Origin: an uncultured Oscillospiraceae bacterium
GTDB lineage: Bacteria > Bacillota > Clostridia > Oscillospirales > Ruminococcaceae
Assembly: GCA_949298535.1 (NCBI GenBank)
Contig: CASFXA010000061.1
Span: 1 to 40,956 of the forward strand
DNA length: 40,956 bases
Direction of reading: 5' to 3'
Of this stretch, positions 1-40,956 are shown one piece after another. The notes beneath the pieces were generated by a model. That model made no database searches, had not been told where the DNA came from, and saw only the letters and a program-made list of their open reading frames with translations. The translations under genes and the position numbers were made by a program. Positions within the stretch are counted from its first letter, which is position 1, and every line of letters begins with the position of its first letter.

Positions 1-200
1 GAGCGTGTCGAAAAAGTTCGACACGCTTCCAGGGGGTATCCCATACCCCCTGGATACGATTCTGGTTCCAGAAGAAACCAGAATCGATACCCCCGGTTTC
101 GCGCCCCTGTGGGCGCGGGTCGGGGGATAAAAATCAGGCGCCTGTCCTGATTTTTATGATTTTGAATGTTGTTTCCATTTTGAAGGTGGGTTTTTCGACA
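1..200. repeat. Palindrome cluster with short inverted ends (MITE- or REP-like)
   Basis: A non-coding block built almost entirely of adjacent palindromes. Arms 2-12/17-27 (11 bp), 29-39/43-53 (11 bp), 57-67/76-86 (11 bp), 100-106/111-117 nested in CCCCCG/CGGGGG at 90-95/121-126, and 127-138/146-157 (12 bp). The block is bounded by the perfect 10-bp inverted pair TGTCGAAAAA (6-15) and TTTTTCGACA (191-200). No reading frame of interest is present. It looks like a small non-autonomous repeat inserted between genes. The left end may be cut by the window edge, and no target-site duplication can be verified. Confidence 0.6.
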
Positions 201-207
201 GCCTGGC

Positions 208-250
208 AGGAGCCTCCGCATCACAGATGCGGAGGCTCCTGTTTTTGTTT
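208..250 (+). terminator. Rho-independent terminator for an upstream plus-strand unit
   Basis: A perfect 15-bp stem (208-222 with 226-240, loop ACA) is followed on the plus strand by GTTTTTGTTT. On the minus strand no T run follows it, so it best terminates a plus-strand transcript coming from before the window. It lies just beyond the 3' end of the minus-strand regulator gene and may help stop that transcript too. Confidence 0.75.
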
Positions 251-267
251 CGCGCCCCAAGGGGATT

Positions 268-987
268 TCAGGGCTGATTCTTCAAATAAGAGGTGATGTT
301 GGTTCGCTCCGGATTGATATAGGAGAGGGTATATTCCACCAAGCGTCCGGAGGTGTCGGAAACCTGATGATTGATGCAGAAAACGGGGCTGTTGTCAGGC
401 AGTTCCAGCAGCTGTGCGTCTTCGTCCGTGAGAACGGTCACCATCAAAGTTTGATGGGCCTTGGCCAAAATAATATTGTTTTTTTCAAAGTTGTCATAAA
501 GGGATTCCACTGAAAAATCAATTTTTTCCACATCGGGAATCAGAGAGAAGGGAAAATAGGTATCGTCAATGACAATGGCATGAGCGTTTCCGATCCGCAC
601 CCGGGTCAGATGATACAAGGGAGTTCCAACAGGCAGCTGGAAACAGCGGGAGAGCTTATACCCCGCCGGAACCTGCTGGGCGATCAATACTTTGCTGGTG
701 TGAACCACTCCCTGGGCTTTCAGCTGGGTACCGAATCCCCTGATGCTGGAGAAGTTCAGACGCATCCGTGCCGAGCGCACAAAATTTCCCCGCCCCTGGT
801 GGGCTGCAATCAACCCCTCCTGACGCAGATTTTTTAGGGCCGCACGAACCGTCAGCCGATTGATACCATAGATTTCTGCCAGCCGCCGCTCCGATGGAAG
901 GCAGGTGCCGATGGCGTATTCCCCGCTGGCAATTTTGTCCCGAATCAGATTTTCCAATTGAACATGAATGGGTAGTGTGTTTTGCAA
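268..987 (-). CDS. GntR family transcriptional regulator with UTRA domain (FrlR/FraR-like)
   Basis: 239-residue HutC-subfamily regulator. Residues about 5-70 form a canonical GntR winged helix (LPSERRLAEIYGINRLTVRAAL region, then a wing ending in GRGNFV). Residues about 85-235 form a UTRA effector-binding domain. Such proteins bind phosphorylated sugars or amino-sugar derivatives and release DNA. The start is a TTG at 985-987, preceded by AGGAGG about 10 nt upstream. It lies 21 bp downstream of a second UTRA regulator in the same direction, and the pair is divergent from the fructosamine operon at 2014-8248. It is therefore inferred to control that operon, with a fructosamine 6-phosphate as a plausible effector. 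The family call is firm; the effector is inference. Confidence 0.88.
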   Translation of the reverse strand: MQNTLPIHVQLENLIRDKIASGEYAIGTCLPSERRLAEIYGINRLTVRAALKNLRQEGLIAAHQGRGNFVRSARMRLNFSSIRGFGTQLKAQGVVHTSKVLIAQQVPAGYKLSRCFQLPVGTPLYHLTRVRIGNAHAIVIDDTYFPFSLIPDVEKIDFSVESLYDNFEKNNIILAKAHQTLMVTVLTDEDAQLLELPDNSPVFCINHQVSDTSGRLVEYTLSYINPERTNITSYLKNQP

Positions 988-1008
988 AGACAGGGAACCT
1001 CCTTTGCT

Positions 1009-1743
1009 TTAGGTTGAGCCCCTCAGGACTGGGGAACTTCTGTAGCAGGTGCTGCGGCTGGGATTTTTGTACACCGAGTACTCAAAAACGTCTCCGAACT
1101 GGCTAAGGGTTTGACAGGACAGAATCATCAGCGGTTCCCGGGGAGCGAGATGGAGCAGCTGACAATCCTCCTCGGTGGGGGTGCCGATGAGAAAATCCAG
1201 AAATTTGTTATCGGCTTCGATGCCATATTCCTGTTCCAGCACATCATACAGGGAGCGGGAAGAAAGAGCATATTTCTGCAGTTGAGGAAAACGGTTTTCC
1301 GACAGATAGGAGGTAATCAGCACACAGATCCCTTCCTCAGATTTCCACAGCTGGCGCAGACAATACACGCTGCTGCCAAGGGGCAGATTCAAAGCGTTGG
1401 AGACTACTTTGGAGGCCTCCACCACGGAAAGGGACAGCGCGTTGGTAAAACTGAGGGAAGGAAGCCCGCCGGAGGAAAGATTATTGGAGGGCCAGCCCCA
1501 GGCGTTGAAAACCAATCTGGAAGGGGCTACCAGATATTGCCCCTCCTCGGGGTTGCCGTCCAAAGTACCGTCATAAAAAAGCTGGAGCAGGGCTCTGGAG
1601 GTCAGGTCTTCGGGAAACAGCAGCAGCTGTGAAAGTTCTTTTACAGAAGGCAGAGGCGCACCTGGCTGCAGCTCTTCTTCCGCGATCAGCTGGACGATAC
1701 GGTCCATCGCCCCGATGACAGTGGGATTAAAAAGGCTTCTCAC
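1009..1743 (-). CDS. UTRA-domain regulator with a degenerate GntR winged helix
   Basis: 244 residues from the GTG at 1741-1743. This start is chosen because AGGAGG (1753-1758) lies 9 nt upstream, whereas the ATG at 1771-1773 has no ribosome site. The N-terminal region keeps the LPS..ELS helix of GntR proteins. The usual recognition helix (S-R-x-T-V-R-x-A-L) is replaced by FPEDLTSRALLQL, and the wing is altered. The C-terminal part is a UTRA domain that aligns by eye with its neighbour (YDVLEQEYGIEAD versus YDNFEKNNIILAK). It is first in a two-regulator operon and its promoter overlaps a palindrome. It may bind DNA poorly and act as a heteromeric partner or effector sensor. UTRA membership is fairly certain; the role is inference. 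Confidence 0.75.
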   Translation of the reverse strand: MRSLFNPTVIGAMDRIVQLIAEEELQPGAPLPSVKELSQLLLFPEDLTSRALLQLFYDGTLDGNPEEGQYLVAPSRLVFNAWGWPSNNLSSGGLPSLSFTNALSLSVVEASKVVSNALNLPLGSSVYCLRQLWKSEEGICVLITSYLSENRFPQLQKYALSSRSLYDVLEQEYGIEADNKFLDFLIGTPTEEDCQLLHLAPREPLMILSCQTLSQFGDVFEYSVYKNPSRSTCYRSSPVLRGST

Positions 1744-1763
1744 CGTATGCTTCCTCCTTCTTG

Positions 1764-1784
1764 AGGCGCCCATATGCGGCGCCT
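1764..1784 (-). promoter_or_regulatory. Leader hairpin before the first regulator gene
   Basis: Arms AGGCGCC (1764-1770) and GGCGCCT (1778-1784) enclose a 7-nt loop. The hairpin lies between the promoter and the GTG start of the minus-strand regulator, just upstream of its ribosome site. It could modulate translation; no function is shown. Confidence 0.4.
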
Positions 1785-1790
1785 GGGACT

Positions 1791-1810
1791 TATGGTACTA
1801 GTATACCATA
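1791..1810. promoter_or_regulatory. Operator palindrome overlapping the minus-strand regulator promoter
   Basis: TATGGTA-N6-TACCATA (1791-1797 and 1804-1810). On the minus strand, TATACT (complement of 1800-1805) is a good -10 box for the regulator operon and lies inside the palindrome; the matching -35 is weak. The GGTA/TACC core also occurs in the second palindrome at 1972-1995. HutC-type GntR proteins typically bind such sites, so autorepression is inferred. Confidence 0.6.
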
Positions 1811-1933
1811 GAAAGGGTCACAAATGAAATAGCTCTTATCAAAAACTTTACCAATTCCATTCTTTTGCTTAAATGACAGAAAATTGCCCTCAAATTATGT
1901 ATAGTTTTAATTTTAGTAGTGAATATATTTTTA

Positions 1934-1962
1934 TTGACTTTGCTTACACAGGGTGGTAAACT
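1934..1962 (+). promoter_or_regulatory. Promoter of the fructosamine operon
   Basis: TTGACT (1934-1939), a 17-bp spacer, and TAAACT (1957-1962). Predicted transcription start is near 1969, immediately ahead of the palindrome at 1972-1995, so a repressor bound there would block start or escape. Confidence 0.65.
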
Positions 1963-1971
1963 TATATCATA

Positions 1972-1995
1972 AACTGGTATGAGACTATACCAGTT
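1972..1995. promoter_or_regulatory. Operator palindrome for the fructosamine operon
   Basis: Perfect inverted repeat AACTGGTAT-N6-ATACCAGTT, arms 1972-1980 and 1987-1995. It lies just after the predicted transcription start and before the GAGGAGG ribosome site of the kinase gene. Its GGTA...TATACC core matches the other palindrome at 1791-1810. The two adjacent UTRA regulators are the obvious candidates to bind it. Confidence 0.7.
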
Positions 1996-2013
1996 GCAGA
2001 GAGGAGGAAACAG

Positions 2014-2841
2014 ATGTTTCGTATTATCGGTATCGGAGACAATGTGGTGGACCGATACCTCTATAAAAACAAAATGTATCCCGGTGGAAATTCCGTCAAC
2101 GTACCTGTTTTGGCCAAACGTTCCGGCTTGGCGGAGGCGGCATACATAGGCTGCCTGGGTACTGACGCAGCCGGAGCTCATGTGCTGGCGGCTTTGCGCA
2201 GCGAGGGGCTGGATGTCTCCCGGGTTCGTGTGATGGAGGGCCCCAACGCTTATGCCAACGTGACGCTGGTGGATGGGGACCGCACCTTTTTGAGCGGCGA
2301 TCAGGGCGGTTCAATAGGTGTTTCCCACAACATCGTCCTGGACAAGGAAGATGAGGCGTTCATCGCTACCTATCAGCTGATTCACACCAGTGTTTACAGC
2401 GGTATCGACGGTATGCTTCCTCAGATGAAGGCCATCGGGCCGGCCATCTCCTATGATTACTCCGATCATCTGGACCTGGAGGAAATTAAGGGCACCCTGC
2501 CCTATGTGGATTTCGCCATTTTCTCCGGCGGCGATGGGGATGAAAAGGTTCTTCAGGACTTTATCACCAAAGTGGCGGAGATCGGTCCCAAGCACGTGCT
2601 GATGACCAAAGGCTCCAAGGGCTCCATGCTTTACCGCGACGGTGTTTATTACCACCAGGGCATCTACCATATCGATCATGTGGTGGATACCATGGGAGCG
2701 GGAGATTCCTTCATCGCCCGGTATCTGGCCGGCATTTATAATGGAGAGGAAACCCAGCAGAGCATGGCAAACGCCGCGGAATTTGCCGCGAAAAATTGCC
2801 TGGTGGCCGGTACCTTTGGTTACGAGACCGACATCCGTTGA
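2014..2841 (+). CDS. frlD: PfkB-family fructosamine kinase (fructoselysine 6-kinase-like)
   Basis: 275 residues, close to the length of known FrlD kinases. It would use ATP to phosphorylate the sugar C6 of an imported Amadori product (fructoselysine, fructose-asparagine or similar) in the cytoplasm. Seen: N-terminal GIGDNVVDRY and the GGNSVNV sugar-binding stretch of ribokinase-fold enzymes, and the PfkB C-terminal signature DTMGAGDSFIA at 225-235 with the catalytic Asp at 231. The start ATG follows GAGGAGG at good spacing. It is the first gene of the operon, with the transporter and two deglycase-like genes downstream. The PfkB fold is certain. Fructosamine specificity rests on the neighbouring SIS deglycases and general likeness to FrlD/FraD; another sugar kinase activity is possible. 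Confidence 0.82.
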   Translation: MFRIIGIGDNVVDRYLYKNKMYPGGNSVNVPVLAKRSGLAEAAYIGCLGTDAAGAHVLAALRSEGLDVSRVRVMEGPNAYANVTLVDGDRTFLSGDQGGSIGVSHNIVLDKEDEAFIATYQLIHTSVYSGIDGMLPQMKAIGPAISYDYSDHLDLEEIKGTLPYVDFAIFSGGDGDEKVLQDFITKVAEIGPKHVLMTKGSKGSMLYRDGVYYHQGIYHIDHVVDTMGAGDSFIARYLAGIYNGEETQQSMANAAEFAAKNCLVAGTFGYETDIR

Positions 2842-2853
2842 ACAAGGCGTTCG

Positions 2854-2886
2854 CAGCGCGGGGAATCTTTCGGCAATACCGCGCTG
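2854..2886 (+). promoter_or_regulatory. Intercistronic hairpin before the binding-protein gene
   Basis: CAGCGCGG (2854-2861) pairs with CCGCGCTG (2879-2886). There is no T run, so it is not a terminator. It sits in the kinase to binding-protein gap and could protect the 5' end of a processed binding-protein mRNA. Confidence 0.4.
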
Positions 2887-2940
2887 TAGCATATGCACAA
2901 GCCAACAACACAAAAACAAATGACAGGAGGACTACAACGA

Positions 2941-4278
2941 ATGAAAAAACTGATATGCCTGCTTCTGGCACTCGCATTGACCCTGGGTCTGGCCGCTTGC
3001 GGCGGCAGCACCGCCTCTTCCTCCACGGCCTCATCCACTGCCAGCAGCTCCGGGGAAGCAGCCTCCGGAGGCTCCGGTGATCAGATCACCCTGAAGTTCC
3101 TGCACAAGTGGCCCCAGCCGGAGAACGTCGGTTATTTTGACGAGATCGTTGCGGCTTATATGGAAGAGCATCCCAACATCACCATCGTTTCTGAGGCTGT
3201 CGCCGATGAGCCCATTAAGGATAAGCTCCGCGTGATGATGGGTTCCGATGACCGTCCCGACGTCTTCTTCTCCTGGAGCGGCGAGTTCGCCAGAAAGTTC
3301 ATCGCTGCCGACGCGGTTCTGGATCTGACCGACGCCCTGGACGCTGATGACGGCGCCTGGAGAAGCACCCTGATGGAAGCCGGCCTGGAGCCCTTCAGCT
3401 CTGACGGCAAAAACTATGGTATTCCGCTGCGCCTCAACGGCAAGTTCTTCGTTTACAACAAGGAAATCTTCGAGCAGTACAACCTGACTCCTCCCACCAC
3501 CTGGGATGAGTTCCTGACCCTCTGCGAGACCCTCAAGAGCAACGGCGTTGCTCCTCTGGCCTTCGGCAACCAGTATCCTTGGGCTGCCTGCCACTACATC
3601 ACCGGCCTCAACCAGAAGCTGGTTGCTCAGGATGTCCGTATGAAGGACTATGAGAAGAGCACCGGCGAGTACACCGATCCCGGCTATGTCACCGCTCTGA
3701 ATATGTTCAAGGAACTCAACGACAAGGGTTACTTCAACGAGTTCCCCAACTCCATCTCTCACGATATGGCTCACCAGAACTTTGCCATGGGCCAGTGCGC
3801 CATGCTCTATGTGGAGCTGGAGGAGTTCAACACCGTTAACAACAACATGGAAGGCACTCCTTGGGGCTTCTTCGCAATGCCCGCCATTGAGGACGGAGCC
3901 GGCAACCAGAACTTCCTCACTGGCGCTCCCGACGGCTTTATGGTTTCTTCCACCACCAAGTATCCTGACGAGGCCATCGATTTCCTGAAGTATATGACCA
4001 GCGTCACCAGCGCTCAGAAGATGATCGATATGCTCGGCTGGCCCAGCCCTGTTGTCGGCGCTCATACTGCTGACAACTCTCCTGAGTACCTCATCGAAGG
4101 TATGCAGGCGGTTCAGGAAGCCGAAGGTATGGCTCTGTGGCTGGATACCGATATCGACATCCGGATCTCCGACGTTTACCTGCCCGGTCTCCAGGATCTG
4201 CTCAACGGCGACGTCACCTCTGAGGGCCTGATGCAGAAGGTTCAGGAGATTGCTGCGACTGTCAGAGCAGAGGGCTGA
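2941..4278 (+). CDS. Carbohydrate ABC transporter substrate-binding lipoprotein
   Basis: 445 residues from the ATG at 2941, which follows AGGAGG and begins the signal peptide; an upstream in-frame ATG at 2893 would bury that signal and is rejected. The lipobox LAAC places the lipidated Cys at residue 20, followed by a Ser/Ala-rich linker to about residue 42. The rest is a family 1 (SBP_bac_1, MalE-like) fold: ITLKFLHKWPQPENV at the mature start, repeated aromatic ligand-contact residues, and GWPSPV near the C terminus. It captures the operon substrate outside the membrane and delivers it to the two permeases. Context suggests an Amadori compound. The ligand cannot be read from sequence. It is the most highly translated-looking gene of the operon in codon choice. 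Confidence 0.9.
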   Translation: MKKLICLLLALALTLGLAACGGSTASSSTASSTASSSGEAASGGSGDQITLKFLHKWPQPENVGYFDEIVAAYMEEHPNITIVSEAVADEPIKDKLRVMMGSDDRPDVFFSWSGEFARKFIAADAVLDLTDALDADDGAWRSTLMEAGLEPFSSDGKNYGIPLRLNGKFFVYNKEIFEQYNLTPPTTWDEFLTLCETLKSNGVAPLAFGNQYPWAACHYITGLNQKLVAQDVRMKDYEKSTGEYTDPGYVTALNMFKELNDKGYFNEFPNSISHDMAHQNFAMGQCAMLYVELEEFNTVNNNMEGTPWGFFAMPAIEDGAGNQNFLTGAPDGFMVSSTTKYPDEAIDFLKYMTSVTSAQKMIDMLGWPSPVVGAHTADNSPEYLIEGMQAVQEAEGMALWLDTDIDIRISDVYLPGLQDLLNGDVTSEGLMQKVQEIAATVRAEG

Positions 4279-4311
4279 TTCTTTCGGTCTTGATCTCCCC
4301 GCAAAAAGTCT

Positions 4312-4340
4312 ATCCCCCTGGTCCTCAGGGCCAGGGGGGA
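4312..4340 (+). promoter_or_regulatory. Intercistronic hairpin after the binding-protein gene
   Basis: ATCCCCCTGG (4312-4321) pairs with CCAGGGGGAT (4331-4340), 9-nt loop, followed by GAAAAAGGAGG, which includes the ribosome site of the permease. There is no T run. Such hairpins behind binding-protein genes usually protect the upstream mRNA 3' end and lower permease expression; that role is inferred here. The second ABC locus has a similar hairpin at 36451-36486. Confidence 0.55.
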
Positions 4341-4362
4341 TGAAAAAGGAGGCCAAACACGA

Positions 4363-5259
4363 ATGTATAAATCTAAACGCGGCATTTGGCTGTTCATTTT
4401 GCCGGGCTTCCTGTTGATGACAGTCTTTGTATTCTTTCCATTGATTCTGAACTTTGTCTACAGCCTGTTCCAGTGGAGCGCTTTCTCCCAGAGCAAGGTG
4501 TTTGTAGGCATTGAATACTACAAACGAATTCTGCAAGACCCCATCATCGTTACGGCACTGAAGAACAACACTCTTTACGCGATTGTTTCCGTTCTTTGCC
4601 AATGCGGTATCGGTCTGATTTTGGCCGCCTTGCTGGAAAACCACAAGATGCGCCGCTTTCAGCCTTTCTTCCGCACGGCTTATTTTATTCCGTCCATCAT
4701 TTCCATTACCGTTATTGGTTTGTTGTGGCAATTTGTCTACAATCCCCAGATCGGTATCGTCAACCCCCTTCTGGAAGCGCTGGGGCTGGGAAAATACACT
4801 GCTGACTGGCTGGGTTCCTCTGAAACAGCTATGGGCGCGGTGATCTTTGTTTCCCAGTGGCAGAACATCGGCTATATTATGCTGCTGTACATCGTGGCCA
4901 TCCAAAAGATCGACGAATCCATCTTTGAATCCGCCACCATTGATGGCGCCACCGGGATTCAGAGCTTTTTCCGTATTCTGGTGCCGCTGGTGAAGGATAC
5001 CATCCTGGTCACCTGCGTCATCACCGTCATCGGAGCCTTCCGTGTGTTCAGTGAGGTTTACGTCATGACAGGAGGCGGCCCCGGACATACCACCGAGACG
5101 CTGGCTTCCTATATGTACCGCGTGGGATTCCGCAATGATGAGATGGGCTATTCAGCCGCTATTGCGACGCTGATTTTCGTCATCCTTTTGGTGCTCACAT
5201 TCATCCAGATGAAACTTTCCGGTAACTTTAACGAGATGAAGAAGGTGAGCAAAGAATGA
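4363..5259 (+). CDS. Carbohydrate ABC transporter permease (MalF/UgpA type)
   Basis: 298-residue inner-membrane permease. Hydrophobic segments are spread over the length, starting at about residues 8-32. The EAA loop that docks the ATPase is visible at about 189-210 (ESATIDGATGIQ...VPL). It forms the transport channel with the next gene, with which it overlaps by 4 bp (ATGA at 5256-5259), a sign of translational coupling. No ATP-binding subunit is encoded nearby, so a shared MsmX/UgpC-type ATPase elsewhere is expected. Family assignment is firm; substrate is inferred from the operon. Confidence 0.92.
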   Translation: MYKSKRGIWLFILPGFLLMTVFVFFPLILNFVYSLFQWSAFSQSKVFVGIEYYKRILQDPIIVTALKNNTLYAIVSVLCQCGIGLILAALLENHKMRRFQPFFRTAYFIPSIISITVIGLLWQFVYNPQIGIVNPLLEALGLGKYTADWLGSSETAMGAVIFVSQWQNIGYIMLLYIVAIQKIDESIFESATIDGATGIQSFFRILVPLVKDTILVTCVITVIGAFRVFSEVYVMTGGGPGHTTETLASYMYRVGFRNDEMGYSAAIATLIFVILLVLTFIQMKLSGNFNEMKKVSKE

Positions 5260-6095
5260 AGACGAAAAACCACCTGAGAACAAGAATTTTCCAGGGCGTA
5301 ACCCTGGTGGTCCTTTCCGCCTATGCAGTCACCGTTATTTACCCGCTGCTGTGGATGATCGTCAGTGGTTTCAAGACCAACAAGGAAATTTTCGGCGACA
5401 CCTGGGCTCTTCCCGCCAACTGGTCGCTGGACAACTATAAGCAGGCCTGGGACATCGGCGTTGGCACCTATTTTGTCAACAGCGTCATTGTGACGGTTTC
5501 CGCCATGGTGCTGACCATCTTTTTCGCAGCCCTGATCGCCTTTGTCTTTGCCCGTTTCCAATTCCCCTTCAAAAAGTTTCTGTTCGCCCTTGTGCTGGGC
5601 GGGATGATGCTTTCTCCGGAGGTCAGCTTGATTTCCCTGTATAAAATGCTTCAGAGCATGAAGCTGTATAATACATATTTCGCGTTGATTCTCCCTTATT
5701 CGGCGTTCAGGATTCCTTTTTCCGCTTTTCTGATGTGGTCCTACTTCAAGGATCTCCCCCTTGAGATCGAGGAGTCGGCCTACCTGGATGGATGCAGTTC
5801 CTTCCAGATGTTCTACAAAATGATTCTCCCTATGAGTAAGCCGGTGGTGGCCACCGCTGCGTTGCTGGCGGCCATGACTTTTTGGAACGAGTTCATGTTC
5901 GGCTTGGTCTTTATCGAAAGCTCTTCCCTGAAGACCATCCCCATCGGACTGATGAACCTCCGCGGCACCTTGACCACAGAGTGGGCCATTATGCTGGCGG
6001 GCCTGACCATCTCTGCGTTGCCGATGATTGTTGTGTTCCTGGTGTTCCAGAAACAGCTGGTCAGAGGTATGACCGCAGGCGGTGTCAAAGGATAA
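5256..6095 (+). CDS. Carbohydrate ABC transporter permease (MalG/UgpE type)
   Basis: 279-residue second permease subunit. The N-terminal membrane segment at about 13-37 ends in YPLLWMIVSGFK, typical of MalG-like proteins. The EAA loop is at about 172-196 (ESAYLDGCSSFQ...LPMSKP). It starts inside the stop codon of the preceding permease. It partners that permease and the lipoprotein at 2941-4278 for substrate import. The downstream gap of 69 bp leads to the first SIS gene without an obvious terminator, so the operon continues. Confidence 0.92.
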   Translation: MKTKNHLRTRIFQGVTLVVLSAYAVTVIYPLLWMIVSGFKTNKEIFGDTWALPANWSLDNYKQAWDIGVGTYFVNSVIVTVSAMVLTIFFAALIAFVFARFQFPFKKFLFALVLGGMMLSPEVSLISLYKMLQSMKLYNTYFALILPYSAFRIPFSAFLMWSYFKDLPLEIEESAYLDGCSSFQMFYKMILPMSKPVVATAALLAAMTFWNEFMFGLVFIESSSLKTIPIGLMNLRGTLTTEWAIMLAGLTISALPMIVVFLVFQKQLVRGMTAGGVKG

Positions 6096-6164
6096 TTTTC
6101 AGATTGGTAAAAGACGGCAGGCCGATTCCCGGCAGGCTGTCCAGATAAAAATGGAGGTATCGCT

Positions 6165-7157
6165 ATGTTGAAATTTGACAGAGCCGAGTTCATTGAGAAA
6201 GAAAAGACAGCCCTTGGCATGATTCCCCAGGTCGAAAAGATTGTGGACGAAGTGTGCCAGAAGGGCTATTCCAACATTTTCTATGTGGGCATCGGCGGCA
6301 CCGTTACTTATGCCTGGCAGGTGGAATCCATTGCGAAGTCCAATTCCACCCTCAAGCTGTATGTGGAAAACGCTGCGGATTTCCTGGCGATGGGCAACAA
6401 GAATTTTAATAAGGACAGCATCATGGTGATCGAGTCCGCTTCCGGCGACACCAAGGAAGTGGTGGCTGCCGTTGAGTATGCTCACACCCAGGGTGTCAAG
6501 GTCATCGGCTTTATCGAGAAGCCCGATTCTCCCTTGGCCAAGATGGTGGACTATCTCATCACCAATGATGGCGGCACCTATTATTACTGGTACGCTGTGA
6601 CCCTGCGCTTCATGTACAATAATGGCGAGTTCCCCGAATACGACGAGTTTATGGCCGAGCTGAAGAATATGCCTGAGGCCCTTGCCGATGTTCAGGAGAA
6701 GAACGATGAGAAAGCCAAAGCCTATGCGGAGCGCTATAAGGATGAGCCGCTGCAGTATCTGATGGGCTCCGGCAACCTGTGGGGCTGGGCTTACTGCTAT
6801 GCTATGTGCATTATGGAAGAGATGCAGTGGATGCGCACCAAGTCCATTTCTGCTGCTGACTTCTTCCATGGCACTCTGGAAGTCATCGAGCGCGACTCTG
6901 TCGTGGTTCTCTTCAAGGGCGAGGATAATGGCCGCAAGCTGATGGACAGAGCGGAGAATTTCCTTCACACCATCTGCAACAACGTCATCGTCTTCGATAC
7001 CAAGGACTTTGAGCTGAAGGGTATCAGCCCCAAATTCCGTGGCCTGGTGTCTCCCTTTGTTATGAACGCCGCCTGCCGTCGTGTTTCCGTCCATCTGGAG
7101 AACGAGCGGAAGCATCCTCTGGAGATCCGCAGATATTATCGTCGTCTCAACTACTGA
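6165..7157 (+). CDS. SIS-domain sugar-phosphate deglycase-like protein (paralogue 1)
   Basis: 330-residue protein with two SIS (sugar isomerase) halves, GlmS/FrlB/FraB-like. Family members split fructosamine 6-phosphates into glucose 6-phosphate and a free amino acid. Seen: IFYVGIGGTVTYAW near residue 38, the phosphate-site segment IESASGDTKEVV near 89, and the C-terminal IRRYYRRLNY ending typical of the group. The residues matching the two reported catalytic positions of FraB are kept: Glu219 in MEEMQW and His235 in FFHGTLE. The conserved SGE just before the His region in FrlB/FraB is AAD here. Start ATG follows GGAGG. Its relation to the other SIS gene suggests a different substrate or a joint complex. 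The family call is good; the exact reaction is inferred. Confidence 0.78.
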   Translation: MLKFDRAEFIEKEKTALGMIPQVEKIVDEVCQKGYSNIFYVGIGGTVTYAWQVESIAKSNSTLKLYVENAADFLAMGNKNFNKDSIMVIESASGDTKEVVAAVEYAHTQGVKVIGFIEKPDSPLAKMVDYLITNDGGTYYYWYAVTLRFMYNNGEFPEYDEFMAELKNMPEALADVQEKNDEKAKAYAERYKDEPLQYLMGSGNLWGWAYCYAMCIMEEMQWMRTKSISAADFFHGTLEVIERDSVVVLFKGEDNGRKLMDRAENFLHTICNNVIVFDTKDFELKGISPKFRGLVSPFVMNAACRRVSVHLENERKHPLEIRRYYRRLNY

Positions 7158-7198
7158 TTGAGCGGGGATCAATGCGGTTGTTCTGACAATCAGCAAAG

Positions 7199-7234
7199 GG
7201 TCCGGAGGCGGACAGTCACAGTCCGCCCCGGACC
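7199..7234 (+). promoter_or_regulatory. Hairpin between the two SIS genes
   Basis: A stem of 14 pairs with one bulged A (7199-7213 with 7221-7234, loop AGTCACA). No T run follows, so full termination is unlikely. It may be an mRNA processing or stability element separating the two deglycase cistrons. Confidence 0.5.
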
Positions 7235-7276
7235 GAAAATTGATGTTCATTGTATGAAGAAGGAGTTTTTGGTTTT

Positions 7277-8248
7277 ATGAAAGCGGAGCATATTGAACAG
7301 TACAAGAAAGCGGTAGCCGCTGTCGGCGCCAAAAAGATCAAGAATATCTATCTGGTAGCCTGCGGCGGTTCCAAGGCTTTTATGAATCCTTCCCAGTATA
7401 TCTTTGACCTGGAGACGGATGTTCCTGCGGCGGTTTATTCCTCCAATGAGTTTGTCCATCGCTGCCCCAAGGGCCTGGGCGAAGGCAGCGTAGTGATTAC
7501 CTGCTCTCATTCTGGCAATACTCCTGAAACCGTTAGAGCGACTTCCCTTGCTCGGGAGAAAGGCGCTTTGACCATCGCTTTTTCCAATCTGGTGGATTCT
7601 CCCCTGTGGAAAGCTGCGGAGTATCCCATCCATTATGATTGGACTGGCTGTGATTTCGCTGACAGCCGTTATGGCATGATCTATGCTGTTACCTTTGGTA
7701 TCCTCAATGTTTTGGCTCCCTGCGAGAAATATGAGAAGGCCATCGCCACTCTGGACGTTCTCCAGGCCTGCATTGACCGCGCCAAGGAGCTTCACAGCGT
7801 CCGGGCCAACAAGTTCGGCAAGGACCACAAGAGAGACAGCCTGATCTACACCATGGCCAGCGGCAGCAACTATGGCAGCGCCTATTCCTTTGCCATCTGC
7901 CTGCTGATGGAAATGTCTTGGGTTAACTCCAATTCCATCCATTCCGGCGAGTATTTCCATGGTCCCTTTGAGTGCACCGATTATGATGTGCCTTTCCTGC
8001 TGCTCAAGGGCATCGACCAGTGCCGTCCTTTGGATGAGCGCGCTGAGAACTTCTGCAAGAAGTACAGTGATCGGGTCACCGTCATTGACGCTGCTGAGTT
8101 TGACCTCCATGAGGTTCCCGAGGAGCTGAAGTGCTATTTCGCCGCTGTGGTGACCGATTATGTCCTCAGAGACTATGCTGAGGCGCTGGCCGATCACAGA
8201 GGTCATCCCCTCACTGTCCGCCGCTATATGTGGAGAATGGAGTACTGA
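7277..8248 (+). CDS. frlB: SIS-domain fructosamine-6-phosphate deglycase (FrlB/FraB-like, paralogue 2)
   Basis: 323 residues from the ATG at 7277; AAGGAG lies 12 nt upstream. An in-frame start at 7250 would lack a ribosome site. Two SIS halves: IYLVACGGSKAFMNP near residue 24, CSHSGNTPETV near 76, and the C terminus HPLTVRRYMWRMEY, strikingly like Salmonella FraB as I remember it. Residues matching FraB catalytic Glu and His are present: Glu212 in LLMEMSW and His228 in SGEYFHGPFE. It would release glucose 6-phosphate and an amino acid from the phosphorylated Amadori product made by the kinase at 2014-2841. It is the last gene of the operon, ahead of a strong terminator. The symbol denotes the family; fructose-asparagine (fraB) or fructoselysine (frlB) substrate is unresolved. 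Confidence 0.82.
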   Translation: MKAEHIEQYKKAVAAVGAKKIKNIYLVACGGSKAFMNPSQYIFDLETDVPAAVYSSNEFVHRCPKGLGEGSVVITCSHSGNTPETVRATSLAREKGALTIAFSNLVDSPLWKAAEYPIHYDWTGCDFADSRYGMIYAVTFGILNVLAPCEKYEKAIATLDVLQACIDRAKELHSVRANKFGKDHKRDSLIYTMASGSNYGSAYSFAICLLMEMSWVNSNSIHSGEYFHGPFECTDYDVPFLLLKGIDQCRPLDERAENFCKKYSDRVTVIDAAEFDLHEVPEELKCYFAAVVTDYVLRDYAEALADHRGHPLTVRRYMWRMEY

Positions 8249-8316
8249 TTTTTTTCCCTGATGGTTGACAGAGCAGAAAAACAAGCCCTTTGGACATTGT
8301 TTTTTGATTAAAACCT

Positions 8317-8369
8317 ACCCCCGCCCGCTTCAGGAGCTGCTTACCTGAAAGCGAGCGGGGGTCTTTTTG
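8317..8369 (+). terminator. Rho-independent terminator of the fructosamine operon
   Basis: ACCCCCGC and CGCTT/CAGG (from 8317) pair with CCTG, AAGCG and GCGGGGGT (to 8362), then CTTTTTGATTTT follows. A long GC-rich stem with a T run ends the unit that starts near 1969. Confidence 0.85.
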
Positions 8370-8736
8370 ATTTTGACAGACGAAAATTCTCTGTAAGTTT
8401 TGTAGAGCGCCATGAAAACGTTTGTATTGTATGGAAACAGGGATTTTCCATCCGCCTCCCTCAATGAACAAAGGATCCAGGCGCCGGGTGAAAAGCGGAT
8501 ATTGCCCGCGTTCCCGCCCCTGAAGCCTCCGGCTTTGCTCTTCCGCCCGATTTTTCAGCGTGTTTCGGAGATGGAACGGGCTTCCGGCAAGGCTGACAAC
8601 GCAGCTTTCCTCCCCGGCCAAGGGAAAAACGCCGCTGGAGGCAGGTCCGGCTTGGGAAAACGGTGATGCGCCTGGTCCGCAGAGGGTATCAGCTGAGAGG
8701 GGAAACCGGGATCTCCGGGTTCCGGGAAAAGCGGCC
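8370..8736. other. Intergenic stretch with no recognised gene
   Basis: About 370 bp between the terminator and the next promoter. It is GC-rich with several local complementary patches (for example ACCGG...CCGGGT around 8705-8720). No frame on either strand shows a recognisable protein or ribosome site, and I cannot match a known riboswitch. Confidence 0.4.
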
Positions 8737-8766
8737 TTGTGTAGAATGGAAGGAAAATGGTATAAT
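8737..8766 (+). promoter_or_regulatory. Extended -10 promoter for the M29-like/GH42 pair
   Basis: TTGTGT (8737-8742), 18-bp spacer, then TATAAT (8761-8766) preceded by TGG, an extended -10. Transcription would start near 8773 and enter the M29-like gene after a leader of about 55 nt. Confidence 0.65.
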
Positions 8767-8827
8767 CGGGCTGAAAGGTGAAAATTTTGAAGAATCCCCC
8801 AGCGGACAGGCATACAAGGAGGAAAGA

Positions 8828-9796
8828 ATGGAAAATATGTACTTATCCCGCGGCGCTGCCAAAGTGGTGGAGGTGTGTGCCGGGGTACAGGCAGGAGAGC
8901 AGGTGTTGGTCATCACCGAACAGTCCCGGATGTCCATTGCCCAGGCGCTGGCGTCCCAGGTCTATCGAGTGGGCGGGGAGCCGGTGCTTTGCGTAATGGA
9001 GCCCCGCCGGCAGGATGGCCAGGAACCTCCCCGGCCCATTGCGGAAGCCATGAAAGGAAGCGATGTTTTTCTGTCTGTGGTGGGGAGGTCCATCACCCAC
9101 ACCCACGCGGTCAAGGAGGCCATTGCTGCCGGTTCCCGTGGATTGGTGCTGACCCAGTTCACCGAAGAGATGATGATTCATGGCGGCATTGAGGGGGATT
9201 TTAAAGCCCTTAAACCGGTGTGCATCGCTATGGCTCAGGCATTGGCAGGGACGGAAAAGGTGCTGCTTACCACTCCCGGGGGCACCCATCTGGAGTATTC
9301 TGCCCGGGGACGCAGGGGCAATCATCTGTACTGTATGGTGGAGAAAGGACAATTTTCCACATTGCCCACGGTGGAGGCCAATGTCTCGCCGGTGGAAGGA
9401 TCGGCCAATGGGATCATTGTGGCAGATGGCAGCATCCCCTATATTGGAATCGGCGTGCTGGAACAGCCGGTGATTCTCCAGGTGAAAGAGGGCAGGATCA
9501 TCCATATCGAAGGAGGCCGCCAGGCTAAAATGCTGGCGGAGGATTTGGCTGCCAAAAATGATCCCCAGGTCTACAATGTGGCGGAGCATGGGGTGGGTTT
9601 GAATCCCTGCTGCCATTTCTGCGGTTTTATGCTGGAGGATGAAGGGGTATACGGATCCTGCCATATCGGGATCGGCACCAGCATCACCCTGGGAGGAAAG
9701 GTGAAGGCCAGCTGCCATTACGATGTCATTATGAAAAACGGCACCATTGTGGCAGATGGCAGAACGCTGATGGAGAATGGAAAGGTACTCCTGTAA
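8828..9796 (+). CDS. M29 aminopeptidase / NicX-like metalloprotein
   Basis: 322 residues from the ATG at 8828, just after AAGGAGGAAAG. Longer in-frame starts (from 8663) precede the promoter -10 and are rejected. The C-terminal half has the metal-ligand pattern of the M29 leucyl aminopeptidase/2,5-dihydroxypyridine dioxygenase fold: Glu190 in PVEGSANG, Glu253 in AEHGVGLNP, His279 in GSCHIGIG and His297-x-Asp299 in CHYDV. Peptidases of this family remove N-terminal residues; relatives are Fe(II) ring-cleaving dioxygenases. The N-terminal half is shorter than classic M29 enzymes (about 370-410 residues). It is followed after 32 bp by a GH42 gene, so the two are probably co-transcribed. Fold assignment is moderate; substrate unknown. 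Confidence 0.65.
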   Translation: MENMYLSRGAAKVVEVCAGVQAGEQVLVITEQSRMSIAQALASQVYRVGGEPVLCVMEPRRQDGQEPPRPIAEAMKGSDVFLSVVGRSITHTHAVKEAIAAGSRGLVLTQFTEEMMIHGGIEGDFKALKPVCIAMAQALAGTEKVLLTTPGGTHLEYSARGRRGNHLYCMVEKGQFSTLPTVEANVSPVEGSANGIIVADGSIPYIGIGVLEQPVILQVKEGRIIHIEGGRQAKMLAEDLAAKNDPQVYNVAEHGVGLNPCCHFCGFMLEDEGVYGSCHIGIGTSITLGGKVKASCHYDVIMKNGTIVADGRTLMENGKVLL

Positions 9797-9828
9797 CAGG
9801 TCAGGAGGCAGGGAAAGGAGCAGCAAGA

Positions 9829-11772
9829 ATGTTGTTGGGCGTGGATTATTATCCGGAGCAGTGGGCTCCTTCCATGTTGGAGGAGGATCTGGAACGGATC
9901 TGCCAATTGGGATGCAATGTCATCCGTGTGGGTGAATTTGCCTGGGAGCTGATGGAGCCGGAGGAGGGGAGGTATGACTTTTCCTTTTTCGATCATGTTA
10001 TTGCGAGAGCCAAAGCGAAGGGATTGCAGGTGATTTTCGGCACTCCCACTGCCACGCCGCCCGCCTGGCTGGTTGCCCGTTGGCCCGAGATGCTGTCCCG
10101 TTTCCAGGATGGCAGTCCCAGAGCCTTCGGCGGACGCCATGTCTGCTGCTACAGCAGCGCTGTTTATCGGGAATATTGCCGGCGGATCGTTACCAAACTG
10201 GCGGAGCATTATCGGGAAGAGGAGGCCATTATCGCCTGGCAGCTGGACAATGAGCTGGGCCATGAGGACAGCGATATTTGCTGGTGTGATCACTGCCTCA
10301 GCAGGTTCCGCCAATGGGTGAAGGACCGTTTTGACGGGGACATCCAGCGCCTCAACCAGCGGTGGGGCACCGTTTTTTGGGGGCAGCAGTACAGTGATTT
10401 CCAGCAGATCCCCTTGCCCGCCCCCACCATCACCACCCATAATCCCGCTTTGCGCCTGGATTGGGAGCGGTTTCGGGCATTTTTGCTCCGGGATTTTCTG
10501 AAGGAGCAGGCTCAGCTGATCCGGCGGGTGATTTCCGGGGCGCGGATCATCCATGATTTTCCCGGAGGCGGTTTGGATAAGCACGCCGATTATGCCGCCA
10601 TGGCCAATGTGCTGGATCAGGCAGCCTACAACAACTATCCCGTATGGGGCGGTCAGAAGGAGCCTTTGCCTCCCAGCGAAATCGCCTTTGGCCTGGACTA
10701 TATCCGGGGCCTGCGGCGGGAAAATTTTCTCATTACCGAGGCCATCATGGGCGCTCAGGGTCATGACATTACCGGCTATCTGCCCCGTCCGGGGCAGGGA
10801 CGGCTGTGGAGCTGGCAGGGTATGGTCAGAGGCTGCGAGGGGCTATTATATTTCCGCTATCGGGGAGCGCTGACGGGAGCAGAACAGTTCTGCTACGGTT
10901 TGCTGGATCCGGACAATATTCCCCGGCAGCGTTTTTTTGAAGCGCAGCGTTTTTTCCGGGAGGTCACGGCTTACGAAGATGTCCTTTCCACGCCGGTGGA
11001 CAGCGATGTCTGTATCCTCTATGATTTTGATTCCCTTGCTTCCTTCCGGATTCAGCGGCAAAGCCTGCTGCTGGATTGCCAGCGGGAGATGAAAGAGATT
11101 CATGGAGCCTTTTTCCGGAGCAATCAGATGGTGGATGTGATTCCCGCCGGGGAAGATTTTTCCGGCTACAAGGTGGTGGTAGTGCCCAACATGATCGTTA
11201 CCGACCAGAAGTTTCTGGCGCGTTTGAAGGATTATGTGGCGGCGGGAGGCTGCGCCGTGGTCACCTACCGCACTTCGGTGAAGGATCGGGATAACAACCT
11301 GGTGTTTGGAAAGACCTTGCCGGTGGACTGCGGCGATCTGCTGGGGATCACGGTGGAAGGAACCGAAAGCGTTCAGGAATACCGCAGCATTCCCCTGCGC
11401 GCCAAAGAGGGACGGGCAGGGACCGGAGGAGTATTCCGGGATATGCTCAAACCGGCGGAAGCGCAGCCCCTTTATTGGTATGACGATCCTTTTTACCGGG
11501 ATTATGCCGCTGTCACGGTGAACCAATGGGGCGGGGGCCGGGCTTATTATCTGGGCACCTCCCTGGACCGTCAGCTGCTGGAAGGGGTACTGAAAGAGGC
11601 AATGGCTTTTAAAGGGTTGACGCCTCTGGAAACGCCGGAGGGGGTAGAGGTGGTCACACGCCGGCGGGAAGGCAGAAAGGTGCGATTTTTGCTGAACCAC
11701 AATGACCACCCGGTTTCGGCGCTGGGATGCCGGCTGGAAGCCTTTGGGGTAGCGATGGAGGAGCTTTTGTAA
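9829..11772 (+). CDS. GH42 family beta-galactosidase
   Basis: 647 residues, the usual length for GH42. It starts with GVDYYPEQW, the family hallmark. The acid/base Glu142 is seen in WQLDNELG and the likely nucleophile Glu304 in LITEAIMG. Cysteines 151, 153 and 156 (CWCDHC) plus Cys106/107 match the zinc site of many GH42 enzymes. After the TIM barrel come a trimerisation region (about 390-590, GYKVVVVPNMIV) and a short beta domain. There is no signal peptide, so it acts in the cytoplasm on imported beta-galactosides such as plant or host oligosaccharides. It is second in a pair with the M29-like gene, with a terminator following. No transporter is linked directly. Confidence 0.93.
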   Translation: MLLGVDYYPEQWAPSMLEEDLERICQLGCNVIRVGEFAWELMEPEEGRYDFSFFDHVIARAKAKGLQVIFGTPTATPPAWLVARWPEMLSRFQDGSPRAFGGRHVCCYSSAVYREYCRRIVTKLAEHYREEEAIIAWQLDNELGHEDSDICWCDHCLSRFRQWVKDRFDGDIQRLNQRWGTVFWGQQYSDFQQIPLPAPTITTHNPALRLDWERFRAFLLRDFLKEQAQLIRRVISGARIIHDFPGGGLDKHADYAAMANVLDQAAYNNYPVWGGQKEPLPPSEIAFGLDYIRGLRRENFLITEAIMGAQGHDITGYLPRPGQGRLWSWQGMVRGCEGLLYFRYRGALTGAEQFCYGLLDPDNIPRQRFFEAQRFFREVTAYEDVLSTPVDSDVCILYDFDSLASFRIQRQSLLLDCQREMKEIHGAFFRSNQMVDVIPAGEDFSGYKVVVVPNMIVTDQKFLARLKDYVAAGGCAVVTYRTSVKDRDNNLVFGKTLPVDCGDLLGITVEGTESVQEYRSIPLRAKEGRAGTGGVFRDMLKPAEAQPLYWYDDPFYRDYAAVTVNQWGGGRAYYLGTSLDRQLLEGVLKEAMAFKGLTPLETPEGVEVVTRRREGRKVRFLLNHNDHPVSALGCRLEAFGVAMEELL

Positions 11773-11795
11773 CCTTCTTTGCCCCCCGGCAAAAG

Positions 11796-11847
11796 AAAAA
11801 CAACCGCCCGTTCCCTCCGGGAAGAGGAGACGGAGGCGGCTGTTTTT
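11796..11847 (+). terminator. Rho-independent terminator after the GH42 gene
   Basis: AAAAACAACCGCC (11796-11808) pairs with GGCGGCTGTTTTT (11835-11847) with one mismatch; inner CCCTCCGGG adds structure. The T run is in the 3' arm, and the matching A run makes it work on either strand. Confidence 0.75.
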
Positions 11848-11935
11848 GCCTGCGTTTGAAAGAAAAAGCTGCGGACCCATCCCGAAGGGGTGGACGCAGG
11901 AAAAAGAATTCCCATGGGAGAGGAAGGAGTTTTTT

Positions 11936-12595
11936 ATGCGCTATTCCCATCTGCTTTTTGATCTGGATGGCACCATCACCGATCCCAAGATCGGCATTAC
12001 CACCTGCGTTCAGTACGCCCTGGACAGTTTTGGTATCCACGAAACAGACCTGGATCGGTTGGAACCCTTCATTGGCCCCCCGCTGAAAAACAGCTTTATG
12101 GACTTTTACGGTTTCGGGGAGGAACAGGCCCAGAGGGCGGTGGAGAAGTATCGGGAGAGGTTTTCCGCGGTGGGTTTGTATGAAAATGAGTTGTATCCAG
12201 GCATGGATCTGCTGCTGCGGGATTTGAAAGAAGCAGGGATTCTTTTGGCCATCGCCTCCAGCAAACCCACAGTTTTTGTGGAGAAGATTCTGGATCATTT
12301 CGGAATCAGGACCTATTTCCAGGTGGTGGTGGGCAGCGAGCTGTCCGGGGCCCGGGTGGAAAAGGAGGAAGTGGTGAAGGAAGCCCTGGCGCAGCTGTTG
12401 GAGAGGCCGGAGGATCGGAAAACCACCGCCATGATCGGAGACCGGAAATTCGACATTCTGGGAGGAAAGCGCCTGGGGCTTCACCAGATCGGCGTGGCGT
12501 ATGGATATGCCCAGCCGGGGGAATTGGAAGAAGCGGGAGCGGAAATCATCGTTGCAACTGTGGCACAGCTGCGTCAGGTGCTGTTGGGAGAATAA
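11936..12595 (+). CDS. HAD-superfamily phosphatase (Gph/PgmB-like, subfamily IA)
   Basis: 219 residues from the ATG at 11936, with AAGGAG about 8 nt upstream. An in-frame ATG at 11846 would start inside the preceding terminator and is rejected. HAD motif I is FDLDGT with nucleophile Asp9; motif II Ser lies in AIASSKPT; motif IV is GDRKFD near the C terminus. The alpha-helical cap between motifs I and II marks subfamily IA, as in phosphoglycolate phosphatase. It hydrolyses small phosphate esters; which one is not readable. It has no obvious own promoter, lies after a terminator and faces the amidase gene on the other strand. Confidence 0.85.
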   Translation: MRYSHLLFDLDGTITDPKIGITTCVQYALDSFGIHETDLDRLEPFIGPPLKNSFMDFYGFGEEQAQRAVEKYRERFSAVGLYENELYPGMDLLLRDLKEAGILLAIASSKPTVFVEKILDHFGIRTYFQVVVGSELSGARVEKEEVVKEALAQLLERPEDRKTTAMIGDRKFDILGGKRLGLHQIGVAYGYAQPGELEEAGAEIIVATVAQLRQVLLGE

Positions 12596-12603
12596 AATTG
12601 CAA

Positions 12604-12629
12604 AGCCGCTGAAGACGGTTCAGCCGGCT
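12604..12629. terminator. Short hairpin between convergent genes
   Basis: AGCCGCTGAA (12604-12613) pairs with TTCAG and CGGCT (12619-12629) with one bulged C. It overlaps the last codons of the minus-strand amidase gene. It lacks a T run, so it is at best a weak terminator. Confidence 0.4.
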
Positions 12630-13495
12630 GTGATGGGGCGATAGCAGTGGGGGCGGCGATCCCGGTAGAGTCCCCAGTCCAGCCGGAGGCGGGCGGCGGC
12701 ATCCAGATCCAGGGTGGCCAGCAGAATCTCCTCCTGGTCCCGGGAGGCGGCGGCGATCACTTCCCCTGTGGGATCGGTGATAAAGGAGGAGCCATAAAAC
12801 AGCAGCTGGGATGCCTGGCCTCCGTTGTCCGCCGTGGGGAAGATTTCCTCCAGCCCGACACGGTTGGCAGCCACAACCGGGAGAATATTGGCGGCGGCAT
12901 GGCCCTGCATAACCCGGCGCCAATGAGGCATACTGTCCCGCTGCAGGATGGGTTCGCTGCCAATGGCAGTGGGGAACAGCAGGATTTCCGCTCCCATCAG
13001 CGCCAGACACCGGGCTGTTTCCGGAAACCACTGGTCCCAGCAAATGCCTACTCCCACCCGTCCAAAGGGGGTTTGCCACACCTGAAATCCGGTGTTCCCA
13101 GGGGAGAAATAGAATTTTTCCTGATAATAGTGATCGTCCGGGATGTGAGTTTTGCGATAGATGCCCAGCAGGGTCCCGTGATCCACCATCGCCACGGAAT
13201 TGAACAGCTGGTTGCCCTGCCGCTCATAAAAGCTCACCGGTATCGTCACGCCCAGCTCCCGGGTCAGAGACATCATCCGTTTCACCGCGGGATTTTCCTC
13301 CGCCGGCAGCGCCAGGTCATAGGAGCGATAATTCCGCTCCTGGCAAAAGTAGGGACCTTCAAACAGTTCCGGCAGCAGGATGATCTGCCCTCCCTGAGCG
13401 GCGGCTTGGCGCGCCAGTTTTTCCGCCCGGTCCAGATTCTCTTCCCGGGATGGGGAGCAGGCCATCTGAATCGCGGCAACAGCAACCTTTTTCAT
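12620..13495 (-). CDS. aguB: N-carbamoylputrescine amidase
   Basis: 291 residues, the usual length. It is a nitrilase-superfamily enzyme that turns N-carbamoylputrescine into putrescine, CO2 and ammonia, the last step of the agmatine route to polyamines. The catalytic triad is visible: Glu43 in LLPELFEGPYF, Lys115 in YRKTHIPDDHYYQEKFYF and Cys152 in GICWDQWFPE. The long stretches around Lys and Cys are hallmarks of the AguB clade rather than other nitrilases. ATG start with AGGAGG upstream. Agmatine deiminase is not in the window, so the partner gene is elsewhere. It is transcribed alone from a promoter near 13620. Confidence 0.92.
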   Translation of the reverse strand: MKKVAVAAIQMACSPSREENLDRAEKLARQAAAQGGQIILLPELFEGPYFCQERNYRSYDLALPAEENPAVKRMMSLTRELGVTIPVSFYERQGNQLFNSVAMVDHGTLLGIYRKTHIPDDHYYQEKFYFSPGNTGFQVWQTPFGRVGVGICWDQWFPETARCLALMGAEILLFPTAIGSEPILQRDSMPHWRRVMQGHAAANILPVVAANRVGLEEIFPTADNGGQASQLLFYGSSFITDPTGEVIAAASRDQEEILLATLDLDAAARLRLDWGLYRDRRPHCYRPITAG

Positions 13496-13588
13496 GGATC
13501 TTCCTCCTGTATTTGGGACCTGCTACAGAGTCCCGCGGGATTTTTTTGGTTCAAGTCCTCCGCCTTTGATCCGGCGGGAAGGACGGCC

Positions 13589-13625
13589 AAGGAAAACGCT
13601 CCGTTTTCCTTCCGGGCTTATTGTA
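13589..13625 (-). promoter_or_regulatory. Promoter and leader hairpin of aguB
   Basis: On the minus strand TATGGTACAAT gives an extended -10 (TACAAT, complement of 13620-13625); the -35 is weak. Just downstream, AAGGAAAACG and CGTTTTCCTT (13589-13598 and 13602-13611) form a 10-bp hairpin at the start of the transcript. It may stabilise the roughly 120-nt leader. Confidence 0.5.
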
Positions 13626-13810
13626 CCATACCGGCGGATAAAAAGAAAAGGCAGCAGAAGTTTTCTTCGGTTGGCGCCATGGAGGCTGAACAGGTTCGGT
13701 CTCAGGCAGGGAAAAGAGAAGGAAGTTGAGCGATTCCGGAATTTTGTGACCCCAAAAGGGATGAAAACTGGATCAAAGCAGGAAAGATCCGGGATTTTTT
13801 GCGAAAAGTC

Positions 13811-13839
13811 TTGCATCTATGAGGAAAATATGATAGTAT
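13811..13839 (+). promoter_or_regulatory. Promoter of the rimP-nusA-infB operon
   Basis: TTGCAT (13811-13816), 17-bp spacer, TAGTAT (13834-13839). Transcription would start near 13846, giving a leader of about 120 nt with the hairpin at 13865-13888. The stretch 13626-13810 upstream holds nothing else I can identify. Confidence 0.55.
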
Positions 13840-13864
13840 ACATAACAGTATAGGAGTTTAGTTA

Positions 13865-13888
13865 AAAGAGTGGGGCCACCCGCTCTTT
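13865..13888 (+). promoter_or_regulatory. rimP leader hairpin (possible attenuator)
   Basis: AAAGAGTGGG (13865-13874) pairs with CCCGCTCTTT (13879-13888), one G-T wobble, loop GCCA. Further T-rich runs follow (GGGGTTTTTTACTTTTTT at about 13900-13917). A hairpin of this form often precedes rimP (ylxS) in Firmicutes in my recollection. It could be a partial terminator or a protein-binding site for feedback on the operon. Confidence 0.55.
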
Positions 13889-13964
13889 CCTTTATGTATG
13901 GGGTTTTTTACTTTTTTGCAGGGAAAAAAGCTGCCTCAGGAACAAAACAGGAGGGAAAAGAATT

Positions 13965-14435
13965 TTGGCGGAAGGAAAGAAAAGTACGGTTCAGATTGCT
14001 GGAGAGTTGGCGGAGCCGGTACTCAATCAGATGGGGCTGACGCTGTGGGACGTCACCTTCGCGAAGGAGGGAAGCGTCTGGGTGCTGCGGTATCTGGTGG
14101 ATAAAGAGGGCGGCATCAACATCAACGAATGTGAGGAGTTCAGCCGGGCGGTGGAAGAACGACTGGACGCGGCGGATCCCATCCAGCAAAGCTACACCCT
14201 GGAGGTTTCCTCCCCTGGTGTGGAGCGGGAGCTGACCCGGGATTGGCATTATGAGGCTCTGATGGGTCAATTGCTGACGGTGCGGCTGATTCGCCCGGTA
14301 GAAGGTGTGCGGGACTTTGTGGGCGTCCTCACCGGTTACCGGGACGGGGAGATCACCCTGCTGCTGGAGGAGGATCTGGAGATGACCTTCCACAGATCGG
14401 AAACGGCCTATGTCCGGCAGTATTTTGAATTCTGA
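13965..14435 (+). CDS. rimP: Ribosome maturation factor RimP
   Basis: 156 residues from a TTG start at 13965 with AGGAGGG 9 nt upstream. RimP helps assemble the 30S subunit. Seen: the N-terminal half with GLTLWDVTFAKEGSVWVLRYLVDKEGGINI and the very conserved ECEEFSRAVEERLDAADPI...YTLEVSSPGVERELTR stretch, then the small Sm-like C-terminal domain ending at YVRQYFEF. It heads the operon, as in most Firmicutes, with nusA about 100 bp downstream. Confidence 0.95.
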   Translation: MAEGKKSTVQIAGELAEPVLNQMGLTLWDVTFAKEGSVWVLRYLVDKEGGININECEEFSRAVEERLDAADPIQQSYTLEVSSPGVERELTRDWHYEALMGQLLTVRLIRPVEGVRDFVGVLTGYRDGEITLLLEEDLEMTFHRSETAYVRQYFEF

Positions 14436-14540
14436 CCTTCCGGTCCGTATGATTTTGCACAAAAGGAACATCCTGTTATTTTATCAGTGAACAATGAAAT
14501 ACGCAATTACGGAGACCATGACAGTAAGGAGAAAAAGGAA

Positions 14541-15644
14541 ATGAACCAGGAGTTTTTTGACGCCCTGTATCTGATGGAGAAGGAAAAGGGCATCCCGGCG
14601 GAGTATCTGGTGGAAAAGATCAAGGTGGCCATTGGCATCGCGGTCAAAAAAGACCCGGCGGGCAGCGAAGACAATATTGTGGAGATCGACCCCGCCACCA
14701 AGAAGTTCTATGTGGCCATGCGCAAGACGGTGGTGGAGGAGATCGAGGATCCCTACACCGAAATCGTTCTGGCGGAAGCGCAAAAATACAATAAGATGGC
14801 CAAGGTGGGAGACGTCATTGAAATCCCCCTGGAGCCCAAGAAGTTTGGCCGTATTGCCGCCCAGTCTGCCAAGCACGTCATCCGGCAGGGCATCCGGGAG
14901 GCGGAAAAGGGATTGCTGCTGAAGGAATATCAGAGCCGGCAGCATGACATTGTCACCGCCACCGTCCTGAAATCCGATCCCAAACGGGGCAGCGTCACCC
15001 TGGAGATCGGCAATTCCGAAGCCTTGCTGCCCAAGAGCGAGCAGGTGCCCACCGAGGAGCTGCGGGATGGCCAGAAGGTTCGGGTTTATGTGGTGGACGT
15101 CCAAAACGGCGAAAAAGGTCCCCGCCTGATGATTTCCCGGACCCATCCCGGTCTGGTGAAGCGTCTGTTTGAGATGCAGGTGCCGGAGATTTACGACGGC
15201 GTGGTGGAGATCCGGGCCATTTCCAGAGAGGCGGGCAGCCGCAGCAAGCTGGCGGTGTACAGCCGGGACGAGAATGTGGATCCTGTGGGCGCCTGCATTG
15301 GCCCCAAGGGCTCCCGTGTTTCCAGCATCGTGGAAGAGCTGGGCGGCGAGAAGATCGACGTCATCAAGTACAGCGAGGACCCTGCCGAGTTCATCTCCGC
15401 GGCTCTTTCTCCGGCCAATGTGCTGGCGGTGGAGATTGTGGATGAGGCCCTCAAGAGCTGCAGGGTGACAGTGCCGGATCATCAGTTGAGCCTGGCCATC
15501 GGCAATAAGGGACAGAACGCCCGTCTGGCAGCGAAACTCACCGGCTGGAAGATTGATATTCGCCCTGAGAGCGGTTTCTACGGCGAGGATGAGGAGGATC
15601 ATCATTCCACCGCTGCGGCCAAGGCCGAAGAGGCGGACCAGTGA
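14541..15644 (+). CDS. nusA: Transcription termination/antitermination factor NusA
   Basis: 367 residues from the ATG at 14541, preceded by AAGGAG; an in-frame GTG at 14487 lacks support and would add 18 unlike residues. The N-terminal RNA-polymerase-binding domain begins [17 protein letters not shown]. The S1 domain follows at about 133-200. KH1 contains [11 protein letters not shown] at about 250-260 and KH2 [13 protein letters not shown] at about 318-330. It lacks the acidic repeats of proteobacterial NusA, as normal in Firmicutes. It modulates pausing and termination. Confidence 0.97.
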
Positions 15645-15727
15645 GTCTGTAGTCAGCCGTTCCGGATCCCCCTTCTGTTTCCACCGGTACGGCTTTTCAA
15701 TACATTTGCTGACATTGGAGGATAAGG

Positions 15728-16000
15728 ATGCAGAATAAAAAAATACCGATGCGGATGTGTACTGGCTGCGGCGAGCATTTTCCCAAAAAGGAGCTGGTCC
15801 GTGTGGTGCGCTCCAAGGAGGGCTATATTTCCGTGGATTTGACGGGGAAAAAGTCTGGCCGGGGAGCCTACGTCTGCAAAAGTGTGGAGTGCCTCAAAAA
15901 AGCAAGAAAGACCAAACGCTTTGAACGTGCATTTGAATGCCAAATCCCCGACGAGGTCTATGACAGGTTAGAGGAGGAAATGGAAAAAGGTGACGAATAA
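15728..16000 (+). CDS. rnpM: RNase P modulator RnpM (YlxR, DUF448)
   Basis: 90 residues. The family hallmark RMCTGCGEHFPKKELVRVVR is at the N terminus, with GRGAYVC and a basic stretch RKTKRFERAF further on. YlxR proteins are small RNA-binding proteins, reported in Bacillus to bind the RNase P RNA and tune its activity. It lies between nusA and the L7Ae-like gene, the conserved place. Its last 11 bases overlap the next gene. Confidence 0.93.
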   Translation: MQNKKIPMRMCTGCGEHFPKKELVRVVRSKEGYISVDLTGKKSGRGAYVCKSVECLKKARKTKRFERAFECQIPDEVYDRLEEEMEKGDE

Positions 16001-16316
16001 TCCAGCGCTTGGGATGCTTTCCATCTGCCGCAAAGCGGGGAAATTGATTTTCGGCTTTGACGCGGTGAAGGAAGCTATTGCAACAGGAGAGGCCCGTCTG
16101 ATCCTCTATGCGGCGGATCTTTCGGAAAAGACCCGGATTTCCATGGACCGGGTCGCGGCCAGGGAGGAGCAGCCTCCCCCCTGTGTCAGAACCGAACTGA
16201 CCATGTATGATTTTTCCCTTTTTTGTCCCAAGCCGACAGGCGTGTTGGCAGTGATGGACGAGGGGCTGGCAAAGGCCGTGCTGAAACGGATAACGGCGGA
16301 ACATGAGGAGGAGTAA
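15990..16316 (+). CDS. ylxQ: L7Ae-family RNA-binding protein YlxQ
   Basis: 108 residues from a GTG start at 15990 inside the end of rnpM; GAGGAGG at about 15971-15977 serves as ribosome site. The L7Ae/L30e core is visible: [38 protein letters not shown] and [15 protein letters not shown]. Members bind kink-turn RNA. The overlap with rnpM indicates translational coupling. It ends right before the infB start. Confidence 0.9.
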
Positions 16317-16317
16317 T

Positions 16318-19188
16318 ATGATTGAAAAATACAGAGTAAGTGAAGTGGCCCGGGATCTGGGCGCTGCCACCAAGGACATTATTTCCATGCTGGAGAAGCG
16401 CTTCCCCGGAGAAGCAAAAAAAAGCATGACGGTCCTGAACAAGGAGGAGCTGGATTATGTTTTTGAGCATTACACTCAGCACAAGGCTTCCTCTGATCTG
16501 GACAGCTATTTCAAGATGAAACATCCTGCCCCCAAGGCGGCCTCCGAGGCTCCCAAGGTTGCGGAAGCTCCCAAGGCGGCCCCCGAGGCTCCCAAGGTTG
16601 CGGAAGCCCCCAAGGCGGCCCCTGAGGCTCCCAAGACTGTGGAAGCCCCCAAGGCGGCCCCCGAGGCTCCCAAGGCTGCGGAAGCCCCCAAGGCAGCCCC
16701 CGAGGCTCCCAAGGCTGCGGAAGCCCCCAAGGCTCCTGAGGCGCCCAAAGCGCCGGGGCAGGAAAGATCCGCCCAGGGTGGCCAGCGCCCCTTTGACCGG
16801 AACAATCAGGGCGGCCAGCGCTCCTTTGACCGGAACAACCAGGGCGGTCCGCGTTCCTTTGACCGGAACAATGCCCAGGGCGGCCAGCGCTCCTTTGACC
16901 GGAACAATGCCCAGGGTGGCCAGCGCTCCTTTGACCGGAACAATGCCCAGGGTGGCCAGCGCTCCTTTGACCGGAACAATGCCCAGGGCGGTCAGCGCTC
17001 CTTTGACCGGAACAACCAGGGCGGTCCGCGTTCCTTTGACCGGAACAATCAGGGCGGTCAGCGGACCTTTGGCGGTTCCCGGAGCGCTCAGCCCACTCCT
17101 CCCAAGCCCATGCCCGCTCCTCCGGTGTTTGACGACAGCAAGCCGGTGGAGATCAAGATGCAGCAGCCTAAGAAGAAGGCCCCCAAGGCGGAGCGCCCCG
17201 CTCACAGCACCACAGCTCCCTCCGCGCCTGTAGTGGTGGATATGCGTTCTTCTGAGGTGAACCTGGATAAGTACAATGAGCGGTACGAGAATATCGCTCC
17301 CGCCACTGCTCCCCGGGACACCGGCCTCAAGAAACAGAAGCTCAACCAGCGCTCCGCCAAGAAGGGCAAGGCCTTCATGAGCCGCAAGGAGCGGGAGGAA
17401 GAGAAGATGCGCCGTTTGGAGATGGAGCGCCAGCGCCGTCAGCGCCTGGAGGTTACCCTGCCGGAGGAGATTTCGGTGGGCGACCTGGCTGCGCTGCTGA
17501 AGGTTCAGGCCAGCGAGATTATCAAGCGCCTGATGCCTCTTGGCGTCATGGCTTCCATCAGTGATATTATTGATTATGACACCGCCGCCCTGGTGGCCAT
17601 GGACATCGGCGCCAAGGTTTCCAAGGAAGTGGTGGTCACTATTGAGGACCGCCTCTTTGAGCAGGAGGATACCGAGAGCGATACCACGCCACGTCCTCCC
17701 GTGGTGGTGGTCATGGGCCACGTGGACCACGGCAAGACCTCTTTGCTGGACGCCATCCGCAACGCCCATGTGGTGGAAGGAGAGGCTGGAGGCATTACCC
17801 AGCATATCGGCGCCTATCAGGTGCAGATTAACGGTCATCCCATCACCTTCCTGGACACCCCTGGCCACGCGGCGTTCACCGCGATGCGGGCCCGCGGCGC
17901 GCAGGCCACCGACATCGCCGTGCTGGTGGTGGCGGCGGACGACGGCATCATGCCTCAGACCATTGAAGCCATCAACCACGCCAAAGCCGCCAATGTGGAT
18001 ATTATTGTCGCTATCAACAAGATGGATAAACCCCATGCCAATCCCGATAAGGTGAAGCAGCAGCTGACCGAGCATGGTCTGGTGCCGGAGGAATGGGGCG
18101 GCGACGTCATCTGCGTTCCCGTTTCCGCCAAGGCCCGCACCGGCATCGACAACCTGTTGGAGACCATCCAGCTGGTGGCCGATCTGAAGGAACTGAAAGC
18201 CAATCCCAACCGGATGGCCAAAGGTACTGTCATCGAAGCCAAGCTGGATAAGGGCCGCGGTCCTGTTGCCACCGTGCTGGTGCAGAACGGTACCCTCCAT
18301 GAGGGGGATGTCATCATCGCCGGCACCGCTGTGGGCCGTGTCCGGGTGATGATGAACGATAAGGGACAGCGGGTCAGCGAAGCGCTGCCGTCCACCCCTG
18401 TGGAGATCACCGGCCTGGCGGATGTCCCCTCTGCCGGAGACATCTTCAACGCCGTTGAGGATGAGCGTCTGGCCAGAGAGCTGGTGGAGAAGCGCCGGAT
18501 GGAAGCCAAGGAGGAGATGTTCAAGTCCTACCAGAAGGTGACCTTGGATAATCTCTTCGACCAGATCTCCGAGGGTGAGATGAAGGAGCTGCCCATCATC
18601 GTCAAGGCGGATGTCCAGGGTTCTGTGGAGGCTGTGACCCAGTCTCTGGAGAAGCTGTCCAACGACGAGGTGCGGGTGCGGGTCATCCATGGCGCCGTGG
18701 GCGCTGTCAGCGAATCGGATGTGATGCTGGCGGAGGCCTCCGGAGCGATCATCGTCGGATTCAATGTCCGTCCCGATCCCATCGCCAAGGAAAACGCCGA
18801 GCGGGCCGGTGTGGACATTCGGCTGTATCGGATTATCTATGATGCCATCGAGGAGATGGAGTCCGCCATGAAAGGTATGCTGGCTCCCAAGTTCAAGGAT
18901 GTGGATCTGGGCCGCGCCGAGGTGCGTCAGGTCTACAATATCACCGGCGTGGGCAAGGTGGCCGGCTGCTATGTGCTGGAGGGCAAGATTTCCCGGGGCG
19001 CCAGCATCCGCCTGGTGCGGGACGGCATTATCATGTGCGACGTCAAGCTGGCCAGCCTCAAGCGCTTTAAGGACGAGGTCAAGGAGGTAGCCTCCGGTTA
19101 TGAGTGCGGTATCACCCTGGAGCGCACCACCGACCTGAAGGTGGGCGACATCTTCGAGGCTTACGAGAAACAGGAGATCAAGGAGTAA
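16318..19188 (+). CDS. infB: Translation initiation factor IF-2
   Basis: 956 residues from the ATG at 16318, preceded by GAGGAGG. IF-2 is the GTPase that brings initiator tRNA to the 30S subunit. An IF2_N domain covers about 1-55. A long low-complexity region (about 70-245) then has two repeat types, APKAAPEAP and [12 protein letters not shown] second IF2_N lies at about 380-435. The G domain shows GHVDHGKT at 467-474, DTPGH from 513 and NKMD from 567. Domains II, III and IV follow to [20 protein letters not shown] at the end. An in-frame start at 16303 overlaps the ylxQ end and has no better ribosome site. The unusual part is the repeat-rich linker. Confidence 0.97.
16528..17049 (+). repeat. 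Two in-frame tandem repeat arrays in the IF-2 linker
   Basis: 16528-16722 holds five 39-bp units encoding [13 protein letters not shown], followed by a shorter sixth. 16774-17049 holds eight units of 33 or 36 bp encoding (A)[11 protein letters not shown]. Units are nearly identical at the DNA level, so unit number can change by slippage or recombination and should vary between strains. The second array is rich in Arg, Gly, Asn and aromatic Phe, like RNA-binding disordered RGG-type segments. Confidence 0.88.
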
Positions 19189-19258
19189 TCTGCCCAAGGG
19201 GGACGGGGGAGGCGCGGGCCTTTCCCGGTCCCGGGCCGCTCCCAAAGGAGGCTTTTTT

Positions 19259-19606
19259 ATGGCCAATTTCAAAACCCAGCGTCTGAATGAGGATATTCGC
19301 CGGGAGCTGACCGATATTTTCCGATCCCTCAAGGATCCCCGGATTGATTCCATGCTTTCCATCGTCAAGGTGGATCTGGCCCGGGATCAGTCTTATTGCA
19401 AGATCTACGTCAGCTCTCTGGGGGGGATGGAGCGGACAAAGGAATCTGTCCAGGGGCTCACCAGCGCTGCGGGATTCGTCCGGCGGGAGCTGGGGATGCG
19501 TCTGGAGATGCGCCGCAGCCCGGAGCTGAAGTTTATTGCCGACGATTCCATCGAACACAGCGCGGACATCGCCCGGAAGCTCCACGAGCTGCATACACAG
19601 CAGTAA
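19259..19606 (+). CDS. rbfA: Ribosome-binding factor RbfA
   Basis: 115 residues; ATG preceded by AAAGGAGG. RbfA is a cold-shock KH-type protein that binds the 30S subunit during late 16S rRNA processing. Seen: RLNEDIRRELTDIFRSLKDPRI at the N terminus, VKVDLARDQSYCKIYVSSLGG in the core, and RRELGMRLEMRRSPELKFIADDSIEHSADIARKLHEL at the C terminus, all family hallmarks. It follows infB in the standard order. Confidence 0.95.
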   Translation: MANFKTQRLNEDIRRELTDIFRSLKDPRIDSMLSIVKVDLARDQSYCKIYVSSLGGMERTKESVQGLTSAAGFVRRELGMRLEMRRSPELKFIADDSIEHSADIARKLHELHTQQ

Positions 19607-19712
19607 AAGGCTGTTGTGGTACAGCCGGTTCCCAAACGGAGCCTGACAGAGGTCCCGAAGGCCGGCGAAGCTGCAGAGGAGGCTCCTCTTTTCCGAGAAA
19701 GTACGGTGAAAC

Positions 19713-20687
19713 ATGGAAATCACATTGGAACAGGCCGCTGAGCAACTGCGGGGAGGAAATCACATCACCATCCTTTGTCACCGCAAGCCGGATGGAGATA
19801 CCACCGGCAGCGCTTTGGCCTTATATGACGCCCTGACCGAGCTGGGCAAAAAAGTTCGGATCCGGTGCAGCGATCCTCTTCCGGAATTGTTTCAGTTCCT
19901 GGAAGAGAATTATCGGGAGCCGGAAGAGTTTGAGGAAGATTTTGTTGTGGCGGTGGATGTAGCCAGCGTTCCTTTGTTGGGAGATCTTCAGGAGGAATAT
20001 GGGGAAAAGGTGGATCTGTGTATCGACCATCACAGCTCCAACAGCCGCTATGCCCGTCAGCTGTATCTGGATGGCGGCGCCGCTGCGGCGGCAGAGCTGA
20101 TCTATCGGCTTTTTAAAGCCATGGAAGTCCCTTTGACAGTTCATCCAGCTCTGTGTATTTATACCGGCTTGGCTACCGATACCGGCTGCTTTTGTTTTTC
20201 CAATACCACTCCCGCCAGCCTGCGGATTGCCGCGGAAGTACTGGAACTGGGAGCCCCTGTGGCTGATGCCAACCGCCGCCTTTTTGAATCCAAGAAGCCC
20301 AGCCGGGTGGCGCTGGAAGCCCAGGTGCTGGGGAGTTTGGAATATTATTACGAAGGCCATTGCGCTGTAATGCTGATCAGCCAGGAGCTGAAGAAGCGTT
20401 TCGGAGTGAATGACGACGAGCTGGAGGGCCTTTCTTCCATCCCCCGGAAGATTGAAGGGGTTTGGGTAGGGGTGACCATCCGGGAGCAGGAAGATTGCTG
20501 CCGGATCTCCCTGCGAACCACCCCGGAAGCGGATGCCTGCGCGATTTGTGCCGCTTTTGGGGGCGGGGGACACATTCGGGCTGCCGGCTGTACCATTGAA
20601 GGAGGCCCGGATCGTGCCCGGGAGCTGCTGCTGCGGGAGATTGGCCGTCAGGCCTTTCCCGGAAAGCAGCCGGAGATGGACGAATGA
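19713..20687 (+). CDS. nrnA: Bifunctional oligoribonuclease/PAP phosphatase NrnA (DHH/DHHA1)
   Basis: 324 residues. NrnA degrades nanoRNAs and dephosphorylates pAp. DHH motifs: I is CHRKPDGDTTGSA (His23, Asp27, Asp29), II is VDVASVP (Asp82), III is DHHSSN (Asp105, His106, His107), IV lies around GLATDTGCF. The DHHA1 domain ends with the substrate-binding GGGGHIRAAGC near residue 285. It sits between rbfA and truB, the normal Firmicutes place. The end overlaps an upstream in-frame ATG of truB. Confidence 0.94.
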   Translation: MEITLEQAAEQLRGGNHITILCHRKPDGDTTGSALALYDALTELGKKVRIRCSDPLPELFQFLEENYREPEEFEEDFVVAVDVASVPLLGDLQEEYGEKVDLCIDHHSSNSRYARQLYLDGGAAAAAELIYRLFKAMEVPLTVHPALCIYTGLATDTGCFCFSNTTPASLRIAAEVLELGAPVADANRRLFESKKPSRVALEAQVLGSLEYYYEGHCAVMLISQELKKRFGVNDDELEGLSSIPRKIEGVWVGVTIREQEDCCRISLRTTPEADACAICAAFGGGGHIRAAGCTIEGGPDRARELLLREIGRQAFPGKQPEMDE

Positions 20688-20698
20688 CGGGAGGCTCC

Positions 20699-21604
20699 AT
20701 GACCGACGGAATTATTTGCATTGATAAACCGGAGGGCTTTACCTCCTTTGATGTAGTTGCCAAGGCGCGGGGGATTACCAAATGTCGGAAAATCGGCCAC
20801 GGCGGAACGTTGGATCCCATGGCCACCGGCGTGCTGCCGCTCTTTTTTGGGCGTGCGGCCAAGGCGATGTCCCTGATGCCGGTGCAGGAAAAGCGTTATA
20901 CCGCCACCTTTCAGCTGGGGGTGGTCACCGACAGCCAGGATCTTTCCGGCGCTGTCCTGGAGAGATTCCCCGCCCATGTCACCAGGGACCAGCTGGAGCA
21001 GGCTCTCATTCCCATGCGGGGGGAGCAAAAGCAGCTGCCTCCCATGTTTTCCGCCGTCTGGGTGGATGGACAACGGCTGTATAACCTGGCCCGGCAGGGC
21101 AGGGAGGTGGAGCGCCCCCTGCGGGATGTCATGATCCATTCCCTGGAGCTGCTGGACTTTGACGAGGCCCGTCAGGTGGGCGTAGTGGACGTTCGCTGTT
21201 CCAAGGGCACCTATGTGCGGACCATTTGCCATGATATTGGACAGGCACTGGGCTGCGGAGCGGCTCTGTCAGCATTGCGGCGCACCGAGACCCTGGGTTA
21301 TGGCATTCAGTGCTGCCATACGCTGGACCAGCTGCAGCAGCTGGCGGACGAGGGACGTTTGGATGAAGTGATACTGCCGGTGGAAAGCGCTTTTACCGCC
21401 TATCCCCGGATTTATCTCTCCCCTAAGCAGGCGGGAATGTTCCTCAATGGGGTTCGTTTGGATACCAAGCGTATCCGCTGTCCCGCCCGGGGGGATACCG
21501 TGCGGGTGATGGCGGATGGGCGCTTTTTGGGCCTGGCGCGGATTGACCGACAGGCGGAAGAGCTGATTATTGTCAAGTTATTTGTGCTGGAGCAGAATGA
21601 ATAG
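20699..21604 (+). CDS. truB: tRNA pseudouridine(55) synthase TruB
   Basis: 301 residues from the ATG at 20699, with GGGAGG 4 nt upstream; the ATG at 20684 that overlaps the nrnA stop would add five residues and is an equally possible start. TruB makes pseudouridine 55 in the T loop of tRNAs. The N terminus GIICIDKPEGFTSFDVV and the catalytic GHGGTLDPMATGVL (Asp39) are definitive. The C-terminal part from about residue 230 is a PUA-like domain ending in ELIIVKLFVLEQ. Confidence 0.95.
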   Translation: MTDGIICIDKPEGFTSFDVVAKARGITKCRKIGHGGTLDPMATGVLPLFFGRAAKAMSLMPVQEKRYTATFQLGVVTDSQDLSGAVLERFPAHVTRDQLEQALIPMRGEQKQLPPMFSAVWVDGQRLYNLARQGREVERPLRDVMIHSLELLDFDEARQVGVVDVRCSKGTYVRTICHDIGQALGCGAALSALRRTETLGYGIQCCHTLDQLQQLADEGRLDEVILPVESAFTAYPRIYLSPKQAGMFLNGVRLDTKRIRCPARGDTVRVMADGRFLGLARIDRQAEELIIVKLFVLEQNE

Positions 21605-21625
21605 TGTTTTCAAGCCGATGACAAC

Positions 21626-21698
21626 GGGATCCTGGTTTCAGACAGCGGGATCCCATTCCAACGGAAGAAGGCTTCGGACCGCTTTTGTTTGGAAGCGG
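21626..21698 (+). promoter_or_regulatory. Two hairpins in the truB-ribF gap
   Basis: GGGATCC (21626-21632) with GGATCCC (21648-21654), and CCGCTT (21679-21684) with AAGCGG (21693-21698). Neither is followed by a T run. The gap does not resemble an FMN riboswitch. The hairpins may be processing or stability elements. Confidence 0.4.
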
Positions 21699-21728
21699 AT
21701 CTGAACAGAGAGGCGGGGAGGTCTACCT

Positions 21729-22649
21729 TTGATACGTTCACAAGATATTACCCTGCGGCGTCAGCGGGAAGCGGCGATTGCCCTGGGCTTTTTTGACGGA
21801 GTCCATTTGGGCCATCGGGCTGTGATTCAGGCGGCGGTGGAGGCAGGGAAAAAAGGCGGATTGGATTCCCGGGTGTTTACCTTCGATCCGGCAGGGGACA
21901 AGCCCGCGTCTAAAAATGCCCTGACCCTTCTGCAAACAGAGGAGCAGAAGGACCGGGTGCTGGAGGCGATGGGAGCGGACGAGGTGGTCTGCCCGCTGTT
22001 CAGCAGCTTTAAGGATCTGTCCCCTGAGGACTTTTTTTACCATCTTTTGGTGGATATTTTGCGGGCAAAGGTTCTCACCTGCGGGGAAAACTATCATTTT
22101 GGTCATTTTGCCGCCGCCGGCGTCCCTCAGCTGCAGGAGATGTGCCGTCAGGCGGGGGTGCGTTTGGTGGTAGTCCCGCCGGTGATGATGGATGGGGAGA
22201 TGGTTTCCTCCACCAGAATCCGCCAGGCCCTTCGGGATGGAAAGGTGGAGCTGGCCAACCGGATGTTGGGCGCGCCCTTTACCCTGGAAGCTCCGGTGGT
22301 CCATGGAAAGCAGTGGGGAAGGACGGTTGCCTGCCCCACCGTCAATCAGTCGTTTCCCGATGGCTTCACGGTTCCCCGCTATGGTGTGTACGCCTCGGAG
22401 GTGACAGTGGAGGGACGCAAATATCGTGGGGTGACAAACGTTGGGGTCAAACCCACCATGAAGGACCACAATCTCACCTGCGAGACCTATCTATTGGATT
22501 TCAGCGGCGATTTGTATGGCAAAACCATTGGCGTATCCCTGATCCATTTTCTCCGGCCAGAGACCAGGTTTTCCTCGGCTTCCCAGCTGTCGGAGCAGAT
22601 TCAGCGGGATATTCACAATGTGGAGCGGATTCTGCCGGCGAACCGATAA
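21729..22649 (+). CDS. ribF: Bifunctional riboflavin kinase/FAD synthetase
   Basis: 306 residues from a TTG at 21729 with GGGGAGG 7 nt upstream. RibF turns riboflavin into FMN and then FAD. The N-terminal adenylyltransferase domain has IALGFFDGVHLGHRAVI (about 17-33) and SSTRIRQAL at about 158-166. The C-terminal kinase domain has GRTVACPTVN, PRYGVYASEV and GVTNVGVKPT. It is close to the usual length and in its standard place between truB and rpsO. Confidence 0.95.
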   Translation: MIRSQDITLRRQREAAIALGFFDGVHLGHRAVIQAAVEAGKKGGLDSRVFTFDPAGDKPASKNALTLLQTEEQKDRVLEAMGADEVVCPLFSSFKDLSPEDFFYHLLVDILRAKVLTCGENYHFGHFAAAGVPQLQEMCRQAGVRLVVVPPVMMDGEMVSSTRIRQALRDGKVELANRMLGAPFTLEAPVVHGKQWGRTVACPTVNQSFPDGFTVPRYGVYASEVTVEGRKYRGVTNVGVKPTMKDHNLTCETYLLDFSGDLYGKTIGVSLIHFLRPETRFSSASQLSEQIQRDIHNVERILPANR

Positions 22650-22691
22650 AGGTTCGTCCCTATTCCAGAAATATATAAAGGAGCATCTGTC

Positions 22692-23120
22692 ATGAAGAAC
22701 AAAAAGAATCATTCCATGCAGTTTAGGCGCACCGAAGCAAAAGGTTCATCGGCTTCCTCCAAGGCCAAGCTGAAAAAGACGTTGATTATTGTGGCAGTCA
22801 TTGTGGCGGTTATCGTTGTGGCGGCTGTCATTGACCACGCCATCCGTCACCCCCGGACAGAGAATGAGACGGATGCCATGAATCAGATTTTTGGTCAGGG
22901 CGTAATTTCCAATAACCCTGAGATCACCTATGATACCCCTGTCACCATCAATGTTCTGGAGATGGAAACCATTGACGGCAAGGATTATTATCCGGTGGAA
23001 GTGATCGCCGGAGATGAGGGAAGCGAAAAGCTCTATGGTCCTTACTATGTCCGCTTGAGCGATTCTCAGATTTTCCTCAAGGATGGGACAACGGGACAGC
23101 TGGTACCCTACGGTGTGTAA
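22692..23120 (+). CDS. Unrecognised small membrane-anchored protein
   Basis: 142 residues; AAGGAG upstream of the ATG. A basic N-terminal tail (about 1-29, rich in Lys, Ser and Arg) is followed by one very hydrophobic helix at about 30-48 (LIIVAVIVAVIVVAAVI), then a roughly 90-residue domain, probably outside the membrane. The latter looks like beta strands (ITYDTPVTINVLEMETIDGKDYYPVEVIAG, YYVRLSDSQIFL). I recognise no family. It lies inside the translation operon between ribF and the rpsO promoter, an unusual guest. Synthesis is plausible given ribosome site and codon use; function unknown. Confidence 0.75.
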   Translation: MKNKKNHSMQFRRTEAKGSSASSKAKLKKTLIIVAVIVAVIVVAAVIDHAIRHPRTENETDAMNQIFGQGVISNNPEITYDTPVTINVLEMETIDGKDYYPVEVIAGDEGSEKLYGPYYVRLSDSQIFLKDGTTGQLVPYGV

Positions 23121-23150
23121 AAGTTTTCCCGCTCCTTTCCACGGCAGCTC

Positions 23151-23179
23151 TTTACATTGGGATTTGACTGTGTTATAAT
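23151..23179 (+). promoter_or_regulatory. Internal promoter for rpsO-pnp
   Basis: TTTACA (23151-23156), 17-bp spacer, TATAAT (23174-23179) with an upstream TGT that makes it an extended -10. It gives rpsO and pnp a supply independent of the long operon. Transcription would start near 23186. Confidence 0.75.
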
Positions 23180-23185
23180 ACTGCA

Positions 23186-23312
23186 TTGTGGACTGCACTG
23201 TTCAGTTTACGCCATCGACCGCTTCTCAGCTGGAGGAAAAAAGCCTTGTTGACAAGGATTTTCACCCGCCTTCCGCTTGGATGCCGGCGAAATATCAGAT
23301 GAGGTGAAAAAA
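23186..23312 (+). promoter_or_regulatory. rpsO leader, candidate S15 autoregulatory RNA
   Basis: An untranslated leader of about 127 nt precedes rpsO. It includes the hairpin CCTTG-TTGA-CAAGG (23244-23257) and GC-rich patches near the ribosome site. S15 is known to repress its own mRNA through leader structures in several phyla; whether this leader does so is inference. Confidence 0.45.
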
Positions 23313-23579
23313 ATGATCGCAAAAGAAACCAAAACCGAAATCATTACCAAGTATGCCACCCATGAGGGTGACACCGGTTCCCCCGAGGTGCAGATTGCCG
23401 TTCTCTCTGCCCGCATCAACGAGCTGACCGAGCATCTGAAGGTTCATAAGAAGGACCATCATTCCCGCCGCGGTCTGCTGAAGATGGTTGGTCACAGAAG
23501 AAACCTGCTCAACTACCTCCAGAAGAAGGATATTGAGCGGTATCGTGCCATTGTCGCCAAGCTGGGCCTGCGGAAGTAA
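23313..23579 (+). CDS. rpsO: 30S ribosomal protein S15
   Basis: 88 residues from the ATG at 23313, the exact usual length; an in-frame ATG at 23277 would add 12 residues and is rejected. S15 binds the central domain of 16S rRNA. The hallmarks are [38 protein letters not shown] and [27 protein letters not shown]. It is followed by pnp, as in very many bacteria. Confidence 0.98.
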
Positions 23580-23851
23580 ACAATTTTTGGCCGGAAGGCA
23601 GGTGGGGGATGTTCCTGCCTGCCTTCTGCCTGCATAATGCGGACCTGCTTTTCAGGGGAATCGGGGCGGCCGTTAACAGGGGGCCCTGCCTTTGTTGTGG
23701 ACGTTCACCGGCGGAATACTTCGGTGTTCAGCAGTGAATCGAGGGCCTGTTGGGGACAACAGGAGCTGGATTAATTGCTTAACACAGCGGTATCCGCCGG
23801 AAAACCGGAGGCTGCGGTAATCAGCCCCAAGTGAGACTGGAGGAAACTGTT
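23580..23851 (+). promoter_or_regulatory. Structured rpsO-pnp intergenic RNA
   Basis: 272 nt with several stems: GAAGGCAGG/CCTGCCTTC (23594-23602 and 23618-23626), CCTGTTG-GGGA-CAACAGG (23746-23763), and a compact CCGG-AAAA-CCGG stem near 23800. The first stem lacks a T run. In other bacteria this gap carries RNase III cleavage sites and the PNPase autocontrol element; the same is possible here. No small gene is recognised. Confidence 0.5.
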
Positions 23852-25963
23852 ATGTTTGAAAATTTCCGAGTGTTTGAAACCGAGTTCGCAGGGAAGAAGA
23901 TTTCCTTTGAAACCGGAAAAATGTGCTGCCTGGCCAGCGGTTCGGTGCTGGTGCGGTATGGGGAGACCACAGTGCTGGTCAACGCCACCGCTTCCGCCAA
24001 ACCCCGGGACGGCATTGATTTTCTGCCCCTGTCGGTAGACTTTGAGGAGAAACTTTACTCTGTGGGCAAGATCCCCGGCTCCTTCCTCAAGAGAGAGGGC
24101 CGTCCCACTGACAAGGCCATTCTTTGCTCCCGTTTGGTGGACCGCCCCATCCGTCCTCTGTTCCCCAAGGACATGAGAAACGATGTGTCGGTGGTGATGA
24201 CTGTTCTGTCTGTGGACCCCGACTGCCTGCCGGAGATCGCCGGTATGCTGGGCGCTTCCTTTGCCCTGTCCATCTCTGATATTCCCTGGAACGGACCTAT
24301 CGCCGGCATCAATGTGGGCCTGGTGGATGGCGAGATCATCCTCTGCCCCAACGCCGAGCAGCGGGCCAAGAGCGACCTGAACCTGACTGTGGCCGCCACT
24401 GAGAAGAAGGTGTGCATGATCGAGGCGGGAGCCAACGAGGTGGACGATGACACCATGTTGGAGGCCATCATGAAGGGCTTTGAGGAAGCCAAGAAGATGG
24501 TGCTGTTCATCAAGGACGTTCAGGCTGAGATTGGCAAGCCCAAGTTCCAGTTCCCCTCCCAGGAGGTGGATCCCGACCTGTTCGCGGCCATCAAGGAGTT
24601 TGCTGAGGATCGCGTCAAGGAGGCTCTGGACACCAACGACAAGAATGTCCGGGAGGCCCGCCTGGCTCCCATTGTGGCGGACATCCATGAGAAATTTGAT
24701 GAGACCCATCCTGAGCAGATCCCCATGATCGACGAGTGCATCTACAAGCTGCAAAAATATATCGTCCGCCGCTGGCTGCTGGATGAGCAGAAGCGTGTGG
24801 ATGGCAGAGGAATGGATGAGATCCGTCCTCTGGCTGCCGAAGTGGGTCTTATTCCCCGGGTACATGGCAGCGGTATGTTCACCCGTGGCCAGACCCAGGT
24901 GCTGACCATCGCCACTTTGGGCACCATTCGGGAGGCTCAGATGCTGGACGGTATCGACGGCGAGACCAGCAAGCGTTATATGCACCAGTACAATTTCCCC
25001 TCCTACTCGGTGGGTGAAACCCGTCCCAGCAGAGGCCCTGGCCGCCGCGAAATCGGTCACGGCGCGCTGGCGGAGCGCGCGCTGGAGCCTGTGATTCCTT
25101 CCGTCGAGGAGTTCCCCTATGCCATCCGCATGGTTTCCGAGGTGCTTTCCTCCAACGGCTCCACCTCTCAGGGCTCCATCTGTGGCTCCACTCTGGCGCT
25201 GATGGATGCCGGTGTGCCCATCAAGGCTCCTGTGGCTGGCATCTCCTGCGGTTTGATTACCGAAGGGGACCGCTGGATGACCATGGTGGACATTCAGGGC
25301 CTGGAGGACTTCTTCGGCGATATGGACTTCAAGGTGGGCGGCACGCACAAGGGTATCACCGCCATCCAGATGGACCTGAAGATCGACGGTCTGACCCCTG
25401 AGATCATCAAGGAGGCCTTCGCCAAGACCCATAAGGCCAGAGACTATATCCTGGATGAAATCATGCTCAAGGCCATCCCCGAGGTTCGTCCTGAGCTGTC
25501 CAAGTACGCTCCCAAAATGCTCACCATGACCATCGATCCCGACAAGATCCGGGAGGTCATCGGTTCCGGCGGCAAGGTGATTCAGAAGATCTGCGCCGAG
25601 TGCGATGTGAAGATTGACATTGAGGACGACGGCCATGTGTTCGTCTCCGCCATTGATATGGACAATGCCCGCCGGGCGGTTACTGTGATCGAGACCATTG
25701 TCAACGATCCTGAGGTGGGCGCCATCTACAAGGGCGTTGTCACCCGCCTGATGACCTTCGGCGCCTTTGTGGAGATCGCTCCCGGTAAAGAGGGCCTGGT
25801 TCACATCTCCAAGCTGGACAGCAAGCGCGTGGAGAAGGTGGAAGATGTGGTCGCCGTAGGCGATGAGATCCTGGTGATGGTCAGCGAAATCGACCAGCAG
25901 GGCCGTATCAACCTCTCCCGCAAGGATGCCATTGCCGCCATGGAGGCCAGAAAGCATCAGTAA
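23852..25963 (+). CDS. pnp: Polyribonucleotide nucleotidyltransferase (PNPase)
   Basis: 703 residues from the ATG at 23852, which has GGAGG 8 nt upstream; an in-frame start at 23831 lacks a site. PNPase degrades RNA 3' to 5' by phosphorolysis. Two RNase PH domains (about 10-140 and 310-530; FFPSYSVGET-like motif seen as FPSYSVGETRPSRGPGRREIGHGALAERAL) flank an all-helical linker. The KH domain has IGSGGKVIQKI at about 570. The S1 domain is GVVTRLMTFGAFVEI...EGLVHISKL at the C terminus. It closes the operon before a terminator. Confidence 0.98.
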   Translation: MFENFRVFETEFAGKKISFETGKMCCLASGSVLVRYGETTVLVNATASAKPRDGIDFLPLSVDFEEKLYSVGKIPGSFLKREGRPTDKAILCSRLVDRPIRPLFPKDMRNDVSVVMTVLSVDPDCLPEIAGMLGASFALSISDIPWNGPIAGINVGLVDGEIILCPNAEQRAKSDLNLTVAATEKKVCMIEAGANEVDDDTMLEAIMKGFEEAKKMVLFIKDVQAEIGKPKFQFPSQEVDPDLFAAIKEFAEDRVKEALDTNDKNVREARLAPIVADIHEKFDETHPEQIPMIDECIYKLQKYIVRRWLLDEQKRVDGRGMDEIRPLAAEVGLIPRVHGSGMFTRGQTQVLTIATLGTIREAQMLDGIDGETSKRYMHQYNFPSYSVGETRPSRGPGRREIGHGALAERALEPVIPSVEEFPYAIRMVSEVLSSNGSTSQGSICGSTLALMDAGVPIKAPVAGISCGLITEGDRWMTMVDIQGLEDFFGDMDFKVGGTHKGITAIQMDLKIDGLTPEIIKEAFAKTHKARDYILDEIMLKAIPEVRPELSKYAPKMLTMTIDPDKIREVIGSGGKVIQKICAECDVKIDIEDDGHVFVSAIDMDNARRAVTVIETIVNDPEVGAIYKGVVTRLMTFGAFVEIAPGKEGLVHISKLDSKRVEKVEDVVAVGDEILVMVSEIDQQGRINLSRKDAIAAMEARKHQ

Positions 25964-26034
25964 TCAGTAACATGGACGCCGGCGAGACGGCCGACGCCTT
26001 TCCCTCCGGGGATCAAAACGGAACAAGGAAAGCG

Positions 26035-26083
26035 AAAGAGGAACGTCTCAGGCTCTGGGTTCAGGGTCGGAGACGTTCTCTTT
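26035..26083 (+). terminator. Terminator after pnp
   Basis: AAAGAG-AACGTCTC (26035-26049, one bulged G) pairs with GAGACGTT-CTCTTT (26070-26083). The A- and T-rich arm ends make it usable on the plus strand, though the T run is short. Position 70-120 bp behind pnp fits the end of the long operon. Confidence 0.7.
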
Positions 26084-26166
26084 GCTGTCATAGGCTGATT
26101 TTTCCCTTAAAAAAGGGATGAATTGGCGGGAAGAATGAATAAACAGCGAATATTTCGCCCCGGAAC

Positions 26167-26202
26167 TTGTGAGTTTGCCGGGATTCTGGTACAATGTATA
26201 AT
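26167..26202 (+). promoter_or_regulatory. Promoter of the CNNM-proBA unit
   Basis: Two overlapping options: TTGTGA (26167-26172), 17 bp, TACAAT (26190-26195); and TTGCCG (26175-26180), 16 bp, TATAAT (26197-26202). Either yields a leader of about 75-85 nt. The remaining 25964-26284 stretch holds only the terminator and this promoter. Confidence 0.65.
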
Positions 26203-26284
26203 AACGCCTGAAAATTTTTGCTTGTCATTGGGCGGCAGTCAGCCGCTGAAATAAAATTTAATTGAAAGTGGAGTTGGTTTTTTC

Positions 26285-27553
26285 TTGGGCAGTATGGACT
26301 TATCAACAATCGTTATTGTGATCCTTTTGTTGGCGGCTTCCGCCTTTTTCTCCGCCAGTGAGACGGCTTTTTCCTCGGTGAACCTCCTGCGCCTGAAAAA
26401 TATGGCGGAGGAAGGCAATCAGAAGGCCCGCACCGCAACAAAGATCGCGGCTGAGTTTGATAAGATGCTTTCCACCATCCTTATTGGCAACAACCTGGTG
26501 AATATCGCCATTTCCTCTCTGGTTACGGTGATTGCCACCACCTATTTCGGCAGCAGCGGCGTGGCAATTGCCACCGGTGTGGCCACTATTTTGATTCTGA
26601 CCTTCGGCGAGATTATGCCGAAAAGCCTGGCCAAGGAGAACAGCGAAGTGGTAGTGCTGTTTTCCGCCCCTGTTCTGCATTTTCTGATGAAACTTTTCAC
26701 CCCCATCAGCTTTATTTTCATCAAGCTCCGGGGGCTGTTCAGCAAGGGGGACGCCAGCGGAAAGCAGCCTACCATCACCGAGCAGGAACTGTTGTATATG
26801 CTCAACACCATTGAGCAGGAGGGCGTGCTGGAAAGCCAGGAAAAGGATCTGGTTCAGTCTGCCCTGAAATTTGATGAAACCACCGTTCAGGAGATCCTTA
26901 CTCCCCGGGTGAATCTGGTGGCCTTTGATATTGAGGACAGCCAGGAGGAAATTCTGCGCGTCATCACCACCGAACGCTATTCCAGAATTCCCGTTTATGA
27001 GGAGACCATTGATAATATTATCGGCTTGGTTCAGTCCCGGGACATTCTGGAGGAGATCATCCAGGGGAAAAAGCCGGATCTGCGCAGCCTGATGACCGAG
27101 GTGATGTTTATTCACCGGACCATGAAGATTTCCAAATTGCTGGGTGAGTTTCAGAAGAAAAAGAGTCACCTGGCGGTGGTCATCGACGACTATGGCGGCA
27201 CCCTGGGTATCGTCACCATGGAGGATCTTCTGGAGGAGCTGGTGGGAGAGATCTGGGATGAAGACGACGAGGTGGTCACGGAGCTGACCAACCTGGGAGA
27301 TAATACCTACCTGGTCAGCGGCGACATGAATATCCATGAGTTCTTTGATGAGATTGGTTATGCGCCAAAGGGCTTTGAGAGCAGCTACAACACCATGAAC
27401 GGCTGGGCCTTGGAACAGCTGGAACATATTCCCCAGGTAGGGGAGAGCTTTACTTACGCCGGATTGACCGTCACCGTCAGGGAGATGGACGATCAGCGGA
27501 TCACAAAACTGCTGGTGAAGCGGGAAGTGGCAGAGCCCATGGAGGAGGAATAA
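26285..27553 (+). CDS. CNNM/CorC-type membrane protein (hemolysin C family, DUF21-CBS)
   Basis: 422 residues. The start is taken as TTG 26285, 11 nt behind GGAG; ATG 26294 is the alternative. N-terminal DUF21/CNNM membrane domain (about 5-145) with VILLLAASAFFSASETAFSSVN and TILIGNNLVNIAISS. A CBS pair lies at about 205-330, including IPVYEETIDNIIGLVQSRDIL and HLAVVIDDYGGTLGIVTMEDLLEELVGEI. The CorC_HlyC transporter-associated domain ends the protein. Relatives handle Mg2+ efflux or resistance; older names call them hemolysins without good reason. A 75-bp gap leads to proB, so co-transcription is possible though unrelated in pathway. Confidence 0.92.
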   Translation: MGSMDLSTIVIVILLLAASAFFSASETAFSSVNLLRLKNMAEEGNQKARTATKIAAEFDKMLSTILIGNNLVNIAISSLVTVIATTYFGSSGVAIATGVATILILTFGEIMPKSLAKENSEVVVLFSAPVLHFLMKLFTPISFIFIKLRGLFSKGDASGKQPTITEQELLYMLNTIEQEGVLESQEKDLVQSALKFDETTVQEILTPRVNLVAFDIEDSQEEILRVITTERYSRIPVYEETIDNIIGLVQSRDILEEIIQGKKPDLRSLMTEVMFIHRTMKISKLLGEFQKKKSHLAVVIDDYGGTLGIVTMEDLLEELVGEIWDEDDEVVTELTNLGDNTYLVSGDMNIHEFFDEIGYAPKGFESSYNTMNGWALEQLEHIPQVGESFTYAGLTVTVREMDDQRITKLLVKREVAEPMEEE

Positions 27554-27628
27554 GGGGGATGCCTGTTTCTCCGGCGATATTCTGCCTTTGAGGCGGACAA
27601 TGATCTTCAAGCAAAGGAAGCTGTGGCT

Positions 27629-28426
27629 ATGGAATTTCAAAATGCCCATCGGGTGGTGGTCAAGGTGGGAACCTCCACGTTGACCCATAAAACAGGACAT
27701 ATCAACATTCGGCTGATGGAGCGGTTGGTGAAGGTGCTGGCGGATCTGAAGAACCAGGGACTGGAGCTGGTGCTGGTTACTTCGGGAGCCATCGGCGTGG
27801 GAGTGGGAAAGCTGGGGCTGTCTGCCAGACCATCAGATATTCCCGGCAAACAAGCGGCAGCGGCGGTGGGCCAATGTGAGCTGATGTATCTGTATGACAA
27901 ATATTTTTCGGAATACAATCATACAGTGGCTCAGGTGCTGTTGACCCGGTATTCCCTCTCCAAAGAGGATGGAGAGGAAAATGTCCACAACACCTTTGAA
28001 GCGCTGCTGAGGATGGGAGCGATTCCGGTCGTCAATGAGAACGACACCGTGGCCACCGACGAAATCCGTTTCGGAGATAATGACACCCTTTCCGCCTATG
28101 TGGCCCGGTTTATCGCTGCTGACAGCCTGGTGCTTCTGACTGATATTGACGGATTGTATACTGCAAATCCCGCGCAGGATCCCAGCGCCACTTTGGTGCA
28201 GGAGGTTGCCCAGGTGGACGATCAGCTGATGGAAACGGCAGGAGGCGCAGGCAGCGCCTTGGGTACCGGCGGCATGATTACCAAACTTCAGGCGGCGCGG
28301 ATCGCCACCGAGGCGGGAGCGGATATGTACATCATCAACGGCAAAAATCCGGAAGGCCTTTATGATCTTTTGGATGGCAAGCAGGTGGGGACTCACTTTG
28401 CCGCCAGGCCGGTTTCCGTTCGCTGA
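27629..28426 (+). CDS. proB: Glutamate 5-kinase, short form without PUA domain
   Basis: 265 residues from the ATG at 27629, with AAGGA 10 nt upstream; a GTG at 27623 is possible. It makes gamma-glutamyl phosphate, the first step of proline synthesis. The amino-acid kinase fold shows VVVKVGTSTLTH, LVTSGAIGVGVGKLG, NENDTVATDEIRFGDNDTLSA, LLTDIDGLYTANP and GTGGMITKLQAARIA. The chain stops where many ProB proteins (about 370 residues) continue into a C-terminal PUA domain. proA follows at once. Confidence 0.95.
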   Translation: MEFQNAHRVVVKVGTSTLTHKTGHINIRLMERLVKVLADLKNQGLELVLVTSGAIGVGVGKLGLSARPSDIPGKQAAAAVGQCELMYLYDKYFSEYNHTVAQVLLTRYSLSKEDGEENVHNTFEALLRMGAIPVVNENDTVATDEIRFGDNDTLSAYVARFIAADSLVLLTDIDGLYTANPAQDPSATLVQEVAQVDDQLMETAGGAGSALGTGGMITKLQAARIATEAGADMYIINGKNPEGLYDLLDGKQVGTHFAARPVSVR

Positions 28427-28446
28427 ACAGAAAGGGAGTGCGTCAG

Positions 28447-29703
28447 ATGGATGCCAGGGAAAAAATGAAGCTGTTGGGAACGCGGGCAAAAGCCGCCTCC
28501 AGACAGATGATGATTACCGGAGCCGTTTCCAAGGATCGGGCGCTGCGACAGATTGCGGAAGATCTGCTTGCCTGCCAGGAGGAGATTTTGGCGGCCAACG
28601 AGCAGGATCTTGCCAACGGGAAGGAAAACGGCATCCGCACAGTGATGCTGGACCGTCTTCGCCTGACGAAGGAGCGGCTGGAGGGCATTGCCGCCAGTGT
28701 GCTGGAAGTAGCGGCTCTTCCCGACCCGGTGGGGGAAATTTTGGATGGCTCCATCCGTCCCAATGGCCTGGAGATTCAGAAGGTGCGGGTCCCCATGGGG
28801 GTCATCGGTATTATCTATGAGTCCCGCCCCAATGTGACAGTGGATGCGGCGGCCCTTTGCCTGAAGTCCGGCAATGCCTGCATCCTCCGGGGAGGAAAAG
28901 AGGCGATTGCCACCAACACGGTGCTGGCCCGTTTGATGGGTCGTTCACTGGAAAAGGCGGGCCTTCCGGGGGACGCCGTACTGCTGGTGGAGGACACCTC
29001 CCGGGAGTGCGCCCGGGAGATGATGCGCCTCAACGGCCTGATCGATGTGCTGATTCCCCGGGGGGGCGGCGGCCTCATCCGATCCGTGGTGGAAAACGCC
29101 ACCGTTCCGGTGATCCAGACGGGCGAGGGCAACTGCCATATTTATGTGGATTCCCCCTGTGATCTGGAGATGGCGGTACAGGTGACGGTCAACGCCAAAT
29201 GCTCCCGTCCGTCGGTATGCAATGCGGCGGAGACTCTGCTGGTCCACCGTGAGGTGGCGGAGCAATTTCTGCCCCGGTGCAAAGAGGAGCTGGACCGGTA
29301 TCATACCCAGCTGCGGGGCTGTCCCGAGACCTGCCGTATTTTGGGGGAGAGCGTGATTCCGGCTACAGAGGAGGACTACGCCACCGAGTTTAACGATTAT
29401 ATTCTGGCGGTTCGGGTGGTGGACAGCCTGGAACAGGCAATGGAGCATATCGCCCGCTATTCCACCGGTCATTCCGAGGCCATTATCACCAAGGATTACA
29501 GCCACAGCAGAAAATTCACAGCCGGTGTGGACGCGGCGGCAGTTTATGTCAACGCTTCCACCCGTTTCACCGACGGCGGAGAATTTGGCCTGGGGGCGGA
29601 GATCGGTATCTCCACCCAGAAGCTCCATGCCCGGGGTCCTATGGGCCTGCGGGAGCTGACCACCGTCAAATATCTTGTTCTGGGCAGCGGTCAGATTCGC
29701 TGA
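28447..29703 (+). CDS. proA: Gamma-glutamyl phosphate reductase
   Basis: 418 residues from the ATG at 28447, with AAAGGGAG about 8 nt upstream; a GTG at 28438 overlaps that site and is less likely. It reduces gamma-glutamyl phosphate to glutamate semialdehyde with NADPH. An aldehyde-dehydrogenase fold with PMGVIGIIYESRPNVTVDAAALCLKSGNACILRGGKEA, and the catalytic Cys in NAKCSRPSVCNAAETLL. It ends with GPMGLRELTTVKYLVLG. It completes the pair with ProB; pyrroline-5-carboxylate reductase is not in the window. Confidence 0.97.
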   Translation: MDAREKMKLLGTRAKAASRQMMITGAVSKDRALRQIAEDLLACQEEILAANEQDLANGKENGIRTVMLDRLRLTKERLEGIAASVLEVAALPDPVGEILDGSIRPNGLEIQKVRVPMGVIGIIYESRPNVTVDAAALCLKSGNACILRGGKEAIATNTVLARLMGRSLEKAGLPGDAVLLVEDTSRECAREMMRLNGLIDVLIPRGGGGLIRSVVENATVPVIQTGEGNCHIYVDSPCDLEMAVQVTVNAKCSRPSVCNAAETLLVHREVAEQFLPRCKEELDRYHTQLRGCPETCRILGESVIPATEEDYATEFNDYILAVRVVDSLEQAMEHIARYSTGHSEAIITKDYSHSRKFTAGVDAAAVYVNASTRFTDGGEFGLGAEIGISTQKLHARGPMGLRELTTVKYLVLGSGQIR

Positions 29704-29728
29704 GCCTGAAGAACAAAGGAGGTACCCC

Positions 29729-30700
29729 ATGAGTTCCAATGTATCCAGTAAAAGCAGACGCAACCGGTATGCCGCGCCCATCGGCGGGGTATTCATCATC
29801 CTGTGCATCGTAGGTTTTTTCACCGTTGTGGCGGCCTGCTTCAACTTTACCCGCAGCATTTTGGATAATTCCGGACAAAAGCAGGAGTATGAGGAAATGC
29901 TGCTGCCGGTGGTGATGTTCGATCCGCCGCCCTTTGAAGATCCGGTGAACCTGCGGGACACTGATCTGCTCCAGTACAGCATCTGGGCGACTGTGCTGGG
30001 GGAAAAGCGGGATACCTACGAGTATGACGATGATCTCTCCCTGGTCATTCCATCCAGCGATGTGGATATGACAGCCTATCACCTCTTTGGACCGGACGTA
30101 ACCCTAAAGCATGATTCCTTTGGCGACTATGAAATCAGCTATTATTATGAGGAAGCGATTAAATCCTACCATGTGCCGGTGACAGCCATGACGGGGTTTT
30201 ATATTCCCAGCGTGGAGGAGATCGTGAAAAAGGGGGATGTGATCCAGCTGAAAGTGGGATATGTCCCTCCTCAAAACGCTTTGGACGTGGATTTCAGCGG
30301 CAAAGGAAACAATGAGCCCGCCCCGGATAAATACATGACCTACGAATTGCACAAAGGCAAGGACGGCTATTATCTCTATGCCATCAAGGATGTGGAAGGA
30401 GCCACCTTCCTCACCGGCAGCGACGCGGTATTGCCGGATGATCTGCTGGCCCAGTCGGAGAGCGATGCCGCGGCGGCGCTGCCGGAGGATCCTTCCGGCG
30501 GGGACAGCGGTGCAAGTTTGCCGGAGGACGGCAGTTCTTCCGACGGAGAGCCTCAGGAGGACAGCCAGGAGGAATCCGCTGACTCTGCTGAAGAGGGGGC
30601 GCAGGAAGACCAGGAGGATGAGGAAAGCCAGGAGGAAGAAACCTCTGAAGCAGAGGAGAGCGCTTCGGAATCGGTCTTTTCCGGGCCGGTGGAGGGATAA
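29729..30700 (+). CDS. Unrecognised single-pass membrane protein with acidic tail
   Basis: 323 residues from the ATG at 29729 with AAAGGAGG just upstream; longer starts overlap proA. A short basic N terminus is followed by one membrane helix at about 17-38 (IGGVFIILCIVGFFTVVAACF). An outer domain comes next, about 45-240, with many Asp, Tyr and Pro residues. A final tail of about 75 residues is made almost only of Glu, Asp, Ser, Gly and Ala. I recognise no family. It follows proA by 25 bp and probably shares its transcript. The tail may be a disordered, charged spacer towards the cell wall. It precedes a convergent terminator. Confidence 0.75.
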   Translation: MSSNVSSKSRRNRYAAPIGGVFIILCIVGFFTVVAACFNFTRSILDNSGQKQEYEEMLLPVVMFDPPPFEDPVNLRDTDLLQYSIWATVLGEKRDTYEYDDDLSLVIPSSDVDMTAYHLFGPDVTLKHDSFGDYEISYYYEEAIKSYHVPVTAMTGFYIPSVEEIVKKGDVIQLKVGYVPPQNALDVDFSGKGNNEPAPDKYMTYELHKGKDGYYLYAIKDVEGATFLTGSDAVLPDDLLAQSESDAAAALPEDPSGGDSGASLPEDGSSSDGEPQEDSQEESADSAEEGAQEDQEDEESQEEETSEAEESASESVFSGPVEG

Positions 30701-30761
30701 AATCCCCTTTCTCCGGGATGCTCCGATCCTTTTCAGAAGCAAAATCCAGAATCATTTATAA

Positions 30762-30800
30762 CAAACGCCATGCCGTCCTTCATCAGCGGCATGGCGTTTG
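30762..30800. terminator. Bidirectional hairpin between convergent genes
   Basis: A perfect 14-bp stem, CAAACGCCATGCCG (30762-30775) with CGGCATGGCGTTTG (30787-30800), 11-nt loop. T-rich stretches follow within a few bases on each strand. It fits a shared terminator of the plus unit ending at 30700 and the minus gene ending at 30878. Confidence 0.65.
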
Positions 30801-30877
30801 CTGTGTCATTTTTAAGATTGTTCCAAAGGAGGAGCAGAGCTCCATTCTGCCCCCTTTGATTTTGTCCAGCGATTTCC

Positions 30878-32014
30878 TCAGGAGAAAATGGCCAGACGGA
30901 CAGGTTCCATTTGGGCAATCCATTCCCCTTTTTCCCGGTTATAAAATTTGGTGTCGGAGTTGATTGCAAAGGGAATTTCCGCGTCTGTCAGCGCCTTGGT
31001 GACAAAAGAGGCAAAAACGCATTGCTCATCAATGGAATAGTCATTTCCGTCGTTATAGTTTCCCGGCATCCAGGCGCCTACCCAAGTGGGAATACCAGTT
31101 GCCTCCTGCCATTGGAGCGCAGCATTGATTTGATCCAGAATCAACTGTTTTTCCTCCTGGGTGCCGATGGTCCATTGCTTTTTTTCGTTGCTGCGAGAGG
31201 GCCCGGCGGCGTAAAAGTGCCATTGGGCCATCAAAAAGCCGTTGTGGTTCGTTGGAATTTTTAATTCATGGAGATAGGCGGGATTGAAGCGCAGCCGGGG
31301 AGAGATCATCAGGATCCGCTGGGGGTTTGTTTTGCGGATCTCGGTTACAACTGCTTCGTAGAGCCGATTGAGCGGCTCAGAGTCTTTATTTAAAGCGTCT
31401 GTGGCCTCAATCAGCAGGTCAAAAGCAAGCAAAGGAGAAACGTCCTGGTAACGCTCCGCCAGAATGCCCCACCATTGCACGACTTTTGCCAATTCCTCTT
31501 CGGTGGGATTATTTTTAAAGTCATCCGCCTGATAAGCGATAATGGGGATGATCCCATTTTCCAGACAGTCGGAAACCTGTTGATCCAAACTTTGGAGCAG
31601 TTGGGGGTCCAGTTGATCCCGCACCCTGATGCGAACATGGTTGATGCCGGCTTGTCGGAAATGAAGGACCGCTTGGGAGGAATAGAATGTGCGTCCCTGC
31701 TTGGTTTTGCTCCAATCCACATCCATTCCCTTTTTCAGTAGCTTTTGATATTCCCAAGGGGAAATAGCTGCCTGCCCGCTTTGCTGAATCCAATCGGAAG
31801 ATGGATTTTCCAGCGGGGAGAATACAGGATCGTCGCTGTCGGAGGTGCCGGATGCCCATTCCCCGTCAGAAGGAGATTGGGAGGAAGAGGGTGTTTCTTC
31901 TGTGGAAGCACCAGATTGAGAGGGGGAAGAGGAGATGCCGGAATTTTCAGATGAGGAGGGGGAACAGGATACCAGCAGCAGAAAAAGAGTCAGCGCACAG
32001 AAAAGTTTTTTCAA
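30878..32014 (-). CDS. GH5-like lipoprotein, probably catalytically altered
   Basis: 378 residues from a TTG at 32012-32014 with AGGAG 9 nt upstream; the ATG just before it is out of frame. The signal peptide ends in lipobox LVSC (Cys17). A Ser/Glu/Pro-rich linker follows to about residue 75. The TIM-barrel part resembles glycoside hydrolase family 5 endoglucanases: GMDVDWSKT, FRQAGINHVRIRV, PIIAYQADD, FDLLIEATDAL, MAQWHFYAAG and IPTWVGAWMPGNYN. Glu203 sits where the acid/base (usual NEP) is expected. The nucleophile place (usual GE[FW]G) holds Ala314. It may bind, not cut, polysaccharide. Family call moderate; inactivity inferred. Confidence 0.68.
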   Translation of the reverse strand: MKKLFCALTLFLLLVSCSPSSSENSGISSSPSQSGASTEETPSSSQSPSDGEWASGTSDSDDPVFSPLENPSSDWIQQSGQAAISPWEYQKLLKKGMDVDWSKTKQGRTFYSSQAVLHFRQAGINHVRIRVRDQLDPQLLQSLDQQVSDCLENGIIPIIAYQADDFKNNPTEEELAKVVQWWGILAERYQDVSPLLAFDLLIEATDALNKDSEPLNRLYEAVVTEIRKTNPQRILMISPRLRFNPAYLHELKIPTNHNGFLMAQWHFYAAGPSRSNEKKQWTIGTQEEKQLILDQINAALQWQEATGIPTWVGAWMPGNYNDGNDYSIDEQCVFASFVTKALTDAEIPFAINSDTKFYNREKGEWIAQMEPVRLAIFS

Positions 32015-32062
32015 TCATCAGCTCTCCTTTTTATTTCAATGGCAACAAGATGTTTTTCTTTT

Positions 32063-32090
32063 ATTATATCTGAGAAGAAGAGGGGGTCAA
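32063..32090 (-). promoter_or_regulatory. Promoter of the GH5-like lipoprotein gene
   Basis: On the minus strand, TTGACC (complement of 32085-32090), 16-bp spacer, TATAAT (complement of 32063-32068). It places the start about 40 nt before the TTG codon. Confidence 0.75.
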
Positions 32091-32185
32091 CATCGTTTTT
32101 TCGTCACCTGCGGAGCATTTTTGTCAAAAAGCGTTTCTGGCGACTTGCAAATAGCTGTGGGAGGGGAAAAAGAACGTTTTTCGTC

Positions 32186-32214
32186 TTTACAAAGCGCTGA
32201 AAAAGGAGTAGAAT
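32186..32214 (+). promoter_or_regulatory. Promoter of the dehydrogenase-aminotransferase pair
   Basis: TTTACA (32186-32191), 17-bp spacer, TAGAAT (32209-32214). The downstream leader carries the inverted repeat at 32226-32246. Confidence 0.7.
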
Positions 32215-32225
32215 CTAACTCATAA

Positions 32226-32246
32226 TTATTCGCTGCAAAGGAATAA
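32226..32246. promoter_or_regulatory. Inverted repeat in the dehydrogenase leader
   Basis: TTATTC (32226-32231) and GAATAA (32241-32246) with 9 bp between. It lies around and just after the predicted transcription start, a typical operator position. No regulator gene is adjacent. Confidence 0.4.
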
Positions 32247-32278
32247 CTATTACATTTCAGAAAGAGCGTGATTTTGGT

Positions 32279-33211
32279 ATGATAAAACCCAGAAAAGTTG
32301 CCATTGTGGGCGTTGGCCATGTGGGCAGTCATGTGGCCTCGGCGCTGGTAACCCAGGGACTGGTCAGCGAACTGGTCCTCATTGATACGGATAAGGCCAA
32401 GGCGGAGGCTCATGGAGCGGATCTGGCGGACACTGTGTGCTGGATGCCCCATTCCGCCAGGGTGTGGGCGGGGGATTACAGCGATTGTGGCGACGCCGAA
32501 CTGATGATTATTGCCGCCAGCGGCCCCATCTTTAAGGAGGACCGCCTGGAAGAGCTGGCAGGCAGTTTGGATACCATGGATGAAATCGCGCCCCACATCC
32601 TGTCCTGCGGCTTTCAGGGCCTTGTGATGGTCATCACCAATCCGGTGGATGTGGTGGCTTCCTACCTTCGCCGGAAGCTGAATTTTGGGCCAAACCGGGT
32701 TTTTGGCAGCGGAACCACCCTGGATTCCGGACGTCTGCGGCGGAATATTGCCCAGGCGTTGGGGGTATCCCCCATGAGCGTGGAGGCTTGGGTGTTGGGA
32801 GAACATGGTGATTCCCAGATGATCCCCTGGAGCAGAGTGACAGTGGGCGGTCAGCCGCTGGATATGGTCCCGGGGGGGCTCCAGCTGGATCGCCAGGATA
32901 TTTGGGAACGGACCATGAAAGCGGGCTGGAGCATTGTGCTGGGAAAAGGCTCCACCGAGTTCGGCATTGGAGCCGCCGCGGCCCAGATCGTCCGGGCCAT
33001 CTTTTTTGATGAAAAGCGAATTCTGCCGGTATCGGTGCTGCTGGAGGATGTTTGTGGCCAAAAGGGAATCCATGCCAGCGTTCCGGTTTGCCTGGGAGCG
33101 TCCGGACCGGAAAAGGTTTGCCTGCCGGTATTGACAGAGGAGGAGAAGCAAGCCTTTATCCGCTCCTGTCAGCGACTGAAGGAATTTGAACCTTTGCTTT
33201 TGAACCGTTAA
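32279..33211 (+). CDS. LDH/MDH-family L-2-hydroxyacid dehydrogenase
   Basis: 310 residues. NAD-binding GVGHVGSHVA (about 11-20) with Asp36 indicating NAD(H). Catalytic set: Arg89 in KEDRLEEL, Asp149 and Arg152 in TTLDSGRLR, and His176 in LGEHGDSQ. All residues for oxidoreduction of 2-oxo/2-hydroxyacids are present. The mobile loop (SGPIFKEDR) differs from true lactate dehydrogenases (QKPGETR) and resembles L-2-hydroxyisocaproate dehydrogenases. The ribosome site is weak (AAGAG). The aminotransferase 24 bp downstream would supply the 2-oxoacid from an amino acid. Lactate dehydrogenase cannot be ruled out. Confidence 0.85.
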   Translation: MIKPRKVAIVGVGHVGSHVASALVTQGLVSELVLIDTDKAKAEAHGADLADTVCWMPHSARVWAGDYSDCGDAELMIIAASGPIFKEDRLEELAGSLDTMDEIAPHILSCGFQGLVMVITNPVDVVASYLRRKLNFGPNRVFGSGTTLDSGRLRRNIAQALGVSPMSVEAWVLGEHGDSQMIPWSRVTVGGQPLDMVPGGLQLDRQDIWERTMKAGWSIVLGKGSTEFGIGAAAAQIVRAIFFDEKRILPVSVLLEDVCGQKGIHASVPVCLGASGPEKVCLPVLTEEEKQAFIRSCQRLKEFEPLLLNR

Positions 33212-33235
33212 ATAATAAAAGGGAGGAAGAAAACC

Positions 33236-34396
33236 ATGCGCTCACCGCTTGTGGCCCGCCGTTACTGGGATGAGGAGCTGAACCCCATGATGACGGTGTT
33301 TGCCAACAAAGGAAAATATGAGGATTTGATCGATCTGAGTATCGGAGATCCGGACATTCCCACCCCTCCGGGGATCATTGAGGCAGCTTTTGCCGATGCC
33401 CGTCAGGGACACACCAAGTATACCGATCCCAGAGGGTACCAGGAACTGCGGGAGGAGATCTGCCGCTTTTATGAGGAGGAATATGGCATCCCGGTGACGC
33501 CGGACCGGGTTTTTGTCACCGCCTCCGGCTGCGCAGCCATGTATTTGGTACTCCAGGCCATCCTCAATGAGGGGGAGGAGGTCCTGATTCCGGAACCCTA
33601 TTTTTCCATCTATCCCGACCAGGTGCGCCTGTGCGGCGGCGTGCCGGTGACCTTTCCCACCTATCAGTCGGAAGGATTCCGCATCGACATTCCCCGGCTG
33701 GAGAAAATCCTCACTCCCCGCACCCGCGCCATGATTCTCAACAGCCCCAACAATCCCAGCGGCGCTTGCCTGACCAGGGAAAACATGGAGGAGATCGCCG
33801 CTTTCTGCAAAGCCCATGATTTGTTGGTGCTGGCAGACGACATCTACACCAACTTCTGTTACCAGCAGCCTTTCAGCCCCATTCTGGCTTTGCCGGGGAT
33901 GGAGGAGCGGACGGTGGTGATCAACAGCTTTTCCAAGAATTTTATTATGACCGGCTTCCGCATCGGCAATATCGTTGCGCCCCCGGAGGTTGCTTCCACC
34001 GTTCAGCGGATCAATGAAAGCGTCATTTATTGTGCGCCCTCCATCTCCCAGCGGGCGGCCCTGTGGGCGCTGCGTCACCGCGCTGAAATTGAGCCGGAAA
34101 TTCTGGAGGTTTTCCGCAGCAGAATCACCGCCGCGGCCACCCAGATGAACGCCATGGAGAAGATGTCGGTGCTGTCCCCCCAGGGAAGTATTTATCTGTT
34201 CCCTGATGTTTCCGCCACAGGGCTGGATAGTATGGAGGTATGCCGCCGGCTGCTGGATGAAGCCCATGTCCTCACCCTGCCGGGAATTGCCTTTGGTTCC
34301 TCGGGGGAGGGGCATCTGCGTGTGGCCTGTACGGTATCGGAGGAAAAGATGGCCCAGGCGCTGGAGCGGATCCATCGCACCGGCTTGTTGGGCTAA
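33236..34396 (+). CDS. Class I/II PLP-dependent aminotransferase
   Basis: 386 residues, AspC/PatA-like fold type I. Ribosome site GGGAGG before the ATG. Seen: DLSIGDPDIPTP, substrate loop YTDPRGYQELR, LNSPNNPSGA (Asn173), DDIYTNF (Asp201, Tyr204) and the PLP lysine Lys234 in NSFSKNFIMTGFRIG, with a C-terminal HLRVACT for the carboxylate-binding Arg. It would convert an amino acid to its 2-oxoacid. Co-transcribed with the 2-hydroxyacid dehydrogenase; the pair suggests transamination plus reduction, regenerating NAD. Substrate (aromatic, branched or other) is unresolved. Confidence 0.9.
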   Translation: MRSPLVARRYWDEELNPMMTVFANKGKYEDLIDLSIGDPDIPTPPGIIEAAFADARQGHTKYTDPRGYQELREEICRFYEEEYGIPVTPDRVFVTASGCAAMYLVLQAILNEGEEVLIPEPYFSIYPDQVRLCGGVPVTFPTYQSEGFRIDIPRLEKILTPRTRAMILNSPNNPSGACLTRENMEEIAAFCKAHDLLVLADDIYTNFCYQQPFSPILALPGMEERTVVINSFSKNFIMTGFRIGNIVAPPEVASTVQRINESVIYCAPSISQRAALWALRHRAEIEPEILEVFRSRITAAATQMNAMEKMSVLSPQGSIYLFPDVSATGLDSMEVCRRLLDEAHVLTLPGIAFGSSGEGHLRVACTVSEEKMAQALERIHRTGLLG

Positions 34397-34515
34397 AGTC
34401 CCGCGGTCCCTCCGGGGATTTTGCCGCCGGGCCGTTCAGGCACGGAACAATGGGAGAACGTCGTTTTTCTCCTCTGCGCGGCCAGCTTTCCCTTTGTTTT
34501 TTACTGAGGATCATC

Positions 34516-34556
34516 AAAAACGGGAGCCCCGACATTTGGTCGGGGCTCCCGTTTTT
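34516..34556. terminator. Perfect bidirectional terminator
   Basis: An 18-bp perfect stem: 34516-34533 (AAAAACGGG...) and 34539-34556 (...CCCGTTTTT), loop of 5. A and T runs in the arms make it active on both strands, ending the aminotransferase unit and the minus-strand transporter operon. Confidence 0.92.
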
Positions 34557-34573
34557 AACAGATCCAATAGAGG

Positions 34574-35443
34574 TCATTTCATGGCAGCCTTGGAGAAGCC
34601 GGTGAGAAGGTACTTTTGCAGCACCACAAACACCACAATGATCGGCAAGACGCCGATTACCGCGCCAGCCATGATTTCATGGTTGTTCATTGTCTGCATA
34701 CCGGCGAAGGTGTTGCGAAGCATTGCCACGCCGATGGCAATGGTGCGGCGGGTTTCATTGGTGGTGACCATCTTGGGCCAGAAGTAGCTGTTCCAGCCGT
34801 CGATGAAGGTGATGATGGTGACGGTAAGAAGAGTGGGCTTGCACATGGGACAGAGGATGCGGAAAATAATGCCGATCCGTCCCATACCGTCCACCTTGGC
34901 CGCTTCCAGATAGCTGTTATCCACCGACATGAAGGTTTGACGGAGCATAAAAATGAAGTAAGCGGAAACGGCGTTGGGGATAATGAGGGCCCAGAAGGTA
35001 TTGATCCACTGCATCCGGGCGCACATGACATAGATGGGAACGAAGGTGACCTGAATGGGAATCATCAGCGCTCCCAGCACCACCAGGAACAGCAGATTTT
35101 TGCCTTTAAAATCACCCTTGGCAAAGCCATAGGCGGCAAAGATGCCGATTCCCAGCTGAAGGGCCATGATGCCGGCGGTAGAGACGATGGTGTTGAAGTA
35201 ATACAGGCCGAAGGGGGCCTTTTCCAGTACATTGAGATAGTTCTCAAAATGCCATTCTTTGGGCCACAGAGTAGGTACTGGTGCCAGCAGCTCCTCGGCA
35301 GATTTCACGGAGGAAATCAGCATCCAGAAGATGGGGAACAGAATCACCAGCGTCACCAAAATCGCCACTGTATACTGGAGGGCGACCAGCAGCCGACGGC
35401 GGAAAACCGCTTTTCTGTGATCGATAAGCAAAGAATCAGTCAT
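34574..35443 (-). CDS. ABC transporter permease (UgpE/MalG type)
   Basis: 289-residue permease; GGGAGGAG upstream of the ATG. N-terminal membrane helix at about 23-46 (YTVAILVTLVILFPIFWMLISS). EAA loop at about 180-203 (EAAKVDGMGRIG...CPMCKP). It has the UgpE-like size and layout and is last in the minus-strand operon, 18 bp behind the other permease. It forms the channel with that partner. No ATPase gene is present. Confidence 0.92.
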   Translation of the reverse strand: MTDSLLIDHRKAVFRRRLLVALQYTVAILVTLVILFPIFWMLISSVKSAEELLAPVPTLWPKEWHFENYLNVLEKAPFGLYYFNTIVSTAGIMALQLGIGIFAAYGFAKGDFKGKNLLFLVVLGALMIPIQVTFVPIYVMCARMQWINTFWALIIPNAVSAYFIFMLRQTFMSVDNSYLEAAKVDGMGRIGIIFRILCPMCKPTLLTVTIITFIDGWNSYFWPKMVTTNETRRTIAIGVAMLRNTFAGMQTMNNHEIMAGAVIGVLPIIVVFVVLQKYLLTGFSKAAMK

Positions 35444-35461
35444 AGGTAGCGCTCCTCCCTG

Positions 35462-36424
35462 TTAAGAATCGTAGTTGACGCTCTTGTTGGACCACTTGAG
35501 GGTGGCGGCGGTGAAGGTGACCAGGATAATAAAGAACACACAGGACACCACAGCAGCGCGGTCGACCCGGAAATCCTTAAAGGCCAGCTCGTAAATCCAG
35601 TGGACCATCACCTGAGTGGAGCCATAGGGACCGCCTTCGGTCATCACGTCCACGGACTGGAAGACCTTCATGGAGGAAATAAAGGTGGTGACAAACAAAA
35701 ACAGTGTAGTGGGAGAAAGCAGAGGAACAGTGATCCGCCAGAACTGCTGGAAGCCATTGGCTCCATCCAGGGAGGCAGCTTCATAATAATCCTGGGAGAT
35801 GCCACGGATGGCGGACAAATAGATCATCATGGCGTAGCCCACGACGCGCCACGATGTAAGCATCAGCACTGATAGCAGCGCTGTTTTTTCCGAAGTTGTC
35901 CACGCCACGCTCTCAAATCCAAACTGGTTGAGAATATAATTGAGGATACCGCTTTCGCCGTTGAGGATCCACAGAAAGACAATGGCGGAGGTAGATACTG
36001 CGATGTATTTGGGCATAAATACGATAGCACGCATTGCGGAAAACGGCTTGGAAATACGATTAAAAAGCAATGCCAGCAGGATGCCGCCTACCAGCGTAAT
36101 AGTCAGCTCGCCCACAGTATATAAGGCGGTTACCTTCATAGATTGCAGGAAGGTTTCCCAACCGGATCCCTGGAACAGCCAGACCCAGTTTTTGGTTCCT
36201 ACATAAGAATAGGTATCTTTAATCAGGTTCCAGTCTGTAAAGCTGATACGAAACAGATCCACAATGGGATAATAGGTGAAGATCACCAGGAAAATCAGGG
36301 CAGGAATGACGCACAGCAGATCCTTGAATTGTTCCATGTGTTTGAGCTTGCTGGGCTTGTTGAAGGGGATTTCCTCCGGCCCGGATTTGCTGAGGGAAAT
36401 ATTCGCCGAAGTGGTCGTCTTCAT
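35462..36424 (-). CDS. ABC transporter permease (UgpA/MalF type)
   Basis: 320-residue permease with a cytoplasmic N-terminal tail of about 30 residues, longer than in the other locus. First helix about 36-58. EAA loop at about 215-238 (EAASLDGANGFQQFW...VPLLSP). GAGGAG lies about 12 nt before the start. It pairs with the permease at 34574-35443 and the UgpB-like lipoprotein upstream. Confidence 0.92.
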   Translation of the reverse strand: MKTTTSANISLSKSGPEEIPFNKPSKLKHMEQFKDLLCVIPALIFLVIFTYYPIVDLFRISFTDWNLIKDTYSYVGTKNWVWLFQGSGWETFLQSMKVTALYTVGELTITLVGGILLALLFNRISKPFSAMRAIVFMPKYIAVSTSAIVFLWILNGESGILNYILNQFGFESVAWTTSEKTALLSVLMLTSWRVVGYAMMIYLSAIRGISQDYYEAASLDGANGFQQFWRITVPLLSPTTLFLFVTTFISSMKVFQSVDVMTEGGPYGSTQVMVHWIYELAFKDFRVDRAAVVSCVFFIILVTFTAATLKWSNKSVNYDS

Positions 36425-36450
36425 GGACTTTCACACTCTCCTCTTTTGAC

Positions 36451-36486
36451 GGGGGAAAAGGCGGCGCAAGCGCCGCCCCTTCCCCC
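36451..36486 (-). promoter_or_regulatory. Intercistronic hairpin after the UgpB-like gene
   Basis: GGGGGAA and GGCGGCG (36451-36457, 36460-36466) pair with CGCCGCC and TTCCCCC (36471-36477, 36480-36486) around the loop CAAG. It lies in the gap between the binding protein and the first permease, as in the first transport operon. It likely lowers permease expression or protects the binding-protein mRNA. Confidence 0.65.
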
Positions 36487-36518
36487 TATGATGCAGACAG
36501 ATCGGTCGGCAGGCTGGA

Positions 36519-37853
36519 TCAGGAATCAGAGAGAACCTCGTTCATTTCTACCACAGCCTTTTGCATATCCGCTGCAATATCGCCATTTTCCAGAATAGAC
36601 TTCGCCATGGTTTCCATCCAGATGTTGGCAAAGCTGCTCCATGCAGGATGCTGAATGCGGGGATTGATGTTATCCAGGTTGTCAAACACAGTCTGGAACG
36701 CGGGCTTCTCAGCCAGGAAGGCCTCGCCTTCCTCGGTGTGGAGGACGGAGTTCCGGGTGGGCATATAGCCGGACTCGGAGGCCCAGATCATGTTGATTTC
36801 TTTGCTGCACAGGAAGGACAGCAGCTTCCAGCCGGCGTTCTTGACTTCCTGGCTGTTCTTGGAGGGGATCAGCAGCACGCAGCCGCCCACCTCGGAATCT
36901 CTGGTGACATCGCCGGGATAGTAGTGCATCCCCACTTCAAAGTCGCAGTTGTCCATGTAGGTGTTGTAGAGGGAAGTGGTGTGCATGACGGAGAAGGTCT
37001 TGCCGTCGATGAAGTTCTGACGCATGATGGAGGAAGCGTCGGTGCCGTAAGCCCAGTAGGCATAGCCCTTATCGCACCACTCTTTGAGCTTCTGAGCGGT
37101 TTCGATAGCCAGATCGCTGTCCAGGTCGGTGGAAACCTGATCGTCATTGACCAGCTTGACGCCTCTGTTGAGGTAGTAGGTCTCAAAATACCACTGATCC
37201 CAGCCGGGGAAGACGGTGGCATAGCGGCCATCCTTGGAAGCAGCTTCCATGAAAGCGTCCATCTCATCCCAGGTCTCAGGGAGGGTGATGCCTTCCTCGT
37301 CCGCCATGGTCTTGTTGTAGAACATGATCTGAGTGGAAATCAGGAAGGGCAGAGCCACCTGCTGGCCGTCATACTGGGTGGAAGCTACCAGACCTTCGCC
37401 GAAGTCATCGATCTCAAAGCCGGTGGCCTCAATGTAGGGATCCAGCACTTCGCACAGACCGGAAGCGCCGTATTCCGCCACGTAGGGGGTGTTGGCAACC
37501 ACCAGAGCGGGCAGGGTATTGCCGGCAGCCTGAGCGGCAATGAGCTTTTCATTCAGTTCGGTGTAGCTGCCTTGATAGATGGCGTTGACCTTGATGTTGG
37601 GGTTCTGAGCCTCAAACTCCGCTACAACCTTGTCGATGGTCTCAGCATACTGGGATTCCTGAGCGTGCCACCACTCGATTTCGATGGGCTCGGTGACCTC
37701 GAACTGGTCCGCTGTGGGAGCGCCGCCATCAGCGCCGGACAGAGCGGGGGAAGAAGACGAAGCCGGAGCCGTTCCGGTACTGCCGCCGCTGCATCCAGCC
37801 AGAGCGGTCAGAGACAAAGCAGCAGCCAATACAATAGCCAATACTTTTTTCAT
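36519..37853 (-). CDS. UgpB-like ABC transporter substrate-binding lipoprotein
   Basis: 444 residues; AAGGAG upstream of the ATG. Lipobox LAGC with Cys21, then a Ser/Gly/Ala-rich linker to about 50. The mature start IEIEWWHAQESQYAETIDKVVAEFEAQNPNIKVNAIYQGSYTELNEKL follows the pattern of UgpB, as do SGYMPTR and the PALVVANTPYVAEYGASG stretch. UgpB proteins bind glycerol 3-phosphate or glycerophosphodiesters. The nearby phosphodiesterase supports this. Other carbohydrate ligands remain possible because the fold is shared by all family 1 binding proteins. Confidence 0.85.
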   Translation of the reverse strand: MKKVLAIVLAAALSLTALAGCSGGSTGTAPASSSSPALSGADGGAPTADQFEVTEPIEIEWWHAQESQYAETIDKVVAEFEAQNPNIKVNAIYQGSYTELNEKLIAAQAAGNTLPALVVANTPYVAEYGASGLCEVLDPYIEATGFEIDDFGEGLVASTQYDGQQVALPFLISTQIMFYNKTMADEEGITLPETWDEMDAFMEAASKDGRYATVFPGWDQWYFETYYLNRGVKLVNDDQVSTDLDSDLAIETAQKLKEWCDKGYAYWAYGTDASSIMRQNFIDGKTFSVMHTTSLYNTYMDNCDFEVGMHYYPGDVTRDSEVGGCVLLIPSKNSQEVKNAGWKLLSFLCSKEINMIWASESGYMPTRNSVLHTEEGEAFLAEKPAFQTVFDNLDNINPRIQHPAWSSFANIWMETMAKSILENGDIAADMQKAVVEMNEVLSDS

Positions 37854-37946
37854 GTTTTCTACTCCTTTTTTAAACTCTCCTTTTGCGATCTATATAACGG
37901 CAGTGTGATTTTGCCGCCATATACCAACACCGTTTACTTAAAATTT

Positions 37947-37961
37947 TTGACGGACCGTCAA
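37947..37961. promoter_or_regulatory. Palindrome before the UgpB-like gene
   Basis: TTGACGG-A-CCGTCAA, perfect 7-bp arms. It lies in the 126-bp gap between the TIM-barrel gene and the binding-protein gene. It could be an operator, or with CACTGA-AAAC-TCAGTG (37970-37985) at the stop codon of the upstream gene, part of an mRNA structure. Confidence 0.45.
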
Positions 37962-37979
37962 TTCCGTCTCACTGAAAAC

Positions 37980-38771
37980 TCAGTGAAAAAACTCCCCTTC
38001 CAGCAGCTCTTTTCCCCGACGCAGTTTTTCCACAGGGATGCCCATATTATATTCCAGGGTAAGGTTCAGCTCCCGCCCCGTATCCCGAATAGCCTGGAAC
38101 AGCTCCGGCCAGTTTATGGTACCCTCCCCGATGGGAAGATGGCTGTCTGCGGTGCCGTTGTTGTCGTGAATATGCAGCGCGCAAAGATTTTCCCGTACTC
38201 CCAGCAGCAGCTGCCGAAGATTCCAGCCGTTCATATGGGCGTGACCGACATCGATGATGGTTCCAGCCCCTGCCGGAAGTGCCTGACAGAAGGCGATGAA
38301 TTCCTCCATGGTATACAGGGAAGTTTTGCGGGTTCCCACATTTTCCATCAGCAGGCGGACTTTCCACGGCGCGCTGCATTCCAGCAGCTCCTTTGTGGCT
38401 TCCAGCACCCGTTGGCGCCCCACTTCCTTGCTGAAGCAATCAGCGTAGCAAAAGCCGGGATGAATAATCACCTGATCCGCGCCCAGCTGCCCTGCGAAAC
38501 GGATGGTTTCCCGATAGGTCTCCACTGCGGCGCGGCGCATATGCCAATTGCCGCTGGTGAGATTGATGTCCCAGACCGGCGTGTGTACAGAATAGCTGAC
38601 CGGTTTGCTCTTCAGTTCTGGAATCAACTGATCCATCCGCTGATGAAAACAGTCCCATCCGGTGCCGTCCAGCATCAGCTCCACACATTCGGCCCCGCCG
38701 GAAATCAGCCGGTCCACATTTTCTCCCGGGGTTCCCCCCAATACGCACAATTCCGAATATACAATCTTCAT
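37980..38771 (-). CDS. Sugar phosphate isomerase/epimerase (AP endonuclease 2-type TIM barrel)
   Basis: 263 residues from the ATG at 38769-38771, with AGGA 8 nt upstream; the in-frame ATG 15 bases earlier has no site. It is a xylose-isomerase-like TIM barrel. Metal- and substrate-site segments: YSVHTPVWD, VIIHPG, LLMENVG (Glu), IIDVGHAH (Asp, His), CALHIHDNNG (His), SHLPIGEGTINW and LTLEYN (Glu). Members epimerise sugars or act on keto-sugars and inosose. It is the first gene of the minus operon with the transporter, so it likely acts on the imported compound or a product of it. Exact reaction unknown. Confidence 0.82.
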   Translation of the reverse strand: MKIVYSELCVLGGTPGENVDRLISGGAECVELMLDGTGWDCFHQRMDQLIPELKSKPVSYSVHTPVWDINLTSGNWHMRRAAVETYRETIRFAGQLGADQVIIHPGFCYADCFSKEVGRQRVLEATKELLECSAPWKVRLLMENVGTRKTSLYTMEEFIAFCQALPAGAGTIIDVGHAHMNGWNLRQLLLGVRENLCALHIHDNNGTADSHLPIGEGTINWPELFQAIRDTGRELNLTLEYNMGIPVEKLRRGKELLEGEFFH

Positions 38772-38848
38772 GGATTCATTCCTCATTAAATCAAAAAGGC
38801 AGAATAAAAGTCAAGTTCCAATTAAAAATTTTAATAACCTTTTACCTT

Positions 38849-38901
38849 TAATTTACTGGATTTTTACTTTGCAAATTCTCCAGTCACTTTCAAGTAAATT
38901 A
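38849..38901. promoter_or_regulatory. Paired half-site inverted repeat, candidate LacI operator region
   Basis: TAATTTACT (38849-38857) and AGTAAATTA (38893-38901) are perfect inverted copies with 35 bp between. The second copy overlaps the minus-strand -10 box. A further near palindrome, ATTAAAA-A-TTTTAAT, is at 38821-38835. The divergent LacI protein is the likely binder. The AT-rich background makes chance matches more probable. Confidence 0.45.
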
Positions 38902-38925
38902 TATCAGCCGTCCATTTTAAGTCAA
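38898..38925 (-). promoter_or_regulatory. Promoter of the isomerase-transporter operon
   Basis: On the minus strand: TTGACT (complement of 38920-38925), 16-bp spacer, TATAAT (complement of 38898-38903). The leader to the isomerase start would be about 120 nt. Confidence 0.75.
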
Positions 38926-39007
38926 TACTTTTTTCATATTTTAGTTATTTTTAGGCAAAATGCTGCATAATTACGGAGATCTTTCTGCATAGAGATGAAA
39001 AAACTCC

Positions 39008-39036
39008 TTGCCTTTTTGCTGTTCATTGACTATAAT
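39008..39036 (+). promoter_or_regulatory. Promoter of the LacI regulator gene
   Basis: TTGCCT (39008-39013), 17-bp spacer, TATAAT (39031-39036). Start near 39043, followed by an AT-rich leader with TGAAAT/ATTTCA arms (39042-39047, 39058-39063) and AGGAGGG. Confidence 0.7.
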
Positions 39037-39079
39037 TTAAATGAAATACAAATTAAAATTTCAACGCAGGAGGGATACC

Positions 39080-40153
39080 ATGAACAAAACTAGCAGGCCG
39101 ACATTGTCTCAGGTAGCTAATCTTGCCGGGGTTTCCACCTCCGCTGTTTCCTTGATTCTCAATCAAAAGGACGGCGTGTCCTTTTCGCCGGAGACCATTC
39201 ACCGGGTCCATCATGCTGCGGCACAGCTGGGGTATTCGGTGAAGGGAACCAAGGCTTCCCGGGGGGGCTTGTTGGATGACCACACCATTATTGTTCTGGT
39301 GCCCACGCCCATCAGCCCTTATTACGCCACGCTGGTACAGTCCATCGATCAATCGGCCCGGAGCGAAGGGTTTGAAACGGTGGTTTACTATACTTACCGG
39401 GATCCAAAGCGGGAAAACTGTATGATTACCTTATTGCAGAAAACGCCGGTGGCGGGGGTCATTTTCACGATGGCGCCCCAGGCTGCGGAACCGGTGGAGG
39501 CTCTCAACAGAACAGTGCCGGTGGTTGTGATTGGAGACCGGGACCGCACACTGGATGTGGATATGGTGGAGACTCGGAATTTCATTGCCGGAGTGATGAT
39601 TGCGCGGCATCTGATCCAGCTGGGCCACACCCATATCGCCTATATCTCCACCACCCTCAACAGCGTCAATACCGCCCGTACCCAGCGGCTGGAAGGCTTG
39701 CAGCAAACCTTTCGGGAGGAATGTCCGGAGGGGTACATTTTGGTTCGCTCCCGGGATATTTCTCCCACGGAGGAGCTGAATACCCCTCTGGTGGAACATC
39801 AGGTGGGGTTCCAGCTTTGTCAGGAATGTTTGGCCGATCCTCAGCTGACAGCCTTTGTGGCGGTCAACGATATGGTGGCCTATGGGGTGATGGACTGCCT
39901 GCTTTCCAATGGTCACCGCATCCCGCAGGATTACAGCGTCTGCGCCTTCGACAACAATTTTCCCTCCCGGATGACGGCGGTTTCCCTGACCACAGTGGAC
40001 AGTCATATCGAGGATAAGGGACACAATGCGTTCGATATGCTGCACACCAAGATCAGCCAGGCCCCCGGAGACGCCCCTGGCTATATCACCCGGATTGAGT
40101 ATCCCCATCAGCTGATTGTGCGGGACTCCACGGCGCCGCCCAGAAAAGTTTAA
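39080..40153 (+). CDS. LacI family transcriptional regulator
   Basis: 357 residues from the ATG at 39080 with AGGAGGG 5 nt upstream; an in-frame ATG at 39041 falls at the predicted transcription start and is rejected. The helix-turn-helix is TLSQVANLAGVSTSAVSLILN (about 7-27), with the hinge region to about 60. The periplasmic-binding-like effector domain covers about 70-345, with VIGDRDRTLDVDMVETRN, AYISTTLNSVNTARTQRLEGL and FVAVNDMVAYGVMDCLLSNGHRIPQDYSVCAFDN, all typical. It is divergent from the isomerase-transporter operon and probably represses it and perhaps itself. A glycerophosphodiester phosphodiesterase gene follows after 76 bp. Confidence 0.93.
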   Translation: MNKTSRPTLSQVANLAGVSTSAVSLILNQKDGVSFSPETIHRVHHAAAQLGYSVKGTKASRGGLLDDHTIIVLVPTPISPYYATLVQSIDQSARSEGFETVVYYTYRDPKRENCMITLLQKTPVAGVIFTMAPQAAEPVEALNRTVPVVVIGDRDRTLDVDMVETRNFIAGVMIARHLIQLGHTHIAYISTTLNSVNTARTQRLEGLQQTFREECPEGYILVRSRDISPTEELNTPLVEHQVGFQLCQECLADPQLTAFVAVNDMVAYGVMDCLLSNGHRIPQDYSVCAFDNNFPSRMTAVSLTTVDSHIEDKGHNAFDMLHTKISQAPGDAPGYITRIEYPHQLIVRDSTAPPRKV

Positions 40154-40229
40154 TTTGTTTTCCTGCGGGGAGGATTCTCCGCTGCTGTCATAGGACAGAA
40201 AATTCAAAAAGGAAAGAAAGGTCTTGTTT

Positions 40230-40956
40230 ATGACAAAGAATGTAGCCCACAGAGGTTTTTCTTCCCGCTATCCGGAGAACACTATGCTGGCCTTCCAGGA
40301 AGCGATAGCGGCTGGCTGCGATGGGATTGAGCTGGATGTCCAGCTGTCGCGGGATGGTGAAGTGGTCATTATCCACGACGAAATGGTGGACCGCACCACA
40401 GACGGTTCCGGCCTGGTGAGGGATTATACGGTGGAGGAGCTTCAGCGTCTGAATGCCGCCGCAAAATTTTCTTCCCCCTGTCAGCGGCAGCATATCCCCA
40501 CCTTGCGGGAATATTTTGAGTTTATGAAGGATCGTCCGCAATTCACCAATATCGAGCTGAAAAACGGCATCTTTGTTTACCCCCAGCTGGAGGAAAAGGT
40601 GCTGGAGCTGATCCGGGAGTTTAAACTGGAGGACCGCACCGCCTTTTCTTCTTTCAACCACTATTCCATGGTCAAATGCAAAAAACTCGCCCCTTATATT
40701 CCCACCGGTCTGCTTACCAGCTCCTGGATTGTGGATGCCGGCGCTTATGGACAGAAGCTGGGGGCGGACTACATCAACGCCCAGTATTGCTCCTTCACCC
40801 CGGAAAACATCCGGGAAATCCAGGATCACGGCCTGGGCTGCAACGCCTGGACCGTCAACCGGGAGGAGGACCTGCGCCGCCTGATTGCCGCGGACATCAC
40901 CTCGGTTATCACCAACTTTCCTGATCTGGCGGGCAAAATTCTTCAGGAGCGGCAAT
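40230..40956 (+). CDS. ugpQ: Glycerophosphodiester phosphodiesterase (3' end beyond window)
   Basis: 242 codons are open from the ATG at 40230 to the window edge with no stop. The usual length is about 235-250, so only a few codons can be missing. It hydrolyses glycerophosphodiesters to glycerol 3-phosphate and an alcohol. Key residues: His7 and Arg8 in VAHRGFSSRYPENTMLAF, Glu34 and Asp36 in GIELDVQLSRDG, His49 in VIIHDEMVDRTTDG; further NIELKNG, SSFNHYSMV and NAWTVNREEDL. There is no signal peptide, so it is cytoplasmic. AGGAAAGAAAGG lies before the start. Its place next to the UgpB-like importer suggests it processes the imported diester. The symbol denotes the family. Confidence 0.9.
   Translation, partial: MTKNVAHRGFSSRYPENTMLAFQEAIAAGCDGIELDVQLSRDGEVVIIHDEMVDRTTDGSGLVRDYTVEELQRLNAAAKFSSPCQRQHIPTLREYFEFMKDRPQFTNIELKNGIFVYPQLEEKVLELIREFKLEDRTAFSSFNHYSMVKCKKLAPYIPTGLLTSSWIVDAGAYGQKLGADYINAQYCSFTPENIREIQDHGLGCNAWTVNREEDLRRLIAADITSVITNFPDLAGKILQERQ

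Follow-up and report, generated by a model that had tools for sequence, protein, structure and literature searches.

The six genes at positions 2014–8248 of the window, the whole 40,956-nt stretch of DNA analyzed here, probably form an operon of a known fructosamine kind to which a second putative deglycase is added. Heated food is rich in glycated amino acids, which pass from it into the gut. We are highly confident that a fructosamine pathway is what this operon encodes. The six genes share one strand in the list of open reading frames and comprise an FrlD-like kinase, a sugar-type ABC importer (a binding protein and two permeases), and two SIS proteins. This gene set, claimed in a preliminary description of the same DNA, was confirmed with Pfam scores that all exceed the curated cut-offs. 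The single ABC importer of that description is represented by the binding protein and two permeases, but the ATP-binding subunit is absent from the unit. That description had called the combination the best candidate for an undescribed variant, and the literature searched contained no account of a kinase and ABC importer operon with two deglycases.

The kinase gene (2014–2841, plus strand; Pfam PfkB, 106 bits) encodes a putative PfkB fructosamine 6-kinase that scores 217 bits against the fructoselysine 6-kinase model NF007321, below the cut-off of 247. In the kinase tree, a 38-row clade (support 83) unites it with B. subtilis FrlD and almost all of the ABC-linked kinases, and it is the only strong FrlD-like match in the genome, the assembly of which is 86% complete. 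The plus strand also carries the genes for an FrlO-like solute-binding protein (2893–4278; SBP_bac_1, 145 bits), the FrlN-like permease 1 (4363–5259; BPD_transp_1, 61 bits), and the FrlM-like permease 2 (5256–6095; BPD_transp_1, 51 bits). Kinase and importer are nearest to those of the Synergistaceae locus L043, with identities of 58%, 64%, and 61% for the binding protein, permease 1, and permease 2, respectively. The binding protein is also 54–58% identical to those of Bacillaceae multi-SIS loci and 38–40% identical to pieces of B. subtilis FrlO, and it falls outside the FrlO clade in the tree; permease 1 shares 52% identity over 194 aa with B. subtilis FrlN, and permease 2 shares 49% with FrlM. 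The B. subtilis frl importer is described as able to run on the shared ATPase MsmX (PMC12632257), and one MalK-fold, UgpC-type ATPase is encoded elsewhere in the present genome, outside the operon. Glycated amino acids would enter via the binding protein and the permease pair, with energy from a shared ATPase of the MsmX/UgpC type for which this protein is the candidate, and the one FrlD-type kinase would then phosphorylate the sugar at C6.

The two SIS proteins differ greatly, as had been claimed, with 94 of 315 aligned positions identical. SIS1 (6165–7157, plus strand; Pfam SIS, 46 bits) is of the GfrF type and sits in the clade of the Salmonella 6-phosphofructose-lysine deglycase with support of 100/99 and an agreeing fold. 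Its solved relative 8GLR is titled a deglycase for 6-phosphofructose lysine, 2A3N (stm4540.s) is presumably GfrF, and the name E. faecium GfrF was assigned here to the PTS-adjacent SIS gene of L121. SIS2 (7277–8248, plus strand; Pfam SIS, 62 bits) is of the B. subtilis FrlB type. Its start is most likely the ATG at 7277, preceded by AGAAGGAG, and the earlier residue numbering (Glu212/His228) fits this 323-aa form; a longer reading begins at an in-frame TTG at 7250. The nearest solved relative of SIS2 is B. subtilis FrlB (49%), with an agreeing fold. SIS2 joins the B. subtilis FrlB group with support of 87/82 in one tree and 82 in another, the alternative topology that groups it with FraB is not rejected (p-AU 0.14), and in a tree that includes GlmS and E. 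coli FrlB its wider placement is not resolved. E. coli FrlB itself occupies its own long branch.

The residues reported as catalytic, Glu219 and His235 in SIS1 and Glu212 and His228 in SIS2, are present and match FraB Glu214 in the alignment, a position occupied by alanine in the chain that bears the title FraB E214A. This pair does not, however, prove a deglycase function, because GlmS and 138 of 138 SIS relatives examined, GfrE/GlmS-like proteins included, carry it. The NCBI FrlB models gave 110 and 135 with the two SIS proteins against a cut-off of 430. A phylogeny of both proteins, which the preliminary description had proposed as a check, places neither of them in the group of GlmS and GfrE-like proteins (support 98 in one tree and 96/92 in another), and a GfrE-like role for SIS2 is unsupported by the trees. 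GfrE was represented by the L100 and L109 proteins, named by gene order; two E. faecium plasmids contained no such frame in their gfr regions. Five frames outside 250–420 aa were removed from the SIS rows, including an incomplete third SIS of L072 and one of 547 aa from L115. L046, which matches the G056 contig in length and gene layout, was left out of the SIS tree and the partner and importer count, and the proteins of L123 and L124 fall in neither SIS clade and were excluded from both counts. Six positions are diagnostic of the SIS clades, not of substrate. Judging from these relationships, SIS1 is probably an epsilon-fructoselysine-6-phosphate deglycase and SIS2 probably an alpha-fructosamine-6-phosphate deglycase. 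SIS2 would release free amino acids and glucose-6-phosphate from alpha-fructosamine-6-phosphates; for the B. subtilis deglycase FrlB and the B. subtilis kinase, a preference for alpha-glycated amino acids is stated in PMC12632257.

Among characterized systems, the closest counterpart is B. subtilis frlBONMD-frlP with frlR, also termed a fructoselysine operon (PMC7475707), in an organism listed among fructose-lysine users (PMC9609667). Like the window, it combines a deglycase, a binding protein, two permeases, a kinase, and a GntR-type regulator, and the kinase, importer, SIS2, and regulator 1 of the window match this region at 34–53%. The kinase, FrlB-type deglycase, and FrlONM-like importer occur together in both. 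However, B. subtilis frl has a single deglycase and another gene order, whereas the window has an extra GfrF-type SIS between permease and SIS2. Two deglycase-type SIS proteins stand here against the single strong FrlD-like kinase of the genome. The gfrABCDEF operon of Salmonella and E. faecium (fructoselysine and glucoselysine) also has two SIS genes, with GfrF as kin of SIS1, but it relies on PTS import and phosphorylation without a kinase, and GfrE is GlmS-like, unlike SIS2; no gene of the mannose-family PTS GfrABCD was found in the window unit, where the importer is of the ABC type. E. coli frlABCD-R (epsilon-fructoselysine) shares the kinase and an SIS deglycase but has the permease FrlA instead of an ABC importer, one deglycase, and the epimerase FrlC; the window unit yielded no FrlC relative. 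Salmonella fra (fructose-asparagine) pairs a kinase with an SIS deglycase of the alpha type that is kin to SIS2, but it is described with a Dcu-family transporter, an asparaginase, and one deglycase (PMC4072780); no asparaginase gene was found among the genes of 268–8248. The fructoselysine cluster of Intestinimonas AF211 likewise holds a kinase, a deglycase, and an ABC importer, although PMC4697335 names only one deglycase and, of the seven genes in the cluster, leaves AF_00950 unnamed. The lysine-fermentation marker PF09043 had no match in the present genome, and control genomes likewise gave none.

The combination recurs in distantly related bacteria. Among the 80 closest named SIS1 loci, 20 have an ABC importer with both SIS types, mostly in Bacillaceae but also in Clostridia and a spirochaete; the kinase is in view in 19 of them, and at least five gene orders were seen across several lineages. 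Culturable carriers include Neobacillus niacini and N. drentensis (L069, L085). Of 27 ABC-type loci, 20 have an FrlB-type partner, compared with 0 of 52 others, a difference that rests on five importer changes on the tree and, with three independent pairs on supported branches, is not significant. For this count, L087 (ABC-like genes and FrlA) was taken as not ABC, L048 (ABC and a separate PTS) as ABC, and L098 as ABC despite remote importer genes (26–32%). Gfr-like PTS genes accompany SIS1-clade genes, without a kinase, in 4 of the 80 loci. Beside the tandem GfrF-type pairs in G056, G263, and G135, neither a kinase of the frl type nor an FrlONM-like importer nor a Gfr PTS was detected.

Taken together, the operon would follow the B. 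subtilis frlBONMD plan with an additional, GfrF-kind deglycase for epsilon-fructoselysine-6-phosphate, and one importer and one kinase, both of presumed breadth, would serve alpha- and epsilon-fructosamines alike. We lean toward a division of alpha- and epsilon-fructosamine-6-phosphates between the two SIS deglycases on the strength of sequence relationships, with a confidence slightly lowered by the moderate tree result for SIS2. The earlier proposal of a dual-substrate pathway fed by an ABC importer is partly supported. Several points weigh against the alpha/epsilon division: SIS2 joins its group at only 87/82; the nearest importers, those of L042 and L043 in Synergistaceae, are paired with SIS1 alone in the stretches examined; a Salmonella gfrF mutant showed residual growth on fructoselysine, which led its authors to suggest relaxed GfrE specificity or another deglycase (PMC12675984); and fructoselysine use is also ascribed to B. 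subtilis, as noted above. In 7 of the 80 loci, three SIS genes lie beside one kinase, which exceeds the needs of an alpha/epsilon split, and the kinase and SIS2 both resemble alpha-type B. subtilis enzymes, as would be expected if both SIS proteins acted on the same linkage class with differing amino acids. Such a reading, under which the alpha/epsilon division is wrong, appears unlikely, as the SIS1 clade includes the enzyme titled a deglycase for 6-phosphofructose lysine and its genes lie beside relatives of FrlA, the E. coli fructoselysine transporter, in 29 of the 80 loci (kinase in view in 28). Alpha/epsilon specificity is reported, from unpublished data, for Salmonella FraB (alpha) and FrlB (epsilon), each specific for its own substrate (PMC9609667).

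It is improbable that the second SIS gene is redundant, acquired by capture and either functionally equivalent to the first or functionless. SIS2 has its closest kin in G020, G161, and L041, whereas the kinase and importer most resemble those of L043, a locus in which SIS2 was not seen. Against capture, both SIS frames are intact with their conserved residues kept, and the combination recurs as described. An Amadori and Heyns pair, with fructoselysine-6-phosphate cleaved by one SIS and glucoselysine-6-phosphate by the other, would have a precedent in the two gfr deglycases for these products (PMC12675984, PMC12735817). However, the putative GfrE proteins cluster with GlmS, apart from both SIS proteins, which makes this pairing highly improbable here. 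A single hetero-oligomeric deglycase is the most improbable arrangement: FraB and Salmonella FrlB are reported as dimers (PMC9609667) and the two SIS genes are adjacent and co-directional in the window, but an FrlB-type partner was not seen in 59 of 79 GfrF-type loci within the stretches examined, the Glu/His pair is intact in both proteins, and the two SIS types lie on opposite strands in L041, L073, and L029.

If multi-deglycase operons process both alpha- and epsilon-linked products, markers of the frlD type, the main marker of fructoselysine use in one survey (PMC9749803), would miss the substrate range, for which the deglycase set would be the better predictor. The paired SIS clades also provide a natural data set for alpha versus epsilon discrimination, a question raised in PMC9609667. 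More speculatively, and in our view doubtfully, a generalist ABC importer and one kinase with two or three divergent deglycases may represent a class of general fructosamine scavengers that is distinct and widespread and whose diet is set by cleavage, not uptake; one or more of the paralogues may act on a glycation-product class without a known SIS deglycase, such as glycated peptides or Amadori products of non-glucose sugars.

Two regulator genes diverge from the operon on the minus strand. Regulator 1 (268–987; Pfam GntR, 67 bits; UTRA, 110 bits) is an FrlR-like GntR-UTRA protein with 34% identity over 102 aa to the B. subtilis stretch taken as frlR, which was assigned by position as that record has no frlR annotation. 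Regulator 2 (1009–1773) is GntR-UTRA-like (UTRA, 74 bits; GntR, 20.8 bits, below the cut-off of 27). The pattern TGGTA-N4..10-TACCA occurs twice in the whole window against 0.03 expected, both times in the gap between the operon and the GntR-UTRA genes: TGGTA-N6-TACCA at 1793–1808 and TGGTA-N8-TACCA at 1975–1992, immediately upstream of the kinase gene. The pattern was absent from the six relative loci scanned. These palindromes are possible operators, and the GntR-UTRA repressors probably control the operon, letting go of it once a 6-phospho compound accumulates. A scan of 200–9000 gave 12 promoter-like sites against 6.6 expected, one of them at 1934–1962, upstream of the kinase gene. The 119-nt gap between SIS1 and SIS2 folds at −44 kcal/mol (z −3.6; equaled by 0 of 200 shuffles) and contains a stable plus-strand hairpin at 7199–7234, also seen in the centroid fold, with no T run after it. 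At the operon end, an intrinsic terminator lies on the plus strand at about 8317–8368; this hairpin is not listed by a consensus terminator scan of that strand because its loop exceeds the length allowed there, and it folds at −33.9 kcal/mol (z −5.4) and is followed by CTTTTTG.

The combination of parts found in the unit at 2014-8248 recurs and is not confined to the genome of the window. Genome contigs were scanned with an alignment of the SIS1 family, yielding at least 573 relatives, and the best 80 were used, so that all locus counts cover the closest relatives only. Among these best 80 of at least 573, an ABC importer accompanies both SIS types, GfrF-type (as SIS1) and FrlB-type (as SIS2), in 20 loci; a kinase is in view in 19 of them (the exception, L072, is a short contig) and three SIS genes are present in 7. 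The same best 80 include 3 further loci with two GfrF-type SIS genes, an ABC importer, and a kinase, 29 with FrlA relatives, and 4 with a Gfr-like PTS and no kinase, and the combination occurs in at least five gene orders. Bacillaceae account for 15 of the 20 loci (L082 and L092 share one genome), and the remainder of the 20 belong to Vallitaleaceae, Lachnospiraceae, Clostridiaceae, Oscillospiraceae, and a spirochaete. One kinase, one ABC importer, and three divergent SIS deglycase-type genes were seen in the Bacillaceae loci L069, L074, L075, L077, L085, L091, and L101, and in another double layout (L036, genome G029) two FrlB-type SIS genes flank the kinase and ABC importer. A SIS protein resembling the deglycases was found, with an E value of 1e-40 or better, in 31 of the 247 genomes searched from the window's own family, a count that includes the window's genome. 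Of the family genomes in which two such matches lie near each other on one contig, three (the window's, G020, and G161) have both SIS types in the vicinity of a kinase and an importer, and only in the window do these genes form one single-strand run.

The FrlB-type partner was found in 20 of 27 ABC-type loci versus 0 of 52 others (Fisher 3e-13; 79 rows from the best 80 of at least 573, L046 excluded), and in 16/20 versus 0/38 loci of 18 kb or more from the same set. The tree, however, shows just 5 switches of importer type, and the 3 independent pairs (on average 2.2 in the expected direction, 0 against) are too few for a phylogenetic test of this link to reach significance. Our full-text literature search turned up frl and fra systems with one deglycase each and PTS systems of the gfr type, but no kinase-plus-ABC operon with two deglycases in the texts covered, which include only a minority of subscription papers. 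The kind of system is already known and the combination of parts is a variant; its preliminary description as a candidate undescribed variant is fair.

All six genes lie on the same strand where they had been placed, and their families were confirmed: a PfkB kinase, a sugar-type solute-binding protein, two permeases, and the SIS proteins SIS1 (6165-7157) and SIS2 (7277-8248, with 7277 the most likely start codon). The top NCBI model is fructoselysine 6-kinase for the kinase (217 bits against a cut-off of 247) and fructoselysine 6-phosphate deglycase for SIS1 and SIS2 (110 and 135 bits against 430); judged by sequence, these proteins are relatives, not close copies, of the modelled ones. The catalytic Glu/His positions named earlier are correct and align with FraB Glu214, but GlmS has the identical pair. 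The proposed ABC importer has its binding protein and two permeases, but the unit lacks an ATPase gene. The single match in the genome to a MalK-fold search is a UgpC-type protein (489 bits; cut-off 432), and such an ATPase encoded elsewhere is in keeping with MsmX, the shared ATPase that PMC12632257 reports for B. subtilis.

Two GntR-UTRA-type genes, the second with a weak GntR match, point away from the operon. The regulator-operon gap contains the only two TGGTA-N6/8-TACCA palindromes in the window (2 versus 0.03 expected), a pattern that did not turn up in the six relative loci scanned. An 18-pair terminator-like hairpin, listed on the + strand, is located at 205-243, immediately past the point where the first regulator gene (268-987) ends. 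The unit is terminated by a strong terminator hairpin; beyond it, the stretch 8831-11772 carries a weakly matching M29-like peptidase gene together with one for a GH42 beta-galactosidase, both outside the unit. The SIS1-SIS2 gap carries a hairpin that is stable but lacks a T run; speculatively, it might set the ratio of both proteins or be the leftover of an older operon end.

The frl genes of the B. subtilis record L128 are mostly unannotated with some broken frames, and were named by gene order; across the unbroken pieces alone, identity to the window is 49-53% for FrlB, 38-40% for FrlO, 39-52% for FrlN, 49% for FrlM, 39-49% for FrlD, and 34% for FrlR. The window kinase falls in a 38-row clade (support 83) that also takes in the FrlD piece of B. 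subtilis, all but three of the ABC-linked kinases, and some kinases without a visible importer. FrlA-linked kinases fall outside, as do the three ABC-linked exceptions, L035, L087, and L036_4005 (very long branch). The binding protein pairs with that of the Synergistaceae locus L043 (support 98), outside the FrlO clade. L043 is also closest to the kinase and importer (48-64%); L041, L042, and L043 are closest to SIS1 (56-60%) and G020, G161, and L041 to SIS2 (59-64%); a SIS2-type gene was not detected in the examined stretches of L042 (cut upstream) and L043. Going by these nearest relatives, the unit looks assembled from two sources: kinase, importer, and SIS1 from a Synergistaceae-like unit, and SIS2 from a FrlB of Clostridia type. 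A saccharopine-dehydrogenase-like gene (L043:1964-3142, same strand) lies directly upstream of SIS1 in L043, a weak hint of lysine as product.

Only one strong FrlD-like kinase was detected in the genome assembly (86% complete), the next best scoring 39 bits, and we propose that one importer and one kinase would supply both SIS proteins. According to the cited sources, B. subtilis FrlD and FrlB favour alpha-glycated amino acids (PMC12632257), the operon being elsewhere termed a fructoselysine operon (PMC7475707), and epsilon-fructoselysine-6-phosphate is the substrate of GfrF and Salmonella FrlB (PMC12675984, PMC9609667). By analogy with these reported preferences, SIS1 may take epsilon and SIS2 alpha substrates. 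In PMC12675984, one legend swaps GfrE and GfrF relative to the paper's own text, and a gfrF mutant retained residual growth on fructoselysine; PMC9609667 cites unpublished data in which FraB and Salmonella FrlB are each specific for their own substrate.

Other SIS arrangements were also observed. Tandem GfrF-type SIS pairs occur at L027:9188-11263, L155:4823-6896, and L157:8935-11007. Neither an frl-type kinase nor a FrlONM-like importer nor a Gfr PTS was detected beside these pairs; the one in L155 is followed by two M20 peptidases and an MFS transporter. The E. faecium plasmid NZ_AP027295 (L121) encodes a 195-aa SIS fragment (L121:5630-6214) with 62% identity to SIS1 of the window; the plasmid's full-length SIS protein is less similar, at 42%.
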